A model generated the notes under the pieces. The model had not been told where the DNA came from. It was given only the letters and a program-made list of their open reading frames with translations, and searched no databases. This document shows, one piece after another, positions 1 to 64,000 of a DNA stretch of 64,000 bases (within the stretch, counting starts at the first letter, position 1; each line of letters starts with the position of its first letter). Location: positions 372,001 to 436,000 of the forward strand of contig NZ_CP039543.1 in assembly GCF_013085545.1 (NCBI RefSeq), in the 5' to 3' direction. Position numbers and translations under genes: made by a program. This DNA is from Oceanidesulfovibrio marinus. Lineage in GTDB: Bacteria > Desulfobacterota > Desulfovibrionia > Desulfovibrionales > Desulfovibrionaceae.

Positions 1-299
1 AGGTGGCCCAGCCAGTCCCGCATGCGCAGGCGGTAGTGGCCGCGGATCAGGCAATCTACCCCGTAAAGCGCCAGACAGAGCAGGCCGACACGGCGGTAGA
101 TGCTCCCTTCGAGGACTGCCTTCATGTAATCGAACTGCGCGCCGTCCAGATGGAAGGCGACGTTGTAGTAGTCCCGGGTCCACGAGAACCAGTACGGCGT
201 GGCAAGGTAGAAAATGACGCCCAGGGCGACGATGGAGAACAGATCCAGGTGGTCTCGGATGTGCATGGAAGACGGCGTGCCGGTCCGGGGTGTGTTCAC
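1..299 (-). CDS. Polysaccharide polymerase/ligase-like membrane protein, N-terminal part (cut by window edge)
   Basis: Reading from a GTG at 299 on the minus strand gives 99 open codons that run off the left edge. The GTG overlaps the stop of the upstream flippase gene as GTGA, a sign of translational coupling. The visible part has two hydrophobic stretches, one around residues 20-38 and one around 72-86, separated by a polar loop. Last place in an exopolysaccharide operon, directly after the flippase, suggests a Wzy polymerase or an O-antigen-ligase type protein. The family call is inference because the diagnostic C-terminal region lies outside the window. Confidence 0.6.
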   Translation of the reverse strand, partial: MNTPRTGTPSSMHIRDHLDLFSIVALGVIFYLATPYWFSWTRDYYNVAFHLDGAQFDYMKAVLEGSIYRRVGLLCLALYGVDCLIRGHYRLRMRDWLGH

Positions 300-1606
300 G
301 TGCGTCCTCGCTGGCTGAAGGCGTGGCGGTAGGCGAGGATGCGCAGGCCCAGCGCCGCCGCGTTGCAAAGCGCCATGGTCAGCCCCACGCCTATTTTGCC
401 GTAGGGTGGGATGAGCGCAAAGGCCAGCCCCACGCAGAGCGCAAGCTGGACCAGGTTGATATGCAGAAGGCGCCTGGGCTGCTCCAGGGCCATGATGCCG
501 CCGCGGAAGCCGAACGAGGCCACGTCAGCCGCCACGCCCAGGGACATGAGGCCGATGACCGGGCCGACGCCGGCGTACCCGGGGCCGTAGACAAACGCGG
601 CGAGCTGTCCGCCCAGCAGGGCCATGGCCACGCAGAACACGGCCATGCAGGCGATGAGCAGAATCGTGGTCTTGACGACGAATCTGTGCAGCGCCGACGC
701 GCCACCCTCGGAGTATTGCCGCATGATGCTGGGGCCCAGGTAGTTGCCGATGCCCAGCATGAGGGGGTTGATGATGTTGATGATGCCGAGCACGGCGGCG
801 AGCTCGCCCGTGGCCTGTGCGCCGTGGAAGCTGGTGAGGAACCAGGGGTAGCTCTGGTTGGTGGCCAGAAGCGTGATGCCGGCCAGGAACGGCCAGACCC
901 CGAAGGAGAAAATGGTGTTCAGATCCGTGCGGAGATGCGCGCGGGAGATGCATACCCGCCCGCGCAGGCCATAGAGCCAATAGGCCACGGCTGCGGCGCA
1001 GGCCCCGCCCATGGCCAGGAAAACACGCTGCGGGTTCAGCCCGCCCGAGAGGAACAGCCAGCCCACAACACCGCACTGCAGCACGAAGACGACGGCGTCC
1101 AGCCGGAGCGCGTGGCCGTTCCAGCCGTGGCTGAAGTTCACCTGTCGCGCAAACTCCTTGAACAGGCAGAACTCCAGCGCCAGGCAGAGGCACAGGAGCA
1201 CGGGACCGAGGTTGGCGTACTCCTCGAAACCGGTCAGAAAGCCGCCGACCGAGTAGGCCAGGGCGATGAGCACGGCGCCGAGCACGAGCTGCATCAGCAC
1301 CAGGGAGCCCGTGAAGAAGAGCCGTTCCGCCTGGCTCCTGCGCGGGCTGAACACGGTGTACGGCGTGGAGACAAGGGACTGTTGAACGTTTTGGGCCATG
1401 AACAGGATGGTGAGGCACAGGGTGTAGAGCCCGAACTCCGCCTTGGAGGAGGAGCGCGCCACGAGCACGCCGGTGAGGAAGCTGAGGCCGCTGACAATGC
1501 CCTGGTCCAGAAGCACCAGCAGGCCGCCGTGCAGCCCTTTGGATTCGCCGGAGGTCAGCCTTTTGAAGCGAGCCAGGCGCATGGACTCCGAGATGGCTGC
1601 CGTCAT
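296..1606 (-). CDS. Polysaccharide flippase (Wzx/MATE-like)
   Basis: A 436-residue polytopic membrane protein with about a dozen hydrophobic segments and few charged residues. This is the size and pattern of MOP-superfamily flippases that move lipid-linked repeat units across the inner membrane. The ATG at 1606 was chosen because it forms an ATGA overlap with the upstream deacetylase stop; a start at 1645 would run 43 bases into that gene. It also overlaps the next gene by 4 bases. A second flippase sits in the other exopolysaccharide locus at 35464-36927. The family is clear; the substrate is unknown. Confidence 0.8.
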   Translation of the reverse strand: MTAAISESMRLARFKRLTSGESKGLHGGLLVLLDQGIVSGLSFLTGVLVARSSSKAEFGLYTLCLTILFMAQNVQQSLVSTPYTVFSPRRSQAERLFFTGSLVLMQLVLGAVLIALAYSVGGFLTGFEEYANLGPVLLCLCLALEFCLFKEFARQVNFSHGWNGHALRLDAVVFVLQCGVVGWLFLSGGLNPQRVFLAMGGACAAAVAYWLYGLRGRVCISRAHLRTDLNTIFSFGVWPFLAGITLLATNQSYPWFLTSFHGAQATGELAAVLGIINIINPLMLGIGNYLGPSIMRQYSEGGASALHRFVVKTTILLIACMAVFCVAMALLGGQLAAFVYGPGYAGVGPVIGLMSLGVAADVASFGFRGGIMALEQPRRLLHINLVQLALCVGLAFALIPPYGKIGVGLTMALCNAAALGLRILAYRHAFSQRGRT

Positions 1607-2334
1607 GAGGCCGGCTCCCGGAAGACGCGGTCGCGGAGCGTGCATTTAAGGCTGCGCAACGATCCGGCAATGCCCTTCATCTTGAGGGAGAAGGCCAGTG
1701 GGGAATCGCCGCCGTGCACGGCCATGCGCGCCGTGGTGTATGGGCCTGAGGGGCAGTGGCCGGCGCAGTATCCATAGCGGTATCCGGCGCCTGCTGCGGC
1801 TTGGACCACGCTTTCGTTGTATCGGCCGTATGGATAGGCCACGTGGTGGACCGGCGCGCCGAGAATGTCCTCCAGCATGCTGCGGGAGCCGGACATCTCC
1901 TGCATCAGGGCGTCCGGGGAAAGAGTGGTGAGGTCCTGGTGCGTGGCCGTGTGGCTCTGGATGGCGAACCCGGCGGCGTGCAGCTCCTGCAGCATGGACC
2001 GGGAAAGAAACGTCGTGTCCGCGCCGTCAAAGGGCGCTGTCTTGCCGATGAAGGCGGTGGTCATGAACACGGCGGCGGTGAAGCCGTGGTCGGAAAGAAT
2101 GGGTGCGGCGAGAGTGTAGAAGTCCTCGCAACCGTCGTCAAAAGTGAGGCAGACCTGCAGATGCCTGGAACGACGCGCAGCCTTTGTCATGCCGGATGCC
2201 GCATCCAGGGAGACCACAGAGGCGCCGCTTGCGGCCAGCATGCGCATGTGCCGCGTGAATGCCGGCACAGGCACGGCATAGGGCTGCGCCTGCTCGCGTG
2301 AGAGGCGGTGGTACATGAGAATAACGGTCGGCAT
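1603..2334 (-). CDS. Polysaccharide deacetylase (NodB/CE4 family)
   Basis: A 243-residue CE4 esterase homologue. It shows the metal-binding and catalytic motif TFDDG at residues 64-68, the SHTATH motif with its two histidines at 127-132, and YPYG at 167-170. There is no signal peptide, so it probably acts on the cytoplasmic side, or is an N-deacetylase of lipid-linked sugars or polymer. It is coupled by a 4-base overlap to the flippase and probably trims N-acetyl groups of the polymer made by this locus. A paralogue of the same size is at 33213-33965. Family certain, substrate not determined. Confidence 0.85.
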   Translation of the reverse strand: MPTVILMYHRLSREQAQPYAVPVPAFTRHMRMLAASGASVVSLDAASGMTKAARRSRHLQVCLTFDDGCEDFYTLAAPILSDHGFTAAVFMTTAFIGKTAPFDGADTTFLSRSMLQELHAAGFAIQSHTATHQDLTTLSPDALMQEMSGSRSMLEDILGAPVHHVAYPYGRYNESVVQAAAGAGYRYGYCAGHCPSGPYTTARMAVHGGDSPLAFSLKMKGIAGSLRSLKCTLRDRVFREPAS

Positions 2335-2347
2335 GACGCTCGCATAT

Positions 2348-2470
2348 CAGGCTGTAAAAACTCTTCCGATGGCTGCGTTGCTGCAAGAAATTCAAAGCCT
2401 TGCGTATCTTGTACAGGCATCGGCCTTGAACTTTTCCTGCGCCTTGCCAGCGTGATTGTTGAACAGCCTG
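2348..2470. repeat. Possible degenerate intergenic inverted-repeat element
   Basis: The 180-base gap between the CpsD-like gene and the deacetylase gene is bounded by an inverted pair, CAGGCTGT at 2348-2355 and ACAGCCTG at 2463-2470. The inside includes GGCTGCGTTGC, which recurs at about 52899 after the dsrE-like gene. No protein-coding ORF is convincing here. This may be a decayed copy of a dispersed non-coding repeat; confirmation needs a genome-wide copy count. Confidence 0.3.
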
Positions 2471-2515
2471 CCGTGAGAAAACTTTTTTAACAGCTTCATA
2501 TGCCTGCTGTGGCGC

Positions 2516-3205
2516 TCACAGCTTGTTGTAGAGCCATTCCGGTATGTAATGGCGGCGGCGGTTGAGCACGGCGCCGCACAGGTTGACGGAGTAGCTGTTG
2601 AGCTGTTCCTTGGCGTTGGAGACGACCTCCCAGCGCGACTTCTCGGCCTGGATGACCAGGTAGACCTGATCCAGCGCCTGGCCCACAAGACCGGCCTCGA
2701 TGGACGGATTGACCGGCGGCAGATCCACGAGCACCAGGTCTGCGATCCTGCGGAACTCGCCGATGAGCATGGGCAGGCCCGGGAAGTTCAGCAGGCTTTC
2801 GGTGTTCTGCACAACGCTGCCGCAGGAGACGAGCATGAGCTTTTCCTTGCCGGTGCGCTGCACCACCTTGTCGTGGCTGGCGCGGGAGAGGACCAGGTCC
2901 GTGAAGCCGGGGGCCGGCTTGAGATTGAACATGGCGTGCAGGCGCGGCGTTCTGAGGTTGGCGTCGATCAGCAGAACGCGTTCGCCCAGGCTCACGGCCT
3001 GCGCGGCCAGGTTGAGCAGCGTGGTGGTGGCGCCTTCGCGTGGAGTGGAACTGCAGATTCCCACTGTGGGCGTGGCGTGCTCGCTATCCGTCTGGTGCTG
3101 GGCTATGGAGCGGCGCAGGCGGTGCAGCTGTTCTGTCACGCCGTTTTTTTTGGAAAAAACCAGGGGCATCCGGGACACTTCGGACTGCGTGCTGTGAGTG
3201 TTCAC
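2516..3205 (-). CDS. CpsD/CapB-like BY-kinase homologue with defective Walker A
   Basis: A 229-residue ParA/MinD-fold protein placed directly after a Wzz gene, the usual position of the tyrosine autokinase that controls chain length. The phosphate-binding loop reads PREGATTT (residues 55-62): the invariant lysine of GKS/T is Ala59. The Walker A' (LLIDANLRTP) and Walker B-like (LVLVDLPPV) segments are present. There is no C-terminal tyrosine cluster; the protein ends IPEWLYNKL. The GTG start overlaps the stop of wzz by 4 bases. The homologue at 28356-29081 has the same lysine loss. It is probably a pseudokinase or scaffold rather than an active kinase. Confidence 0.8.
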   Translation of the reverse strand: MNTHSTQSEVSRMPLVFSKKNGVTEQLHRLRRSIAQHQTDSEHATPTVGICSSTPREGATTTLLNLAAQAVSLGERVLLIDANLRTPRLHAMFNLKPAPGFTDLVLSRASHDKVVQRTGKEKLMLVSCGSVVQNTESLLNFPGLPMLIGEFRRIADLVLVDLPPVNPSIEAGLVGQALDQVYLVIQAEKSRWEVVSNAKEQLNSYSVNLCGAVLNRRRHYIPEWLYNKL

Positions 3206-4686
3206 GCCAGTTCTCCCTGCGAGATTCGTCTTTTCTTTTCAGAGGATTCTTCGGCATCCGGCAGGATTGCGACGACATCCAGCCCGGTCCAGCGATGCAC
3301 TTCTTCCGCGGAGTTCATCGTGTGCGAGAAGTATTCGCTGTACAGGGAGACGAGCATGGCGATGAGCACGCCCACAAGGGCGGCGATGCCCAGGCCCATG
3401 CCGATCTTGGGCTTGACCGCCTTGATGGGCAGGGTAGGCGGATCAACGGTGCTGACGTTGATGATGCCCTGCTCGTCCATCTCCTTGGAGATGCGCGATT
3501 CCTCCAGCTTCTTCACGTACAGCTTGTAGTTGTCCTCGTTGATGCTGACCTTGCGTTCCAGGTCCTTGAGTGCGGTCTCCCGGTCCACGAGCTCCTGCAG
3601 CTGCCTGTCGTAGTCCTTGTGCTTGGCCAGCAGCCGCGCCTCCTTGGTATGCAGAGACTCCAGGGTGTGGATGATGCTGAGCTTGGCCTTGTCGTGGTAG
3701 GCCTGCTCCTCGCCGTGCAGCAGCGACTCGGCGGTGCGGATCTCCTTGCGGATGCCTATCACCAGGGGGTTCTTGGCCGTGTAATCGTTGAGGTACTGCT
3801 CCTCGCGCAGGCGCAGCTCCGCGATCATCCTGCGAATCTCGCTGATGGAGATGGGGTTGAGGTCGGTCTCCTGGCCGAACTCTGCCGTGCCGGAGGATTG
3901 CAGGGAATCGAGCCGGCCCTGGTTCTCGCTGATGTCGCTCTGGGTATCCAACAGCTTCTGCTCGGCCGTGGCCTTGAGCTCCAGCAGGATAGTCTTTTCC
4001 TGGAACAGGGAGGCGATGTTGTGCTCCGACTTGAACGTTTTGAGATTGGCCTCGGACTGCTCCAGGTCGTTGCGTAGCGAGTCCACCTGGCTCACCAGGA
4101 ACTTGTAGCGCTCTGACTCCTGGTAGAGGTTCACGTGCTCCTGGATGAAGATGTCCACGAGCTTGGCCAGGGCGGCCTGGGCAATGACCGGGTCCGGATG
4201 GTTGAATGCCACCTCCACGAAGTCGGTCTTGTCCTTGCGCGAGGCGTCCAGGTTCTTCTTGAACAGCATGATGGCCTTCTGCATGTCCGTCTCATCGGAG
4301 AATGACGGCAGCGGAAAGTTGAAGAACCGCGTGGCGACGTACGGCCGGGATTCGATGTCCGGGTAGACGTTTTTCACGCCGAGGGCCTTGATGGTCCGTT
4401 CGATGGAGTTAACGCCGGTGAGCAGCTCGACCTTGGAGTTGATGCGCTGGTCCACGGAGAAGTCGAAGAGCTGCTGCGAGTCGGACGTCATGGGCGTGTA
4501 GACGTTTTCGCGGCCTATCTGGATGATGATCCGCGCCGTGGACTCGTAGACTGGCCGCATCAGGAAGAGGACGGCCGCCAGCACGATGAACACGGAGAAG
4601 AATATCCAGAGAATGCGTTTCTGGTACTTGAAGACGAAGTTCAGGACGTCGCGCAGCGACATGTTCCGGCTTTCGTTCTCTGTCAT
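3202..4686 (-). CDS. Wzz/GNVR-type polysaccharide chain-length determinant
   Basis: A 494-residue polysaccharide co-polymerase. It has an N-terminal transmembrane helix (about residues 27-45), a long periplasmic part rich in coiled coil (about 170-390), a proline-containing motif (PTLPIKAVKPK) and a second transmembrane helix near the C terminus. The ATG at 4686 is preferred because AAGGGA lies 6-7 bases before it; a TTG 21 bases upstream is in frame but less likely. The cytoplasmic kinase part found in fused Gram-negative versions is a separate coupled gene here. It sits between the export lipoprotein and the CpsD-like protein. Confidence 0.88.
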   Translation of the reverse strand: MTENESRNMSLRDVLNFVFKYQKRILWIFFSVFIVLAAVLFLMRPVYESTARIIIQIGRENVYTPMTSDSQQLFDFSVDQRINSKVELLTGVNSIERTIKALGVKNVYPDIESRPYVATRFFNFPLPSFSDETDMQKAIMLFKKNLDASRKDKTDFVEVAFNHPDPVIAQAALAKLVDIFIQEHVNLYQESERYKFLVSQVDSLRNDLEQSEANLKTFKSEHNIASLFQEKTILLELKATAEQKLLDTQSDISENQGRLDSLQSSGTAEFGQETDLNPISISEIRRMIAELRLREEQYLNDYTAKNPLVIGIRKEIRTAESLLHGEEQAYHDKAKLSIIHTLESLHTKEARLLAKHKDYDRQLQELVDRETALKDLERKVSINEDNYKLYVKKLEESRISKEMDEQGIINVSTVDPPTLPIKAVKPKIGMGLGIAALVGVLIAMLVSLYSEYFSHTMNSAEEVHRWTGLDVVAILPDAEESSEKKRRISQGELA

Positions 4687-4719
4687 GACATATCCCTTCA
4701 GTTCCAAGGGTTGAGCGAA

Positions 4720-5724
4720 TCAATCCGTCGGAGTGAGATTCGAGAAGACCTGATAGCCCACGGTTCCGGAGAATCTGGCCGGGATCAGCTCCCAGAGACG
4801 GCGGCCGAACAGGCCGGCCTTGGCCATGGGCGACATGGGAACGAAGACGATGTCGTACTGTTTCAGCATGACGTCCCTGTCGATGTTGCCTGTGCCGATG
4901 ATGTCGTCCATGTCGATGACCCGTCCCATGGGCTGCCTCTGCGCGCCTCTGGTGACCAGTACGACCTCGTCGGTGTAGGCCGTGTCGGCAAAGCCGCCGG
5001 CCATGGCCACAGCCTGGGTGACCGTGGTGGGGCCCCTGAGCTGGTAGAAGCCGGGGCGGTTCACCTCGCCCATCACGTAGACCACGTTGGACTGGGCGTC
5101 GTTCAGGTCGATGGTGATGCCCAGCCCGCCGCCGACCAGCGTCTGGTACTTCTCTTCCACATTCGCGTTGAGCTGCGGCATGGTGAGCCCGGCCGCCTGG
5201 ACATCGCCGATGTAGGGCAGGGTGATGGCGCCGTCGGGCCGCAGGGTGACGAGCCTGGCCTGTCCCCGCGCGGCGTTGGTCACGGCCTCCTTGAGCTCGT
5301 CGAGCTTGGCGTCGAAGTCGGCCACGATGACGGTGATGTCGGGCCGCCTGAGGTACTCGCTGTAGGCTTTGGTCAGGGCCTGGCGAAGGTCGGAGGGCGT
5401 TTTGCCGTAGGCCTGCACCTCGCCCACCAGGGGCAGGGAGATGAAGCCGTCCGGCCGCACGGCCACGTCCCGGTTCATGTCCGGGTGCTTGTAGAACTCG
5501 ATGCGCAGGGTGTCACCCAGGCCGATGACGTATCGGGTGACCATCTGCCTCGGGTTCGAGTGGTAGAGAACCTCGACGACGTCGCCGGGTCCCAGGGTGT
5601 AGCTGGCCGGAATGAATGCTTCCTGCGACGGAGCCGGATGAATCACGGTGTCGCTGAAGGATGGACCGGTGTGCCCACATCCGGCAGCCAGCAGCGCGGC
5701 GAGGAGGAAGAGGAGAATACGCAT
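4720..5724 (-). CDS. Outer-membrane polysaccharide export lipoprotein (Wza/OPX family)
   Basis: A 334-residue OPX protein. The ATG at 5724 gives a lipoprotein signal (MRILLFLLAALLAAGC, Cys 16) with GAAGG upstream; the longer frame back to 5880 is discarded because it places the signal internally. A polysaccharide-export domain (YTLGPGDVVEV) is followed by SLBB-type beta-grasp units (VRPDGFISLPLVGEV and LRPDGAITLPYIGDV). It would form the outer-membrane exit channel for the polymer. It starts the minus operon of the first exopolysaccharide locus; a shorter paralogue opens the second locus at 24333. Confidence 0.88.
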   Translation of the reverse strand: MRILLFLLAALLAAGCGHTGPSFSDTVIHPAPSQEAFIPASYTLGPGDVVEVLYHSNPRQMVTRYVIGLGDTLRIEFYKHPDMNRDVAVRPDGFISLPLVGEVQAYGKTPSDLRQALTKAYSEYLRRPDITVIVADFDAKLDELKEAVTNAARGQARLVTLRPDGAITLPYIGDVQAAGLTMPQLNANVEEKYQTLVGGGLGITIDLNDAQSNVVYVMGEVNRPGFYQLRGPTTVTQAVAMAGGFADTAYTDEVVLVTRGAQRQPMGRVIDMDDIIGTGNIDRDVMLKQYDIVFVPMSPMAKAGLFGRRLWELIPARFSGTVGYQVFSNLTPTD

Positions 5725-6576
5725 GGTGTGCACCTTCGTCGTAGTTTGTCGGGCGCATCCGCTGGTCGGGTCAGCCTTGTTGCGTCGATTCGGAACGCAC
5801 GCATCATCTGCATTTTTTGCATCATTTTGCAAAAAGGGTGCGCGCATCGCCAAGGCTGGCCGCACCATCCGGGTACGCACCGGGAGTGCAGCGTGCAGTC
5901 GTGTCCATCAGCGCATTCCCAGGTCGATTTGGCCGTGTTTTTGCTTCAGCCTACGAGATGGGAAACAAGTGTCTCGTGCGTGCGCAAGTGCACACATTTT
6001 TCGAGGGCACTTTTCGATTAGGGGGATATGCGAAAAATATACCCATGCTTCCGAATTTCGGTCAAGCATGAAGTGGCTGGCATGCAAAGAAAAATGTATC
6101 GAACCCCAAAAAATGTTGGGAGGATACGGGCAAGATGTCCGATTATCTTGACCAAAAGTCAATTCACGCGGTATTAGCTGAAGTTACGGGCCGTGAATCA
6201 TCTTTCACTCCAGGTAGATAGGTATCGCCTGAGAGGTGAGGCCAATCGCCTGGCATGCTTCATTAATGAGTTTTTTATGGTGTTATTTAATTTATCTATA
6301 GGGTGAAAAGAGAGCAACCGATTGTAGCAATATGCAACAGGTACAACAGCAAAAAGACTCTCTTGATGTCCGATTTTTCCGGCCACAAGTCGGGAAAATG
6401 TAGACAATTCGGCCTCGGTCGCTTTCAAGATCACCTCCTCTTTATGGCGATCCATGGACCGGGGGAATTGATTCGCCAAAGGTTCGCGTGACCGCATGTG
6501 CGGCGCCCGGGGCTCCGGAGACCGGGAACCACTCCAGCGTCCGCCGTTACATGGCGGCACCACCGGCGAGCTTGCT
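5725..6576. other. Divergent intergenic control region, 852 bases
   Basis: There is no believable gene between the export lipoprotein gene (minus) and the GGDEF-like gene (plus). The stretch is more AT-rich than its neighbours and separates two divergent transcription units, so it should hold both promoters. One plus-strand promoter candidate is listed separately. No clear sigma-54 GG-N10-GC site was found by eye. Confidence 0.5.
6148..6177 (+). promoter_or_regulatory. Candidate sigma-70 promoter for the GGDEF-like/sugar transferase unit
   Basis: TTGACC at 6148-6153 (5/6 to the -35 consensus) and TATTAG at 6172-6177 (4/6 to the -10 consensus) are 18 bases apart. Transcription would start near 6184, leaving a leader of about 390 bases before the ATG at 6577. 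This is a consensus match by eye only. Confidence 0.3.
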
Positions 6577-7335
6577 ATGGGTCTGAAGCAACTTCAGTTT
6601 TTCAGAGGCGTTCGAGGATTGTTCTCTTCTCCTACGCCCAATGCCGAGCAGCAGGACACCGAGTGTGTCCTGACCAGGGGGGAGTTCCGCAAGCTGGTGG
6701 AAAAGGAGCGCTGCCGCGCCAGCCGTTTCGGGCAGACATTTTCCCTGATTCTCTTCCCGGTTGTTTCCCAAAACGCTGGCGACCCTTCTGCAAACGATTT
6801 TTTTTCCTTTCTGCGTTCCTTCGTCCGCCTCACCGACGAGATCGGATGGTTCAACGAGACCACCCTGGGCGTCCTCATGGCCGGCACCACCAGGCAGGGG
6901 GCCACGTTTTTCCTCAGCCGCCTGGCCAAGGTTCAGTCCGGAGAGGCTACGGACGCCGCGGAGGTCTACGAGTTCCCCACGGAGTCGCACCCGGATCTTC
7001 CCGGCGACGGTTACAACGACGGCAAGGGCGACCACGGCCATGGGGAGCTGGACGGCACGGCCGAGATTTCCCTGGAGGATGCGGCCGGCAATGTCGAAGT
7101 GCTGGAGATGCTCATCAGCAACGGCTGCGTCTGCAGCTCGTCCGGCGTCACGGAAGCTTCGCCTAACGGAGACGGTACTGTGGAGCTCAGGCTGCTGCTG
7201 CCCCGCAAAAGCATTGAGCAGATTCGCAGCATGCATCTGGCGTTCAACCCCAGCGACGCGGGGAACGACGGGGCCGGCGTTCCTGTCACCGCCACTACGG
7301 ATGCGGACGCCGGTTCCGCGCCCAAGGCGGATTGA
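6577..7335 (+). CDS. Degenerate GGDEF-like domain protein beside sugar transferase
   Basis: A 252-residue soluble protein. Residues of about 30-125 resemble a GGDEF fold: an early R-x-E-F helix segment, a hydrophobic strand (FSLILFPV), a stretch like R-x-T-D-E-x-G-W, and a loop where GGDEF would lie that reads WFNETTLG. The catalytic signature is absent, so it is not expected to make cyclic di-GMP. The same domain is fused to the N terminus of the sugar transferase at 29298-30557, which ties its role to the initiating transferase encoded just downstream. The C-terminal half is acidic and of low complexity. The ATG at 6577 is the likely start; the function is inferred. Confidence 0.65.
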   Translation: MGLKQLQFFRGVRGLFSSPTPNAEQQDTECVLTRGEFRKLVEKERCRASRFGQTFSLILFPVVSQNAGDPSANDFFSFLRSFVRLTDEIGWFNETTLGVLMAGTTRQGATFFLSRLAKVQSGEATDAAEVYEFPTESHPDLPGDGYNDGKGDHGHGELDGTAEISLEDAAGNVEVLEMLISNGCVCSSSGVTEASPNGDGTVELRLLLPRKSIEQIRSMHLAFNPSDAGNDGAGVPVTATTDADAGSAPKAD

Positions 7336-7387
7336 AGCCGGGTTTCGCCAGAGAACGGCTTACCACCGCGTTTCATGGAGCTGTCCG

Positions 7388-7510
7388 ATGAAGGATTCCC
7401 GGGCGATGATCGAGCACGACGCATGGGACGCCTCGGACAAGGCCGGCGAAGAGCTTCGCACGCGTACCCCCCTGGTATTGACCGCGGTGCGTGCCCGCGC
7501 AACAGGATAG
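7388..7510 (+). CDS. Possible 40-residue small protein
   Basis: An ATG at 7388 preceded by GGAG with 7-base spacing opens a 40-codon frame ending at 7510, 13 bases before the ATG of the sugar transferase. Its product is charged (MKDSRAMIEHDAWDASDKAG at the start) and has no recognised domain. It could be a leader peptide coupling translation into the transferase gene, or chance. I do not recognise it. Confidence 0.25.
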   Translation: MKDSRAMIEHDAWDASDKAGEELRTRTPLVLTAVRARATG

Positions 7511-7523
7511 CGGCGCAAAGACC

Positions 7524-8192
7524 ATGGCGAAAGAAGACCAACGCATCACACCTGAAGTGCGCAACGTCATCATCGAGACGTTGTTCAACAAGCCGACGCC
7601 CTACTGGAAGCTCGCCATGGATCGCGTAGGCTCGTCCATCGCCCTGGTTGTTTTTTCCCCGCTGCTGCTGGCCATCGCCGTTGCCATCAAGCTCGATTCG
7701 CCGGGGCCGGTGTTCTTCCTGCAGAAGCGCGCCGGGCTGGGCGGCCAGCCATTCACCCTGTACAAGTTCCGCTCCATGCGGACAGACGCCGAAGCGATGA
7801 AGGCTACGCTGATGCACCTCAACGAGCGCAACGGCCCGGCCTTCAAGATGACCGACGACCCCCGCGTGACGCGGCTGGGGCGGATTCTGCGCAAGTACAG
7901 CCTGGACGAGCTGCCGCAGTTCTACAACGTGTTTCGCGGCGACATGAGCCTGGTGGGGCCGCGGCCACTGCCCGTGACCGAAGACGCCGGCATGTGCACG
8001 TGGCACTGCATGCGGCGGGACCTCAAGCCCGGCATCACCTGCCTGTGGCAGATCTCCGCCCGGGAGGACGAGGACTTCGACGGTTGGGTGCGCCTGGACA
8101 TTCAGTACCTGCGTAATGTCAACTTCTGGCTGGACCTCAGGATTCTGCTGTTTACCATTCCTGCGGTGTTGTCCGGCAAAGGCGCCAAGTAG
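7524..8192 (+). CDS. Initiating sugar-phosphate transferase (bacterial sugar transferase family)
   Basis: A 222-residue polyprenyl-phosphate glycosyl-1-phosphate transferase core. It has one hydrophobic membrane-associated segment (about residues 33-57) followed by the family motifs KRAGLGG, YKFRSM, the D-E-L-P-Q-F-Y-N-V segment and the SLVGPRP motif. It loads the first sugar phosphate onto undecaprenyl phosphate at the inner leaflet to start repeat-unit synthesis. The long N-terminal membrane domain of WbaP-type enzymes is missing; the separate GGDEF-like gene lies upstream. A GTG at 7491 is an alternative start. Confidence 0.88.
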   Translation: MAKEDQRITPEVRNVIIETLFNKPTPYWKLAMDRVGSSIALVVFSPLLLAIAVAIKLDSPGPVFFLQKRAGLGGQPFTLYKFRSMRTDAEAMKATLMHLNERNGPAFKMTDDPRVTRLGRILRKYSLDELPQFYNVFRGDMSLVGPRPLPVTEDAGMCTWHCMRRDLKPGITCLWQISAREDEDFDGWVRLDIQYLRNVNFWLDLRILLFTIPAVLSGKGAK

Positions 8193-8305
8193 ACGCCGAC
8201 CGTCGTCCACCTCCCTCCTTTCCCGTGCTTGTCTCCTCCCGCCGCGGACGCGACGTTTCTCTGCGGGGAAACAGCGTACGCCGCATTGGCCGGCGCATGC
8301 TCCAG

Positions 8306-8341
8306 CCGTAAAAAAAAGGGCCCGCAAGACGGGCCCTTCCA
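8306..8341 (-). terminator. Rho-independent terminator of the TRAP operon
   Basis: On the minus strand a GGGCCC/GGGCCC stem around GTCTTGC is followed by a run of eight T. It lies 33 bases past the stop of the TRAP large permease gene. On the plus strand the stem lacks a T run, so it serves mainly the minus operon. Confidence 0.85.
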
Positions 8342-8373
8342 CAGTCGCTTCGATTCGCCTGCGGCGCCTATCC

Positions 8374-9708
8374 TCAGCCCACCATCTGCTTGGGCAGGTA
8401 GAAGACCAGCTCTGGGAACATGCAGAGGAGGATGGTCATCAGCAGCATGATAATGAAGAAGGGGAACGTGGCCTTGAGAATGGCCGGCGTGTTCTCCCTG
8501 GAGATGTGCTGGATGACGAAGATGGAGAAGCCCACGGGCGGGGTGATCTGCGAGAGTTCCACCATGATGACCACGAAGATGCCGAACCAGAGCGGGTCGA
8601 ACCCGGCCTGGATCACGATGGGCAGCACGATGGGCAGGGTCATGACCACGATGGAGATGCCGTCCAGGATCATGCCCAGGAAGAGGTACATGAGCCCCAG
8701 TACGAAGATGAGCATGTAGGGCGAAAGGCCCAGGTTGGCGATGAACACGCTGACCGCGCGGGCAATGCCGATGAAGCCCACTACCTGGGAGAGGAAGGCC
8801 GCGCCCATGATTATGAAGCAGATCATGCAGCTGGTGCGCACGGCAGCGAACAGCGCTTCCTTGAGGTTCGTCCAGGTGAGGTTGCGGAAGGCCAGCGCCA
8901 GGATGAGCGAGCCCAGCACGCCGATGGCCGCCGCCTCCGTGGGGGTGGTCACGCCCATGTAGATGCCGCCCAGCACGGCGGCGATGAGCGCAAAGACCGG
9001 CGCCAGATCCTTGAGCGAGCGCAGACGGTGGCCCCAGTCGATCTTCTCTTCGATGGGCGGCAGGTACTCCGGGTGCAGCAGCGATTGGATGATGATCCAG
9101 CCCGAGTACATGGCGGCCAGCGTCAGACCCGGCAGCACCCCGGCGATGAAGAGCTTGCCGATGGAGGTGTCCGACAGGATGCCGTAGATGATCATGATCA
9201 GGCTGGGTGGGATGAGGAAGCCCAGCGTGCCGGCTCCGGCCAGGGAGCCGATGGAGAGCCGCTTGTCGTAGCCGCGGTCCGAGAGCTCGGACAGGGTGAT
9301 CTTGCCCACCGTGGCCGTGGTGGCCGCGCTGGAGCCCGAGACCGCCGCGAACAGCGAGCAGGCCACGACGTTGATGTGGTAGAGCCGGCCCGGAATCCGC
9401 GTGAGCCACGGCACCAGACCGGTGAGCAGTTTGGTGCTGATGGCCGTGCGGAAGAGGATTTCGCCCATGAGCACGAACAATGGCAAGGCCGTGAGCGCCC
9501 AGGAGTTGAGCGAGTTCCAGACCGAGTTGGCCAGAAGATCGCCGATCTTGTCCCAGATGGAGATGGTGGGGGGCAGCCGCACCGCAAAGAGCAGCATGCC
9601 CGCAATGCCCGTCGCCAGAAGGGAAAAGCCGATCCACAGCCCGGCCAGAAGCAGGGCGAACATGACCACCAGCAGGACGAGGGAGAGAATGAGCGGGTCG
9701 TGAATCAT
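8374..9708 (-). CDS. dctM: TRAP transporter large permease (DctM)
   Basis: A 444-residue polytopic inner-membrane protein of the DctM family, the usual length. It contains the family segments GSSAATTATVG, a G-x-L-x-PPS segment (GFLIPPSLIMIIYG) and a second ITPPVGFS segment near the C terminus. It forms the sodium- or proton-driven transport channel of a tripartite carboxylate importer. The ATG at 9708 overlaps the stop of the small permease gene as ATGA; the open frame continues upstream to 10023 but that part is a shadow of dctQ. Confidence 0.92.
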   Translation of the reverse strand: MIHDPLILSLVLLVVMFALLLAGLWIGFSLLATGIAGMLLFAVRLPPTISIWDKIGDLLANSVWNSLNSWALTALPLFVLMGEILFRTAISTKLLTGLVPWLTRIPGRLYHINVVACSLFAAVSGSSAATTATVGKITLSELSDRGYDKRLSIGSLAGAGTLGFLIPPSLIMIIYGILSDTSIGKLFIAGVLPGLTLAAMYSGWIIIQSLLHPEYLPPIEEKIDWGHRLRSLKDLAPVFALIAAVLGGIYMGVTTPTEAAAIGVLGSLILALAFRNLTWTNLKEALFAAVRTSCMICFIIMGAAFLSQVVGFIGIARAVSVFIANLGLSPYMLIFVLGLMYLFLGMILDGISIVVMTLPIVLPIVIQAGFDPLWFGIFVVIMVELSQITPPVGFSIFVIQHISRENTPAILKATFPFFIIMLLMTILLCMFPELVFYLPKQMVG

Positions 9709-10196
9709 GAGTCGTCCCGTTTCAAGAGGCGGTCGGCCACAAAGGCCGCAAGCTGGAGGCAGAGCAGGGCCAGGCCCAGCGGCACCGCGAGCTGCGGAAT
9801 CCAGAACGGGGTCTCGGCCATGGTGTCGGCCTGCATGCCCAGCGCCCAGGACTCGTAGGTCATGGAGACGGCGTAGGTCAGGGCGTAGCCGGTGATGGCC
9901 AGGCCGAAGAGCCCGGCCACGATCTCGAACCGCCTGTTCCACGCCTTGGAGAGCCGCGGCAGCAGCAGCCCGATGCGGATAAAGGCCTTCTCGTGGAAGG
10001 TGTACGCGAAACCGAGCAGGCACAGCGCCACCATCAGATAGCCGGAGTACTCGCTGGCGACCTGGGTGGAGGAGTCGAAGACGGCCCGCACGAAGATCTC
10101 AACCAGAATGAGCAGCACAATGGCCGACATGGCCAGGACAGAAAGGAGGGCCCCTGCTTTCGAGAGGCCCTCCACAATTGCAAGTATGCGACGCAT
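9705..10196 (-). CDS. dctQ: TRAP transporter small permease (DctQ)
   Basis: A 163-residue membrane protein with four hydrophobic helices, the DctQ topology, including an E-x-x-x-R-x-V-F segment in the first helix pair and FHEKAFIRIGLLLPRL between helices 2 and 3. It bridges the binding protein and DctM. The gene lies 5 bases after dctP and overlaps dctM by 4 bases, so the three are one operon in the order P-Q-M. Confidence 0.9.
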   Translation of the reverse strand: MRRILAIVEGLSKAGALLSVLAMSAIVLLILVEIFVRAVFDSSTQVASEYSGYLMVALCLLGFAYTFHEKAFIRIGLLLPRLSKAWNRRFEIVAGLFGLAITGYALTYAVSMTYESWALGMQADTMAETPFWIPQLAVPLGLALLCLQLAAFVADRLLKRDDS

Positions 10197-10201
10197 CGGG
10201 A

Positions 10202-11185
10202 TTAGTTGACGTCTTCGCTGAATTCGTCGAGCACGGCCTTGAAGTCGGGGCCGTTATCTTCCTTCATCTCGTCGCGCATCTCCACGGCGATCTTCTTGAG
10301 CGATGCGGCCAGCTCGGGGGTCATCTCGTTGATCGTCATGCCGTTCTCCTTGAGCGCGGCGATGGAGTCTTCGACGCTCTTCTTGGAGGCGTTCCACTGG
10401 GCGTCCTCAACCTCGGCCGCGGCCTTCTCCATGGCTTCCTGCTGCTCCGGAGAGAGGGCGTTCCAGTAGTCCATGTTGATGGTCAGCATGTTCAGCGGAT
10501 ACGAGTAGTTGAGCTTGGTAAAGTAATCGAGCACTTCCCAGAACTTGCCGTCCTTGCCGGAGGTGGCGCTGGTCAGCACGGAGTCGATGAGGCCGGTGGA
10601 CAGGGCGGTGTAGACCTCGCCCCAGGGCAGGGACTGCGGGCTGGCGCCGGCGCGCTGCAGGAAATCGGCGCCGTTCTTGTCGTAGGTGCGGATCTTGAGG
10701 CCGGCGATGTCTGCCAGCTTCTCCACGGGCTTCTTGGTGTACAGGCCACTGCGGGGCCAGGGGGCGGCGTAGAGCAGCTTCTGGTTCCAGCGTGCACAGG
10801 CCTTCTCGTAGTAGGGCTTGGCCGTCTGGTAGAACTGCATGGCCTGCTCATAGGAGTTCACCAGCAGGGGCATGGTGGTCAGGCCGAAAATCTCGTCGCT
10901 GCCCGAGACCACGCCCATGAGGATGTCGCTCATGGGCAGGGTGCCGTCCTTGACCGCCTTGAGCAGCTCCGGACCCTTGAAGCCGAGGCTGCCGCCGGGA
11001 TGCACCGTGATGTCCACCGAACCGTCCGTGTACTCCTTGACCTTCTCGGCGAAGTTCTGGGCGCCGATGGTGTGGAAGTTGGACGCAGGGTAGATGGCGT
11101 TGCAGTCCATGGCGATGGTGTCCGCCACGGCGGCCGGTGCGGCCAGCACCACGAAGGCGAGTGCGAGTAGAAAGCGTTTGAACAT
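10202..11185 (-). CDS. dctP: TRAP transporter periplasmic binding protein (DctP family)
   Basis: A 327-residue extracytoplasmic solute receptor. The ATG at 11185 has GGAGG 7 bases before it and gives a clean signal peptide (MFKRFLLALAFVVLAAPAAVA); the longer frame to 11224 is rejected. Family features include an LKIRTYDKNGADFLQRAGASP-type segment with the arginine that normally binds the ligand carboxylate, and a W-G-E-V-Y-T-A-L segment. The ligand is probably an organic acid; the exact substrate cannot be read from the sequence. Confidence 0.9.
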   Translation of the reverse strand: MFKRFLLALAFVVLAAPAAVADTIAMDCNAIYPASNFHTIGAQNFAEKVKEYTDGSVDITVHPGGSLGFKGPELLKAVKDGTLPMSDILMGVVSGSDEIFGLTTMPLLVNSYEQAMQFYQTAKPYYEKACARWNQKLLYAAPWPRSGLYTKKPVEKLADIAGLKIRTYDKNGADFLQRAGASPQSLPWGEVYTALSTGLIDSVLTSATSGKDGKFWEVLDYFTKLNYSYPLNMLTINMDYWNALSPEQQEAMEKAAAEVEDAQWNASKKSVEDSIAALKENGMTINEMTPELAASLKKIAVEMRDEMKEDNGPDFKAVLDEFSEDVN

Positions 11186-11539
11186 GGAGCATCCTCCGGG
11201 AATAACGGTTTTTCTGGAGGGCATGCGAAAGTGCCCGGGTTGGTTATTGTTTCCAGGCTGTTACCATTTTTGGGATTGGCAGGCAAACGTGTTACGATTC
11301 CGCGCGCTGGTTTCCGGGGCCGGAGAACCCGGAGATACGGGGCGCAATGCCCGGAGATCGTTGGCCATGTCCATGTCGGAAAAATGGCCGGAAAAAATGA
11401 ACGCGGCCCTGTGGCCGCCGTGCATGGGAACGAAAAATGCCCGGGGACTGGATACTCGATCCGGCGTCCCCGGGCATGACTGGACACGAGCCGCGGCCGG
11501 GAGGTTTGCCCCGGCAGCGTTCCGCGCAATATATATGGA
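11186..11539. other. Intergenic region between TRAP and glycine-betaine genes
   Basis: This 354-base gap holds the terminator of the upstream glycine-betaine binding protein gene (11437-11478) and the leader of dctP. No gene is supported. No good sigma-54 or sigma-70 promoter for dctP could be picked by eye. Confidence 0.5.
11437..11478 (-). terminator. Rho-independent terminator of the glycine-betaine binding protein gene
   Basis: Inverted arms ATGCCCGGGGAC and GTCCCCGGGCAT, 12 bp and perfect, enclose an 18-base loop. On the minus strand the stem runs into TTTTT. It lies about 60 bases past the stop at 11540. Confidence 0.8.
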
Positions 11540-12400
11540 TTAGTTCTTGGGCAGCCAGGACTCCACCAGCTCCGGGTACTCCTTCATGAACCGCTTGGCG
11601 TTCTCGTAGCGGTCGGCCCCGTCTTCCTGGTTCCAGGCCATCAGGGTCTGGAGCTGGTCCGGGCTCTCGTAGTGGAAGTTGTCCAGCATGGCGTAGACCT
11701 CGGGCATGTCGTCATTCAAGCCATTGCGCACGATGGTGTGGATCTGCTCTTCCTCGCCCAGCACGCCCTTGGGGTCGTCCAGGTACTTGAGGTCCCAGCG
11801 GCCGAACATCCAGTGCGGCGACCACGCGGTGACCACGACCCACTCCTTGTTCTTGATGGCGTTGGCCAGGGCCGCGGTCATGGTGGAGCCGGAACCTTCC
11901 ATCAGCTCGAACTTATCGAGGTTGTACTCCTTCATGGCCTTTTCGGACAGGCGCATCAGGCCCGCGCCGGGGTCGATGCCGATGATCTTGCCGTCGAACT
12001 TGTCGGCGTTGTCGTTGAGGTCGGCGATGGAGTCCACCTCAACGTACGACGGCACAGCCCAACCGAGCTTGGCGCCGCCCACGATGGGGCCGAGGTCCTC
12101 GACCTTGCCCTGCACCTCTTTGAGGTAGTCGGCATGGGTCACGGGCAGCCACGCGGTGACCTGGCCGTCCACGTCACCGGTGCCCACGGCCATCCACATG
12201 GCGGCGGCGGTCACAGGCAGAATCTCCACGTCGTAGCCCATCTTCTCCTGCAGCACCGCCTTCACGAGGTTGGTGCTGGCCGCGGCGCAGTCCCACTCCA
12301 CGTAGGCGAGCTTCACCTCGGGCTTATCTGCCGCCATGCCGGGCGTAGCGCATGCCAGTACCAGAGCCATTGCGATCAGTAGCTTGAATAGATTCTTCAA
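11540..12400 (-). CDS. Glycine betaine/proline ABC-type substrate-binding protein (OpuAC/ProX family)
   Basis: A 286-residue periplasmic binding protein with signal peptide (cleavage near GMA-AD). It has the quaternary-amine binding features of the family: several spaced tryptophans, including AYVEWDCAAA, AAAMWMAVGTGDVDG, VTAWSPHW and FGRWDLKYLDDP. It starts with TTG, supported by AAGGAG 7 bases upstream; no ATG or GTG fits. No permease or ATPase gene is adjacent, so it is an orphan receptor that must work with a transporter elsewhere. The likely role is osmoprotectant or methylamine-substrate uptake. Confidence 0.88.
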   Translation of the reverse strand: MKNLFKLLIAMALVLACATPGMAADKPEVKLAYVEWDCAAASTNLVKAVLQEKMGYDVEILPVTAAAMWMAVGTGDVDGQVTAWLPVTHADYLKEVQGKVEDLGPIVGGAKLGWAVPSYVEVDSIADLNDNADKFDGKIIGIDPGAGLMRLSEKAMKEYNLDKFELMEGSGSTMTAALANAIKNKEWVVVTAWSPHWMFGRWDLKYLDDPKGVLGEEEQIHTIVRNGLNDDMPEVYAMLDNFHYESPDQLQTLMAWNQEDGADRYENAKRFMKEYPELVESWLPKN

Positions 12401-12450
12401 ATCATTTCTCCTTGCAGCGGGTGTAGTTTGTTGGATTATTCTGGACGTTG

Positions 12451-12459
12451 ACTATAGCA
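12451..12459 (-). promoter_or_regulatory. Candidate extended -10 promoter of the glycine-betaine receptor gene
   Basis: On the minus strand TGCTATAGT provides an extended -10 (TGN followed by TATAGT, 5/6), about 50 bases upstream of the TTG start. No convincing -35 at normal spacing was found, which fits an extended -10 type. Confidence 0.35.
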
Positions 12460-12846
12460 CGGTGCGGATCGAGACAGTGCAAGGTCCGCACAACAATGGA
12501 AAGCTGAGACAATGTATCGTTGTTTTACGATTCTGAATCAAACCGTTGGATGTGCTGGGATATTTTCTATCACAGTTTTCGAGTAATGTTTAGTCCTCTG
12601 GCGGAATATGAGTAGGAGCAGCTCTGGGGATAGAACAATCCCCGCAACCAGAGGCGGAAATTGACTAATTTTCGAAATATATCTTCGGGTAAAAATCGGC
12701 TTGAGCGGCGGGGGCACCTGACTTCGCGTGCGTCCTTTCGGGTATAGAACCGCCGTCGCGTTGTGCGTACTCTGCCCGCATAGTATGATTTTATGCGTCA
12801 TGGCCTCCATCGCGAGGGGTAACGATTTCTCACTTGGGCAAGACGT

Positions 12847-12872
12847 AGCAGCCCACAGGCGGGCTGCTTTTT
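12847..12872 (+). terminator. Intrinsic terminator without a protein gene upstream
   Basis: A perfect 8-bp stem, AGCAGCCC/GGGCTGCT, with a 6-base loop is followed by TTTTT on the plus strand. The 150 bases before it contain small hairpins such as CCTC-CATCGC-GAGG but no believable ORF. It may end a small non-coding RNA. I could not match it to 6S, SRP or a known riboswitch class. Confidence 0.6.
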
Positions 12873-12993
12873 CGAGGGTACGCGGCACGGCACCGATTGC
12901 ATATCGCCTTTCAACTCAGGTGCTTCGGAGCGCCGGCGGTGTTTTTTTGGCACAATGGCCAATTTATTTGTTCATTTTCTTGCGGTTACTCAT

Positions 12994-13017
12994 GTTATAT
13001 ATTACATAATATGTAAC
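12994..13017. promoter_or_regulatory. 24-base imperfect palindrome (operator candidate)
   Basis: Arms beginning GTTA and ending TAAC with ATATTA/TAATAT inside match at 10 of 12 positions. The site lies 54 bases before the ATG of the molybdenum hydroxylase small subunit and overlaps where its promoter should be, so it is a candidate repressor or activator site. Confidence 0.4.
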
Positions 13018-13070
13018 TTGTAACTGCCTCTGCACGTGATGTCGTGTTCGGCAAACCTTAGGAGACCGCC

Positions 13071-13550
13071 ATGAAGGAACGAATCGAGTTCACCCTCAAC
13101 GGCGCGCGGCGCACCCTGCTTGTGGATGACAGCCGGCCATTGCTGTGGGTCCTGCGTACCGATCTCGGCCTGACCGGCACCAAGTACGGTTGCGGTATCG
13201 GGCTGTGCGGTTCGTGCACCGTGCTTGTGGACAACCAGGCCGTGCGCTCCTGCCAGACCTCCATGGCCGAGGTTGCGGGCAAGAACGTGACGACCATCGA
13301 GGGCCTTGCCAAAAACGGGGCGCTCCATCCGGTGCAGCAGGCCTTCATGGAGCACGACGCCCTGCAATGCGGCTACTGCACGCCGGGCATGATCCTCCAG
13401 GCCGTGGCGTTGCTGCACGCCAACCCCGAGCCTTCCAGGGAAGAGATCATCGACGCCATGGAAGGCAACCTCTGCCGCTGCGGCGCGCATGTAAGGATCG
13501 TGGACGCGATCCGCGCTGCCTCGAAAATGGAAGGAGGCGCCGCCACATGA
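13071..13550 (+). CDS. Molybdenum hydroxylase [2Fe-2S] small subunit (IorA/CoxS type)
   Basis: A 159-residue protein with the two 2Fe-2S sites of the xanthine oxidase family: a plant-ferredoxin site CGIGLCGSC with its fourth Cys in RSC (residues 41-60), and a C-terminal four-helix site CGYC-TPGM plus CRCG (about 100-140). It passes electrons from the molybdopterin site to an acceptor. It overlaps the large-subunit gene by 4 bases. There is no FAD subunit, as in isoquinoline 1-oxidoreductase and related aldehyde oxidases. Start ATG 13071 with AGGAG upstream. Confidence 0.92.
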   Translation: MKERIEFTLNGARRTLLVDDSRPLLWVLRTDLGLTGTKYGCGIGLCGSCTVLVDNQAVRSCQTSMAEVAGKNVTTIEGLAKNGALHPVQQAFMEHDALQCGYCTPGMILQAVALLHANPEPSREEIIDAMEGNLCRCGAHVRIVDAIRAASKMEGGAAT

Positions 13551-15688
13551 GAACACAGCACAAAAATCAAGCGAACGAGGGCCGATTCCGGCTGAACCGC
13601 CGCGAGTTCATCAAGCTCACCGGCGCCGGGCTCTTCGTGTTCTTCACCGTGGGCAAGCTACCCTCCGCGCCGGACGAGGCCATGGCGCAGGAGCTGCCCA
13701 CCGACTTCAACGCCTTCCTGCACATCGGCGAGGACGGCCGGGTGGCCTGCTACTCAGGCAAGATCGAGATGGGGCAGGGCATCGTCACTTCGTTGGCCAT
13801 GATGCTGGCCGACGAACTGAACGTGCCGCTGGACAACGTGGATATGGTGCTGGGCGACACGGACGTATGCCCCTGGGACCGCGGCACCTTCGGCAGCCTG
13901 ACCACTCGGGTGTTCGGGCCGGCTCTGCTCCAGGCCGCGGCCGAGGCGCGCGCCGCGCTGCTGACTCTGGCATCGGAGGAGCTGGGCGTTCCGGAGGACA
14001 GGCTGGAGGCGCGGGACGGCACCGTGTTTGTGCAGGGCGATCCGAGCAAATCCGTGACCTACGCCGCGCTCACCAAGGGCAAGCGCATCGAGCGAACCGC
14101 GTCCGGGCCGGCGCGGTTGGAGGACCCCTCCGAGTACACCATAATGAATCGGCCGCAGCTGCGTATGGATGCGCACGCGAAGGTGACAGGCGCGGCCCAG
14201 TACGCCGGGGACATGCGGCTGCCGGGCATGCTGTACGCCTGCATCCTGCGCGAGCCGGCGCACGGGGCCCGGCTGGTGTCCGTGGATGTCTCGAAGGCCG
14301 AGGCTGTGGAGGGCGTGCGCGTCATCCGCGACGGCGACATGGTCGCGGTGTTGCATCCGCAATGGGACGTGGCCGCGGCGGCGCTCGACCTTGTGCAGGC
14401 CGAGTACGAGCGGCAGGACAATGTACGCCTGGACGACACGAGCATCTTCGACCACCTGGTGCAGGCAGCGCCCGACGGACAGACGCTGGCGTCCGGAGGC
14501 GACCTGAAGGCCGGAAAAGACGCCGCGCAGCTCCATACCGAGACGACCTTCCTGGACGGCTACGTGGCCCATGCGCCCATCGAGCCGCACACCGCGACGG
14601 TGCATGTGGAAGGGGACCGCGTTACGGTGTGGCCCTCGTCCCAGACGCCGTTTCCGGCCCAGGAGCAGGTTGCCCAGGTCCTGGGCATTCCCAAGGAGAA
14701 CGTGCGGGTGATCTCGCCGTTTCTGGGCGGCGGCTTCGGCGGCAAGACCCGCAATCTGCAGGTGGTGGAGGCGGCGCGGCTGTCCAAGCTGGCCGGCGCG
14801 CCGGTGCAGGTGGCCTGGAGCCGTAGCGATGAGTTCTTCCACGACTCCTTCCGGCCGGCCGCGGTGGTGACGATCAACTCCGGCGCGAGCAAGGACGGCG
14901 ACATCACATATTGGGACTTCGGCGTCTACTTTGCCGGCAACCGCGGGGCCGAGCATTTCTACGCCATCCCCCACCATAAGACCACCAGCTACGGCAGCTG
15001 GAGAGCCGCGTCCAAGGCGCATCCGTTCGCCGTAGGAGCGTGGCGCGCTCCGGCCAACAACACCAATACCTTTGCGCGGGAATCGCAGATTGAGATCATG
15101 GCCGCCAAAGCCGGGGTGGACCCGCTGGAGTTCCGGCTGCGCAACCTCTCGGACGACAGGATGCGCGCCGTGCTGAAAGCCGCGGCCGAGAAGTTCGGCT
15201 GGCAGGAGGCGCCGTCGCCCAGCGGCAAGGGGCGGGGGATTGCCTGCGGCATAGACGCCGACACCTTTGTGGCGACCATCGCCGAGGTGGATGTGGATCA
15301 GAGCACGGGCCGCGTGACCGTCAAACGCGTTGTCTGCGCGCAGGATATGGGCCTGTGCGTGAACCCTGCCGGCGCGGTTATCCAGATGGAAGGCTGCATC
15401 ACCATGGGCCTGGGCTACACCCTGTCCGAGGAGGTCCATTTTACCGGCGGCGCTGTGGAGGACCGCAACTTCGATACCTACGAGCTGCCGCGATTCTCGT
15501 GGCTGCCGAAGATCGAAACCATCATTCTGGACAAGCCGGACGAGCCGCCGCACGGCGGGGGCGAGCCGGCGATCATCACCGTGGGCGGCGCCGTGGCCAA
15601 CGCCATATTCGACGCCTGCGGCGCACGGGTGCTGCAGCTTCCCATGACGCCGGCGCGGGTGAAGGAGGCGCTGGATCGGAAAGCGTAG
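13547..15688 (+). CDS. Molybdopterin-binding large subunit (isoquinoline 1-oxidoreductase beta-like)
   Basis: A 713-residue IorB-type hydroxylase subunit. The ATG at 13547 overlaps the small-subunit stop (ATGA). The N terminus carries a twin-arginine signal (NRREFIKLTGAGLFVFF), so the heterodimer is expected to be exported folded to the periplasm, with the small subunit riding along. Family motifs include GGGFGGK around residue 392 and G-x-x-R-A-P at about 505 (VGAWRAPANN). The oxidised substrate is unknown; N-heterocycles or aldehydes are the family's usual targets. No XdhC-like maturation factor gene is adjacent. Confidence 0.9.
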   Translation: MRTQHKNQANEGRFRLNRREFIKLTGAGLFVFFTVGKLPSAPDEAMAQELPTDFNAFLHIGEDGRVACYSGKIEMGQGIVTSLAMMLADELNVPLDNVDMVLGDTDVCPWDRGTFGSLTTRVFGPALLQAAAEARAALLTLASEELGVPEDRLEARDGTVFVQGDPSKSVTYAALTKGKRIERTASGPARLEDPSEYTIMNRPQLRMDAHAKVTGAAQYAGDMRLPGMLYACILREPAHGARLVSVDVSKAEAVEGVRVIRDGDMVAVLHPQWDVAAAALDLVQAEYERQDNVRLDDTSIFDHLVQAAPDGQTLASGGDLKAGKDAAQLHTETTFLDGYVAHAPIEPHTATVHVEGDRVTVWPSSQTPFPAQEQVAQVLGIPKENVRVISPFLGGGFGGKTRNLQVVEAARLSKLAGAPVQVAWSRSDEFFHDSFRPAAVVTINSGASKDGDITYWDFGVYFAGNRGAEHFYAIPHHKTTSYGSWRAASKAHPFAVGAWRAPANNTNTFARESQIEIMAAKAGVDPLEFRLRNLSDDRMRAVLKAAAEKFGWQEAPSPSGKGRGIACGIDADTFVATIAEVDVDQSTGRVTVKRVVCAQDMGLCVNPAGAVIQMEGCITMGLGYTLSEEVHFTGGAVEDRNFDTYELPRFSWLPKIETIILDKPDEPPHGGGEPAIITVGGAVANAIFDACGARVLQLPMTPARVKEALDRKA

Positions 15689-16113
15689 GGCTGGCGGTGG
15701 CCGAGGCCAGTCGGGCGGATCGGAGTAGAGGGAAGGGGAGCCTTGTTCGGGGTGAAGCCTCGCCCGGTTCGGACGTGGTCCGGACGTGGCCCAGGCTGCA
15801 GTGGCGGCCCATTACGCTTCCGGCGCGGTGGGGACAACCCATTGTACGTATTTTCGTTGCGCGGGTGCAGGTCGGCTGATCCGGGCGAAAATCTCGCAAT
15901 GGCGCGGACAATATTTAGGTGTGGCTTTTTTGCGGCGATGTGGTACCCATGGCCCCACTGTCTGGATGAAGTGAATATTTGATCGCGATCCGTCCCGGTT
16001 TCCGTCCGCCCACGGCGTCCCCAGTTGATTTTTTTCTTCAGAGGTCCTCGCGTCAGAGCCCTGTGCTTTGATGTTGATTTATCTGTTCTTTTAATGGGTT
16101 ATTTGAATTCGCT
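15689..16113. other. Intergenic region, 425 bases, nothing recognised
   Basis: Between the hydroxylase and the MFS gene I see no supported ORF, terminator or promoter. The second half is AT-richer and probably contains the promoter of the MFS gene. Confidence 0.4.
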
Positions 16114-17277
16114 ATGCCTAATTTTCTCTTGCTAACTTTGCTTGCTGCGTTTCCTGCTCTGTCTACCGACATGTATCTGCCTGCAATTCCTACGTTGCAG
16201 GAGATATGGAACATCTCGCTGCCAGAGGCCAACCTTTCGCTGGTGGTCTACTTCGGCACCTTCAGCCTGCTGCTCCTGGTGCATGGTCCGCTTTCCGACC
16301 GCTATGGCCGCAAGCCCGTGTTGCGCTGGGGCATTCTGCTGTTCATCGTCGGCTGCCTCTTGTGCGCCAGCGCCGGCTCCATCACCATGCTCGTGCTCGC
16401 GCGCATGGTCCAGGCCACCGGCGCCGCTGCGGCATCGGCCCTGTCACTGGCCCTGGCCAAGGATCTCTACGAGGGCCAGGAGCGCCAGAAGATTCTGGCC
16501 TACATCGGCGTCATCATACCGCTGTGCCCCATGGTTGCGCCCATGCTGGGCGGGTTCATGCTCAAGTACCTGTCCTGGCGGTGGATCTTTATCTGCCAGG
16601 GAACGCTCGCCCTGGCCGGGCTGTACGGCGCGCTACGGCTCAAGGAGCCGGAGTTCGAGCGCACGCGCGGCGGCATTCTCTCTGTGGCGCAGCGATATGT
16701 CGTGCTTCTGAAGAACCGCAGCTACATCTCGTACACGCTTGCCTTCTGCATCATGCCGGCGGGCTTCTTCTCCTTTGTCGCGGCGTCCTCGAACATCTAT
16801 ATTGTGGGCTTCGGTATGAGCGCGGAGACGTATGGCCTGTACTTCGGCTTCAACGCTCTGTGTATGATGATCGGGTCCTTGCTTTGCTCACGGCTGTGCG
16901 TTGGGCACTCCACGTACGCCATCCTGCTGTTCTCCCTGGTGGGGCTCCTGGCGGGCGGGGTCGGCATGCTCGTCACCGGCGGCGCCACCCCCATGCTGTT
17001 CCTGGTCCCCATGGGCGCGATCTCCTTTTTCGTGGGCCTCAGCCGGCCCATCAGCATGAACATCGTGTTGGAGCAGGTGGAGAAAGACGTGGGCGCAGCA
17101 TCGGCTCTGGTGACCTTCGCCTTCTTCCTCCTCGGCGCCATCGCCATGGAGCTGATATCCTTTGACTGGTGGCCGTCCAAAGCCATGTTCATCGGCATGC
17201 TGTCCGTGATCGGCTCGGCCCTGCCCTTTGTAGCCGTGGTCTACCTGCACCGACAGCAGAAGCGCGAAGCACGTTAA
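16114..17277 (+). CDS. MFS drug exporter, Bcr/CflA family
   Basis: A 387-residue 12-helix major facilitator protein. It begins with the Bcr/CflA signature STDMYLPA-x-P in helix 1 and has the motif GPLSDRYGRKPVL in the helix 2-3 loop. It would export small toxic compounds using the proton gradient. No clear Shine-Dalgarno precedes the ATG, but the N terminus aligns in length with family members. It is a single-gene unit closed by a terminator at 17326. Confidence 0.88.
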   Translation: MPNFLLLTLLAAFPALSTDMYLPAIPTLQEIWNISLPEANLSLVVYFGTFSLLLLVHGPLSDRYGRKPVLRWGILLFIVGCLLCASAGSITMLVLARMVQATGAAAASALSLALAKDLYEGQERQKILAYIGVIIPLCPMVAPMLGGFMLKYLSWRWIFICQGTLALAGLYGALRLKEPEFERTRGGILSVAQRYVVLLKNRSYISYTLAFCIMPAGFFSFVAASSNIYIVGFGMSAETYGLYFGFNALCMMIGSLLCSRLCVGHSTYAILLFSLVGLLAGGVGMLVTGGATPMLFLVPMGAISFFVGLSRPISMNIVLEQVEKDVGAASALVTFAFFLLGAIAMELISFDWWPSKAMFIGMLSVIGSALPFVAVVYLHRQQKREAR

Positions 17278-17325
17278 GGCAGTCCAGAGTTCTGGACGCC
17301 CTGGGCGCTCCGATACCTGCCACTC

Positions 17326-17360
17326 AAGGGCCGAGGCGAATACCGTCTCGGTCCTTTTTG
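17326..17360 (+). terminator. Rho-independent terminator of the MFS gene
   Basis: GGGCCGAG pairs with CTCGGTCC (one G-T pair) around a short loop and is followed by TTTTTG on the plus strand, 50 bases after the MFS stop. Confidence 0.8.
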
Positions 17361-17565
17361 TTTCTTATGCGGTCGGGGCATGCGCAAAATCTGGATGGTT
17401 CCTTCCCAAGATCGGCGTGTCGGCTGCACACCCGGATCGCCGGTGGAGTTATGTATTTTTATTTCCGATGAATGTGATTAAAAATTGTCCATACAATGTA
17501 TTGGCCGTGGATGCGCCTGTGTGCGAACAATCTGGAACCACTGACAAACAAATCACAAGGAACGG

Positions 17566-18123
17566 ATGCCCGTGAAACGCGGCAAGCGCATTCTCGTCGT
17601 CTGTCATTGTCTGCTCAACGCCAACGCCAAGGTCGTTCCGCTGGCCACCTGCCCGGGCGTGTGCATGGAGCCCCTGCGCGCCAGCATCGAGGCGGGCGTG
17701 GGCCTGGTGCAGCTGCCGTGCCCGGAGACCGTGGCCATGGGCATGCGCCGCTTCGGCATGACCAAGGAGCAGTACGAGCACGCCGCTTTCCGCCGGCAGT
17801 GCCGGGCCATGCTGGAGCCTGTCCTTGACCAGATTCAGGCGTTCGCCGCGGCCGGGTACGAGATTACCGGCCTCGTGGGTGTGGACGGCAGCCCCAACTG
17901 CGGCGTGCGCACCACCTGCTTCGGCTACGAGGGCGGCGAAATTTCCGCGCCGGAATCCAATATTCCCGAGCAGCTAGCAAACATCACATTCGGCCCGGGC
18001 CAGGGCGTGTTCATGGAAGAGCTGCTGGCCGGGCTTGGCGCGCGACACATCGACGTGCCGCTTTTCGCCGTGGAGGAGTCCAATCCCGAACAGCTTGTTG
18101 CCGTAGACAGGCGAACTTCTTAA
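17566..18123 (+). CDS. TudS-related putative desulfidase (DUF523-like)
   Basis: A 185-residue cytoplasmic Cys-rich protein. It has an N-terminal CHCLLN-type motif, Cys in PCPE (about residue 46) and GSPNCGV (about 101-107), the arrangement of the TudS/DUF523 group. In thiouracil desulfidase these cysteines hold a [4Fe-4S] cluster that binds sulfur from the substrate. Start ATG 17566 with AAGGAA just upstream. It lies 14 bases before an amino-acid ABC binding protein gene, which suggests processing of an imported sulfur compound. The desulfidase role is inferred from the family; activity is unproven. Confidence 0.7.
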   Translation: MPVKRGKRILVVCHCLLNANAKVVPLATCPGVCMEPLRASIEAGVGLVQLPCPETVAMGMRRFGMTKEQYEHAAFRRQCRAMLEPVLDQIQAFAAAGYEITGLVGVDGSPNCGVRTTCFGYEGGEISAPESNIPEQLANITFGPGQGVFMEELLAGLGARHIDVPLFAVEESNPEQLVAVDRRTS

Positions 18124-18137
18124 TAAAGGAGATATCC

Positions 18138-18917
18138 ATGTTTCGTCGCTCAGTTTTCATGGTTGTGGCCGCCGTTGTGGCGCTGCTTGTCGCAGGCGGC
18201 GTATGCCGTGCAGAGGACGATTCCTTGTCCAAGGTGCAAGATCGCGGCGAGCTGATCGTAGGCTTTGCCGCGCATTACCCGCCGTTCGAGTCCAAGAACG
18301 AGAGCACGGGTGAGTTTGAGGGCTTTGACGTGGATATGGGCAAGGCCGTGGCCAAGGAGCTCGGCGTGGAGGCCAAGTTCATGGACGCCGAGTGGCAGGG
18401 CCTGCTGGGCGGGCTGATGACCGGCGACTACGATGTGCTCATCACCTGCATGTCCAAGTCCGAGGCGCGGGGCAAGAACGTCAACTTCACCGACGTCTAC
18501 TACAAGCTGGCGGACGTCATCGTGGTGCGCAAGGATTCACCCGAGCTGGCCGGCGCGGATGACCTCAAGGGCAAGGTCGTGGGCGTGCAGCTCGGCTCCG
18601 GCAGCGAGCAGTTAGTGGATAAGCTGGACGGGCTCAAGGAGATCAAGCGCTACAACTACAACCCCGAGGCGTTCCTGGACCTCAAGGCCGAGCGCATCGA
18701 CGCCCTGGTGGTGGGCTACGCCTACGCCGTGAACCAGATCAAGCAGGACCCGGACACCTACAAGGTTACCGGCGCGCCCCTGGACGAGGCCGAGATCGTG
18801 ATGGTGCTGCCTAAGGACTCCGAGGCGCTGACCGCCAGGCTCAACGAAGCACTGGCCGCCATCCGCGAGAACGGCGCCTATCAGGCCGCCTTGGATAAGT
18901 GGCTGACGGTGGAGTAG
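18138..18917 (+). CDS. Amino-acid-type ABC transporter periplasmic binding protein
   Basis: A 259-residue family-3 extracellular solute-binding protein. It has a signal peptide (about residues 1-25), the opening G-E-L-I-V-G-F with YPPFE, and the GFDVDMGKAVAKELG segment typical of polar-amino-acid or cystine receptors. A strong GGAG precedes the ATG. It is followed, after an intergenic hairpin repeat, by a matching permease, but no ATPase gene is in the window. Sulfur-containing amino acids are a possible ligand given the TudS-like neighbour; this is inference. Confidence 0.85.
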   Translation: MFRRSVFMVVAAVVALLVAGGVCRAEDDSLSKVQDRGELIVGFAAHYPPFESKNESTGEFEGFDVDMGKAVAKELGVEAKFMDAEWQGLLGGLMTGDYDVLITCMSKSEARGKNVNFTDVYYKLADVIVVRKDSPELAGADDLKGKVVGVQLGSGSEQLVDKLDGLKEIKRYNYNPEAFLDLKAERIDALVVGYAYAVNQIKQDPDTYKVTGAPLDEAEIVMVLPKDSEALTARLNEALAAIRENGAYQAALDKWLTVE

Positions 18918-18967
18918 GGCCTGTCATTATAAAGAAAGATCTTGCTGCGTTTGTATGCCTCCGGCGG

Positions 18968-19054
18968 CCGGGGGAACAGTTCCCCCGGACCCCCAGAACG
19001 AGGTCAAGGGGCCACTGGCCCCTTGCAGGGTGGCCGAGGGGCAGCGCCCCTCGG
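18968..19054. repeat. Three-hairpin GC-rich intergenic repeat
   Basis: Three consecutive near-perfect palindromes lie in 87 bases: 18968-18988 (stem around GGGGGAAC/GTTCCCCC), 19006-19024 (AAGGGGCCA/TGGCCCCTT) and 19034-19054 (CCGAGGGGC/GCCCCTCGG). There is no T tract. It separates the binding-protein and permease genes of one transporter. Such blocks resemble the dispersed intergenic hairpin repeats of Desulfovibrio genomes; it may also lower expression of the downstream permease. Confidence 0.65.
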
Positions 19055-19097
19055 AGCAGCGCTTAAATGCGTAATAGATTGATTTTATTTTGAAATC

Positions 19098-19751
19098 ATG
19101 GATTTTCAGTTTGATATCCTGACCCGCGCCTCCGGCGATTTGCTGCTGGGGGCGTGGATCACCATCAAGATCAGCGTGCTGTCGTTTCTGCTGGCGCTGA
19201 TCATCGGCTTCGTGGTGGGGGCGGCGCGGGCCAGGTCCGCCTTCTGGTCACGCATCACGGCGCCGTATGTGGAGATCTTCCGCGGCACACCGCTGCTCAT
19301 CCAGCTTTTTTTCATCTACTACGGGCTGCCCACGGTGGGCATCAAGCTGGGCGGCATGACCGCCGCCTACGTGGGGCTGGGGTTGAACGGCGGGGCGTAC
19401 ATTGCGGAGATCATCCGCGGCGCGCTCCTGGGCGTGGAACCCGGGCAGGAGGAGGCCGCGCTCTCCACCGGCCTGACGCCTATCCAGGCGCTGCTCTATG
19501 TGCTTTTCCCCCAGGCGCTACGCACGGCCGTGCCGCCGCTGGTCAACTCGTTTTCCGCGCTGCTCAAGGACTCGTCCCTGGTCTCGGTGCTGGCCATCAC
19601 CGAGCTCACGCGCATGGGGCAGCTCGTGTATACGCGCACTTTCCGGCCGTTCGAGATCTACCTGGCCATCGGCGCCATCTACTTGCTCATGACCTACTGC
19701 GTGTCCTGGCTGTCCAAATTTCTGGAACACAGGCTGTCGTACGGCAGGTAG
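19098..19751 (+). CDS. Amino-acid ABC transporter permease
   Basis: A 217-residue HisM/GlnP-type permease with about five transmembrane helices, the N-terminal WITIKISVLSFLLA segment, FRGTPLLIQLFF, and the EAA loop (E-E-A-A-L-S-T-G) that contacts the ATPase. It pairs with the binding protein at 18138. The cognate ATPase is not in this window, so the transporter must borrow one from elsewhere. No strong ribosome-binding site was seen before the ATG, perhaps because the repeat lies close by. Confidence 0.88.
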   Translation: MDFQFDILTRASGDLLLGAWITIKISVLSFLLALIIGFVVGAARARSAFWSRITAPYVEIFRGTPLLIQLFFIYYGLPTVGIKLGGMTAAYVGLGLNGGAYIAEIIRGALLGVEPGQEEAALSTGLTPIQALLYVLFPQALRTAVPPLVNSFSALLKDSSLVSVLAITELTRMGQLVYTRTFRPFEIYLAIGAIYLLMTYCVSWLSKFLEHRLSYGR

Positions 19752-19870
19752 ACGGAAGCTCGTTTCCGTTTCTTCCATATATAAGGAAGGCGCACGCCGG
19801 CCTGGATGCTCTTCGATATTGAGGGCAGAACCATACCAAGGCTGGTTGAGCAGCGGCCGCGTGAAATCAG

Positions 19871-19905
19871 AAACCCCGCCAGGAGCGCATTCCCGGCGGG
19901 GTTTT
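19871..19905. terminator. Rho-independent terminator, usable on both strands
   Basis: AACCCCGCC and GGCGGGGTT form a 9-bp stem with TTTT after it on plus and TTT after it on minus. It lies between the permease gene (plus) and the lipoprotein gene (minus), which converge on it. Confidence 0.85.
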
Positions 19906-19941
19906 CGGCGTCTCAAGGAGGGAAGGGGTCCTTGATCGCTG

Positions 19942-20310
19942 CTACTTCTTACGCTTTCCCAGCTCGGAGACGGTCTGGGTGCGCTTGTAGGGCCGGTCCT
20001 GGAAGACGAGCATATCGCCGTTGCCCATGGGCGCGATGGTCTGTTCGTCGAACCGGACCGTGACGTAGAGACGGCCGCCTTTGGGCTCTGCCGGGACCTT
20101 GACCTTCTTCATCGCGTGGGGATCGTCCTCGGAAGGGAACGTGTACTCGAGGATGTACTTGGCGCCGCAGGGCCAGATGTACATGGAGTGATTCTCGCTG
20201 ACCCATGTCCCGGCGAACTTGTCCTTTGTGTTTTCAGCACTTTTCTGCTCCCCGCATCCGGAAAGAACAAGTGCACAAAGAAGAGCAAGAACAACGAAAG
20301 CATTTTTCAT
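19942..20310 (-). CDS. Small hypothetical lipoprotein
   Basis: A 122-residue protein with a lipoprotein signal ending LVLSGC (Cys 19), so it should be anchored in an envelope membrane. The mature part contains a WVSENHSMYIWPCG segment and basic residues at the end, and resembles a small beta-rich protein such as a lipocalin-like stress lipoprotein. I do not recognise the family. It is a single-gene unit ending at the shared terminator. Confidence 0.7.
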   Translation of the reverse strand: MKNAFVVLALLCALVLSGCGEQKSAENTKDKFAGTWVSENHSMYIWPCGAKYILEYTFPSEDDPHAMKKVKVPAEPKGGRLYVTVRFDEQTIAPMGNGDMLVFQDRPYKRTQTVSELGKRKK

Positions 20311-20986
20311 AGTTTTACTCCATATATAATGAAGGAGTTTGCTGCGTATGAGCCTTTTTAGGGCATATTGACACTACATACGCAGCGTATACCGCAGCAT
20401 TGAACAGAGTATCGCCTGGGCATGCACTGCCCGGACAAGACATATGCTGCCATATTGGAGCATTTGGGAGCTGCATGAGCGCGTCATGTCCAAACGCGAA
20501 ATGCAGATTTGAGCAGGAGAGAAACGCTCACTCCAAAATGAACCGGACCCAAAGAAGCACAAGTGAATGACAAATTCATAATCACAATCGGAGTTTGTGT
20601 GAAGTGTAGATCGTCTCCAATTTGATGCATCATGAATTGAAGAATGCGAAAGGCTCGTTTGGGATTTTGCGGAATTTCAGCGGCCTGGAAACGCAGTCAG
20701 GAAGCACGACTTTTTGGAGGAGCTACACTTTATGGGTCAGCGTCGCGGATGCGTCGTGATTTCAACTGGAAAGAAATGGGCAACCCGAACAATTTTTTTA
20801 TGAAAAAATTTTCGGCACGGGGAGGACCAATTTTCGCCGGTTCAACGACATTGTCGAAGTCGAGAATAGTATGTGATGCCAAGATGATGCGTACGAGGCG
20901 CAAAAAAATGACGCTGCCGGAAACATAGAGAGGCGTCCCGGAGAAGGGATTCGGAAAGACCGCGGTGGGTTGGAGGGTGCGTCTGA
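20311..20986. other. Intergenic region, 676 bases, no supported gene
   Basis: The short ORFs on both strands have no recognisable domains, ribosome-binding sites or codon bias. An AT-rich inverted stretch is present near 20797-20816. Possibly decayed sequence; nothing further can be supported. Confidence 0.4.
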
Positions 20987-22525
20987 TCAGCGCCCAGCGG
21001 CGGGCAGGACTTCCTTGGGCGCGCTTTGCTCCAGGCAGCCGTCCACCTCGCGGATCAGGCGTTCGCGCAGCCGGAAAAAGTGCTCACTCATGATCGCCAG
21101 CTCGATGGCCTCGGGCAGTGCCCGGACCTGCGTGCACAGCGTCTTGCCTACGAGCCGCCAGTAGTGCAGCCGGTGGCGCGAGAGCACGCCCAGGCGCACG
21201 ATGCTCCGGCAGAGGGCAAGGGTCTGCTCGCCGTTCCAGTGCCGCCGCGCCGTGGGGGTGTAGTGCTCCAGGAAGGTGCCGATGCGCCGGTAGTAGGACC
21301 GGCAGGAGTAGATCTCTGCGACGATGCGCCGGTACCCGGCCAGCAGGGTTGCGCAATCCATCTTGGGGATGAAGTTCATGCGGCCGTCGGTGTTGTCGCC
21401 GCTTGTTTCCGCAAGCAGGCGTTTTTCCTCGCGGAGCCGGTGCCACAGCCGGGTGTAGGGCAGGGCGTTGAGCAGGCCCACCATGGCTGTGACCACACCT
21501 ACGGTCTGGATAAAGCGGATCTGGATGTCGAAGGTGGACTCGGTGTCGCTGTCGAACCCTACGATGAAGCCGGCCATCACCTGCATGCCGTGGCCCTGGA
21601 TGGTTCGCACGGCCTGGACCAGGTCGCGGGAGGTGTTCTGGTGCTTGCCGCACTCCTTCAGACTGCTTTCCTCCGGCGTCTCTATGCCCAGGAAGACCTT
21701 ATTGAAGTTGGCCTCGCTCATGAGCCGCATCAGCTCCGCATCGTCCGAGAGGTTCACGCTGGCCTCGGTGATGAAGGTGAAGGGGTAGCGATGGGCCTTT
21801 TGCCAGGCGATGAGCTCCGGCAGGAAGCGCTTCACGGCGCGGGTGTTGCCGATGAAGTTGTCGTCCACGATGAACACGCCGCCGCGCCAGCCGGCGTCGT
21901 ACAGCGCCTGCACTTCGGCCATCATCTGCTCCGGCGGCTTGGTGCGCGGGATGCGGCCATTGAGCAGGACGATGTCGCAGAACTCGCAGTTGAAGGGGCA
22001 GCCGCGGGAGTACTGCAGGGGCATGACGTAGTAATCGCGCGGGTTGATGAGCCGCCATTCAGGTATGGGCACCGTGGTGATCTCGGGCCGGACGTCGGAT
22101 GCGTACTCGCGTTTCGGGACATCCTGGGCGAGATCTTCCAGGAACATCGGCAGGGTGATCTCTGCCTCGCCGAGCACGAAATGGTCCACAACCTCGGCGA
22201 AGTCATCGGTCAAGGCGTTGAACAAGGGACCGCCGCCCACCACGGTTTTGCCCATGTCCTTGCACCGCCTGGCGACCTGCAGCGCCGAGTCCTTCTGCAC
22301 AATCATGCCGCCGATAAAGACCATGTCGGCCCAGGAAATGTCCGCATCGCTCAGGGAGCGCACGTTGAGGTCGATGAGCCGGCGCTCCCAGGACGCGGGA
22401 AGCATGGCCGCCACCGTGAGCAGCCCCAGCGGAGGCAGGGTCGCCTTTCTGGAGACATAGCTCAGGGCTGCTCTGAAGTTCCAAAACGTTTCCGGACAGT
22501 TGGGGTAGACGAGCAAAATGTTCAT
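20987..22525 (-). CDS. B12-binding-domain radical SAM protein (HpnP-like, DUF4070)
   Basis: A 512-residue protein. Residues 1-130 form a B12-binding Rossmann domain (MNILLVYPNCPETFW, VVGGGP). The radical SAM core follows with C176-x3-C180-x2-C183 (SRGCPFNCEFCD), and the C-terminal region is DUF4070-like. The ATG at 22525 has GGAG 7 bases upstream; a longer frame to 23341 only shadows the next gene. Close relatives include the hopanoid C-2 methylase HpnP and many uncharacterised methylases, so a cobalamin-dependent methylation, perhaps of a lipid, is likely. No hopanoid genes are nearby, so the substrate is open. Confidence 0.82.
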   Translation of the reverse strand: MNILLVYPNCPETFWNFRAALSYVSRKATLPPLGLLTVAAMLPASWERRLIDLNVRSLSDADISWADMVFIGGMIVQKDSALQVARRCKDMGKTVVGGGPLFNALTDDFAEVVDHFVLGEAEITLPMFLEDLAQDVPKREYASDVRPEITTVPIPEWRLINPRDYYVMPLQYSRGCPFNCEFCDIVLLNGRIPRTKPPEQMMAEVQALYDAGWRGGVFIVDDNFIGNTRAVKRFLPELIAWQKAHRYPFTFITEASVNLSDDAELMRLMSEANFNKVFLGIETPEESSLKECGKHQNTSRDLVQAVRTIQGHGMQVMAGFIVGFDSDTESTFDIQIRFIQTVGVVTAMVGLLNALPYTRLWHRLREEKRLLAETSGDNTDGRMNFIPKMDCATLLAGYRRIVAEIYSCRSYYRRIGTFLEHYTPTARRHWNGEQTLALCRSIVRLGVLSRHRLHYWRLVGKTLCTQVRALPEAIELAIMSEHFFRLRERLIREVDGCLEQSAPKEVLPAAGR

Positions 22526-22742
22526 CGAGCGCTCCGTTAAGTTGCAGCCGCACACGTCCACAAGCAAACGACACATCGTACTCCCGGACCGGGTGAACCC
22601 GAATGGGGATAATTTGGGGATGGCGATTGATGGGAGTGGTAGGGATGCACGGCCTAGCGTTGCTGCGGAACGCTTTCGGGGCGGGCGGTGAAAATAAGTG
22701 GCCAAGGCATTTCTTCGGCACGGCGGCCGGCGCGGGGGCAAT

Positions 22743-22782
22743 AAAAAGGGCCGCCCGGATATGCACCGGCCGGCCCCTTTCC
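22743..22782 (-). terminator. Rho-independent terminator of the FlxA-like gene
   Basis: On the minus strand a GC-rich stem (GGGGCCGGCCGG against CCGGGCGGCCC) is followed by TTTTT. It is 28 bases past the stop at 22810. Confidence 0.8.
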
Positions 22783-22809
22783 GCTCCCTGTGAGCCTGTG
22801 GCGGGAGCG

Positions 22810-23292
22810 CTATCCCTGCTGCTGCTTCAGCTCGGCAAGCTGCGTCTGGAGCTGCGCGAGCTCGTTGAGCTTGGTGCCGAGCTGGGCCTTGGCGATGGGA
22901 TCGGTTGCCGCCTTGGCCTGGAGCTCGCTGATCTCCTGTCCGAGCTTCTCGATCTTCTTCTCGATCTCCTTGATCTGGTCTTCCGAAGACGAGGTGCGGC
23001 TCATGCCGTTCGATGCGCCTGCCGAGGCGGAAGTGCCGGCCGGCAGTCCCTGGTCGGATGAGCCGTTCTGGTCGAACGAGCCGTTCTGGCCAGCCTCCCC
23101 GTCCGACGGGGCCGTTAGTTGGGCCTGAAGCATCTCCCTGGCCTGGTCGGAGATGGTCACGGTGTCGCCGGTCGAGGTGGAGGCGGAGGAGCCGCCGTAG
23201 TTCTGATCGTTCCTGTTGTAAATGGCGTTCGCTTCGCTGACATTTGTCGATGCCAGCCACTGTGAGACGGACAAGCCGGAAACTGTTGTCAT
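22810..23292 (-). CDS. FlxA-like coiled-coil protein
   Basis: A 160-residue hydrophilic protein. Residues about 45-60 contain a DTVTISDQARE segment common in Desulfovibrio surface or flagellar-associated hypothetical proteins. A Ser/Gly-rich stretch with a short internal repeat (QNGSFDQ, QNGSSDQ) follows, and residues about 105-158 form a heptad coiled coil (KEIEKKIEKLGQEISELQ). AGGAGG lies 6 bases before the ATG. FlxA-like proteins are sometimes flagellar-regulated, but the function is unknown. Single-gene unit. Confidence 0.6.
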   Translation of the reverse strand: MTTVSGLSVSQWLASTNVSEANAIYNRNDQNYGGSSASTSTGDTVTISDQAREMLQAQLTAPSDGEAGQNGSFDQNGSSDQGLPAGTSASAGASNGMSRTSSSEDQIKEIEKKIEKLGQEISELQAKAATDPIAKAQLGTKLNELAQLQTQLAELKQQQG

Positions 23293-24332
23293 TAGGGACC
23301 TCCTGCGGGGGTGGCAAATTTTTCTTAGTACTGGTTCCCAAGCAAAATTTTGACCGAAGTCAGGGCGCGGCTGTTGTCGTTCGTGTTAGCGATATTCTGT
23401 CTGGCGAAAAGTATCGTGTTATTTCAAATAGTTACAACTAAGAATTTTTGTATGCAAAGAATTGTAAAGGCGTTGTGCTGGGAACAGTATTTGCAATATT
23501 GCCCCAATGGTCATGGGACTAGGGTAACTTGCTGATATGGAATGCGGACTTTGACCATGTCGGCGGCGGAGTCTGCCAGCAGGGGGGAATTATATGCCCA
23601 AGTAGGGTGGCGCATGGCGATATCCCGAAAAATCACATAATTGCTGTGCGAAATACCCGTCACAGATCGGGCCGGGCAGGCGAGCTGTAAATTACTTGTT
23701 GAAATAGTAGCAATATTGTACTAGCAAGGCCTATCCATCATGATACGACCTGTGGGGAGTTTCTTGGACGGCTGTGCGCGGAATCGCACCAGTCCTTCAT
23801 GTATAATACAGGTATTCTATTTCGGCAAAAACGATTGGTATAGGTTTATACTATCGACTGGTTGTCGCAAAAATAGGTGGGGCCAACGTGCGTAGCATAC
23901 TTGCAGAGTGGCCGTAGCCCCAGAAAAACAGGTGTAATGATCGGATGTTGCAGTACAGGGGGAAGTGTCTGATCCGCACACGATTGGTCGTTGGAATGTG
24001 TGTACGGCAACCGCTCAACGCAGAGACGACAAGTAACAAAGTTCGCATATAATTAGGGTGTGTTTATAGGTCTTGGGGCGGCACCATCGTGCGAAGCTAT
24101 TGAGTACAAGTTGTCGGGTACTGCGAGAAACACTTTCCGCATGGGCCGAAGTCTTTGAAATCGGCTTGATTCACATCTTGCGGAGGTAGGAATTCGGTTG
24201 CTGGGCCGGAATATAAGGCGGCGGAGCGACTATGTCTCTTCTGAGTTCACCATGCGTTGCATGGTCCGCCCTTCGGATGACGTCTCAATGGGGGGAATCA
24301 ATGATATTTGCAGCAGAGAAGTGGAGCTGAAG
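23293..24332. other. Long AT-rich region upstream of the second exopolysaccharide locus
   Basis: About 1.04 kb without a believable gene, clearly AT-richer than the surroundings. It separates the minus-strand FlxA-like gene from the plus-strand exopolysaccharide operon and should hold that operon's promoter and leader. A TATAAT-like hexamer occurs near 23803, without a good -35. No sigma-54 site was found. Confidence 0.45.
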
Positions 24333-25109
24333 ATGGTTGCCATGGTTCAATCTTTGGTCAGCCGGCATGCCACACGTCACGTTGGCGGAGCGTTCCGGCG
24401 GCTGGTCTGGCTGTGTGTTTGTCTGGCGCTTTCCGGGTGTGGCTACTATGCCCAGCCCATTGCAGAGAGTGAGATCCACAACGAGCCACAGCAGGAGCTC
24501 CACACGCTCAGCACCGGGGACGAGATCGAGGTCCGTTTCACCTACTGGCCGGAGCTCAACGAGATTCAGCAGATCCGTCCGGACGGCTACGTCGATCTCG
24601 GAATCGTCAACGAGGTCAGGGCGGCCGGCAAGACCGTGCCCGAGCTGACCGCCGAGCTGAAAACGCGTTACGCCTCGACCCTCAAGAATCCAGAAATCTC
24701 CATAGTTGTCCGCAACTACGCCAAGGAGTACGTGTACGTCGGCGGCGAGGTGCTCACGCCCGGCCTCATCGCTTTGGGCCCGGAAATGACGGCGCTTGAA
24801 GCCATCATGGCCGCCGGCGGCCAGCTCAAAGCCTCGGCGCGCATGTCCGGCGTCATCTTGGTGCGGCACACGGGCGGCAAGCGCTACGCCGCGGCCATCG
24901 ACCTCGCCGAGCAGATCGACGGCAAGGAGAGCGTGCCGGTCGTTCTGCAGCCCAGGGACATCGTCTTTGTGCCCAGGACCCCGATCGACCACATAGATCA
25001 GTTCGTGGACCAGTACATCAACAAGACGATCCCCAACACCGCGCTGCAGTATACGCGTTCGACCACAACCGGGGACGTGACCGAGACCATAGGGGTTGTA
25101 CCGCAATGA
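24333..25109 (+). CDS. Outer-membrane polysaccharide export lipoprotein (OPX), second locus
   Basis: A 258-residue OPX protein. The ATG at 24333, with GGAG 7 bases upstream, leads to a signal sequence with lipobox LALSGC; longer frames to 24198 put the signal internally. It contains the export domain (LSTGDEIEVRF) and an SLBB-like unit with G-G-E-V-L-T-P-G. It overlaps the Wzz gene by ATGA. It opens an operon of about 18 genes and is the exit channel for the second polymer. Confidence 0.87.
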   Translation: MVAMVQSLVSRHATRHVGGAFRRLVWLCVCLALSGCGYYAQPIAESEIHNEPQQELHTLSTGDEIEVRFTYWPELNEIQQIRPDGYVDLGIVNEVRAAGKTVPELTAELKTRYASTLKNPEISIVVRNYAKEYVYVGGEVLTPGLIALGPEMTALEAIMAAGGQLKASARMSGVILVRHTGGKRYAAAIDLAEQIDGKESVPVVLQPRDIVFVPRTPIDHIDQFVDQYINKTIPNTALQYTRSTTTGDVTETIGVVPQ

Positions 25110-26707
25110 TAGCCGACCGCGAACACACGCTCCACCGGGAAGCCCTGGAAGAGTTGCTGCCGCGGGAGGGGCGCAGCTCTATCCGCGACATTCTGCAGTC
25201 CATGTTCCGGCACAAGAGGACGATCGTGCTCTTTTTCCTGGGCGTGGTCGTTTCCGTGCTGATCGTGTCCTTGCTGACGCCCAACGTCTACGAATCGGAC
25301 GCACGGGTGCTGCTCCGTGTCGGGCGCGAGAGCGTTGGGGTGGACGCCTCCGTCGTGGGGCCCACGTCCAACCTCAACCAGTTCCGCGAAGAGGAGGTCA
25401 ACTCCGAGCTCAGCGTGCTCGAAAGCCGGTTCCTCAGCGAAAAGGTTGTGGAAAAGCTGGGGGTCAAAGCCTTCTCGCACGACCGCGGCCTGATCTCGAA
25501 GCTGCTGAACTCCATCGGCCTGGGCCTGGGCGACAATCCGGACGACCTGTCCAGGCAGGACAAGCTCCGGATGGAGGTGATCAAGGAGGTGCACAAGCAC
25601 TTCAAGGTGGAGGCCCTGAAGAAGAGCGCCACACTGACGCTCTCCTACAGGGATGAGGACCCGCACTTCGCCCAGGAGGTGCTCCATGCCTACATCGACG
25701 CCTATCTGCAGCACCACATCGAGGTCTACAAGTCCCAGGCCACGCCCGAGTTCTTCGAGAGGGAAGCAGCCTCCATCCTCCAGCGCCTGACGGATAAGGA
25801 AAACGATCTCAAGGACTTCCAGAAAAAGCACCATATCGCTTCCGTGGATCTGCAAAAGCAGACTCTGCAGGACCGCATCAGCAGGCTCAAGGCGGAGCTC
25901 GGCGGTGGCACCCAGCACGGCAATCTCGACGGCGCCATGCCGAAGATCAGCTCCAGCCGCGCCAGAATCGCCTACATCGAGAAGGTCCTCAAAGACATTC
26001 CGCAGGTATCGGTCCAGGAAAAGGTCGTGGGCGAAACCAACGGCGGCGTGGCGTCCAACGCCATCAAGCGCCGGCTGCTGGACCTGCGACTCAAGGAGAT
26101 CGACATGGCCGGCCGCTACACCGACTCCTACCGGCCGCTCATCAATCTGCGCGAGCAGATTAAGGAGGCGGAGCTCGCCCTCTCCAAGGAAAAGGAGACG
26201 CTGACGCAGGTCACGGAGATGCCCGACCCCATCTACAGCGCGCTTTCCCGGGAGCTGGAAGAGGAGCGCGTTGTTCTGCGGGAGCAGCTTGCGCGCAAGG
26301 ACGCCATCGAAGAGTCGCTGCAGAACGCCGAGAATGAACTCAACGAGCTGGTCTCCAGCGAGGTCGAGTTCAAACAGCTCCAGCGCGAGGTCAACGTGCT
26401 GCAGAACGAGTACCTGCAGTACCGCGACAACCTGCTGCGCTCCAAGATCGCCAACGCTCTGGATCAGGCCAAGATCTCCAACGTCAGCATCGTGCAGCCG
26501 CCCACCTTCCCTGTGGAGCACATCCTGCCCAAGCGGACCATCAACCTGCTGGTGGGCATGTTCTTCGGCTTGTTCGGCGGTATCGGCCTGGCCCTGTTGC
26601 TCGAGTACTTCGACGACTCGCTCAAGTCCGAGGAGGAGGTCGAAAGGCGGCTCAAGCTGCCGGTCATCGCCTCGGTCTCCAATAAGGAGTTCGAGAAGTG
26701 TATCTGA
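25106..26707 (+). CDS. Wzz/GNVR-type chain-length determinant, second locus
   Basis: A 533-residue co-polymerase. It has an N-terminal transmembrane helix (about residues 39-58), a long coiled-coil periplasmic region including TDSYRPLINLREQI, and a C-terminal PTFPVEHILPKRTINLL segment followed by the second transmembrane helix (about 483-500) and a short cytoplasmic tail. It is longer than its paralogue at 3202. The P-loop ATPase gene starts inside its last codons. It sets polymer length together with the CpsD-like protein. Confidence 0.88.
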   Translation: MIADREHTLHREALEELLPREGRSSIRDILQSMFRHKRTIVLFFLGVVVSVLIVSLLTPNVYESDARVLLRVGRESVGVDASVVGPTSNLNQFREEEVNSELSVLESRFLSEKVVEKLGVKAFSHDRGLISKLLNSIGLGLGDNPDDLSRQDKLRMEVIKEVHKHFKVEALKKSATLTLSYRDEDPHFAQEVLHAYIDAYLQHHIEVYKSQATPEFFEREAASILQRLTDKENDLKDFQKKHHIASVDLQKQTLQDRISRLKAELGGGTQHGNLDGAMPKISSSRARIAYIEKVLKDIPQVSVQEKVVGETNGGVASNAIKRRLLDLRLKEIDMAGRYTDSYRPLINLREQIKEAELALSKEKETLTQVTEMPDPIYSALSRELEEERVVLREQLARKDAIEESLQNAENELNELVSSEVEFKQLQREVNVLQNEYLQYRDNLLRSKIANALDQAKISNVSIVQPPTFPVEHILPKRTINLLVGMFFGLFGGIGLALLLEYFDDSLKSEEEVERRLKLPVIASVSNKEFEKCI

Positions 26708-28335
26708 ACTACTACGGCCTGGACAAAGAGCCGTTCCACATCACGCCGGACCCGGAGTTTCTGTTCCTCAGCCCAAGCCACAAGGAGGCGCTGGGCGCGA
26801 TCCTGTACGGCGTGGAGAAGAGGAAGGGGTTCATCTCCATCACCGGCGAGATAGGCATGGGCAAAACCACGGTAGTCCGGGCCTTTATCGACGAGTGCGA
26901 CCAAAGCCGCAACCGTCTGGTGTACATCTTCAATACAGGCGTCGACTTTGTCTCCCTGCTGCGCATGCTCATTGAGGAGCTCTCGCCCGAGACCGCCATC
27001 GAGCCTGGCGCCGACGAGAGCCGGCTGCTCGACCAGCTGCAGCGGATACTCATCGAGGAGTACAGCGCCGGCAGGACCGTGGTGCTGGTCATTGATGACG
27101 CCCAGGCCATGCCCGTGCAGACGCTGGAACAGCTCCGGCTGCTCTCCAACCTGGAGACGAGCAAGGACAAGCTTTTGCAGATCGTGCTCGTCGGCCAGCC
27201 CGAGCTGGAGCAGAAGCTGGAAAGCGCGGAGCTGCGGCAGCTGCGGCAGCGCATCGCCGTTCGCGCCGTGATCCGGCCCCTGACCGCGCGGGAAAGCCGG
27301 GACTACATCCAGCACCGCCTGGCCCTGGCCGGCGGCAAAGGCGCCGCCATCTTCTCGGCCGGTGCGCTCAAGTCCATCGTCCGATTTGCCAAGGGCGCGC
27401 CGCGCCTCCTGAACATCATCTGCGACAACGCGTTGATAGCCGGGTTTGCGGAGCAGCAGTCCTCCATCACGCGGAAGCTGATCCGCCACGTAATTCGGGA
27501 TTACCAGGCGCGCTCCACAGTCCGGACCACCTGGATACGGCGGCCCGCCACAGCCCTTGCCGGGCTGGCGCTCGTAATTCTGGCTGTTGTGATGCTGGGC
27601 TCGAACATTTCACTGTCCAGCCAGCAGACTCAGCTTTCGGATCGGAATCAGCCGTTGCTGCCAGCGGCCGGGGCGACGGCGGTGTCCTCCGCGTCCCCGG
27701 TGAGCCCCGCAGCTCCAGCCGTTGCGGTGGAAGCAGCGAAGCCGGCGAGCAAGAGCGTGGAGAAAGCAGCGGAGCCGGAGACCGTTCCTCCGGCAGGGCG
27801 GCAGGGCGGGCTCGCAGCCAGCCTTGCGCAGCAGCAAAGCGCGGACGTAGCAAAGCCTGCGATAGCGGCTTCAACGGCGGCGCCAGCGCGAACGGAGGGG
27901 CCGATCCCGACGGAGCCTCGTGTCGCCTCGGCAGCAAAAACACCCCAACCATCACCGGCGGCTGCTCCTGCGGCGCAAACGCCGGGTGTGGACGCCACTT
28001 CCGTCTCAATGCAAAGCAGCCGTGCTCCTCAGGATGTCTCTCCCGTCGCTACGGCTGGCGAATCGTCCGTTGATCGTCTGGAACAACCGCTGAAGAAGGA
28101 TGTGTCGGATCATACCTTTACAGTGGAGGTCCTGCCAGGAGACTGCGTATCCATGATCCTGAAGGCGCATTTTCAGTCTGTTTCCCATAGTCTTATGGCG
28201 CGTGTAAAGCAGCTTAATCCATCGCTGCAGAACTTTGATCAAATATACCCTGGCGAGCAGCTGATTCTTCCTCTGGGCGCGAATGCATCTGGTAGCCGTG
28301 CGGATGGGAATACCCGTATCGTGCAAGCCGATTAG
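26698..28335 (+). CDS. ExeA/XrtA-locus-type P-loop ATPase with LysM-like C terminus
   Basis: A 545-residue protein. Residues 1-260 form an AAA ATPase of the general-secretion ExeA type found in exopolysaccharide and exosortase loci: the YYGLDKEPFHITPDPEFLFLS opening, Walker A GEIGMGKTT and Walker B VVLVIDDAQ. A transmembrane helix follows at about 283-303, then a long Ala/Pro-rich periplasmic linker and a LysM-like module at the end (PGDCVSMI, YPGEQLILPL). It may link ATP use to the cell wall during polymer export. The GTG start lies within the end of wzz with AAGGAG upstream. No exosortase is in the window. Confidence 0.82.
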   Translation: MYLNYYGLDKEPFHITPDPEFLFLSPSHKEALGAILYGVEKRKGFISITGEIGMGKTTVVRAFIDECDQSRNRLVYIFNTGVDFVSLLRMLIEELSPETAIEPGADESRLLDQLQRILIEEYSAGRTVVLVIDDAQAMPVQTLEQLRLLSNLETSKDKLLQIVLVGQPELEQKLESAELRQLRQRIAVRAVIRPLTARESRDYIQHRLALAGGKGAAIFSAGALKSIVRFAKGAPRLLNIICDNALIAGFAEQQSSITRKLIRHVIRDYQARSTVRTTWIRRPATALAGLALVILAVVMLGSNISLSSQQTQLSDRNQPLLPAAGATAVSSASPVSPAAPAVAVEAAKPASKSVEKAAEPETVPPAGRQGGLAASLAQQQSADVAKPAIAASTAAPARTEGPIPTEPRVASAAKTPQPSPAAAPAAQTPGVDATSVSMQSSRAPQDVSPVATAGESSVDRLEQPLKKDVSDHTFTVEVLPGDCVSMILKAHFQSVSHSLMARVKQLNPSLQNFDQIYPGEQLILPLGANASGSRADGNTRIVQAD

Positions 28336-28355
28336 GAATATGTTGCGAGGTTGCA

Positions 28356-29081
28356 ATGACAAAGATTTTTGAAGCACTGCAGCGTGTTGAAAAAGAGCAC
28401 AAGGGTTACGATAGTAGCTCGATGCAGACCAGCTATGGGCATATGTCGAACACTGCTGGCAGCGTTATCTGCAATAGCGAGGGCCTCAGCAACTCGATGG
28501 TGAATCTTTACCAGTATGTCATGACGGCTCTGCCGGACATGGATTGCCGGATAATATCATTCAACGAGTCTCGCATGTTCGAGGGCTCTTCGGTGCTGTG
28601 CAGGGAATTCGCCAAGGTGCTCGTGTCGCAGCTTGGCAAGAAGGTGCTGGTTCTCGATTTCTCGGAGCATAATTACGGTACTGCCAGCTACTTCAATATC
28701 CATCGCAACGGCGCCACCTCACAGGATGACGATGCGCCAATGCTCAACAGCGATGCGGTGCATCAGATCGAGTCCTCCACGTTGTATGTGTGCAGGGCCC
28801 GCGTGAACCGTGACGCCGACTATAAGCCGATGTTCGAGGCATTGCGGAACGATTACGACATGATTCTCCTCGACATGCCTCCTGTTGTCATTAATCCGAG
28901 CAGTCTTGTCATTACGAAATTCCTAGACGGCGCAATTCTGGTGGTTGAATCCGAAAAGACGCGTTGGCAGGTGGCCAACAAGTCTGTCAAGTCTATCATG
29001 ACGCATAATAGTAACATTCTTGGGGTAATTCTCAACAAGCAGCAATATCATATACCACAGTTTATTTATAATCACATTTAG
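28356..29081 (+). CDS. CpsD-like BY-kinase homologue with defective Walker A, second locus
   Basis: A 241-residue protein beginning MTKIFEALQRVE, typical of exopolysaccharide tyrosine autokinases. The expected P-loop reads MFEGSSVL: the catalytic lysine is Ser78 and the Gly-rich loop is eroded. Walker A' (VLVLDFSEH) and Walker B-like (MILLDMPPV) segments remain. It ends IPQFIYNHI, matching the paralogue at 2516-3205, and has no tyrosine cluster. It probably binds the Wzz partner as a pseudokinase. It follows the ATPase gene by 20 bases. Confidence 0.8.
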   Translation: MTKIFEALQRVEKEHKGYDSSSMQTSYGHMSNTAGSVICNSEGLSNSMVNLYQYVMTALPDMDCRIISFNESRMFEGSSVLCREFAKVLVSQLGKKVLVLDFSEHNYGTASYFNIHRNGATSQDDDAPMLNSDAVHQIESSTLYVCRARVNRDADYKPMFEALRNDYDMILLDMPPVVINPSSLVITKFLDGAILVVESEKTRWQVANKSVKSIMTHNSNILGVILNKQQYHIPQFIYNHI

Positions 29082-29297
29082 TTTGAGTTTTAATGTCGTA
29101 CCTGGTGTCGTAGTTGTATATGCTGGTAGCAGTCCACCGTGGTGGGGGGGATCAATCAGCATGATATCCATTGTGCTTTGAAAGCGTAACTTTGTTGTTT
29201 GAAAGTTCGCAAATTTTGTCAATGGCATGTGTACTGATTGTTTTGTAAATTTTGCATTGGCGTCTTGGTTTCTGAGAGATGCTTTGGTTGGTAAGCC

Positions 29298-30557
29298 ATG
29301 AGCTTTGGACAACGCTTGCGTGGGCTCGTCTTGCACGGGAATAAGCCCAAGAAGGGGCCGGTTGTCAGTATTTGCAGCCAGGAGGAGTTCGCGACCTTTG
29401 TACAGCGCGAATACAATCGCTCTGCCCGCACCGGCGTCCCGTTTTTCGTTATCGAGTTCCATCTGGTCGACCTGGATACCTACCCCGAGATTGCGCAGGA
29501 CCTGCTGGGCGTACTGGCGCGGCGGCTGCGGACCACGGACGAGGTCGGCTGGTGCGGCAACGAGTGCATCGGCGCGCTGCTCATCGGCGCCGCCAGCATG
29601 GAAGCCGCCGTCAATGTGGCCGAGGAGATCCTGGCGGCCATGACCGTTGAACCGAAGCCCGTGTATACCGTGCACTCTGCGCAGGACGGCAGAGGCTCTG
29701 ACGACGGCGCGGGCTGTGGACCCGGCAAGGGTGCTGGTGGCTCAGCAGAGGGCAGAGGCGACGCCCGAAGCGGCGCGGGGAGCGGGCCAGGACGGGACTC
29801 GGGCGCGATGCGCAGCTCCGAACCCGTGGGCTTGCGAGAAAAGGCCAAGCCGGCGCCTATCACCGAGCTCAAGCTGATGAGCAAACGGGCCATGCCGTTG
29901 TGGAAGCGCACCATGGACATCGTCATTGCGTCCGTGGCTCTGGTGCTGCTCTCGCCGCTCTTTCTCGCCGTTGCGCTGTTGATAAAAATTGTTTCTCCGG
30001 GGCCCGTCTTCTTCAAGCAGGAACGCATCGGCTATGCCGGAAGACGGTTCGAGCTGTACAAGTTCCGCACAATGCACGTGAATATCGATCACGACGTGCA
30101 TCAAAAGTATGTGCAACAGCTCATCAAAAGTGCTCGGAGCAGTGACGAGGATGAAGATAAGCCGATGGTGAAGCTGGATCTGGGCAAAGATCCACGCGTT
30201 ATTCCTTTTGGGGACTTTTTGAGGAAGGCAAGTATTGACGAGCTGCCACAGCTCTTCAATGTACTGCGTAAGGAAATGAGCATTGTCGGGCCTCGCCCGC
30301 CAATACCATATGAAGTTTCGGAGTACGCCTGCTGGCAGACCGGACGATTCGACAGCTTTCCTGGTTTGACTGGATTGTGGCAGGTGAGCGGCAAGAACAG
30401 CCTGTCCTTCCGGCAGATGGCCCGGTTGGATATCCGTTACTCCAGGCAGATGTCTTTCTGGCTGGATTGCAGAATCATTTTCCTCACTCCTGCTGTCATT
30501 TTACATCAGATGTTCGAGAAAAAACAGATAGGCGCTCAGGAAGGAAGCGGGGGCTAA
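29298..30557 (+). CDS. Initiating sugar transferase with fused N-terminal GGDEF-like domain
   Basis: A 419-residue two-domain protein. Residues about 20-115 are a degenerate GGDEF-like domain (RTTDEVGWCGNECIG where GGDEF would be), homologous to the separate protein at 6577-7335. A Gly-rich low-complexity linker spans about 130-175. Residues about 200-415 are the bacterial sugar transferase core: a membrane helix, KQERIGYAG, YKFRTM, DELPQLFNV and SIVGPRPP. It starts repeat-unit synthesis on undecaprenyl phosphate. The fused domain is a plausible regulatory module. The ribosome-binding site is weak. Confidence 0.88.
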   Translation: MSFGQRLRGLVLHGNKPKKGPVVSICSQEEFATFVQREYNRSARTGVPFFVIEFHLVDLDTYPEIAQDLLGVLARRLRTTDEVGWCGNECIGALLIGAASMEAAVNVAEEILAAMTVEPKPVYTVHSAQDGRGSDDGAGCGPGKGAGGSAEGRGDARSGAGSGPGRDSGAMRSSEPVGLREKAKPAPITELKLMSKRAMPLWKRTMDIVIASVALVLLSPLFLAVALLIKIVSPGPVFFKQERIGYAGRRFELYKFRTMHVNIDHDVHQKYVQQLIKSARSSDEDEDKPMVKLDLGKDPRVIPFGDFLRKASIDELPQLFNVLRKEMSIVGPRPPIPYEVSEYACWQTGRFDSFPGLTGLWQVSGKNSLSFRQMARLDIRYSRQMSFWLDCRIIFLTPAVILHQMFEKKQIGAQEGSGG

Positions 30558-30559
30558 AG

Positions 30560-31600
30560 ATGCTGAATATAGCAGTGGTTGGTTGTGGATACTGGGGACC
30601 AAACCATGTTCGCAACTTCAATAATCTGACGGACTGTGCTGTTACACGCGTATGCGACCTGGACAGCAAGCGCCTTGCGCACATCACAAAGCTGTACGGG
30701 ACCATCACTCCTACGAACGACTATGATGAGCTCCTGGCAGACAGCAGCGTGGATGCCGTGGTGATATCCACACCAGTAAGCCTGCATTACTCCATGGCCA
30801 AGAAGGCATTGAAGTCCGGCAAGCACGTGCTTATCGAGAAGCCGATGACAAAGACATCGGCCGAAGCAATAGAGCTTATAGAGCTGGCGCGAAAGAAAAA
30901 TCTCAAGCTTATGGTCGGTCACACCTTTATCTACAATCCAGTGGTGAGCAAGATAAAGGAAATCATCGCGGATGGTGCCTTGGGCGACATCCTGTACATC
31001 TCCAGCCGACGCCTCAACCTCGGTCTGTTCCAATCCGACATCAATGTGGCCTGGGACCTTGCGCCGCATGATATCTCCATAATTCTCCACCTCATGGAGA
31101 AGTACCCCGAGTCCGTGAACTGTCAGGGCAAGGGCAACATCCGCGAAGATATCGAAGACATCACGAACATGACGCTGAACTTCGATGGCAGGGGGTTCGC
31201 CACCATACAGAGCAGCTGGCTGGACCCCAACAAGGTCCGCGAGATGACCATTGTAGGCAGCAGAAGAATGCTTGTGTACAACGACATGGAGTCCATGGAG
31301 AAGATCAAGATATTCGACAAGCGTGTCGAGAACCCGCCGTACTATGATACCTTTGCCGACTTCCACTTCTCGTACCATTACGGCGACGTCTACGCGCCAT
31401 ATGTGAAGCAGATTGAGACGCTGCAGATACAGTGCCAGCACTTCATCGACTGCATTCTCAAAGATCACGATCCGCAGTCCAGCGGCTTGCACGGCCTCCA
31501 GGTTGTCCGGATTCTCGAAGCCGCCACGGCATCGCTCCGCAATGGCGGCGCCAAGGTGGATCTGGCCGAGGAGCGCATGCTCGCAGCGGTGGGAGCCTGA
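30560..31600 (+). CDS. Gfo/Idh/MocA oxidoreductase (WbpB/WlbA-like)
   Basis: A 346-residue NAD-dependent sugar dehydrogenase. It has the Rossmann motif [11 protein letters not shown] at residues 6-16, the EKP motif (HVLIEKPM) and a GHTFIYNP segment. Followed at once by an acetyltransferase and an aminotransferase, it fits the WbpB step: 3-dehydrogenation of UDP-N-acetylglucosaminuronate. Start ATG 30560, 2 bases after the transferase stop. The 6-dehydrogenase that would supply its substrate is not in the window. The pathway is inferred from the triad. Confidence 0.85.
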
Positions 31601-32082
31601 TGTCCACCCAGCGCATCGCTGACGACGTGGTCCTGGGCCAGGGCGCTGTTGTCCGGGATTTCGTCAATCTTTACGGCTGCTTCATCGGCGAGAACAGCCG
31701 CATCGGCACCTTTGTGGAAATTCAGATGAATGCGCGCATAGGCCGCAACTGCAAGATTTCCAGCCACACCTTTATCTGCGAGGGCGTGACCATCGAGGAC
31801 GGTGTGTTTGTGGGCCACGGCGTGGTGTTCGTCAACGACAAGTACCCGAAGGCTGTGAACCCGGACGGTTCGTTGCAGACGGACGGGGACTGGGAGTGCC
31901 AAGCCACGCTGGTCCGGGCCGGCGCGTCCATCGGTTCGGGAGCAACCATTCTGGGCGGGATTGTCATCGGCGAGAATGCCCTGGTGGGCGCGGGCAGTAC
32001 GGTGACCAAGGACGTGCCCGCCGGCTGCACTGTTGTCGGCAATCCGGCGAAAATTTTACAAAAAGAAAGCAAGGAAGACTGA
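31600..32082 (+). CDS. Sugar N-acetyltransferase, left-handed beta-helix (WbpD/WlbB-like)
   Basis: A 160-residue protein of hexapeptide repeats ([IV]-G-x-x-x-x turns: [47 protein letters not shown]). It uses acetyl-CoA. The size and the segment around [10 protein letters not shown] match the 3-N-acetyltransferases of the diacetamido-uronic acid pathway. The start overlaps the WbpB-like stop (TGATG). It would acetylate the 3-amino group installed by the next gene's product. Confidence 0.85.
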
Positions 32083-32084
32083 AC

Positions 32085-33188
32085 GTGAACGTTCCGTTTC
32101 TCGATATCAAAGCCCAGAACAGCTCTATAGCCAGCGAGCTTTCAGAGGCCATGGGCAAGGTCATGGAGTCCGCCGCGTTTGCCGGCGGGCCGTTTGTGAA
32201 AGCGTTCGAAGACGAGTTCGCCGCGTTCTGCGGCGTGCAACACGCTGTGGGCGTGAGCAACGGCACGGCTGCGCTGTGGGCCGTGCTCATGGCCATGGGC
32301 GTGGGACCCGGCGACGCCGTGATCACCGTGCCAAATACCTTCATCGCCACGGTGGAGGTCATCTCGCTGTGCGGGGCCACCCCGATCTTCGTGGATGTGG
32401 AGCCCGGCACCTGGACCATGGACCCGGCCAAGCTGGAGCAGGCCATCTGCCCGCGCGTGAAGGCCATTCTCCCTGTCCAGCTTTATGGACAGATGGCCGA
32501 TATGGACGCCATCCTCAACATAGCGGATAAACATGGTATTTCCGTTGTTGAAGACGCAGCGCAGGCACACGGCGCAGCGTATAACGGACGCCGTGCCGGC
32601 TCCATGGGCACGGCCGGTTGCTTCAGCTTCTACCCCGGCAAGAATCTCGGCGCGTGCGGCGAAGGCGGCGCCGTGGTGACGGACGATGCCGAGCTGGCCG
32701 CTGCGGTCCGCCGCTTCCGGGAGCACGGGCAGTCCGCCAAGTACTATCACGACGAGATCGGCTTCAACGCCAGGCTCGACGGGTTGCAGGGCGCGGTGCT
32801 GTCGGTCAAGTTGAAGCAGCTCGAAGCCTGGAACCAGGCCCGGCGCGAGAACGCCGCCGTGTACATGGAGCTGCTCGACGGCGTGCCCGGTCTCTCCCTG
32901 CCCAGGATTGCCGAGGGCCGCACGCATATCTTCCATCTTTTTACGGTGCAGCACGCGGAGCGCGACGCGCTGATCGAGCATTTGCAAAGCAAAGGCGTGG
33001 CCTGCGGCATCCACTACCCCGTGCCGATTCATCTGACTAAGGCCTACGCCCACCTCGGCGTGCCGGCGGGCAGCTTCCCCGTGGCCGAGCAATGCGCGCG
33101 GCAGACCCTCTCCCTGCCCATGTTCCCGGAGCTGGCCCGGGAGCAGATCGAGTACGTGGCCGGCTGCATCAAGGACTTCGTGAGCTAG
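32085..33188 (+). CDS. DegT/DnrJ/EryC1/StrS aminotransferase (WbpE-like)
   Basis: A 367-residue PLP-dependent sugar aminotransferase, standard length. It has the PFLDIKAQ opening, VSNGTAAL, VVEDAAQAHGA and the PLP lysine in SFYPGKNLG. With its neighbours it would convert the 3-keto uronic acid to the 3-amino sugar. The start is GTG at 32085, with AAGGAAG upstream and in frame with the conserved N terminus; the open frame extends back to 31896 but that is shadow. Confidence 0.9.
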   Translation: MNVPFLDIKAQNSSIASELSEAMGKVMESAAFAGGPFVKAFEDEFAAFCGVQHAVGVSNGTAALWAVLMAMGVGPGDAVITVPNTFIATVEVISLCGATPIFVDVEPGTWTMDPAKLEQAICPRVKAILPVQLYGQMADMDAILNIADKHGISVVEDAAQAHGAAYNGRRAGSMGTAGCFSFYPGKNLGACGEGGAVVTDDAELAAAVRRFREHGQSAKYYHDEIGFNARLDGLQGAVLSVKLKQLEAWNQARRENAAVYMELLDGVPGLSLPRIAEGRTHIFHLFTVQHAERDALIEHLQSKGVACGIHYPVPIHLTKAYAHLGVPAGSFPVAEQCARQTLSLPMFPELAREQIEYVAGCIKDFVS

Positions 33189-33212
33189 ACGGCGCACGCT
33201 TGCACAACCACC

Positions 33213-33965
33213 ATGGGCTCCTTCATCTCCAGGTTGCTGCAATCGTTCAACGCGATCCCGATCCTGATGTACCACCGGATTGCGGATCTGGCTCCGGGCG
33301 AGGACGACGGGCTGTGCGTCAGCCCGGCGGCGTTTGCAAGGCAGATGGAATCGCTGCACAAACGCGACGTGGAGACGGTCACCATGGGGGCGTACCGCTC
33401 GAAGATGCGCGGGCCGCTGGGCAGAGGCGGGCGTCAGGTTGCAATCACCTTTGATGACGGCTACCTGGACAACTATGCCAACGCTTTTCCTGTGCTGGCC
33501 CGGCTGGGCATGACTGCGACGATCTTTCTCGCAACCGGACGCGTGGGCGGCCGCTCGGACTGGCAGGGCGGAGGGGACAAGGCGCTGCTGACCTGGGACA
33601 TGGCGCGGGAGATGTCGGACGACGGGATATCCTTCCAATCCCACACCCACACCCACTGCGACCTGACCCGGTGCAACGAGGCCCAGACCTCTGAAGAGCT
33701 GGAGCGCTCCCGGAAGACCTTGGAGGACGCGCTGGGCGCGCCGGTGGAACATCTGGCGTATCCGTACGGCGCCTATGACGACAGGGTGGCGGCCCGGACG
33801 CGGCAGGCGGGGTATGCAACCGCATGCGCAGCAGGCATGTCCGAAGGCGGGGCATGGGCCTTGCCGCGCATCGCCATGGGCGCGAGGACCGGTCCGGCGC
33901 GGTTTGCGTTGGCCTCCCGGCCGTGGGCCGAGACCTTGCGGCGGTTGAAATGCCCCCTGGATTGA
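33213..33965 (+). CDS. Polysaccharide deacetylase (NodB/CE4), second locus
   Basis: A 250-residue CE4 protein with TFDDG at residues 79-83, SHTHTH at about 144-149 and YPYG at about 187-190. It resembles the deacetylase at 1603-2334 in length, motifs and lack of a signal peptide, so each exopolysaccharide locus has its own copy. It may remove acetyl groups from the lipid-linked unit or polymer. Confidence 0.87.
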   Translation: MGSFISRLLQSFNAIPILMYHRIADLAPGEDDGLCVSPAAFARQMESLHKRDVETVTMGAYRSKMRGPLGRGGRQVAITFDDGYLDNYANAFPVLARLGMTATIFLATGRVGGRSDWQGGGDKALLTWDMAREMSDDGISFQSHTHTHCDLTRCNEAQTSEELERSRKTLEDALGAPVEHLAYPYGAYDDRVAARTRQAGYATACAAGMSEGGAWALPRIAMGARTGPARFALASRPWAETLRRLKCPLD

Positions 33966-33982
33966 ACGGGCAGGGAGCGGAC

Positions 33983-35467
33983 ATGAGCACGGCATTGCAC
34001 GAGCACAACCTTAAGAAGAACATTCTGGCGGTCAGCATCGTCGGCTTTGCCGTGGTGCTGGGCTCCGCCATTGCCCTGGGGAGCTCCAGCAAATGGACCC
34101 TGGCCATAGCCGTGTTCGCCGCCGTACTGCCGCTCATGGTCCGCGCCATGAGGTCGCTGGAGAAGCCGCTGTTCCTCGGCCTGGTCTTCTTCATGGCCAC
34201 GCCGTACGACATCAACCCCTGGATTCGCCGCGGCTACGGCAACACCGTGCTGGAGCCGGGCATCACCATCAAGATCACCGCGGTGTTCCTGGCTGCGCTG
34301 GTTTTCATCTGGATCAGCCGGGTGCTGTGGCGCAAGACGGCTGTGGATTGGTTCGCCCCGGTCATGCTGCCGCTGGGCGTGCTGGTGGCCTGGGGCATCT
34401 TCAGCCTGACCTTCGCAACGTACCCCGAGTTCACGGCGGATCGCATCCCCGGCCTGCTCACGTCCTTCTTCCTTGTGCTGTTCATGGCCAACTACATCGA
34501 CTCCGCGGAGAAGGCCCGGTTCGTCATGACCTGCATGGCGCTCACCGCTGGTTTCAGCGGGCTCCTCGCCATCCTGCAGTACGTTACGGTAGCCGTCCTG
34601 GGGCTGAACATTCTCGGCTCGCCCGAGGACTTCTGGGTTGTGGGCTCGGAGATGATCCGCGCCAGGGGATTGATGGGCCACCCCAACGACCTCGGCCTGA
34701 TATTCGTGGGCATGCTGCCGGCGCTGGGACTGTTCGGCGTCGCCAGGCTGGAGCCGCGGTTCAAGGCGCTGTGCCTCGGCGCGTTCATCCTGGGCTTCAT
34801 CGCGTTGCTCACCACCCTGTCGCGCGGCAGCTGGATCGGCTTCTTCCTGGCCATCATGGTGATTATCGCGCTGTCCCAGCGCAGCTTTTCGCGCAGGAGG
34901 CTGCGCGGCGCGTTCGTGATGCTCGCCATCCTCATTCCCTTGCTGGGGATGATGGCCGCGCCGTTCGCCGGGACCATCGTCAACCGGCTGTCCTCCGATG
35001 AGTCCGACGCTGCGCAGTCGCGCATTCCCCTGGCCAAGTCGGCGCTCAAAGTCATCCAAGCGAACCCGGTGGAGGGCGTGGGCCTGGGCAACTACAAGCA
35101 GGTGGTGCTGGAGTATGATCCTGGCGTGATGATCGGCGGCGAGGACGACGGACCGCTGGCCGCACATAACATGCTGCTCTACCTGGCCGCGGAGCTCGGC
35201 ATACCCGCGCTGGTCCTCTTCCTGTTCGCCTGCACGTCCCTGTTCTTCAAGGGGCTGCGCGGCATCAGGACCAGGCTGGCGGAAATAAACCTCTTGTGTC
35301 TCGGAACTTTTGCAGGCCTGGCCGGGATATTCGCTTCCTCCATGTTCGAGGACGTCTCCTTCGGCGGCACGCGCTTCCAGTACATGTGCTTTCTGGCAGG
35401 CATCGTTCTGGGCTGCTCCCGTTTTGCGCGGTACGGCGGGGCAGAGAGAAGCGTGCGCAGGCCATGA
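33983..35467 (+). CDS. O-antigen ligase/polymerase family membrane protein (Wzy-like)
   Basis: A 494-residue protein with 10-12 transmembrane helices and a large periplasmic loop (about residues 325-400). The Wzy_C/O-antigen-ligase signature is present: RARGLMGHPNDLG, TLSRGSWIG and, after the loop, GVGLGNYK with AAHNMLLYLAAELG, including the conserved Arg and His. It polymerises or ligates repeat units at the periplasmic face. Start ATG 33983 with GGGAG upstream. It overlaps the flippase gene by 4 bases. Confidence 0.88.
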   Translation: MSTALHEHNLKKNILAVSIVGFAVVLGSAIALGSSSKWTLAIAVFAAVLPLMVRAMRSLEKPLFLGLVFFMATPYDINPWIRRGYGNTVLEPGITIKITAVFLAALVFIWISRVLWRKTAVDWFAPVMLPLGVLVAWGIFSLTFATYPEFTADRIPGLLTSFFLVLFMANYIDSAEKARFVMTCMALTAGFSGLLAILQYVTVAVLGLNILGSPEDFWVVGSEMIRARGLMGHPNDLGLIFVGMLPALGLFGVARLEPRFKALCLGAFILGFIALLTTLSRGSWIGFFLAIMVIIALSQRSFSRRRLRGAFVMLAILIPLLGMMAAPFAGTIVNRLSSDESDAAQSRIPLAKSALKVIQANPVEGVGLGNYKQVVLEYDPGVMIGGEDDGPLAAHNMLLYLAAELGIPALVLFLFACTSLFFKGLRGIRTRLAEINLLCLGTFAGLAGIFASSMFEDVSFGGTRFQYMCFLAGIVLGCSRFARYGGAERSVRRP

Positions 35468-36927
35468 GCAGGAAACGGTTCCTCGGCAACGCCGCCATCC
35501 TCATCGCGACCGAAGTCCTGGTCAAGATCCTCGGCATCGTCATCACCGTGCTCATCGCGCGGTTTCTGGGCGTGGAGCAGTTCGGCCTGCTGGCCTTTGC
35601 CTATGCCACGTCCGAGATGTTTCTGATCGTCTTCGACTTCGGGTTCGACAGGATGGCCGTGCGGGACGTGGCCAGAAAGCCGCAACGGGCCAGCCGCTTC
35701 CTGGTCAACATCTCGGTCATCAAGGGAGGGCTCTACCTGCCGGCCGCGCTGTGCTGCATGCTTTTCGTCTCCCTGCGCGGGCAGGACCACGGCTCGCTGT
35801 TCGTCATCATGCTGGCCTTCCTGGCCGTGGCTGCGCAACGGCATATGTGGTTCATCTGCTCCTTGTTCCGCGCCGGACAGATCATGATGCGGGAAGGGCA
35901 GGTGCGGTTCGTCTTCGCCTCCTGCTCCTTTATGCTCAGCGTCGTGTTGCTGCTGCTTCACTTCGGACTCAAAGAGATTTTGTTCGCCAGGCTGGCCGCC
36001 CTGACGCTGGCCATCGGCCTGGCCCTGTATTTTGCGAAACGGGACCTCGGGCTGCGCTGGGTCCGGCCCGATAAGCGCTACGCCAAGCGACTGCTCGTCC
36101 GCGGCATCCCGTTCGCGCTCATGGTCATCTGCATCAACCTGAACATGTTTCTGCCCACGGTGGCACTGGGCATGTTCCAGGGCGACGCCGCGGCCGGGAT
36201 CTACGCCGCTGGCCTGAAGCTCGTGGAGCCGTTCGGCATGCTGCCGGAGGCCATGAGCTGGGCCATCCTGCCGGCGCTGTCCCTGGCCTGGGGGCGGTCC
36301 GAGGCCGAGTTCTCGACCACGCTGCATGACGGCCTGCGTTATCTTTCGCTGCTCAGCCTGCCCCTGGCCGTGGGCATCCTGTTCGTGGGGCGCGACGCCG
36401 TGGTGCTCATCTTCGGGCAGGAGTACCTCAAGAGCGCCGCGGTGCTGTCTCTGCTGGCGCTGTCCCTGGTGCCGGACTACATGAACTCCCTGTTCAGCTC
36501 CATGCTCATGTCCATGAATCGGGAGCGGACCGCCCTCCGGGTATCCGCGGCCGGCGCGGCCTGCACGCTGATCGCCTGCGTAGGGCTCATCCCTGCGTTC
36601 GGCCCGGCCGGCGCGGCCGCCGCCTGCCTGATCTCCGAGAGCCTGATGTTCGTTGTCCTGGTCCGGCTGCTGCATAAATCGTTGCGGCTTGGTCCGCTGC
36701 TGGCGTGCATGGGACGCATAGCCGTGGCTACTGCCGTAATGGCCGGCGCGCTGGTGCTGATGGACAGTCTGGGCTGGAACCTCTTTGTGCGGGTGCCGCT
36801 GGCCATGGCCGTGTATGCGGCTGCTCTGGTCTTCGTGGTTCGGGAGGTGAGCACCCACGAGGCCCGCACTGGCATCGACATGCTCGCCAGCCGCCTGCCC
36901 GGCAAGCTGCGCAGGAGCGAGCCATGA
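35464..36927 (+). CDS. Polysaccharide flippase (Wzx-like), second locus
   Basis: A 487-residue MOP-superfamily exporter with about 12-14 helices. It opens with NAAILIATEVLVKILGIV and VEQFGLLAFAYATSEM, the oligosaccharide flippase pattern. Start ATG 35464 overlaps the ligase stop, and its end overlaps the next glycosyltransferase gene, both by 4 bases. It moves the finished undecaprenyl-linked unit outward. Confidence 0.9.
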   Translation: MSRKRFLGNAAILIATEVLVKILGIVITVLIARFLGVEQFGLLAFAYATSEMFLIVFDFGFDRMAVRDVARKPQRASRFLVNISVIKGGLYLPAALCCMLFVSLRGQDHGSLFVIMLAFLAVAAQRHMWFICSLFRAGQIMMREGQVRFVFASCSFMLSVVLLLLHFGLKEILFARLAALTLAIGLALYFAKRDLGLRWVRPDKRYAKRLLVRGIPFALMVICINLNMFLPTVALGMFQGDAAAGIYAAGLKLVEPFGMLPEAMSWAILPALSLAWGRSEAEFSTTLHDGLRYLSLLSLPLAVGILFVGRDAVVLIFGQEYLKSAAVLSLLALSLVPDYMNSLFSSMLMSMNRERTALRVSAAGAACTLIACVGLIPAFGPAGAAAACLISESLMFVVLVRLLHKSLRLGPLLACMGRIAVATAVMAGALVLMDSLGWNLFVRVPLAMAVYAAALVFVVREVSTHEARTGIDMLASRLPGKLRRSEP

Positions 36928-37913
36928 CGCAGCTGACGCAGAAATCTACCTCGGCCGCCACCCCGGCCATCAGCGTTGTCGTACCGCACTACAACCGCGG
37001 GGACATCGTGCTGCGGACCCTGCAGGCCTTGGAAGAGCAGCGGCTGGACGCACCGTATGAAGTGATTGTGGTGGACGACTGCTCCACGGATGGCAGCTGG
37101 GATCTGATCCAGGAGTTCGCGCAATCGCGCGGCGAGTGGCTGCAGGCCATCCGGCTGGAGCGCAACTCCAACGCCTCGGCCGCGCGCAACGCCGGGTTGG
37201 CCAGGGTTCGCGCGCCACTGGTGCTGTTCCTGGATGCGGACATCGTGACCAGACCGGACGTGCTGGCCGCGCATCTGGAGGGGCACACCCTCCGGCCAGA
37301 GGAGAATGTCGTGCTGCTGGGCGTGGTCCGTTTTCCCGAGGACCTGCCCCTGACCGGCCTGCGCAGGCTGATGAACCCGGCCGGGCAGTGGGACGACATC
37401 GAGCCCGGGGCTGAGCTGCCCTGGTGGAACGTCTTTTCCGGCCACGTCTCCATGAAGGCGTCGTTTGTACGCGCCGTGGGCGGGTTCGACGAGGACCTGG
37501 CCATCTTCCACGATATCGAGCTGGGCAAGCGGCTGCACGACCAGGGCATGCGGCTCTACCTGGCGGACAAGGCCGTGGGCAGCCACTACCACGACAGGAC
37601 ACTGCCGCAGATCGTGCGCTTCAGCGAGGCGTACGGCCGGTACTTTGCCGAGCTCGGCAGCCGCGACGACCCGGAGCTGTACGAGCACGTCCACGAAAGC
37701 TGGTACTGCGAGACCGGCCCGCGCGTCGTGGCCAAGAGCATTCTGGGAGCCGCGGTGGGCAACGCCCTTGTCCGGCCGCTCACCGTGCCGCTGGCGAGCT
37801 TTCTGTTGGATCGTATCCCGGCCATTGGCAACCCCCTGACCCGGCTGATCCTCTTCCACGTCGGCCACCGGGCGTTCCTCAGAAACTACAGGCCCCGCGG
37901 CGGTGCGGCATGA
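36924..37913 (+). CDS. Family 2 glycosyltransferase
   Basis: A 329-residue GT-A enzyme with VVVPHYNRGD near the N terminus, the nucleotide-binding VVDDCSTDGS, and the DXD-type FLDADIV. Cytoplasmic, adding a sugar to the lipid-linked unit. 4-base overlaps link it to the flippase and the next transferase. The added sugar cannot be read from sequence. Confidence 0.88.
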   Translation: MTQLTQKSTSAATPAISVVVPHYNRGDIVLRTLQALEEQRLDAPYEVIVVDDCSTDGSWDLIQEFAQSRGEWLQAIRLERNSNASAARNAGLARVRAPLVLFLDADIVTRPDVLAAHLEGHTLRPEENVVLLGVVRFPEDLPLTGLRRLMNPAGQWDDIEPGAELPWWNVFSGHVSMKASFVRAVGGFDEDLAIFHDIELGKRLHDQGMRLYLADKAVGSHYHDRTLPQIVRFSEAYGRYFAELGSRDDPELYEHVHESWYCETGPRVVAKSILGAAVGNALVRPLTVPLASFLLDRIPAIGNPLTRLILFHVGHRAFLRNYRPRGGAA

Positions 37914-38896
37914 CCGATTTTTCCGTGCTCATCGTCAACTGGAACGGCCGCGGCTATCTCGAAAAATGCCTGCGCTCCGTGTACGGCTCCATGGGGGAGG
38001 CGGAGTTCCAGTGCGTGGTGGTGGACAACGCCTCCACCGACGGCAGCGTGGCCATGGTGCGCGAGCAGTTTCCGCAGGTGACACTGGTGGAGAGCGGCTC
38101 CAACCTGGGCTTTGCCCGCGGCAACAACCTCGGCTTCGACTACTGCCAGGGCCGATACGTGTTTCTGGTCAACTCGGACATCGAGATGCACACCGGCGGT
38201 TTTGCCGAGCTCTACGCCTATATGGATGCGCATCCCGAGGCGGGCATGGTGGGGCCGAAGGTGCTGAACCCGGACCTGACCCTGCAGGCCAACTGCCTGA
38301 TTCTGCCGAACCCATGGAACATCGTGCTGCGCGCTCTGGCTTTGGATCGGCTTCTCGCGCGGTTCGGCATAGCCAGCGGGGAGTTCGCCCCGGAATCGGC
38401 TTATGACCGGGAGCACGAGGTGGACGCCCTGGTGGGCTGCTTTCTGGGCGTGCGGCGCGAGGCCCTGGACCAGGTCGGGCCGCTGGACTCGGACTTTTTC
38501 ATGTACGGAGAGGACCTGGACTGGTGCAAGCGATTCCACCAAGCCGGATGGTCCATCTGTTTGTGCCCGCAGGTCGCCGTGATCCACTACGGCGGCGGCA
38601 GCTCGGACAACGCACCAGTGCCGTTCTATCTGGAGCTGAAGCGCAGCTCTTTGCGGTACTGGGCCAAGCATTACGGGATGCTCGGAATGGTCTGGTGCCG
38701 GCTGGTGACCATGCTGCACGAGGCGGTGCGCGTGCTTTTCGGTGTAGCCGGGATGATCGCGCGGCCGTCGCAGCGGGATATTTTCCAAAGCAAGGCGCGC
38801 CGCAGCCTCGCCTGTCTGGGCCGGCTGCTCAACCCGGGATGGGGCCTGCAAAGCCCGAAGGAGCGACCGAAGGAGCAATTGGGCCATGGCGGGTGA
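37910..38896 (+). CDS. Family 2 glycosyltransferase (rhamnosyltransferase-like)
   Basis: A 328-residue GT2 of the WcaA/rhamnosyltransferase-like branch: VLIVNWNGRGYLEKCL, VVVDNASTDGS, NLGFARGNN and FLVNSDIE. A C-terminal membrane-associated region follows ALVGCFLGVRREA and DSDFFMYGEDLDWC. The start overlaps the preceding stop by 4 bases, and the next gene begins 10 bases before its end. Confidence 0.88.
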   Translation: MTDFSVLIVNWNGRGYLEKCLRSVYGSMGEAEFQCVVVDNASTDGSVAMVREQFPQVTLVESGSNLGFARGNNLGFDYCQGRYVFLVNSDIEMHTGGFAELYAYMDAHPEAGMVGPKVLNPDLTLQANCLILPNPWNIVLRALALDRLLARFGIASGEFAPESAYDREHEVDALVGCFLGVRREALDQVGPLDSDFFMYGEDLDWCKRFHQAGWSICLCPQVAVIHYGGGSSDNAPVPFYLELKRSSLRYWAKHYGMLGMVWCRLVTMLHEAVRVLFGVAGMIARPSQRDIFQSKARRSLACLGRLLNPGWGLQSPKERPKEQLGHGG

Positions 38897-39779
38897 CGGC
38901 GGATACGTCCTCATCACGGCGGCGCGCGACGAGGCGCAGTACATCGGCGCGACCATCGAGTCGGTCATTGCGCAGGATATCCAGCCTTTGCGCTGGGTTA
39001 TTGTCAGCGATGGCTCCACGGACGAAACCGACGCCATTGTGGAGTCCTTTGCCGGCCGCCATGGCTTCATCCGGCTGCTGCGCAGGCAGGGGAGCGCACA
39101 GCGCGACTTCTCCTCCAAGGTCATGGCCCTGCGCGAGGGCATGGCGCTGCTCGAAGACATCGCCTGCCCGTACCTGGGCATCCTGGACGCCGACGTGACC
39201 TTTGGGCCGGACTACTACCGCGCGCTGTTGCAATTGTTCGATGAAAATCCGAAGCTGGGCATAGCCGGGGGCGGCCTGTGGGACAAGACGCCCGGCGGGT
39301 TCGTGCGCCAGGTGCAAAGCCTGGGCAGCGTGTCCGGCCCGGTGCAGATGTTCCGTCGCGCGTGCTACGAGCAGATCGGCGGGTACCAGCCCGTGACCTG
39401 CGGCGAGGACGCTGTGGCCGAGATATCCGCGCGCATGCATGGCTGGGAGACGCGGACCTTTCCGGAGCTCAAGGTGCTGCACCACCGCCTCACCGGCACG
39501 GAAGGCGCCGGCGTGTGGAAGGCGCGCGTGCGCCTGGGCGTGCAGGACCACCGTATCGGCTACACGCCCCTGTTCGAGATCGTGCGGGCCGTATCGCGCC
39601 TGCGGGAGCGGCCCTGCGTGCTCGGCGCGGCCGCGCTCCTGGCCGGTTACTTCGGCGCACGCCTGCGCCGGGAGCCGTACCAGGTTTCGAGCGAGTTCCG
39701 CGCGTACTTCCGCCGGGAGCAGCTCCACCGCCTGAAGGCGCGGATCGGGTTACGAGGAAACCACGAAGGAGGCGTCTGA
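38886..39779 (+). CDS. Family 2 glycosyltransferase
   Basis: A 297-residue GT2: LITAARDEAQYIGATIESV, VSDGSTDETD, the DXD motif in GILDADVTF, and a later CGEDAVAEISARM loop. The C-terminal tail is basic and may bind the membrane. It overlaps its neighbours on both sides. Confidence 0.88.
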   Translation: MAGDGGYVLITAARDEAQYIGATIESVIAQDIQPLRWVIVSDGSTDETDAIVESFAGRHGFIRLLRRQGSAQRDFSSKVMALREGMALLEDIACPYLGILDADVTFGPDYYRALLQLFDENPKLGIAGGGLWDKTPGGFVRQVQSLGSVSGPVQMFRRACYEQIGGYQPVTCGEDAVAEISARMHGWETRTFPELKVLHHRLTGTEGAGVWKARVRLGVQDHRIGYTPLFEIVRAVSRLRERPCVLGAAALLAGYFGARLRREPYQVSSEFRAYFRREQLHRLKARIGLRGNHEGGV

Positions 39780-41182
39780 TGATGTATGATACGCCGCAAT
39801 GCCGGCCGCATGGCCGGTTCAACGCGTCGCGGGCATCCTTGCTGCGGCGCATTCTGACGTGCATCGCCGTGCTCGCGCTGGCGTTTCTGGCTGTTTCGGC
39901 GCAGGCGGCCACCTACCATGTGGAGGCTGGCGCTACCGGGGCCAACGACGGCTCCTCCACGGCGCCGTTCGCCACCATTGCCCAGGCCGCGAGGGTGGCC
40001 CGGGCCGGGGATACGGTCTATGTGGAGCAGGGCGAGTACAACGAGTCGGTCGTGCTGGAGCACTCCGGCAAGGAAAACACGCCCATCATCTTCGTCGGCC
40101 AGGACCGGCCCGAGGTCCATGGCGCCGGCGGTCCTGGATTCTTCATTTCCGGCAACCACGTCACGGTGCAGGGCTTCGACGTATCCGGGGGCGTCTTCGG
40201 CATCCACGTCACCGGCTCCAACGTCAATCTGCTGGGCAACTACGTCCACCACAACCGCCACGACGGCATCCGCGTGGATGGGGCCATGGACGTGCATATC
40301 CAAAACGGCGAGATTTACGACAACGGACCCGGCAACGCCGTGGGCATCTGGCTGGCGGGATCGGTGTACGACCTCGTGGTCCAGGACGTGGACATCAGCA
40401 GCACCGGCATCCAGAAAACCGGGATCAACGCCTATGAGGCCGGGGAGTCCAACGGCATCATCCTGCGCAACGTCAATATCCACGACCATCCGGAGTACGG
40501 CGCGAGCCTCATGGCCGAGTCTCCGGGCGAGCTGACCGACATCCGCATCATCAACTGCCGCTTCGACCACAACGGCTTCGGCGCGGTTCACACCATCGGC
40601 GACATGCGCTACCGCCTGGGCAACGTGCTCATCCAGCGCGCCACCCGGAGCATTGTGGAGAAGAGCGTTTTTTCCAACGGGCCCGGCTGGGGCATGGACT
40701 GCTACACCTCTGACCGGCTGGTGATCCGCAACAACCTCTTTCTCGACAATATGGACTCCGGCGACCCGGCCGTGGGGCCGGGCATCGGCCTGGAGGTCAA
40801 CGCCGGTCAGGACAACCTGATCCTGCACAACGTGTTCTACGGCAACAGCATCGGCCTGTTCACCAGCTACCTCGACTCAGGCGGGCCATGGCCTCCGGGG
40901 CCGGCGTTCGACGTAGTTCAGAACAACATTTTCTGGAGCAACGACGAGGACATGCAGGTGACCAGCGAGGACAACCCGCCGCTCACGGTGTTGCAGGGGG
41001 CCAACCTTATGGGCGTCGATCCCCAATTTATGGACCCGGCCGGCCTTGATTTCCATCTGGCCCAGGGCAGCCCGGCCATAGATGCCGGCGTCGATGCCGG
41101 CGTGGAGGACGATTTCGACGGCAACCCCAGGCCACAAGGCAAGGCGCCGGACATCGGCGCATTCGAGTTCCAGCAGCAATGA
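39779..41182 (+). CDS. Exported right-handed beta-helix protein (pectate-lyase-like/NosD-like)
   Basis: A 467-residue secreted protein. A basic N terminus and hydrophobic segment end AVSAQA-A (cleavage near residue 41). A DUF1565-type opening (GSSTAPFATIAQAARVARAGDTVYVEQGEYNE) is followed by many parallel beta-helix turns (HNRHDGIRVDG, IWLAGSVYDLVVQDVDI). It ends P-D-I-G-A-F-E-F, as in choice-of-anchor proteins. It may bind, epimerise or cleave the polymer in the periplasm. AAGGAGG lies 6 bases before the ATG. Confidence 0.8.
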   Translation: MMYDTPQCRPHGRFNASRASLLRRILTCIAVLALAFLAVSAQAATYHVEAGATGANDGSSTAPFATIAQAARVARAGDTVYVEQGEYNESVVLEHSGKENTPIIFVGQDRPEVHGAGGPGFFISGNHVTVQGFDVSGGVFGIHVTGSNVNLLGNYVHHNRHDGIRVDGAMDVHIQNGEIYDNGPGNAVGIWLAGSVYDLVVQDVDISSTGIQKTGINAYEAGESNGIILRNVNIHDHPEYGASLMAESPGELTDIRIINCRFDHNGFGAVHTIGDMRYRLGNVLIQRATRSIVEKSVFSNGPGWGMDCYTSDRLVIRNNLFLDNMDSGDPAVGPGIGLEVNAGQDNLILHNVFYGNSIGLFTSYLDSGGPWPPGPAFDVVQNNIFWSNDEDMQVTSEDNPPLTVLQGANLMGVDPQFMDPAGLDFHLAQGSPAIDAGVDAGVEDDFDGNPRPQGKAPDIGAFEFQQQ

Positions 41183-42390
41183 GTGAGCGCGGCGGCAGGA
41201 CCGGCGACCCCATGCGCGTCTGCGTGGTGCGGCAGTACTACTTTCCGCAGGACCCGCGCGTGCGCAAGGAGGTGAGCGCGCTTTTGGAGCGCGGGCACGA
41301 GGTGGACGTGGTCTGCCTGCGCAAGGAGGGCGAACCTCGGGAGGACACATGGCGCGGAGCCCGCATCCACAGGTTGCCCATGTCGCACAAGCGTGGCGGT
41401 GTGCTGGGATATGTCTGGAACTACTCCGTTTTCCTTCTGCTCGCGACGCTGGCGTGCCTGAAGCTTCACGTCCGCAGGCGGTTCCATGTGGTGCAGGTGA
41501 ACACCATGCCCGACATCCTGGTGTTCAGCGCGTTGATGCCGCGGTTGCTGGGGGCTCGGGTGCTGCTGGACATGCACGAGGTCATGCCCGAGCTGTTCAT
41601 GAGCATCTACGCTATCCCCAGCCGGCATCCCCTGGTGCGGCTGCTCAAGGTGCTGGAATGGCTGAGCCTGAAGGCGGCGAACCGGATCATCACGGTGAAC
41701 GAGCAGTGCGCCGCGATTTTTCGGAGCAGGGGACTCGCGCCCGGCAAGCTCTCCATTATTCTGAACGTCCCGGAGCTGCCGGAAGAGGCGCAGGCAGCGG
41801 CGGAATCCGATGCGTCTTTGCAGAACGAGGAGGGCGAGCCGTTCCGGCTCTTCAGCCACGGCAGCATCCTGCCGCGGTACGGCTACGCCGTGCTCATCCG
41901 GGCCATGCGGCTGCTGCTGGACCAGGGCCGCAACGTGCGGCTGGACATCGTGGGCCAGGGCGAGCAACAGTCCGAGCTGGAGGCGCTGTGCGCGGAGCTG
42001 CGGTTGGGGGATGCGGTGGCCTTCCACGGCTATCAGCCCTTTACCGAGCTGCTGAAGCCCATGCGCGCGGCCGATCTGTGCGTGGTGGCGCTTATCAAGG
42101 ACGTCTACACGGACATCATGCTGCCGAATAAACTGTTCGAGTACGTGGCCATGCGCAAGCCGGTCATCGCCTCCCGGACCGAGGCGGTCTTGGACTTCTT
42201 TGGCGAGGATGCCCTGGCGTACTACGAGTCTGAATCGCCGGAGGACATGGCGCGGACCATTGCGGCGCTGATGGACAACCCGGAGCGCCGCGCAGCCATG
42301 ACCGCGCAGGCGTGGCAACGCATGGAACCGGTGATGTGGGAGCGCCACAAGGTCGAGTACCTGGAGATAGTCGAGAGCATGCATCGCTGA
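41179..42390 (+). CDS. Family 4 glycosyltransferase
   Basis: A 403-residue GT-B enzyme. The N-terminal acceptor domain starts RVCVVRQYYFPQDPRVRKEV. The C-terminal donor domain has FSHGSILPRYG, LDIVGQGEQ and a P-N-K-L-F-E-Y-V-A segment replacing the usual E-x7-E nucleotide-sugar site. It overlaps the beta-helix gene by ATGA and is the last obvious enzyme of the second locus. Confidence 0.87.
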   Translation: MSERGGRTGDPMRVCVVRQYYFPQDPRVRKEVSALLERGHEVDVVCLRKEGEPREDTWRGARIHRLPMSHKRGGVLGYVWNYSVFLLLATLACLKLHVRRRFHVVQVNTMPDILVFSALMPRLLGARVLLDMHEVMPELFMSIYAIPSRHPLVRLLKVLEWLSLKAANRIITVNEQCAAIFRSRGLAPGKLSIILNVPELPEEAQAAAESDASLQNEEGEPFRLFSHGSILPRYGYAVLIRAMRLLLDQGRNVRLDIVGQGEQQSELEALCAELRLGDAVAFHGYQPFTELLKPMRAADLCVVALIKDVYTDIMLPNKLFEYVAMRKPVIASRTEAVLDFFGEDALAYYESESPEDMARTIAALMDNPERRAAMTAQAWQRMEPVMWERHKVEYLEIVESMHR

Positions 42391-42457
42391 CACCAGCGAC
42401 ACGAAATGTATTCATGTTGTATCGCAGTAATATGTATTATACGCAGAGGCCGGACAT

Positions 42458-43012
42458 ATGATCAGGATATTCTACACAATCGTATTGCTGTGCATATTTA
42501 TCGTGGGTGCCGTGGCGGACTCATACGGCTTCACCGTGTTCGGCCATGGACGCAACATGTGCCGCGCACTGGCGTTGGACAGCCCGGACTCCTGCTACGA
42601 CGGCACCGGCGATGACGACGGTTATCTGTGTCTGGGCATTACGGACTCGTACATCGGCGTCTGCAACATGCATCTGGAAGGACGCATGAGGGCCATGTGC
42701 ACCGCCATCATTACAAAGGATGTTTCCATCTGCCAGACAGAGCTTGTGCGTTGGGACAGAGCCATGTGCGAGGCCATTGTTCAGCAACGACCGGATATCT
42801 GCAGGAACAGACTATCCGGCGAGGATATGTACTTCTGTCTTGCCGTGGTGAACCGCGATCCCAACATCTGCGAGGTGCATCTGAAGGAAGAGGAAGAGCA
42901 CCTCTATGAGTACTCCTATGGCTTGAAAACCACTGACGAGTACGCCCCCAACCAGGTGAACGAGGAAGAGGCGCAGGAGATCAATGAAGGCGAGGTGCGG
43001 GAGATGCAGTAG
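42458..43012 (+). CDS. Secreted protein with five 23-residue C-x10-C repeats
   Basis: A 184-residue protein with an N-terminal signal or anchor helix (about residues 3-20). From residue 34 there are five units in exact 23-residue register, each C-x10-C followed by 11 residues: CRALALDSPDSC, CLGITDSYIGVC, CTAIITKDVSIC, CEAIVQQRPDIC and CLAVVNRDPNIC. A Glu-rich tail ends it. The even spacing suggests a disulfide-stapled helical solenoid in the periplasm. I do not recognise the family. It lies 67 bases after the last glycosyltransferase and may belong to that operon. Confidence 0.75.
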   Translation: MIRIFYTIVLLCIFIVGAVADSYGFTVFGHGRNMCRALALDSPDSCYDGTGDDDGYLCLGITDSYIGVCNMHLEGRMRAMCTAIITKDVSICQTELVRWDRAMCEAIVQQRPDICRNRLSGEDMYFCLAVVNRDPNICEVHLKEEEEHLYEYSYGLKTTDEYAPNQVNEEEAQEINEGEVREMQ

Positions 43013-43068
43013 CCATCGGCCACGCTGCGTAAGATGTACGTCCCCGAATCAATCAATCTGTAGGGCCA

Positions 43069-44664
43069 TCAGTCCACATCGCTTTGGAGCGGCGTTTCCC
43101 TGGGCGCAGGAGCCTGCCCCATGGCCGTGCGCGCTCCGGCCGGATAGCGCAGCAGCGCGTACCCCTGCGTGGCCGCCCCCTCCGCGAGCAGAACAGCCCC
43201 GTCATCCCCGTCATCCCCGAAGATAATTCCCCGCCGTCCCCGGAACCACGCCGCGATATCGGCGGCCGTGGCGAAGCGGGTCGCACGTTCGCTGAGGATT
43301 TGCAGCAGCTCCTGGTAAAACTCGCCAAGGTTGCGCTCCGGCGCCACGCTGCGCATGTGCCACAGCAGGGTGAGCACGCCGCCGTGCGCCAGGACGTGGT
43401 CGGCCACGGGCATGCAGTCGTCCATGGCCTGCGCCGCGTTCCTGTCCATATACTTGCTGTTGAAGAGCGCCATATCCTGAATATGCATGGGTACTTCCAG
43501 TAAATTCTCAGTCCCGGACGGCCGGAAGACGATGGCCGTGCCGGCGCGGAAGCCCACGGCGTCGTTGTAGCCGCAGGTAGAGTCGTAGGCGAAGCCGGCC
43601 CGGTCCAGCACGGCGGGTGAGCCCTCGTCAAAGCAAAGCCAGTGCATGCGCACGCCGGCGGGTGTCTCACCGCTGGCCTGTGCGATGCGTTGGCGCTCGT
43701 CCTGCGCCGCGGCAGGGTCGCGCCAGGCGTCCAGCCCGTGCAGGCCGATTTCGCAGCCGGCCTCGCGCACCTTGTGCAGCTCCGGGGCGAGGCTGAGCAC
43801 GTCGTAGCGCGCGGCGCGGCGCTCCGGATGGTCCAGGCCCACGTTCTCGCCGGGCCGGTCCTTGTAGGGAATCATGAAGTATGTCGATGGCCTGCCGTCC
43901 TCCAAGCGCAGGTACTCGTCAAAGCAGAGCCAGATGTCCCTGGCCAGCCCGGCCAGGATGAGCGGCGTCTTGGCCGCGGCGAGGAGGTTGGCCGCGAGAT
44001 AGCGGGCGGGTATGTCCCGGCGCAGCCATTTGCGGAACGAGCCCACCGTGGCGCGGTGCAGAAAGCCGAGGGTAGAGTGGTCCAGGCCGTGGTCGCGCAG
44101 GCGCGCGAAGTCCACGTCGTGCGTGAGGCAGACAAAGTGGCTGACGCCGTGCGGCCGCGGCGGCACCTCGCAGAGTTCCACGCCGGCGGCGCGCAGGCAC
44201 TCCCGCAGCAGGGCGATGTGCAGGTCCAGTGTCGGGACCGGGGCCCACTCCTGCGGCTGGCCGTCCGTGAGCAGCAGACGCAGCTCCGCGAGCAGGTCAT
44301 AGCCCAGGTGGAATGCGTCGGTTTCTTCGCCCATTTTTCGCACGCCCCACACGCCGTCCCTGGACACGAGAAAGGGTTCGCCGTCCTCGGGGGAAAACGC
44401 GCGCAGCAGGCCGTAGATAGGCAGCTCGTGTCCAAGAAACTGGACAGCGCGAGGGGGATTGCTCTGCCCCGAGTCGTTCTGCGCGGTCGGGCTGTACGTG
44501 ATGACGCAGGACGGAGGTGCGGGCAGCTCCGGCGCCGGACCAGAGCAGTGGAGCAGGATGCGCGCCTCCTCGCCCGGCGTATGGAAGCGGAAGGGCGTCT
44601 TGAACAGCTCGAACAGCTCGTTGACGAGCGGGCGATCCGCATCGGCACAGCACACCGTAATCAT
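43069..44664 (-). CDS. Large NodB-like polysaccharide deacetylase homologue
   Basis: A 531-residue cytoplasmic protein. An N-terminal domain of unknown function (about 1-165) precedes a deacetylase-like barrel with THDVD at residues 181-185 instead of TFDDG, and HGLDAW further on as the histidine motif. An RMHWLCFDE and a YDSTCGYN segment follow. Proteins of this architecture occur with surface polysaccharide genes and often modify or cleave sugars. It faces the second exopolysaccharide operon tail to tail. Catalytic activity is likely but the substrate is unknown. Confidence 0.7.
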   Translation of the reverse strand: MITVCCADADRPLVNELFELFKTPFRFHTPGEEARILLHCSGPAPELPAPPSCVITYSPTAQNDSGQSNPPRAVQFLGHELPIYGLLRAFSPEDGEPFLVSRDGVWGVRKMGEETDAFHLGYDLLAELRLLLTDGQPQEWAPVPTLDLHIALLRECLRAAGVELCEVPPRPHGVSHFVCLTHDVDFARLRDHGLDHSTLGFLHRATVGSFRKWLRRDIPARYLAANLLAAAKTPLILAGLARDIWLCFDEYLRLEDGRPSTYFMIPYKDRPGENVGLDHPERRAARYDVLSLAPELHKVREAGCEIGLHGLDAWRDPAAAQDERQRIAQASGETPAGVRMHWLCFDEGSPAVLDRAGFAYDSTCGYNDAVGFRAGTAIVFRPSGTENLLEVPMHIQDMALFNSKYMDRNAAQAMDDCMPVADHVLAHGGVLTLLWHMRSVAPERNLGEFYQELLQILSERATRFATAADIAAWFRGRRGIIFGDDGDDGAVLLAEGAATQGYALLRYPAGARTAMGQAPAPRETPLQSDVD

Positions 44665-44913
44665 TACAAGGCTCCAGGCAGGACATTTAGCGGCTATTGG
44701 TTCCGGACGGTGCGCGGCTGCGCGGCATTATCGTTTGTTACCAGAGGATGGAAACGCCGGGTCTGGCGTGTGTTCAATAGCTGAACATGCGCCGCAGCCG
44801 CCACTACCAGTCGCTGCACGATATCCGCAGGCGGACCGTTTCTCAAGCGATCCGGTAATGGCGGGGCGTGGACCCCGATGCGCTCCGGCAATGTGTCCGG
44901 CCTTATAAGAACC

Positions 44914-46284
44914 TCACTCGGCCGCGATATTGAACTTTTTCATCTGGTTCCAGACCGTGGTGCGGGAGATGCCCAGGGCCCGCGCCGCCTCGGACTGGTT
45001 GCCGTTGGCTGTCTGCAGGGCCTGGACCAGCCGCTGCTTCTTGATCTCGTCGATGTCGCCGGAGATTTGCTGCGGCTCCGGGCAGGCGTCGTTTGCCTTC
45101 TGCGTGATCTCGCCGGGCAGGTTGCCGGGCTCCAGCATGTCGCCGCGGCAGGCGATGAAGGCGTACTCGAAGGCGCTTTTCAGCTCCCGGACGTTGCCCG
45201 GCCAGGCGTAGTTCACCAGCAGGTCCATGGTCTCACGCGCAATGCCCTGAATGTTCTTTCCACTGCGCAGCTTGATGCGGCGGAAGAAGGACTCGGCCAG
45301 CAGGGGGATGTCGCCCTGGCGTTCGCGCAGGGCGGGCATGCGGATGGGGATGACATTGATGCGGTAGAAAAAGTCCCGTCGGAATGAGCCCGCCTCGATG
45401 AGCGCCTGCAGGTCGCGGTTGGTGGCGGAGATGATCCGCGCCTCCACCGGGATGGGCTTGTGGTCGCCCACGCGCTCGATGATCTTGTCCTCCAGCACGC
45501 GCAGCAGCTTGACCTGCGTGCTCAGGGGGATGTCGCCGATCTCGTCCAGAAAGATGTCGCCGTCGCCGGCCAGCTCGAAGCGGCCGGTGCGGCTGCGGTG
45601 CGCGCCGGTGTACGCGCCTTTGACGTGTCCAAAGAGCTCGCTCTCCAGCAGGGCCTCGTTCAGCGCGGCGCAGTTGACCTTCACGAAGGGCTTGTCCTTG
45701 CGCGGGCTGGCCTCGTGCACCGCGGCGGCGGCCAGCTCCTTGCCGGTGCCGCTCTCGCCGTAAATGATCACGGGCGCGTCCGACTGCGCCGCGTTGGCAA
45801 TCATGTCGTAGGCCTTGAGCATGGCTGGGGAGTTGCCGATGAGCCCGTGGTAGGAGTCCTCGGCCAGCAGCACCTTGCGATAGGACTCGATCTGCGTCTC
45901 CTTCTCCAGAAGGTCGCTCACGTCGGTCATGGTCTCCACCGCGCCGATGACCTCACCTTCACCATCCCGCAAGACCTTGGCGTTTTTGAGCACATGCACG
46001 GTGGAGCCGTCTTTGCGCGTCACGGCGCAGCGCTGCTGACGCAGCTCTCCCACCCGGAACATGGCGCACCAGTGGCAGCCCTTGTGGTCGCGGGCGTACT
46101 CGCAGGATGTGCACTTGAGCACGGTGCAGCGCTCGCCGATCAAATCCTGGTGGGAGTAGCCGGTGATGTCCTCGAAGGCGCGGTTGGTGGAGACGATCAG
46201 GCCATCGGGATCGACGATCATCACGCCGTCCTGGATCGTGTTCACCACGGTCTTCCAATACTCGTTGAGGTCGTATGGCTTCAT
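44914..46284 (-). CDS. Sigma-54 enhancer-binding regulator with Cys-rich PAS domain
   Basis: A 456-residue NtrC-family activator. Residues 10-130 are a PAS sensor with a five-Cys cluster (C53, C58, C61, C70, C73), a candidate Fe-S, zinc or thiol switch. The AAA+ domain (about 147-375) has GESGTGKE, GAYTGA (Tyr variant of the sigma-54-contacting loop) and Walker B FLDEIGD. The Fis-type helix-turn-helix is at 415-455 (SEAARALGISRTTVWNQMKK). It diverges from the sulfur-carrier/Hdr operon, whose promoter is sigma-54-like, so it most likely controls that operon in response to redox or sulfur species. Confidence 0.92.
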   Translation of the reverse strand: MKPYDLNEYWKTVVNTIQDGVMIVDPDGLIVSTNRAFEDITGYSHQDLIGERCTVLKCTSCEYARDHKGCHWCAMFRVGELRQQRCAVTRKDGSTVHVLKNAKVLRDGEGEVIGAVETMTDVSDLLEKETQIESYRKVLLAEDSYHGLIGNSPAMLKAYDMIANAAQSDAPVIIYGESGTGKELAAAAVHEASPRKDKPFVKVNCAALNEALLESELFGHVKGAYTGAHRSRTGRFELAGDGDIFLDEIGDIPLSTQVKLLRVLEDKIIERVGDHKPIPVEARIISATNRDLQALIEAGSFRRDFFYRINVIPIRMPALRERQGDIPLLAESFFRRIKLRSGKNIQGIARETMDLLVNYAWPGNVRELKSAFEYAFIACRGDMLEPGNLPGEITQKANDACPEPQQISGDIDEIKKQRLVQALQTANGNQSEAARALGISRTTVWNQMKKFNIAAE

Positions 46285-46291
46285 GGTTCAC

Positions 46292-46341
46292 CTGTTCAGC
46301 TTGTTAACGAAACAGCTGTTCAGAAACATAACAGTTGAACA
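46292..46341. promoter_or_regulatory. Putative upstream activator sites for the sigma-54 regulator
   Basis: CTGTTCAG occurs twice in direct orientation (46292-46299 and 46316-46323). An inverted copy-like element, AGTTGAACA, lies at 46333-46341, and the palindrome AACAGCTGTT spans 46311-46320. The cluster lies 120-170 bases upstream of the -24/-12 promoter, the usual distance for enhancer sites, and next to the regulator's own start, which would also allow autoregulation. Confidence 0.5.
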
Positions 46342-46459
46342 CCCTCTACGCAAGGGGCGTGGCGAATTCTCTGGTCCAGTCACCCCGCTTTTAAAAAAAT
46401 TTACAGTCAATACAAACAGTTGCTGAGTAATGTCGAAAATTCGCCACGGCCCGGCCGCG

Positions 46460-46476
46460 TTGGCACGCATGTCGCT
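46460..46476 (+). promoter_or_regulatory. Sigma-54 promoter of the tusA-hdr-dsrE operon
   Basis: TTGGCACG at 46460-46467, CATG, then TCGCT at 46472-46476, against the consensus YTGGCACGrNNNTTGCW. The GG (46462-46463) and GC (46474-46475) are exactly 10 bases apart as sigma-54 requires. Transcription would begin near 46487, about 40 bases before the first ATG at 46528. Confidence 0.8.
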
Positions 46477-46527
46477 ATTACCCAGGGCAACGATGCAAAC
46501 GATTGGGCACACATGGAGCGAAAGGGA

Positions 46528-46767
46528 ATGGTCCGTGTCGACATCCGAAACTCAATCACCTCTCTGTCCATACTTCAGGTGGAAGCGATCATGAACAGAT
46601 TGCCGCCGGGGGGGAGCATCGAGATCTTGTGCGACGATGAATCGTTCGTGGAGGATCTGAAACGAATCCGGAAGGACTGTTGTTTTGACCATATCAACTT
46701 CGAAGTCAAAGGGCCGTACACGGTAATCACCTTTGTTTTGAAACGAACCACACACAAGGAGATGTAG
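46528..46767 (+). CDS. TusA-fold protein lacking the CPxP cysteine
   Basis: A 79-residue protein of TusA length. The pattern V-D-I-R-N-S-x6-L-Q-V-E-A-I-M-N-R-L-P-P-G-G-S-I-E-I-L-C-D-D follows the TusA fold (helix, PG turn, strand, DD), but the CPxP active site is replaced by ITSLSI. Other cysteines are at the C-D-D strand and a CC pair near residue 50. ATG 46528 has GGAG 9 bases upstream and lies behind the sigma-54 promoter; an ATG at 46513 is also possible. It ends 2 bases before the true tusA. It may bind rather than carry sulfur. The homology is by pattern and should be checked by profile search. Confidence 0.65.
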   Translation: MVRVDIRNSITSLSILQVEAIMNRLPPGGSIEILCDDESFVEDLKRIRKDCCFDHINFEVKGPYTVITFVLKRTTHKEM

Positions 46768-46769
46768 CC

Positions 46770-47024
46770 ATGTCCGAGATCGATCTTTCCACAGTCGAAG
46801 TCAGCAGCACCGCAGATGCGCGTGGCAGCGCCTGCCCTGGCCCTCTTCTCGAAGCCAAGAAAGGCATCGGCAAGGTCAAGGTCGGCGAGATCATCGAGAT
46901 CTACTCCAACGATTCCGGCACCCGGACCGACATCCCGGCCTGGTCCAAGAAGGTGGGCCACGAGTATCTGGGTATGCTCTCCGTGGACGGTTACGACAAG
47001 CACTTCGTCCGCCGGAAGAAGTAA
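46770..47024 (+). CDS. tusA: TusA-family sulfur carrier
   Basis: An 84-residue protein with the catalytic CPGP motif (Cys 22) after DARGSA, then the GEIIEIYSND strand-turn and the R-T-D-I-P-A-W segment. The cysteine carries persulfide sulfur between a sulfurtransferase and an acceptor in the cytoplasm. It is second in the operon, ahead of Hdr-like genes, as seen in dissimilatory sulfur systems where TusA feeds Hdr-like or Dsr enzymes. Confidence 0.9.
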   Translation: MSEIDLSTVEVSSTADARGSACPGPLLEAKKGIGKVKVGEIIEIYSNDSGTRTDIPAWSKKVGHEYLGMLSVDGYDKHFVRRKK

Positions 47025-47035
47025 GCGAGGTAGCT

Positions 47036-47452
47036 ATGGGCCAGGCACGCGTGAACGAGCACGGAAAGATCCTGATTCTGGCGACCGAGAGCTGCGCCTA
47101 TCCGGGCGCGGACTCCGTGGGCCAGGCGCACGCCTCGTATCCGCCCAACACGTACATCCTCAAGGTGAAGGCCCCGGTTCTCTTTCCGGAGCAATTCTAC
47201 CTGGACTGTTTCAAGAAGGGGATCGGCGGAATCATCATCATGTCGTGCGGCGAAGAGTGCCCCTACGAGGGCGCATACAAGGCCATGGCGCAGCGGCTGG
47301 ACAATATCTACGCCCTCATGAAGGAGCAGGGGCTGGATATCCGCAGGCTCCGGCTCACCGCCATCTGCACGGTGTGCAACAGGGCCTTCCTCAACGAAGT
47401 GAATCAGATGAACCAGGTTATCGAGGAGCTGGACCGGCCTACTCAGGCATGA
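47036..47452 (+). CDS. MvhD-like hydrogenase/Hdr iron-sulfur subunit
   Basis: A 138-residue protein of the MvhD/FlpD superfamily: an early C-A-Y-P-G-A-D segment, DCF, the core IIIMSCGEECPYEGAYKAM, and a late C-x2-C (ICTVC). MvhD relatives carry a [2Fe-2S] cluster and pass electrons to HdrA from a hydrogenase or dehydrogenase. No hydrogenase or FloxAB-type dehydrogenase gene is here, so its partner may be HdrA itself or an enzyme elsewhere. GAGG lies 5 bases before the ATG. Confidence 0.82.
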   Translation: MGQARVNEHGKILILATESCAYPGADSVGQAHASYPPNTYILKVKAPVLFPEQFYLDCFKKGIGGIIIMSCGEECPYEGAYKAMAQRLDNIYALMKEQGLDIRRLRLTAICTVCNRAFLNEVNQMNQVIEELDRPTQA

Positions 47453-47521
47453 GCAGGCCGGCCCGGCCCCGGCACACGACAAGCCGCGCCGACCCCGGCG
47501 TGCTTTGTCAGGGAGCACTAC

Positions 47522-48886
47522 ATGGACTCCGCACACGAATACGAGTTTGACGCCATCGTGATCGGAGGCGGCATAGGCGGCCTTCAATCCGCGCTGGACC
47601 TGGCAGACCAGGGCTACCGCACGGCCGTCATAGAGAAGGACGCCTCCATCGGCGGCAAGATGATCAGGCTGTCCAAGGTCTTCCCGACCCTGGACTGCGC
47701 AAGCTGCATCACCACGCCCAAGATGGCCGCCGCGGCGCACCACGAGCAGATAACCCTGTTCACCTACTGCGACGTTAACGATATCGAGCGCAAGGACGGC
47801 GCCATCGAGGCATCGGTAACGCAGCGGCCGCGCTACGTGGACATCGACAAGTGCATCGGCTGCCGCAAATGCGAGTACGAATGCCCGGTCTCGGTGCCGG
47901 ACGTGGAGCAGGGCGGGTTCTCCGGCCGCAAGGCCATCCGCATCCCGTTCTCCAACGCCATTCCGCAAAAGGCCGTGCTGGACGTGACCAACTGCATGCT
48001 CTGCGGCAAGTGCGCCAGCATCTGCCCCACCGGCGCCATCGTCTACAACCAGCAGCCCGAGAGCTACCGGATCACGGCCAAGACCGCGGTCCTGGCCACC
48101 GGGTTCGAGCTGACATCCATCAACGACAAGCGCCAGTACGGCATGGGCGAAATCCCCAACGTCATCGACTCCATGCAGATGGAGCGGCTGCTGGCGCCCC
48201 ACGGGCCCTATGGCCGGGTGCTGCGGCCCTCCGACGGCATGATCCCGGACTCCATTGCCTACGTGCAGTGCGCCGGGTCCCGCGATGCGAGCATGGGCGT
48301 TTCCTACTGCTCGCGGGTCTGCTGCATGTACGCCATCAAGCAGGCCATGCTGCTCTCGGGCTCGCTGCCGCTGGCGGACATCACCATCTACTACATGGAC
48401 ATCCGGGCTTTCGGGAAGAACTACGAGCAGTTCTACCAGAACGCCAAGGCCATGGGCATCGAGTTCGTCAAGGCCAAGGTCGCCTCGCTGGATACGGGCG
48501 AGGACGGCGCCGTGGCGGTTCACTACGAGGATCAGCAAGGCGAGGGCGTTACGACCCGCGAGCACGACATGGTCGTCCTCTCCGCCGGCATGTTGCCCGG
48601 CTGGTCGCCGCAGGGCCAGTGCCCCGTGTCCATCGGCGGGGACGGCTTCATCAAGACCATCCAGCCCAAGACCGGCCCGTCCCTCACCGATCTGGAAGGC
48701 GTGTTCGTAGCCGGCACGGCGGCAGGACCCAAGGACATCGTGGACACCATCACCGAGGCGGGTGGCGCGGCCATGGAAGCCGCAAAGTATCTGACCGCTC
48801 TGCATGAAGACGCCACAGAAGGCCAGTTGGCAAGTTCCCCGCAAGGTTTGGGGGACGAGAGAATCAAGGAGGCCGTCCATGAGTGA
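47522..48886 (+). CDS. HdrA-like FAD/iron-sulfur protein 1 (short form)
   Basis: A 454-residue flavoprotein of the HdrA/QmoA type. The FAD motif IGGGIGG is at 14-20, with the HdrA signature C59-x2-C62 ahead of TTPKM. Two [4Fe-4S] sites follow (C111-C114-C117-C121 and C158-C161-C164-C168), and a VQCAGSRD with YCSRVCCMYAIKQA element is near 255-283. It lacks the extra N-terminal domain of full HdrA. It is cytoplasmic and expected to move or bifurcate electrons. GGGAG lies 6 bases before the ATG; its last 8 bases overlap the second HdrA gene. Confidence 0.9.
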   Translation: MDSAHEYEFDAIVIGGGIGGLQSALDLADQGYRTAVIEKDASIGGKMIRLSKVFPTLDCASCITTPKMAAAAHHEQITLFTYCDVNDIERKDGAIEASVTQRPRYVDIDKCIGCRKCEYECPVSVPDVEQGGFSGRKAIRIPFSNAIPQKAVLDVTNCMLCGKCASICPTGAIVYNQQPESYRITAKTAVLATGFELTSINDKRQYGMGEIPNVIDSMQMERLLAPHGPYGRVLRPSDGMIPDSIAYVQCAGSRDASMGVSYCSRVCCMYAIKQAMLLSGSLPLADITIYYMDIRAFGKNYEQFYQNAKAMGIEFVKAKVASLDTGEDGAVAVHYEDQQGEGVTTREHDMVVLSAGMLPGWSPQGQCPVSIGGDGFIKTIQPKTGPSLTDLEGVFVAGTAAGPKDIVDTITEAGGAAMEAAKYLTALHEDATEGQLASSPQGLGDERIKEAVHE

Positions 48887-50846
48887 CGCAAAGCAAAACA
48901 GCCCCGAAAACGCACCGGCCCCCGAGTCTTTGGAGAACAAGGAGTCGCAGGACCAGGCCAAGGTGGGCGTCTATATCTGCTACTGCGGCGGCAACATCTC
49001 CGACCACGTGGATGTGGAGAAAGTGCGCAGCCGTATGGAGAACGTTCCCGGCGTGGCCGTGGCCAGAACGAACATGTTCATGTGCTCGGACCCCGGCCAG
49101 GAGCTGATCATGGACGACCTCCGGAGCGGGGCCGTCAACCGGGTGGTGGTCGCGTCCTGCGCGCCCAGCCTGCATGAGACCACGTTCCGCTCGGCCATCG
49201 CCCGGGCCGGGGGCAACCCCTACCAGTACGAGCACGCCAACATCCGCGAGCAGGTCAGCTGGGTGCACCACGGCGATGCCGCCACGGACAAGGCCACGCG
49301 CCTGGTTTGTGCGGCCACGGGCAAGGCCCGGCTGATGCAACCCCTGGAGCCACTGCGCGTGGACGCACTGCGTCGCGGCCTGGTCATTGGCGGCGGTGTG
49401 GCCGGCATGCGCTCTGCCCTGGACATGGCCGATCGCGGCATCGAGACTGTGCTTATCGAGAAGTCTCCATACCTGGGCGGCGGCGTCTCCCGGTTAGGAA
49501 AACTGGCCCCCTACGGCGAGGACGCCGAGACCGTGGTCAGGGACCTGGCCGCCAGGACCCTGAGCCACCCGCGCATCACCGTGTACTGCGGCGCGAGCCT
49601 GAGTTCCTACGGCGGCTACGTGGGCAAGTTCTCCATAGAGCTCTCCACAACAGCAGCCGAAGACGAGGCCCCGAGCCCCGGGCAGTACGTTCCGGGCAAG
49701 GGCGTTGGCGGGCCGATGCTGCCGCAGAACATCGCGCTGGAAACCGGCGTGGTGGTCCTGGCTACCGGCTTCTCCTCGTACACACCCCATACCGGCGAGT
49801 ACGGCTTTGGCGAGAACCAGGAGGTCATAACCCTGCCGGACCTGCTCCAGAAGCTGTCGGAAATGAAGGACGAGAAGGGCGGCCAGCTGCATCTGGACGG
49901 CCGGCGCATCCGCAGCCTGGCTATCATCCACTGCGTGGGCAGCCGGCAGATTCCCGGAGTCCACGAGGAAGACGAGAACGGGCACCTGAACGAGTACTGC
50001 TCGCGGGTCTGCTGCTCGGCCTCCATCAACGCGGCCAACACCATCCGCGAGTCCTTCCCGGACACCTCCGTGTACGAGCTGTACCGCGACATCCGCACCT
50101 ACGGCCGCGGGCAGGAGGAGATGTACGCCCAGGCCTCGGCCAACCGGGTGGTCTTCATGCGCTTCAACGTGGAGGAGCCGCCTGTGGTGCGCCGCATCGC
50201 CGGCGAGTATCCCCTGGAGATCGAGGTGAAGGACGAGCTGACCTTTGGCGAGGAACTGCAGGTCCCGGTGGATCTGGTGGTCCTGGCCACAGGCATGGAG
50301 CCCGCGCCCATCCACGACCTGGTGGACATGCTCAAGCTGCCCGTGGGCGCGGACCGCTTCCTGCTGGAGGTGCATCCCAAGTTGCGGCCGGTGGAGCTGC
50401 CCATGGCCGGCGTGTTTCTGGCCGGCACCTGCCAGGCGCCCATGGACGTGGGCGAGGTCAGCAACGCCGCGTCGTCTGCGGCGGTCAAGGCCGTCTCGCT
50501 CCTGGGCAAGGGCTTTGTGGAGCTCGATCCATTCGTGGCCGAGGTGGACCTGCAGAAGTGCACAGGCGCGGGCGCCTGCGTGGACGCCTGCCTCAACGAC
50601 GGCGCGCTCAAGCTGGTCGAGATGGAGGTTGGCGGCGAGACCGTGACCCGCGCGGAGGTGACGCCCGCCCTGTGCCTCGGCTGCGGCGCATGCGTGGCGG
50701 TCTGTCCGGAAAACGCAATCAACGTCAACGGTTGGACTCTGCGTCAGTACGAATCGATGGTGGACATGATCATCTCCGACGTCGCCTTTGAGGACTCTGG
50801 GGAGGCCAAGGAAGAACCCGCCGTCGAAGAAGAGACAGCCGCCTGA
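48879..50846 (+). CDS. HdrA-like FAD/iron-sulfur protein 2 (long form)
   Basis: A 655-residue HdrA homologue. The N-terminal domain (VGVYICYCGGNISDHVD, CS-DPGQ, SCAPSLHE) is that of full HdrA. The FAD site VIGGGVAGM is at 169-177, followed by HCVGSRQ with YCSRVCCSASINAA. Two C-terminal ferredoxin clusters are CTGAGACVDAC and CLGCGACVAVCPENAI. The first of these has Ala where the second Cys spacing is usually Cys-x-x-Cys-x-x-Cys, so one cluster may be altered. The ATG at 48879 has AAGGAGG 6 bases upstream. With the short HdrA it could form a heterodimer. Confidence 0.9.
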   Translation: MSDAKQNSPENAPAPESLENKESQDQAKVGVYICYCGGNISDHVDVEKVRSRMENVPGVAVARTNMFMCSDPGQELIMDDLRSGAVNRVVVASCAPSLHETTFRSAIARAGGNPYQYEHANIREQVSWVHHGDAATDKATRLVCAATGKARLMQPLEPLRVDALRRGLVIGGGVAGMRSALDMADRGIETVLIEKSPYLGGGVSRLGKLAPYGEDAETVVRDLAARTLSHPRITVYCGASLSSYGGYVGKFSIELSTTAAEDEAPSPGQYVPGKGVGGPMLPQNIALETGVVVLATGFSSYTPHTGEYGFGENQEVITLPDLLQKLSEMKDEKGGQLHLDGRRIRSLAIIHCVGSRQIPGVHEEDENGHLNEYCSRVCCSASINAANTIRESFPDTSVYELYRDIRTYGRGQEEMYAQASANRVVFMRFNVEEPPVVRRIAGEYPLEIEVKDELTFGEELQVPVDLVVLATGMEPAPIHDLVDMLKLPVGADRFLLEVHPKLRPVELPMAGVFLAGTCQAPMDVGEVSNAASSAAVKAVSLLGKGFVELDPFVAEVDLQKCTGAGACVDACLNDGALKLVEMEVGGETVTRAEVTPALCLGCGACVAVCPENAINVNGWTLRQYESMVDMIISDVAFEDSGEAKEEPAVEEETAA

Positions 50847-50878
50847 TCCATAAGGTCAGATTTATAAGGAAGGACCCC

Positions 50879-51190
50879 ATGGCACACGAACAGACACAAG
50901 GCGTTTTGGACAAGGAAGCGATGAAGGCGTTGCGCGGCGAGCGCAAACAGTGGGTGGAGGCCGCCTCCGCAAAGTCCCGCGAAAGCAGGAAGGCGATCAA
51001 GGCCGTGAAGGAGTTTCTGGCCAAGGACAGCGCTACGGTGCCGGAGATTGCCGAGGCCGCCGGCCTGCCCACGGACAAGACGCTCTGGATCATCGCCACA
51101 ATGCGCAAGTTCGGCCAGGTGGCCGAGGCCGACAAGGACGGCAGCTACTACCGCTACGCCCTGACCGGCACGGATGCGGGCGACGAGTAA
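50879..51190 (+). CDS. Small winged-helix-like protein in the Hdr operon
   Basis: A 103-residue protein with a basic helical N-terminal half and a winged-helix-like segment (TVPEIAEAAGLPTDKTLWIIATMRKFG) followed by a beta wing (GSYYRYALTG). It has no cysteines. Small helix-turn-helix proteins of this kind occur inside Hdr-like gene sets, where they may be structural or regulatory. AAGGAAGG precedes the ATG. Function unknown. Confidence 0.7.
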   Translation: MAHEQTQGVLDKEAMKALRGERKQWVEAASAKSRESRKAIKAVKEFLAKDSATVPEIAEAAGLPTDKTLWIIATMRKFGQVAEADKDGSYYRYALTGTDAGDE

Positions 51191-51239
51191 TGCGGACGAT
51201 TCCAAACCGCCGTACGCCTTTACGTTAAGGAGAATCAAG

Positions 51240-51542
51240 ATGGCCACGGTCAATTCCGAGTTCATCAAAGAGCTGGAACAATCCGGCACAGATACCGGAG
51301 CCGAGTGTTTTAACTGCGGCACGTGCGCGGCGATATGCCCCCTGGTCTCGGACCATTTTCCCAGGAAGATGATCCGCTACATCCAGATAGGGGCCGAGGA
51401 TCTGATCCTGAAGCACGCGCAGGAGCTGTGGCGCTGCCTGCATTGCGGGCTCTGCACGCAGACGTGCCCCCGGGGCGCCAACCCGGGCGAAGTACTCATG
51501 ACCCTGAAACGGCGCGTCGTGGCCGAGTGGAGGAGGTCCTGA
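51240..51542 (+). CDS. HdrC-like [4Fe-4S] ferredoxin subunit
   Basis: A 100-residue protein with two [4Fe-4S] motifs in HdrC arrangement: C-x2-C-x2-C-x3-C-P (CFNCGTCAAICP) and C-x2-C-x2-C-x3-C-P (CLHCGLCTQTCP), separated by a helical linker. It carries electrons between HdrA and HdrB. AAGGAG lies before the ATG at 51240. Its stop overlaps the HdrB start (TGATG), implying stoichiometric synthesis. Confidence 0.9.
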   Translation: MATVNSEFIKELEQSGTDTGAECFNCGTCAAICPLVSDHFPRKMIRYIQIGAEDLILKHAQELWRCLHCGLCTQTCPRGANPGEVLMTLKRRVVAEWRRS

Positions 51543-52468
51543 TGTACAATCCAAGGGACATCATAGAGGTTCTGGCCGACAACGTGCGCAAGACCATGAG
51601 CCCGTTCGGCGTGCCCAAGGGCATGGTCAACACGTGGTGGAAGGACCAGAAGCTGGACAGGGACGGCGACGCCCTGCTGATGACCGGTCTGATGTACCAG
51701 TTCGTGCCGTACATCGAGACGGCCACCAAGCAGCTGGAACGGTTCGAGGACACCAGGTGGATGTCGTATCTGGGATACGCGCGCTTCGTGCCCAAGCTCA
51801 TCTCCGGCGCCGGCCTGGCCATGCTCACCCCGGCGGCCGGCAAGCAGAAGGCCGGCCAGTACCTCAAGGATATCGTCAAGGTGCTGCGCAAGTCCGGGCA
51901 GAGCTTTGGCTACCGGCCCGAGCTGGACGAGTACAGCGGCATCCTGCTGTACGACCTGGGCGACCAGGAGAGCTTTGTCCGCCATGCCGAGCGCGTGGCC
52001 GAAAAGCTGCTCAAGGCCGGCGTGCACAAGATCATCACCATCGACCCGCACACGACCTATGCGCTCAAGGTGCTGTACCCAAAGTATGTGGGCGCGTCCT
52101 TCGAGGTGCACACGTACTTCGAGAACCTCACCCTGCACGGCGAGAACGGCGGCAAGAAGCTGACCCTGCACGATCCCTGCTTCTACGGCCGCTATCTGGA
52201 ACTCTCGGACAAGCCGCGCAAGGCGCTGCAGGATCTGGGCTACGAGTGCGTGGATGTGCGCGAGTGCGGCACCTACACGAGCTGCTGCGGCGGGCCGGCC
52301 GAGTCCATCTCGCCCAAGCTGTCCTCCCAGATCGGCTCGCGGCGGCTGGAGTCCCTGGACTCCACAGGCGAGCAGGTCGTGGCCATGTGCCCGATCTGTC
52401 TGAATAATCTTGAGAAATCCGGCGCAAACATCGTGGATCTTTCCACGGTGCTGGCCAACAGCGTGTAA
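51542..52468 (+). CDS. HdrB-like CCG-domain catalytic subunit (single CCG)
   Basis: A 308-residue protein. Only the C-terminal half carries the cysteine-rich CCG motif (HDPCFYGRYL ... TSCCGGPAE ... CPICLNNL), which binds a noncubane [4Fe-4S] cluster that splits disulfides. The N-terminal half has no cysteines, unlike canonical HdrB with two CCG units, so it is closer in cluster content to DsrK or HdrD-type subunits. It is the likely place where sulfur-sulfur chemistry occurs. GGAGG precedes the ATG. Confidence 0.88.
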   Translation: MYNPRDIIEVLADNVRKTMSPFGVPKGMVNTWWKDQKLDRDGDALLMTGLMYQFVPYIETATKQLERFEDTRWMSYLGYARFVPKLISGAGLAMLTPAAGKQKAGQYLKDIVKVLRKSGQSFGYRPELDEYSGILLYDLGDQESFVRHAERVAEKLLKAGVHKIITIDPHTTYALKVLYPKYVGASFEVHTYFENLTLHGENGGKKLTLHDPCFYGRYLELSDKPRKALQDLGYECVDVRECGTYTSCCGGPAESISPKLSSQIGSRRLESLDSTGEQVVAMCPICLNNLEKSGANIVDLSTVLANSV

Positions 52469-52501
52469 CCGAATAATCAACCCGCAAGGAAGGGAAGAGC
52501 C

Positions 52502-52876
52502 ATGTCCGAGAAACAGGAAAAGATTCTGTATATCGCCACCCACGCCAACGACGACCCCGAGAAGGCCCACCTGCCGTTCGTGCTGGGCAACGCAGCCCTG
52601 GCCATGGATATCCAGGCCACTGTGGTGCTGCAGTCCAACGGCGTGTACCTGGGTAAGAAGGGCTTTGTGGACAACATGGTGGCCGGCGGCGGGTTCCCGC
52701 CCATCAAGAAGCTGATGGAAGACTTCCGCAGCCTGGGCGGCGAGATCAAGGTCTGCAAGCCGTGCATCGCCGAGCGCAACATCGACGAGAGCGAACTCAT
52801 CGAGGGTGCGGAGACCACGGCCGGCGGCGCAGTCAACGTGGCGGCCATCGAGGCCGACGCCGTGTTCGTATTTTAG
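52502..52876 (+). CDS. DsrE-family sulfur carrier
   Basis: A 124-residue DsrE/DsrF-fold protein. It opens KILYIATHANDDPEKA and has VVLQSNGVYLGKKG and the Cys pair C85-x2-C88 (VCKPCIAER) at the position of the DsrE active-site cysteine. It accepts sulfur from, or passes it to, TusA in the cytoplasm. The strong AAGGAAGGGAAGAG leader precedes the ATG. An 11-bp hairpin separates it from the dsrE2-like gene. Confidence 0.88.
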   Translation: MSEKQEKILYIATHANDDPEKAHLPFVLGNAALAMDIQATVVLQSNGVYLGKKGFVDNMVAGGGFPPIKKLMEDFRSLGGEIKVCKPCIAERNIDESELIEGAETTAGGAVNVAAIEADAVFVF

Positions 52877-52926
52877 CCGGCTGTTGAGAATCTCCGGCTG
52901 GCTGCGTTGCAGTCCGAGCCCCAGAA

Positions 52927-52952
52927 GCGGAGAGAGGATTGCCTCTCTCCGC
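52927..52952. other. Perfect 11-bp hairpin between dsrE and dsrE2
   Basis: GCGGAGAGAGG and CCTCTCTCCGC enclose a 4-base ATTG loop, 50 bases after the dsrE stop and 36 bases before the next ATG. No T run follows on plus (ATTGATTATT), so it is a weak terminator at best and may act as an attenuator or RNA-processing and stability element inside the operon. Confidence 0.6.
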
Positions 52953-52988
52953 ATTGATTATTGAAGCATTTTACAAGGATGGCGTATT

Positions 52989-53549
52989 ATGGAAGCCGAT
53001 CTCATGCAGAATCTCGAAAAACGCATCGCACTCTTGGAAGAACGCATCGAGGAGATGCAGGCGCGGATGCCCGAGGACCAGCTCTCGATGGTTGTGTTCA
53101 GCGGCGAGCTCGACCGCCTGCTGGCGGCGTTTATCATCGCCGTGGGCGCGGCCGCGATGTACGACCGCGTAGTGATGTTCATGACCTTCTGGGGAACCAC
53201 GGTGATGCGGGACCCGGCCAAGACCGTATCCAAGCCGGAGTTCACGGCCAAGATGTTCGACAAGATGCTGCCCAGCGGACCGGACGGCGTGCACCTTTCG
53301 CGCATGGACATGTTTGGCATGGGACGCAGGATGATGAAGTCTATCATGAAGAAGAAGGGCGTCCTCTCGCTGGACGATCTGATTCGGCAGGCCGCGGATT
53401 ACGGCGTGGAGATCGTGATCTGCGAGATGTCTCTGGATGTCATGGGCCTGTCCGCGGACGAGCTGCGCGACTACCCCAACATCACCCTGGCCGGGGTTGC
53501 CAAGTTCCTGCAGGAGGCCAACCAGAGTGCCGTGACCCTGTTCATATAA
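52989..53549 (+). CDS. DsrE2-like (DsrE/DsrF/DrsH superfamily) protein
   Basis: A 186-residue protein. An N-terminal coiled coil (residues 1-28) is followed by a DsrE2-type domain: MVVFSGELDRLLAAFIIAVGAAAM, FMTFWGTTVM, the M-F-G-M-G segment and one cysteine (C145) in ICEMSLDVMGL. Hydrophobic stretches suggest membrane contact. DsrE2 genes accompany tusA and Hdr-like genes in sulfur oxidisers, which supports a sulfur-transfer role. AAGGAT precedes the ATG. Last gene of the operon. Confidence 0.87.
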   Translation: MEADLMQNLEKRIALLEERIEEMQARMPEDQLSMVVFSGELDRLLAAFIIAVGAAAMYDRVVMFMTFWGTTVMRDPAKTVSKPEFTAKMFDKMLPSGPDGVHLSRMDMFGMGRRMMKSIMKKKGVLSLDDLIRQAADYGVEIVICEMSLDVMGLSADELRDYPNITLAGVAKFLQEANQSAVTLFI

Positions 53550-53597
53550 AGGATGCGGCATGCAGAGCATGCCGCCGACCGCTGGATACAACAAGTT

Positions 53598-53649
53598 GGG
53601 GGGAGCCCTGGCAGGATGAAGAGCTGCCGGAGCTCCCCGGCGTGTTTTT
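53598..53649 (+). terminator. Terminator of the tusA-hdr-dsrE operon
   Basis: GGGGAGC pairs with GCTCCCC and, inside it, GGCAG pairs with CTGCC. GGCGTG and TTTTT follow on plus. It is about 50 bases past the dsrE2 stop and runs into the end of the convergent phosphatase gene. Confidence 0.6.
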
Positions 53650-54946
53650 AGTCAAAGCTGACCACGGCAATGGTGATGTCGTCGTCGCGTTCCTCGGTGC
53701 CGCAGTAATCCTGGAGCGAGTCGAGCAGGGCGGCGCGGACTGCCTCCGCCGGCTGCCCGGCATGGCTGCGGATTATCTCCTTGACGCGCTCGGCCCCGAA
53801 CATGCCGCCGTCCAGGCGGGACGCCTCATAGATGCCGTCGGTGGCCACCACGCAGACGCTGCCCGGCGCGGGCGCAGGACACTCGAAGACCTGGTACTCG
53901 GTCTCCGCAATGCAGCCCAGGCAGGGGCCGCCGCCCTTGAGCTCCTGGAAGCTGTCGGCGGCCGGGTCGTAGAGCAGGGCTGGCGGGTTGCCTGCGCTGA
54001 CCCAGCGCAGACGTTTGTGTTCCTGATCCAGTACGAGCAAAAAGAGGGTGCAAAAGTAACCCTCGCCCTCGGTATCCTGCGCGAACAGTGCGTTGACGTT
54101 GCCGATCATGGTCTGGGGCTTGTCCAGAAATTTGGACTGGGAGTGGATGTAGGCGCGCAGCGAGACCATCAGCAGGCCGGCGGACAGGTCGTGGCCCACG
54201 GCGTCAGCCACCACGATGCCCAGCACGCTCTCCCCGTTCTGCGGCGCAAGGTAGCCCAGGTAGTCCCCGCCGAACTTCTTGCAGCTTATGGAGGATGCGC
54301 TGATGCGGCAGCCGGGCAGGGCCGGATCTGAATCCGGCAGGAGCATCTTGCGCAGCTCCTCGGCGCGCAGAAACTCGGACTCCAGGCTCTGGAGCTCCAG
54401 CTCATTCAGGTGGTGGTAGGCGTTCTGAATGGAGATGGCGGCCTGGCGGCAGGCCAGCTCGAAGATCTCCTGATCGTCGTCGTCAAACACGCCGCCCAGG
54501 CGCTTGTTGGTGATCTTGGCCACGCCCAGCACGCGGTCGTTGGCCATGAGCGGGATGCACAGGGTGGTCTCTACTTCGCAGGATCCGGCCAGTGGGGAGA
54601 TGAGGTCCCTGCCGGGCTCCAGCTCTTCGCTGGTTACGTGGATGGTGCGCCGCTCCTGCCAGGCGCGGCCGGGAATCTTCTCGCCGGGTTTGAGCCGCTG
54701 TCCCGCAGGGATGGCGCTGCCGAGGGGGCCCTTGGACAGGCTCAGGAAGAGCTCGTTTCTGGATTCGTCCACCAGGTAGAGACTGCAGTTCTCCGCGCCC
54801 AAGTTGTCCATGACATTGAGCATAAGGCTGTCCAGCACCACCTCCAGAGAAAGAGACGAGGAGATGTCGTAGCAGGAGGTGAAGCATTGGCGCAGGCGCA
54901 TCAGTTGCCTGTGTGATCGCTTCAGTTGGTCGATGTCTATATTCAT
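53648..54946 (-). CDS. GAF-domain SpoIIE/PP2C-type serine phosphatase
   Basis: A 432-residue cytoplasmic signalling protein. A GAF domain lies at about 25-170 (LGAENCSLYLVDE, TTLCIPLMAND), a short coiled linker at 175-200, and the SpoIIE-type PP2C domain at about 210-430 with metal-binding aspartates in FGGDYLG, VADAVGHDLSAGLLM, TDGIYE and ERDDDIT. Such proteins dephosphorylate anti-sigma-factor antagonists. No partner gene is adjacent. ATG 54946 is preferred to an in-frame start at 54997 because the conserved part begins MNIDIDQLKR. It converges on the Hdr operon. Confidence 0.85.
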   Translation of the reverse strand: MNIDIDQLKRSHRQLMRLRQCFTSCYDISSSLSLEVVLDSLMLNVMDNLGAENCSLYLVDESRNELFLSLSKGPLGSAIPAGQRLKPGEKIPGRAWQERRTIHVTSEELEPGRDLISPLAGSCEVETTLCIPLMANDRVLGVAKITNKRLGGVFDDDDQEIFELACRQAAISIQNAYHHLNELELQSLESEFLRAEELRKMLLPDSDPALPGCRISASSISCKKFGGDYLGYLAPQNGESVLGIVVADAVGHDLSAGLLMVSLRAYIHSQSKFLDKPQTMIGNVNALFAQDTEGEGYFCTLFLLVLDQEHKRLRWVSAGNPPALLYDPAADSFQELKGGGPCLGCIAETEYQVFECPAPAPGSVCVVATDGIYEASRLDGGMFGAERVKEIIRSHAGQPAEAVRAALLDSLQDYCGTEERDDDITIAVVSFD

Positions 54947-55348
54947 TGCGTTACTGTACTCCAAAATTAAATAATGATGCAAGAATGTTAATAACACTTA
55001 AGTGTATCTGGAAGTATCATACAACAGCACTATGAAATATGGCCGTATAGTGCCTTGTGTAATGGATGAATATTAGTTCAACGATGACTACTTGGCAATA
55101 GAATGCTGTTGTTGCGCTACAAAATACTTGAGACAGACGGCAGTGCATGCACAATGCGCGGTAGAGTGCGAGCCAGAACTTGTCTGTATCGGATACGAAT
55201 TACGCTGCTGGAGCGCGGCAATATGATAGAGACCAAAGGAAAAGGGGACATACGATTTTTCGCACGTCCCCTTTTGTGTGTTGTGAATGCGATCTCACGG
55301 CTTGGAGCAGAAGCGCTGGCCGCGGCGCACATCAACGATTCAACCAGC
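54947..55348. other. Intergenic region, 402 bases, with nitroreductase terminator
   Basis: AT-rich upstream region of the phosphatase gene. It contains one clear hairpin terminator (55240-55277). No supported ORF. Confidence 0.45.
55240..55277 (-). terminator. Rho-independent terminator of the nitroreductase gene
   Basis: AAAAGGGGAC and GTCCCCTTTT flank an inner CG/CG pair with a 5-T loop. On the minus strand the stem ends in TTTT, about 70 bases past the nitroreductase stop. The same stem could stop plus-strand transcripts. Confidence 0.75.
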
Positions 55349-55978
55349 TTACGGAAGGATGATCTCCTCCAGGGGCTTGCGATTGTGCTCCGTGGGTTGG
55401 CCCGGAGCCGGGTGCCCCACGGCGAGCAGGCCCACGATGCGTAGCGCGGGGTCGATGCCCAGCAATTCCTTGACCTTCTGCTCGTTGAACATGCCTACCC
55501 AGCAGGTGCCGAGCCCCATCTCCACGGCGCGCAGCATCATGAAGGAGACCGAGAGCGCCACGTTCATGGCCGCGGCGCCAAACTTGGCACTCTCTGCCGC
55601 CGAAGCCTCACGCTCGGCATATGCCTCGACGCCTTCCATGGTGTCGCCCTGCATGATGTTGTGTTCCTTGTAGAAAAATACGCTGGCCTGGGTATCGCGC
55701 ACGTATCCGGAGATGTCGGCGCAGCAGGCGATGATGGCCCCGGCGCCGGCGAGCCAGGTCTGCGTGCGGGAGACCTCCTTGGTGCCGAATTGTTCAAGGA
55801 TGGCCGGGTCCTGCGTTACCTTGTAGCGCCACGGCTGGGAGTTCAGGCTGGACGGCGCCAGCCGCGCCGCCTGGAACAGGGCGTCCAACTGCTCGGGGGT
55901 GACTGGTTCCTTGGTGAAGGCGCGGACGCTGTGCCGCTGCGAGATGGCGTCCATGACGCCGAGGGATGCTGTGCTCAT
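55349..55978 (-). CDS. Nitroreductase-family FMN oxidoreductase
   Basis: A 209-residue NfsB/NfnB-fold flavoprotein: ISQRHSVRAFTKEPVT and RLAPSSLNSQPWRYKV at the FMN site, and GLGTCWVGMF near the C terminus. It reduces nitro or quinone-like compounds with NAD(P)H in the cytoplasm. Single-gene unit with its own terminator. The physiological substrate is unknown. Confidence 0.9.
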   Translation of the reverse strand: MSTASLGVMDAISQRHSVRAFTKEPVTPEQLDALFQAARLAPSSLNSQPWRYKVTQDPAILEQFGTKEVSRTQTWLAGAGAIIACCADISGYVRDTQASVFFYKEHNIMQGDTMEGVEAYAEREASAAESAKFGAAAMNVALSVSFMMLRAVEMGLGTCWVGMFNEQKVKELLGIDPALRIVGLLAVGHPAPGQPTEHNRKPLEEIILP

Positions 55979-56191
55979 GACGAACCACCTTGTTTGAAGG
56001 GTTTATAATTCCAGCTAAAAAGAATCGTATACTCCTGATGCAGGGCTCCTTCAAGACGGTGTGGCGAAATTGTAGGGAATGAAACGCGCGATCGTCGTTC
56101 AACGCTCAGGGAGCGCCGTTCAGCGTCACGGGTTGGATGGAAAAGGTACGCCGGAAGAGTAGATGGCAGCAGCGGGCGGCTGCAACACGTA

Positions 56192-57916
56192 TCACGGTGT
56201 GTGCAGACGGGCGTCGATTTCCTTCAAAAGCTCAGGATCGTCGACCTCTGGAGTGACAGCTTCAAGCTCGTGCAGGACTTTTTCATTGTTCGGGGCAACT
56301 TTCAATGCATCAAGCAGAGTGTGAGCAGAAGCATTGGGGTGTTGCATCATCTTTAATAAATTTGCCTTAAGTATCCAAGATTCCATCACGCTAGGATAGT
56401 CGCGAATGGATTTATCCAACGATTGTATGGCTTTTTCGTTATTGTCTTGCTTGTAGTATGCATATCCAAGGTAGTAACTAACTCCACTTGGAACGAATTT
56501 GGATCTATCAGCAATCGCAAGATAATGAATTGCTTCTTTTGTTTTGCCTTTTAAAACCAATATCTTACCAAGACCGGCGTATGCCATGATTCCATTAGGC
56601 GAAACCTGTATTGCCTGTCGGTATAATTTTTCAGTGAGATCGAGGTTTTTGTATTTCTCAAAAGCAAGCTGGGCGAGGTAAGTTAAAGAGGAGTAACTTT
56701 CCGGATTCACCTCCACAGCCCGTATGTGCAGCGTGTCTCTGGTTTTCCAGTATCCGACCTGATGAAATCCAAGGGCGGCAAAACATGATAACAGTATTAA
56801 TATAGAAACATGTCCAACTATCTTAAGGTGCTGCCAAAATAATGCCACCAAGAGCGCAGGTCCGATCATCGCCAGGTACATGTACCGATCAGCAACAGTC
56901 GAGTAGGCCTGATAGCCGAACGGAATAAGACCCAAGACAGGAAGCAAGGCAGCGACCATAAGCAGCATTGGATAGATGGCGAATCCAATACGACGTCGGA
57001 ATACAAAAAGGATGAGGAGCAGGGCGAGCGGCAAGAAAATGTTGATGTTGGATAACGAGTTCGCGAGAGCTACCTGCGGAGTCCGGCCGTAGCCGAAGCT
57101 AAGACTGGTTGGAAATAGTAGCGAGGATATATAAAAACCCAAAGCGTCCAGCGCGACCAAAGGACGGAGCAATACCGAATGTATACTCATCGAACTGTTT
57201 GGGTCCTGCACGCTGAAGTTAATACACGTTAGTATAATGGCAGCAAAAAACCAAGGCCAGAGTCTCCGCAATGATGTCAGAATTGAACGCCTGTACATCA
57301 TGTGTTCCAAGATCAACGCCAGGAGCGGTACAATTGTTGTAGAAGGCTTGCAGAGCAATGCCATGATATAAAAAACAAAGGCGAGTATGTACCGCTTCCC
57401 AATGGTGTCGCGTTCTACACCTGTCAGGTAAAACCGTAGGGCCAAGAAAGAGAATAGCGTTGCCCAGAGACCACGGAACTCCGATATCCAGGCTACGGAC
57501 TCTGCTTGTATGGGGTGAATGGCGAATAACATCGTACCGGCAAACGATGCCGCACATGATTCTGTTATGGATAGTAGTAGAGCAAAGAGCAATGCGCAGT
57601 TTGCAAAATGAAGAACAATATTAGCTGCGTGGAATGGAGTAGGATCGAAACTCGTTGGAGAGGAACCATCTGCAGCCAAAGAAGCAGGGATCATCAGCAG
57701 CGTGTAGGATAAGGGGATGTAAAGACCCTGATATGAATTTTTCCAGAAGTATGTAAGATTATTAAAAGTAATGGGGTGAATGTGGGTGTTTTGTGTAATA
57801 TGCAAAGTATCGTCAGAGACGAAGTTGAAATGCAAGGAGCGGCCATATACAGTCAATACGAGTATAGCTAGTATTCCCAGGAATATCAGCTTGGAATATT
57901 TTTGTGATATTTTCAT
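56192..57916 (-). CDS. Multi-spanning membrane protein with C-terminal TPR repeats (TMTC-like)
   Basis: A 574-residue protein. About 10-12 transmembrane helices make up the first 400 residues, with FNFVSDDTLHI and AIHPIQAESVAWISEFRG, the pattern of TMTC/PMT-like proteins thought to transfer lipid-linked mannose. Tetratricopeptide repeats span about 415-565. Codon use is clearly AT-richer than its neighbours, suggesting recent acquisition. ATG 57916 is preferred; GTG 57955 is in frame, and neither has a strong ribosome-binding site. Possible protein O-glycosyltransferase; activity unproven. Confidence 0.72.
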   Translation of the reverse strand: MKISQKYSKLIFLGILAILVLTVYGRSLHFNFVSDDTLHITQNTHIHPITFNNLTYFWKNSYQGLYIPLSYTLLMIPASLAADGSSPTSFDPTPFHAANIVLHFANCALLFALLLSITESCAASFAGTMLFAIHPIQAESVAWISEFRGLWATLFSFLALRFYLTGVERDTIGKRYILAFVFYIMALLCKPSTTIVPLLALILEHMMYRRSILTSLRRLWPWFFAAIILTCINFSVQDPNSSMSIHSVLLRPLVALDALGFYISSLLFPTSLSFGYGRTPQVALANSLSNINIFLPLALLLILFVFRRRIGFAIYPMLLMVAALLPVLGLIPFGYQAYSTVADRYMYLAMIGPALLVALFWQHLKIVGHVSILILLSCFAALGFHQVGYWKTRDTLHIRAVEVNPESYSSLTYLAQLAFEKYKNLDLTEKLYRQAIQVSPNGIMAYAGLGKILVLKGKTKEAIHYLAIADRSKFVPSGVSYYLGYAYYKQDNNEKAIQSLDKSIRDYPSVMESWILKANLLKMMQHPNASAHTLLDALKVAPNNEKVLHELEAVTPEVDDPELLKEIDARLHTP

Positions 57917-58331
57917 ACCGTATTCTATCAGGGTAAAGATGTGTGTTGCGTTCACGTTAGATAAATTCTTTTGCCATTGGTCCGGTCCATAGAGCCTAAC
58001 AGCCCACCAGGACAGAATAATTTCAAACGATCTGGTACAGTAAATAGAATGCCGTGTCCAATGCTTTGCACCGGGAAGGCGTTTTTAGGCTATCTGGAGA
58101 TGGCGTAGGACAAAACCCAGGCGTGAGAGGGCGCCTTCGGACTTTGAGATACTTACATTCGATGTGGAGGCGATCACGGCCCAGTCTGCAAGGCGTAATC
58201 CCAATGTACTGAATTTTGCGAGTCAAAAACTCGTGCAATTCAGGTTGTTGTTATAGTATCGAGTATAGAGAACCATGCGCAATAGCGCTGCACTCCATAA
58301 TGTTATTTGCAGACGTTGAGCAGTGTCATTG
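57917..58331. other. AT-rich intergenic region, 415 bases
   Basis: Between the TPR membrane protein and the cyclophilin-like gene. The only ORF (minus, about 70 codons near 58023-58238) has no recognisable domain. It may be decayed sequence; the promoter of the TPR gene is expected here. Confidence 0.4.
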
Positions 58332-59198
58332 TTACGGCGTGTTTCCTGTCCCGATGCGTATCGTTCCAGATAATTGCTTGATATGCTCGCGTCCCGTTAT
58401 GGCATGGCCCAGTTCGTATAAACCAGAAGCCGAGCCAAAGCTGCCGTAGAACATGACGACGTCTCCCCATGGTGCGTAGTAGGCGAGAGTTCCAGCCTGA
58501 ACGTTTTTGGCGAGCGGTGTGTTGGCAGTATTCAGCTTCTTGGGCGGATAGAAGATCTTCTCATTGCTGCTGTAGTTTTCTACGGCTATGTCCAACGGCA
58601 GCTGGCTGTAAAGCTCTTTAGCTGCCGAGCTGTCATTGAGTTCAAACACAATAGTATTTCCATTCGCACTCACGGTCATCTGCATGGTTGCTTCATCTCC
58701 TGCTGCATTCTGTTCGATTTTTTGGATGATGGCATTGCCCGACATTTCGGCTATATCATCGATTCCGCTTAAGCCGACACCAAGGCGGTGCATTTCATCG
58801 CCCGCGTAGAAGTCCTTGTAGAGCATGAACGCGTCACCCCAGGGTTCATAGTAGCTCAGCTCTCCCTTTTTGCCGTCGTGATACGCCTCGTTGGCAGTCA
58901 CGCTCAGCTTTTTGGGTGGATAAAACATCCACTGGGCATCGCGAAAGTTGGTCAAATCCAGTTTAAGGGGCAGTTGGTCGTAGAACTCTTGTGCGGCTTT
59001 GGTGCCATACAACTGGAATGTTGCCGTATGTCCCTTGGAGGTGATTGTTACCTTCATATCGGACAAAGCAAGGCCATTGACCAAGGAATCACTATCCGCT
59101 TCAGACGCTCTCGCTTTTCCGATGCAGGCAACAATGGAAGCACAAACGATGAACCCAAACAAAAGCATAGGCGCAAGGCGAATTATATTCGTATACAC
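58332..59198 (-). CDS. Exported tandem cyclophilin-like protein
   Basis: A 288-residue secreted protein. A GTG at 59198 with GGGAG 6 bases upstream gives a signal peptide (about residues 1-30); the longer frame to 59309 is rejected. The mature part holds two copies of the bacterial cyclophilin-like fold: FYDQLPLKLDL ... FYPPKKL ... YYEPWGDAFMLY and LYSQLPLDIAV ... FYPPKKL ... YYAPWGDVVMFY, so the domain has duplicated in tandem. Single-domain relatives are common in redox gene cassettes with flavodoxins. Function unknown; last gene of a minus-strand cassette. Confidence 0.8.
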   Translation of the reverse strand: MYTNIIRLAPMLLFGFIVCASIVACIGKARASEADSDSLVNGLALSDMKVTITSKGHTATFQLYGTKAAQEFYDQLPLKLDLTNFRDAQWMFYPPKKLSVTANEAYHDGKKGELSYYEPWGDAFMLYKDFYAGDEMHRLGVGLSGIDDIAEMSGNAIIQKIEQNAAGDEATMQMTVSANGNTIVFELNDSSAAKELYSQLPLDIAVENYSSNEKIFYPPKKLNTANTPLAKNVQAGTLAYYAPWGDVVMFYGSFGSASGLYELGHAITGREHIKQLSGTIRIGTGNTP

Positions 59199-59208
59199 AA
59201 TCGTCTCC

Positions 59209-59586
59209 CTACATGGAGTACCCTGGTTTCTTGTAAAGGGTGTCCATCTGTTCTCGAATTTCCGGATCATAGACCTTTTCCTTCCAGTCGCCGGAGGAGA
59301 CTTCTTCAATAGAGACAGTTACCGATCTTTCTTCGCATCCGATGATATCGACCACATCTTGCACAATGGCGTCGGCGAGTCGTTGCTTGGTCTCTTCCGA
59401 CCTTCCAGGGAAGAGCTTGACGCTGATATGCGGCATGGTGTTCTCCTCTAGTCCTTCCGATGCCAGCGCTTCGGACTCTGCGATTCCTCCAGCGCTGATG
59501 ATCCCGGTAAGCTCCCATGTGACAGCAGCACCGAGGGCGACAGCACCCGTGGCCATGAAGTTGCGGCGCGACAGTTTGCTCTCCAT
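59209..59586 (-). CDS. Tat-signal 4-oxalocrotonate-tautomerase-like protein with internal start
   Basis: A 125-residue frame from ATG 59586 (GAGG upstream). It starts with a twin-arginine signal (SRRNFMATGAVALGAA) and continues into a 75-residue 4-OT-like domain that begins MPHISVKLFPGRSEE. Catalytic tautomerases need proline at the mature N terminus. Here an internal ATG at 59436, with GAGGAG 6 bases upstream, would make a cytoplasmic form starting Met-Pro. Either the gene has two products or the exported form is processed. The domain family is clear; which start is used is not. Confidence 0.78.
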   Translation of the reverse strand: MESKLSRRNFMATGAVALGAAVTWELTGIISAGGIAESEALASEGLEENTMPHISVKLFPGRSEETKQRLADAIVQDVVDIIGCEERSVTVSIEEVSSGDWKEKVYDPEIREQMDTLYKKPGYSM

Positions 59587-59645
59587 CCTTCCCTCGATGC
59601 TGAGTCTCCGTATGTTCACCACATGGAACGTGATGCAAAAACAGC

Positions 59646-60059
59646 CTAATCGAGCGCGGCGTACTCGTCGTCCGAAACCGGATCCAGCCACTCGTTGCTT
59701 GTGTTCTCGCCAGGAACCTCCACGGCCAGGTGCGTGAACCAGCTGTCTTTGGCCGCTCCATGCCAGTGCTTCATGCCGGCGGGAATATTGACGACATCCC
59801 CGGGTTTCAGCGCACGAGCCGGCTTCTCCCCTTCCTGGTACCAGCCGCGTCCGGCTGTACACAGCAGAATCTGTCCGCCGCCCTTGTCCGCGTGGTGAAT
59901 GTGCCAGTTGTTGCGGCACTTCGGTTCAAAGGTGACATTGGCAACGGTAACGCCCTCCGTGGAGAGGATCTTCAGATAGCTCTGCCCCACAAAGTATTTC
60001 GCATACGCTGTGTTTTCCTCACCCCGTCCAAAAACATTCGTATCGCAGGATTCAGACAT
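59646..60059 (-). CDS. Cupin-domain protein (cytoplasmic)
   Basis: A 137-residue single-cupin protein. Motif 1 has metal-binding histidines in NNWHIHHADKGGGQ; motif 2 is PGDVVNIPAGMKHWHG. Such cupins accompany carboxymuconolactone-decarboxylase-like genes and bind a metal. AAGGAG precedes ATG 60059. There is no signal peptide, unlike the cupin at 62814. Substrate unknown. Confidence 0.85.
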   Translation of the reverse strand: MSESCDTNVFGRGEENTAYAKYFVGQSYLKILSTEGVTVANVTFEPKCRNNWHIHHADKGGGQILLCTAGRGWYQEGEKPARALKPGDVVNIPAGMKHWHGAAKDSWFTHLAVEVPGENTSNEWLDPVSDDEYAALD

Positions 60060-60178
60060 TGGTATCACTCCTTTTCGTTTATCCTTGTTGTTGAAGCATC
60101 ACACTGCAACCGCGTCAGCGTGCTCATCCAACTGTACACGCTGACGCCAGCAGAGTCTCGTGGACCAGGATTGTCCAG

Positions 60179-61195
60179 CTACGGGCGCAGGAGCACCTTG
60201 ATCGCGCGGCGCTCGTCCATCGCGCGGTAGCCTTCCGCCACCTGGTCCAGCGGCAGGGTCATGTCGAATACCTTGCCAGGGCTGATCTTTCCGCTCCAGA
60301 CAAGATCGATCAGCTCGGGCAGGAAGCGCCGCACCGGGGCCGGACCGCCATGGAGGTGGACGTGTGCAAAGAACAGCGCCTCTCCGTCGAGCGCGACGCC
60401 GTGCGGAACGCCGACGTAGCCGACATATCCGCCCGGCCTGATGGAACCGATCGCCTGCATCATCGACTGCTGCGTGCCGACACATTCCAGCACGGAATCT
60501 GCGCCGATGCCGGACGTCATCTCCTTGATGCGGGCCACGCCCTCGTCACCGCGTTCTGTCACGATGTCCGTTGCGCCGAACTCCCGGGCAAGCTTTTGCC
60601 GCGGCTCGTGGCGGCTCATGGCGATAATCCGTCCGGCGCCCATCTGCTTGGCGGAGAGCACGCCAAGGAGTCCTACAGCTCCATCGCCAACAACAACGGC
60701 CGTCTTGCCCGGCTGCACATTGGCCGCAACGGCTGCGAACCAGCCGGTGCCCATGACGTCGGAGAGCGCCAGCAGGCTTGGCAACAGGTCGTCGGCCGGG
60801 ATCTCCGGAGTCGCCACCAGGGTTCCGTCGGCAAGCGGCACGCGCAGCATGGATGCCTGCGCTGTGGTGACAAACTCCCTGTGCTGGCACGACGACTGGT
60901 ATCCGGCCTGGCAGTGGGGGCAGGTGTTGTCGGAAGCGAAGAACGAGCCGATAACGAACTGGCCGGGCTTGATCGAAGTGACGTCACTGCCAACCTCTTC
61001 GACGATGCCACAGTACTCGTGCCCCATGGGCGTCGGCTCGGTGATCTCCTGGATGCCCCGATATGGCCACAGGTCGGACCCGCAAACGCAGGCCGCCGAA
61101 ACCCGGATGAGGGCATCTGTCGGATGAATGATTTTCGGGTCGTCGCGCTCTTCGAAACGGATGTCGCGTGGACCGTACAGCATAGCTCCTTTCAT
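60179..61195 (-). CDS. Zinc-dependent alcohol dehydrogenase (MDR family)
   Basis: A 338-residue medium-chain dehydrogenase. Catalytic zinc residues appear in CVCGSDLWPY and GHEYCG, structural zinc cysteines in CPHCQAGYQSSC, and the NAD(P) fold in VVGDGAVGLLGV. It oxidises an alcohol or reduces an aldehyde in the cytoplasm. ATG 61195 has AGGAG upstream; the frame to 61258 is shadow. It lies 25 bases after the SDR gene, in the same cassette. Confidence 0.9.
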   Translation of the reverse strand: MKGAMLYGPRDIRFEERDDPKIIHPTDALIRVSAACVCGSDLWPYRGIQEITEPTPMGHEYCGIVEEVGSDVTSIKPGQFVIGSFFASDNTCPHCQAGYQSSCQHREFVTTAQASMLRVPLADGTLVATPEIPADDLLPSLLALSDVMGTGWFAAVAANVQPGKTAVVVGDGAVGLLGVLSAKQMGAGRIIAMSRHEPRQKLAREFGATDIVTERGDEGVARIKEMTSGIGADSVLECVGTQQSMMQAIGSIRPGGYVGYVGVPHGVALDGEALFFAHVHLHGGPAPVRRFLPELIDLVWSGKISPGKVFDMTLPLDQVAEGYRAMDERRAIKVLLRP

Positions 61196-61220
61196 GATGA
61201 TTCTCCTGTGTGTCGCCACC

Positions 61221-61982
61221 TCATTGAATGGTATAGCCGCCGTCCACGACGAGGGCATGGCCGATCACGTAGGCGGCTCCGGGGCTGCAGAGCCAAAGCA
61301 CGGCGGAGGCAATTTCCTCGGGCAGGCCGAGGCGCGCGATCGGCACCAGCTTCATCAGCTCGGCCATGGCGTCGCCTTCGCTCTCCTTCATGCCGGCGAC
61401 CATCGGTGTGTCAATGATTCCGGGGCACACGGCATTGATGCGGATGCCCCTGGATGCATACTCGAGCGCCGCACTCTTGGTGAGGCCGATCACCCCGTGC
61501 TTGGAGGCGTGGTACGCAGCCCGGCCGGCAATGCCGACAAGCCCGCCAAGGGATGAGGTGTTGACGATGGCGCCGCTACCTTGCTCGCGCATCTGGATCA
61601 GCTCGTACTTCATGCAGCTCCAGATGCCGCGCAGGTTGATCGCATTCACCCGGTCGAACTCTTCTCCGCTCGCATCCGCGGTTTCCGCGATGGGGCTCTG
61701 TACGCCGGCATTGTTGAACGCCGCGTCGAGCCGGCCGAAGGTTGATACGGTTTTCTCGACCATCTCCTGCACCTGGCTTTCGACGCTCACATCGCAGGGT
61801 ACGGCCAGTGCCTTGTGTCCCGCCGATTCGAGCTCCTTGACCCGCGCGTGCAGCTTGTCCTCGCTTCGCGCCGAGATGACGACCGCGGCGCCGGCCTCGG
61901 CAAAGGCTTTGGCCGTTGCCCAGCCGATGCCGGAAGCACCGCCGGTGATAAGGGCGACCTGGTTCTCGAATGATATGTTCAT
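61221..61982 (-). CDS. Short-chain dehydrogenase/reductase
   Basis: A 253-residue classical SDR with TGGASGIG cofactor loop, NNAG, catalytic Ser in NTSSLGG, YHASK (Tyr-x3-Lys) and the VCPGIIDTPM segment. It is an NAD(P)-dependent oxidoreductase in the cytoplasm. GGAG precedes ATG 61982. It probably works in sequence with the adjacent alcohol dehydrogenase. Substrate unknown. Confidence 0.92.
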   Translation of the reverse strand: MNISFENQVALITGGASGIGWATAKAFAEAGAAVVISARSEDKLHARVKELESAGHKALAVPCDVSVESQVQEMVEKTVSTFGRLDAAFNNAGVQSPIAETADASGEEFDRVNAINLRGIWSCMKYELIQMREQGSGAIVNTSSLGGLVGIAGRAAYHASKHGVIGLTKSAALEYASRGIRINAVCPGIIDTPMVAGMKESEGDAMAELMKLVPIARLGLPEEIASAVLWLCSPGAAYVIGHALVVDGGYTIQ

Positions 61983-62075
61983 GGCAATTCTCCAATAAAT
62001 ACGGCCTTGGATAGCGCCTCCCTCGATCGGCACATCGGGATCAGCGCGGGGTGATAGAGGGAGACGCCTTTGAGG

Positions 62076-62810
62076 CTACTTCCGTTCGCTCAAAACGCTT
62101 TGAAGCACCTCTTTGGCCTGTGCAGCTTCTTTTTCTCCCACGCGGGAGTCGAGCACCACGATGAAGTCCTGCATCTGGGCTTCCGTGAGCCCCGAGTTCA
62201 TGGCCGCGCCAAAGTGGAACTTGAGCTGCCCGGCGGTGCCGGTCATGTTCGCAAGCGCCGCGATGGTAGCCAGCTCCCGGGCCTGATGGTCCAGAACGTC
62301 ACGCGCAAATATATCCGCGAAGAGGTGTTCCTTGAGGTATGAGTCGATGACCGGCGAGAACTTCTGCCACGCGGCAGGAGGCGGCACCTCGTCGAGCCCG
62401 GAGAGTTGGGCCCGAATCCTGGCGCCGTACTCGTCCCGGTCCATATCCGCGGGCAGCGGGCTGGCCTCCTTGCCCACCTCGTCTTCGATGCCTTGCGCCT
62501 TCCGCTCTTCCAGCACGCCCATGAAGGTAAAGATGCCGTTCAGGCTGCGGGGGAAGCCGGCATAGGCGTACATCTGAACCAGAACTTCCTTGATCTCGTT
62601 GATGGTCAGACCGGCGTCCAGGCCTTCAACCAATGCCGGTTTGAGCCTGTCGAGCTCACCGCTTGCCGTGAACGCGGCAATGGTGACGATACTCTGCTGT
62701 TTTTCATCCAAAGACGTTTCGTTTGTCATACTCTGAGCTCCCGAACGTGTTGCGATACTGAATATAAGAAAAACTGCGACTACCAGAATAATCGTATGTT
62801 GCAGGCGCAT
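62076..62810 (-). CDS. Exported carboxymuconolactone-decarboxylase-like protein (two domains)
   Basis: A 244-residue protein with a signal peptide (about residues 1-25) and two AhpD/CMD-type helical domains (ELDRLKPALVEGLDAGLTINEIKEVLVQMYAYAGFP and RELATIAALANMTGTAGQLKFHFGAAMNSGLTEAQ). It has no cysteines, so it cannot use the CxxC peroxidase chemistry of AhpD. An exported CMD-like protein is unusual. It follows the exported cupin gene by 3 bases and is clearly co-transcribed. Confidence 0.87.
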   Translation of the reverse strand: MRLQHTIILVVAVFLIFSIATRSGAQSMTNETSLDEKQQSIVTIAAFTASGELDRLKPALVEGLDAGLTINEIKEVLVQMYAYAGFPRSLNGIFTFMGVLEERKAQGIEDEVGKEASPLPADMDRDEYGARIRAQLSGLDEVPPPAAWQKFSPVIDSYLKEHLFADIFARDVLDHQARELATIAALANMTGTAGQLKFHFGAAMNSGLTEAQMQDFIVVLDSRVGEKEAAQAKEVLQSVLSERK

Positions 62811-62813
62811 GGC

Positions 62814-63314
62814 TTACTCCTTCCTGGCGTTATATTGCTCGTCAGTGACCTTTTCTTTCCAGATCACGTTTTCACCATTGAGATCACCGGTAATGACGAG
62901 GTGCGTCATAGGGGAGTCCGGCGTGGCGCCGTGCCAATGATCGATGTCCGGCGGGCACCAGATTGTGTCACCAGCCTTGAACTCGATGACTTTGCCATCC
63001 CGGGTCCCGGTCAGGCCAATCCCGGAGGTAACGATCATATGCTGTCCGGCCGGGTGGAAGTGCCAATTGGTGCGGGCGCCAGGCTGGAAGGTAACATATG
63101 CTCCCGAGTAATGCGCGGTGTCATTGGCGGGAAACAGCAAATCTACCTGAACATCATCGGTGAACAGGTCCTCGGGGCCTTTGAAGGACTTCTGCGATTC
63201 ACCCCGGTAGACAACCTGCGGTGTGTTCTCCTGCGCCGTGGTCTGTTCCTGGCCGGCGTATACGGCGGATGCGGTACAGAGTAAAAGCGTCATAAAAAGA
63301 GCCAGATACTTCAT
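62814..63314 (-). CDS. Exported cupin-domain protein
   Basis: A 166-residue periplasmic cupin. Signal peptide MKYLALFMTLLLCTASAVYA, metal-site motif NWHFHPAGQHMIV and second motif GDTIWCPPDIDHWHG. ATG 63314 has AGGAGAGGAACA upstream; the longer frame to 63557 overlaps the flavodoxin gene on the same strand and is rejected. It is partnered with the exported CMD-like protein. Confidence 0.88.
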   Translation of the reverse strand: MKYLALFMTLLLCTASAVYAGQEQTTAQENTPQVVYRGESQKSFKGPEDLFTDDVQVDLLFPANDTAHYSGAYVTFQPGARTNWHFHPAGQHMIVTSGIGLTGTRDGKVIEFKAGDTIWCPPDIDHWHGATPDSPMTHLVITGDLNGENVIWKEKVTDEQYNARKE

Positions 63315-63414
63315 TGTTCCTCTCCTGTCGTTTGCAGCCGATTTGGTAGAATGAGAAAAACACGTCCTTTCGTGCAGATATGTTGCATTGTCGGTCGGTA
63401 CCGTAAGCGAGGCG

Positions 63415-63990
63415 CTATGCCATGCCGAGCGTCTGCAGCCAGTCGAAAACCTCCTCACGTGATGACCTGATCGCATCACCCCGGATGGCGAGCCCCTGCT
63501 CGATCGTAGCGTCGGGGCACAGCGAGCCGACATCAGCCATGGTACGGCCGAGCCCACTCCCCCCGTGCGTCATGAACGGGACAACGGTCTTGCCGGGCAG
63601 GGGGTATTCGGAAAGGAAGGAAATGACCGGGGTGGCTATGGTGCCCCACCAGCGCGGGGACCCCAGGAAGACCACGTCATACGAGGCCATGTTCTCGATC
63701 TTTGTCGTCAGCGGCGGCTTATAGCCGGACTCCAACTCTTTCTTGGCCTGGCTCGCAGTGGCCGGATACTCCTCGGGATACGGATCCACCGTATGAATCC
63801 GGACAATATCGCCCCCGACCATCTCATGGATATATTCGGCCATGACGTGTGTATTGCCGGTGCGGGAGAAATACACGACCAGGACGTTTTTGCCTTGAAG
63901 TCTGGTGGACGCAGCATGGGCCAGAGACAGCCGGGAGAACGCAGGCGCGGCAATGCCGGCCAAAAGACCGGCGATGGTTCTTTTCAGCAT
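63415..63990 (-). CDS. Flavodoxin-family protein with signal peptide
   Basis: A 191-residue flavodoxin. The FMN phosphate loop YFSRTGNT follows a hydrophobic N-terminal segment (residues 1-28) resembling an export signal, so it may act in the periplasm. The isoalloxazine-binding segment SPRWWGTIATPVISF and the MTHGGSGLG segment match the flavodoxin-4 type found beside cyclophilin-like and CMD genes. It is the first visible gene of the cassette; its start is 11 bases from the window edge, so upstream context is missing. Confidence 0.85.
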   Translation of the reverse strand: MLKRTIAGLLAGIAAPAFSRLSLAHAASTRLQGKNVLVVYFSRTGNTHVMAEYIHEMVGGDIVRIHTVDPYPEEYPATASQAKKELESGYKPPLTTKIENMASYDVVFLGSPRWWGTIATPVISFLSEYPLPGKTVVPFMTHGGSGLGRTMADVGSLCPDATIEQGLAIRGDAIRSSREEVFDWLQTLGMA

Positions 63991-64000
63991 GCTTCTTCTT

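Follow-up and report, generated by a model that had tools for sequence, protein, structure and literature searches.

The window, a 64,000-nucleotide stretch of the Oceanidesulfovibrio marinus genome, carries ten open reading frames at positions 46513-53549, all on the plus strand. A sigma-54 promoter precedes them, and an enhancer-binding protein with a cysteine-rich PAS domain is encoded divergently. The intergenic gaps along the operon are 2, 11, 69, -8, 32, 49, -1, 33 and 112 nt, with start codons refined for TusA1 (46513), HdrA-long (48879), HdrC (51240) and HdrB (51542). An initial sequence-only reading had described ten tightly spaced plus-strand genes encoding two TusA-fold proteins, an MvhD-like subunit, short and long HdrA proteins, a winged-helix protein, HdrC, a single-CCG HdrB, DsrE and DsrE2; the open frames and gaps bear out the arrangement, and domains assigned with Pfam/NCBIfam profiles, together with predicted folds, bear out the make-up.

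44914..46284, minus strand: sigma-54 enhancer-binding protein with PAS, AAA+ and Fis HTH domains (Pfam Sigma54_activat 1e-68, PAS, HTH_8)
46461..46476, plus strand: sigma-54 promoter TGGCACGCATGTCGCT (GG-N10-GC; shuffle test and cross-locus conservation)
46513..46767, plus strand: TusA1, divergent TusA-fold protein (Pfam TusA E=6.6e-6, which does not reach the curated threshold)
46770..47024, plus strand: TusA2, canonical TusA sulfur carrier (Pfam 8e-17)
47036..47452, plus strand: FlpD/MvhD-like electron-transfer subunit (Pfam 5e-20)
47522..48886, plus strand: HdrA-short (HdrA2 model 9e-133)
48879..50846, plus strand: HdrA-long (HdrA2 model 1e-136)
50879..51190, plus strand: small winged-helix protein, 103 aa (predicted fold; no Pfam match)
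51240..51542, plus strand: HdrC with two [4Fe-4S] clusters (4Fe-4S dicluster domain; QmoC/HdrC models)
51542..52468, plus strand: HdrB with one CCG domain (CCG match 1.7e-10)
52502..52876, plus strand: DsrE with a CxPC motif (Pfam 4e-16)
52927..52960, plus strand: strong terminator-like hairpin between dsrE and dsrE2 (11 pairs, 8 GC)
52989..53549, plus strand: DsrE2-like protein (Pfam DrsE_2 9e-46)

Subunits, sulfur carriers and control

The Hdr proteins display the traits of the HdrABC superfamily, namely FAD/Fe-S HdrA subunits, an HdrC dicluster and the CCG non-cubane motif of HdrB. HdrA-short consists of an FAD/TrxR domain with an inserted 2x[4Fe-4S] ferredoxin and DCxxC and CxxxCC motifs, and lacks the N- and C-terminal HdrA domains. 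HdrA-long has an N-terminal Fe-S domain, the FAD/TrxR domain and a C-terminal ferredoxin; neither the inserted ferredoxin nor DCxxC is present. Alignments show that the Fe-S cysteines of the HdrA subunits and the HdrB cluster motif (C213, CC248-249, CxxC283-286) are invariant, and that HdrC keeps all 8 cysteines in 24/24 sequences. In a distant clade, HdrA-short contains an inserted Fer4_20+Pyr_redox module resembling GltD/NfnB, which would tie the complex to NAD(P)H. An in-frame stop read as selenocysteine was considered for HdrA-long of Desulfobacter and Desulfospira and rejected: there is no stop, merely split HMM matches. The 103-aa protein is modeled (pLDDT 90) as a long N-terminal helix followed by an ArsR/MarR-like winged helix, and its gene always lies between hdrA-long and hdrC (53 sequences). 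No strongly hydrophobic segments were detected in HdrA, HdrB or HdrC, and no clear transmembrane pair in the DsrE2-like protein; the operon products have no clear membrane anchor, which supports the cytoplasmic location originally proposed.

The CPGP motif of TusA2 and the ICxVC motif of FlpD are invariant across the aligned sequences. The AlphaFold (AF2) model of TusA1 superimposes on TusA/SirA structures at 1.8-2.1 Å, and the protein lacks the catalytic cysteine of the CPxP motif, making a persulfide on the usual cysteine impossible. Members of the TusA1 family, some with CPWC, occur in about half of the loci; at loci L031-L035, TusA1 and TusA2 are fused in frame. The CxPC motif of DsrE, with cysteine at both positions in the window, is likewise invariant, except that its first position is encoded by an in-frame UGA in some relatives (13 loci, representing 9 distinct records), as expected of a redox-active site. 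Predicted hairpins downstream of the UGA have energies of -11 to -21 kcal/mol, compared with a range of -7 to -17 at cysteine sites, and selB is found in all five UGA-dsrE genomes checked as well as in genomes with cysteine DsrE. Judged from these sequences, the UGA-encoded residue in relatives is probably selenocysteine.

The proposed sigma-54 promoter also held up. Its sequence, TGGCACG-CATG-TCGCT, departs at one position from the Desulfovibrio consensus tGGcacg...tTGCt (PMC4641369), scores highest in the intergenic region, at the floor of 200 shuffles, and is significant in 42/51 loci examined. An ortholog of the enhancer-binding protein is divergent from or adjacent to the operon in many loci, and five cysteines of its PAS domain (C53, C58, C61, C73, C86) are near-invariant (34/34 sequences, with one cysteine at 33/34).

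Conservation, distribution and genomic setting

The conserved core is tusA-flpD-hdrAshort-hdrAlong-wHTH-hdrC-hdrB-dsrE. This order is intact in 41/80 named loci; another 34/80 are consistent with it but incomplete, mostly at contig ends, and in 5/80 dsrE is shifted upstream. Conservation among relatives, the check that the sequence-only reading had itself proposed, was thus passed, and recurrence of the gene order across Desulfobacterota indicates that the operon is more than a chance assembly. Two genes initially counted as integral members fall outside the core: dsrE2, which lies behind the terminator-like hairpin and is found in few relatives, and tusA1. Both encode accessory proteins, TusA1 being degenerate.

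A GTDB contig scan returned 251 HdrB relatives; weak matches such as L080, L081 and their like (30-33%), which have no operon, were excluded from statistics. Occurrence is sporadic (9/297 genomes of the order) and includes cultured strains such as Desulfospira joergensenii, Desulfobacter vibrioformis and Desulfosarcina widdelii. The operon is nearly restricted to dsr/apr genomes, with dsrA present in 20/22 carriers versus 168/373 non-carriers (Fisher p=2.4e-5) and aprA in 25/27 carriers. YeeE/YedE-family genes occur in 19/25 carriers, the O. marinus genome among them, and 6/25 have no match, a count that has no baseline. A distant form of the operon (L079) is assigned to Dissulfurimicrobium hydrothermale, an obligate sulfur disproportionator (PMC8780430). 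This occurrence and the dsrA/aprA association support the suggested tie to sulfur metabolism. Many carriers are ordinary sulfate reducers, so disproportionation, raised as a possible role, is not required, and we rejected the operon as a disproportionation marker. In three distant loci, the gene immediately upstream of tusA is of the ArsR type, an observation that is neutral with respect to stress defense.

Archaeal homologs were also considered as instances of the operon and rejected, as HdrB lacks TusA, FlpD and HdrA partners in the eight regions inspected; these settings are consistent with a lactate-dehydrogenase-type cluster (PMC3949148). Because the single-CCG HdrB family also occurs in Archaeoglobales beside what has been described as such a cluster, having this CCG subunit is not enough to identify the substrate. 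Only one archaeal-labeled MAG contig (L135) carries the operon, perhaps through contamination or transfer, and HdrB-profile matches occur in 13/197 genomes of its phylum.

Although Dsr and Apr genes are missing from the window, as first noted, this is uninformative because the genome encodes dsrA at 3.40 Mb and aprA at 2.18 Mb, the latter 1.76 Mb from the operon and adjoining a genuine qmoABC. With Dsr, Apr and Qmo encoded elsewhere, the operon supplements the sulfate reducer's own machinery instead of replacing it. The reported absence of a lipoate-binding protein proved correct for the operon and its vicinity; the sole GCV_H gene of the genome lies at 1.36 Mb, ~0.94 Mb from the operon at 0.42 Mb.

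A model for function and its alternatives

We propose, with a probability of roughly 0.6, that these genes specify a soluble Hdr-type complex of the cytoplasm that acts, probably reductively and by flavin bifurcation, on carrier-held sulfane sulfur. TusA2 could be loaded with persulfide by a YeeE/YedE-type importer or from polysulfide or thiosulfate, and could hand it to DsrE, a transfer demonstrated in vitro for a different TusA/DsrE pair (PMC13293266). By analogy with DsrC, a persulfide or an internal trisulfide might form on the CxPC/UxPC pair of DsrE. HdrB, with its single non-cubane [4Fe-4S] cluster, would then make or break the carrier S-S bond, with H2S given off or consumed. Electrons would pass via HdrC to an FAD-bearing HdrA-short/HdrA-long heterodimer, whose flavin probably bifurcates, and FlpD or ferredoxin would receive them next; in the distant clade, they could go straight to NAD(P)H. 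The cysteine-rich PAS activator and sigma-54 may turn the operon on in response to a signal. In a sulfate reducer, the likeliest direction would be from sulfane sulfur to sulfide, coupled to ferredoxin reduction; in disproportionators, the complex may operate in the opposite direction or together with reverse Dsr.

The same parts could serve other ends. TusA and DsrE-like proteins also function in biosynthesis, a point against the model above. If the complex worked oxidatively, DsrE/TusA persulfide would become sulfite or DsrC-ready sulfur, with electrons flowing to NAD(P)+, ferredoxin or quinone during sulfur oxidation or the oxidative half of disproportionation. We consider this unlikely, even though the sHdr loci of sulfur oxidizers are likewise built of TusA, DsrE and Hdr subunits (PMC6067878), the distant form occurs in D. 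hydrothermale, and many sulfate reducers have been argued to oxidize sulfur with a different TusA/DsrEFH set (PMC13293266). The lipoate-binding protein is missing, HdrB and HdrC are single instead of B1/B2 and C1/C2 pairs, and the operon is common in ordinary sulfate reducers. Moreover, passing electrons from reduced sulfur to NAD(P)+ is thermodynamically unfavorable.

Improbable, to our minds, is a role in sulfane-sulfur defense or redox homeostasis, with inducible stripping of surplus thiol persulfide by cellular reductant and no growth-supporting respiration. A dedicated activator, a sigma-54 promoter and sporadic occurrence would fit such a role, but near-restriction to dsr/apr genomes and bifurcation-type subunits suggest one in energy metabolism. 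We give very little credence to a Qmo-like electron shuttle that serves APS reductase, with TusA/DsrE acting solely as regulators or passengers. The architecture does parallel QmoA, QmoB(MvhD) and QmoC, and some Desulfobacterales have a second QmoAB-HdrCB-like set downstream of the operon. However, in a tree that included one Qmo pair, the HdrA-short and HdrA-long clades stand apart from the genome's own QmoA/QmoB, qmoABC is already present beside aprA, and the catalytic cysteines of TusA/DsrE are invariant.

Returning to the reductive model, we tentatively suggest, as a possibility that we hold with some doubt, that the complex is an undescribed DsrC-independent, flavin-bifurcating Hdr enzyme that uses as its redox substrate a CxPC/UxPC DsrE bearing sulfane sulfur (persulfide or trisulfide), the missing cytoplasmic link from S0, polysulfide or thiosulfate to ferredoxin or NAD(P)H. 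If true, this would supply that enzyme for sulfate reducers and at least some disproportionators. More broadly, the operon is a testable candidate for handling intracellular elemental sulfur, polysulfide or thiosulfate in sulfate reducers; conserved across Desulfobacterota with its own regulator and promoter, it offers one gene set directly open to deletion, expression and biochemistry. It may also be the genomic home of a DsrE selenoprotein type listed as function-unknown (PMC13188914), a candidate match of the two families.

Comparison with known systems

The gene set is widely conserved and apparently undescribed; no description was found in the open-licence full-text literature. As in sHdr (hdrC1B1AhypC2B2-lbpA), Hdr subunits are encoded with TusA and DsrE-type carriers, and cytoplasmic sulfane sulfur is the likely substrate. 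The operon, however, is not an sHdr system: it lacks LbpA, whose gene is ‘inevitably associated’ with sHdr (PMC6067878), has one HdrB (one CCG) and one HdrC where sHdr has HdrB1/HdrB2 and HdrC1/HdrC2, and combines two unlike HdrA proteins and FlpD with sigma-54 control and occurrence in sulfate reducers. QmoABC and QmoAB-HdrBC also contain two unlike HdrA-type flavoproteins, an MvhD module and HdrC/HdrB modules, but here MvhD is unfused, HdrC and HdrB are separate, the membrane heme subunit QmoC is absent and the neighbors are TusA/DsrE, not AprAB.

The YTD cluster (yedE-tusA-dsrEFH type II), present in D. hydrothermale as well (PMC8780430), shares TusA and DsrE proteins and occurs in sulfate reducers and disproportionators; by contrast, our operon has no yedE, its DsrE has CxPC, and its central element is an Hdr complex. 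HdrL fusions in Desulfobacterium autotrophicum set a precedent for joining HdrA to a glutamate-synthase-type NAD(P)H module (PMC2702500), as in the distant clade, whereas HdrL loci contain fdh, mvhD or dsr genes in place of TusA/DsrE (PMC2702500). Finally, FlxABCD-HdrABC and MvhADG-HdrABC share the FlpD/MvhD-HdrA-HdrC-HdrB electron chain and the CCG non-cubane cluster. The operon differs from both in that a Flx, Mvh or Fdh donor is missing, HdrA is split into complementary short and long forms, and the carrier substrate would be DsrE/TusA instead of DsrC or CoM-S-S-CoB.

Gene order, promoter and distribution

The sequence-only reading had claimed an operon of ten plus-strand genes behind a sigma-54 promoter. 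Both were located in the window, which spans 372,001-436,000 of the single 4.76-Mb contig of the genome, the operon by ORF and domain evidence (window positions):

44,914-46,284, divergent and facing the operon: sigma-54 activator with PAS, AAA+ and Fis domains (domain search)
46,461: sigma-54 site, one mismatch from the Desulfovibrio consensus (PMC4641369) and conserved across loci
46,513-53,549, plus strand: the ten-gene operon

Within the core, tusA-flpD-hdrAs-hdrAl-wHTH-hdrC-hdrB-dsrE (hdrAs and hdrAl encode HdrA-short and HdrA-long), intergenic gaps range from -8 to +69 nt, with overlaps at hdrC/hdrB and between the two hdrA genes; dsrE2 follows dsrE after a 112-nt gap that contains an 11-bp terminator-like hairpin. 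When two mismatches are allowed, the sigma-54 pattern is not commoner across the window as a whole than chance; support for the site comes from its intergenic placement and conservation, the site upstream of tusA being individually significant in 42 of 51 loci. The activator PAS domain carries a near-invariant five-cysteine motif (Cys 53, 58, 61 and 73 kept in 34/34, Cys 86 in 33/34), which may serve to sense a metal, an Fe-S cluster or thiols.

Conservation of gene order, which the same reading had named as a test, holds in the fetched contigs (L handles) save at contig ends and in fragmented frames. A GTDB contig scan returned 251 HdrB relatives, and the 80 loci fetched comprise 41 with the full eight-gene core in order, 34 with a consistent but incomplete core, mostly at contig ends, and five of Desulfobulbales type with dsrE shifted to the front. 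Among the carriers with names are Desulfobacter vibrioformis, Desulfospira joergensenii, Desulfosarcina widdelii and D. cetonica, together with Desulfacinum hydrothermale, D. infernum, Desulfamplus magnetovallimortis, strain NaphS2 and Desulfoferrobacter suflitae; several of the named loci duplicate records that also have G handles, which makes the two sets dependent on each other. HdrB orthologs occur in 9/297 genomes of the order and 26/395 of the phylum (22 taken as true carriers after weak HdrB matches without the operon are dropped), and none was found in the other searched genome of the genus. The distribution is sporadic. On a MAG contig labelled Archaeoglobaceae (L135:1232-9526), the operon is preceded by genes of the DsrE family and one resembling CoA-disulfide reductase, and may reflect either transfer or mis-binning. 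Archaeoglobales-like genomes (L178-L185) hold single-CCG HdrB relatives without TusA, FlpD or HdrA partners, probably a lactate-dehydrogenase-type cluster.

The same order recurs at about 30-55% identity in a distant clade (L074, L076-L079), in which HdrA-short is 700-890 aa long and three loci have an ArsR-type gene ahead of tusA. A domain scan of L079 placed a GltD/NfnB-like NAD(P)H module (Fer4_20 plus Pyr_redox) between the two ferredoxin clusters of HdrA-short (L079:11693-13948), and the long HdrA-short of L074 and L076-L078 probably carries this insert too. The L079 genome (2,025,450 bp) is taken as that of Dissulfurimicrobium hydrothermale Sh68, an obligate sulfur disproportionator for which TusA LGS26_05795 and DsrE LGS26_05760 are listed without known function (PMC8780430); judged by its numbers, this range of locus tags matches the eight operon genes.

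Hdr subunits and sulfur carriers

In alignments, HdrA-short corresponds to roughly residues 142-562 of HdrA, covering the FAD domain and inserted ferredoxin; HdrA-long matches the N-terminal and FAD domains and the C-terminal ferredoxin, without the insert or the DCxxC motif. Because their Fe-S and FAD-proximal cysteines are almost all invariant, the two appear to complement each other as halves of a heterodimer. Each is monophyletic with support of 1.0, the distant clade falling within each, and neither joins QmoA/QmoB, in a tree badly rooted by one input (L015), which is probably in the wrong frame. HdrC keeps all eight cysteines and HdrB its full non-cubane motif, and the 103-residue protein is modelled as a winged helix preceded by a long helix. 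A sequence scan saw no clear membrane anchor in HdrA, HdrB, HdrC or DsrE; the call for DsrE2 was borderline.

Some Desulfobacterales carry a second set (QmoA-like, QmoB-MvhD-like, HdrC, HdrB) directly downstream of the operon (L092:10486-14657; also L084, L087, L096, L112, L113). A 1149-aa tandem, HdrL-like HdrA protein (L163:6673-10119) is encoded elsewhere in its genome, at about 628-631 kb. In L003 and L004, HdrA genes at 1.59 Mb and 2.73 Mb have identical match scores, suggesting duplication.

TusA2 keeps CPGP in the alignment. TusA1 is predicted to adopt a TusA fold (pLDDT 79), its model best matching E. coli TusA (3lvj) and SirA-like 3hz7 at 1.8-2.1 A, and has TS in place of the CP motif. 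About half of 63 loci examined have a related domain upstream of tusA, some with CPWC and most without the cysteine; in L031-L035 both TusA domains share one frame.

The DsrE CxPC motif is invariant, its first cysteine aligning with that of 3mc3, a structure from the DsrE family. The codon for this first cysteine is TGA, and the frame continues intact, in 13 loci (nine distinct records, with re-fetched copies removed), for example:

L067:7642-8004: dsrE, in-frame TGA at the first CxPC cysteine
L147:1800-2168: dsrE, likewise
L076, near 1994: dsrE, likewise

The TGA likely encodes selenocysteine, and standard annotation would truncate such genes. For the RNA downstream of the TGA, folding energies are -11 to -21 kcal/mol, compared with -7 to -17 at the corresponding site of cysteine homologs; selB is present in the five TGA-bearing genomes checked and also in genomes with cysteine DsrE. 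A DsrE-like UxxC selenoprotein already listed (PMC13188914) fits these genes.

Proposed chemistry and known systems

The smallest chemistry that would employ every invariant part, and the one we propose, is that the non-cubane cluster of HdrB breaks or makes an S-S bond on a DsrE/TusA carrier in a two-electron reaction. The electrons would pass by way of HdrC and the HdrA pair to or from FlpD, ferredoxin or NAD(P)H. By analogy, DsrE, with two motif cysteines, and single-CCG HdrB parallel DsrC and DsrK. In sulfate reducers we favour the reductive direction, since sulfane-sulfur reduction can drive flavin bifurcation while the transfer of electrons from reduced sulfur to NAD(P)+ is uphill, and since the lipoate-binding protein that accompanies oxidative sHdr is missing here.

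In the phylum sample, dsrA occurs in 20/22 carriers versus 168/373 other genomes, by a test that ignores shared ancestry, and aprA is above cut-off in 25/27 carriers. The genome studied here has dsrA, and aprA beside qmoABC, so the operon would be an add-on to sulfate-reducer metabolism. YeeE/YedE-family proteins, encoded in 19/25 carriers, are possible importers.

No description of this gene set was found in the open-licence papers searched. The closest described systems are sHdr (PMC6067878), YTD/DsrEFH type II (PMC13293266, PMC12998232), Qmo variants (PMC10504309) and HdrL, which in Desulfobacterium autotrophicum provides a precedent for HdrA fusions with GltD-like modules (PMC2702500).
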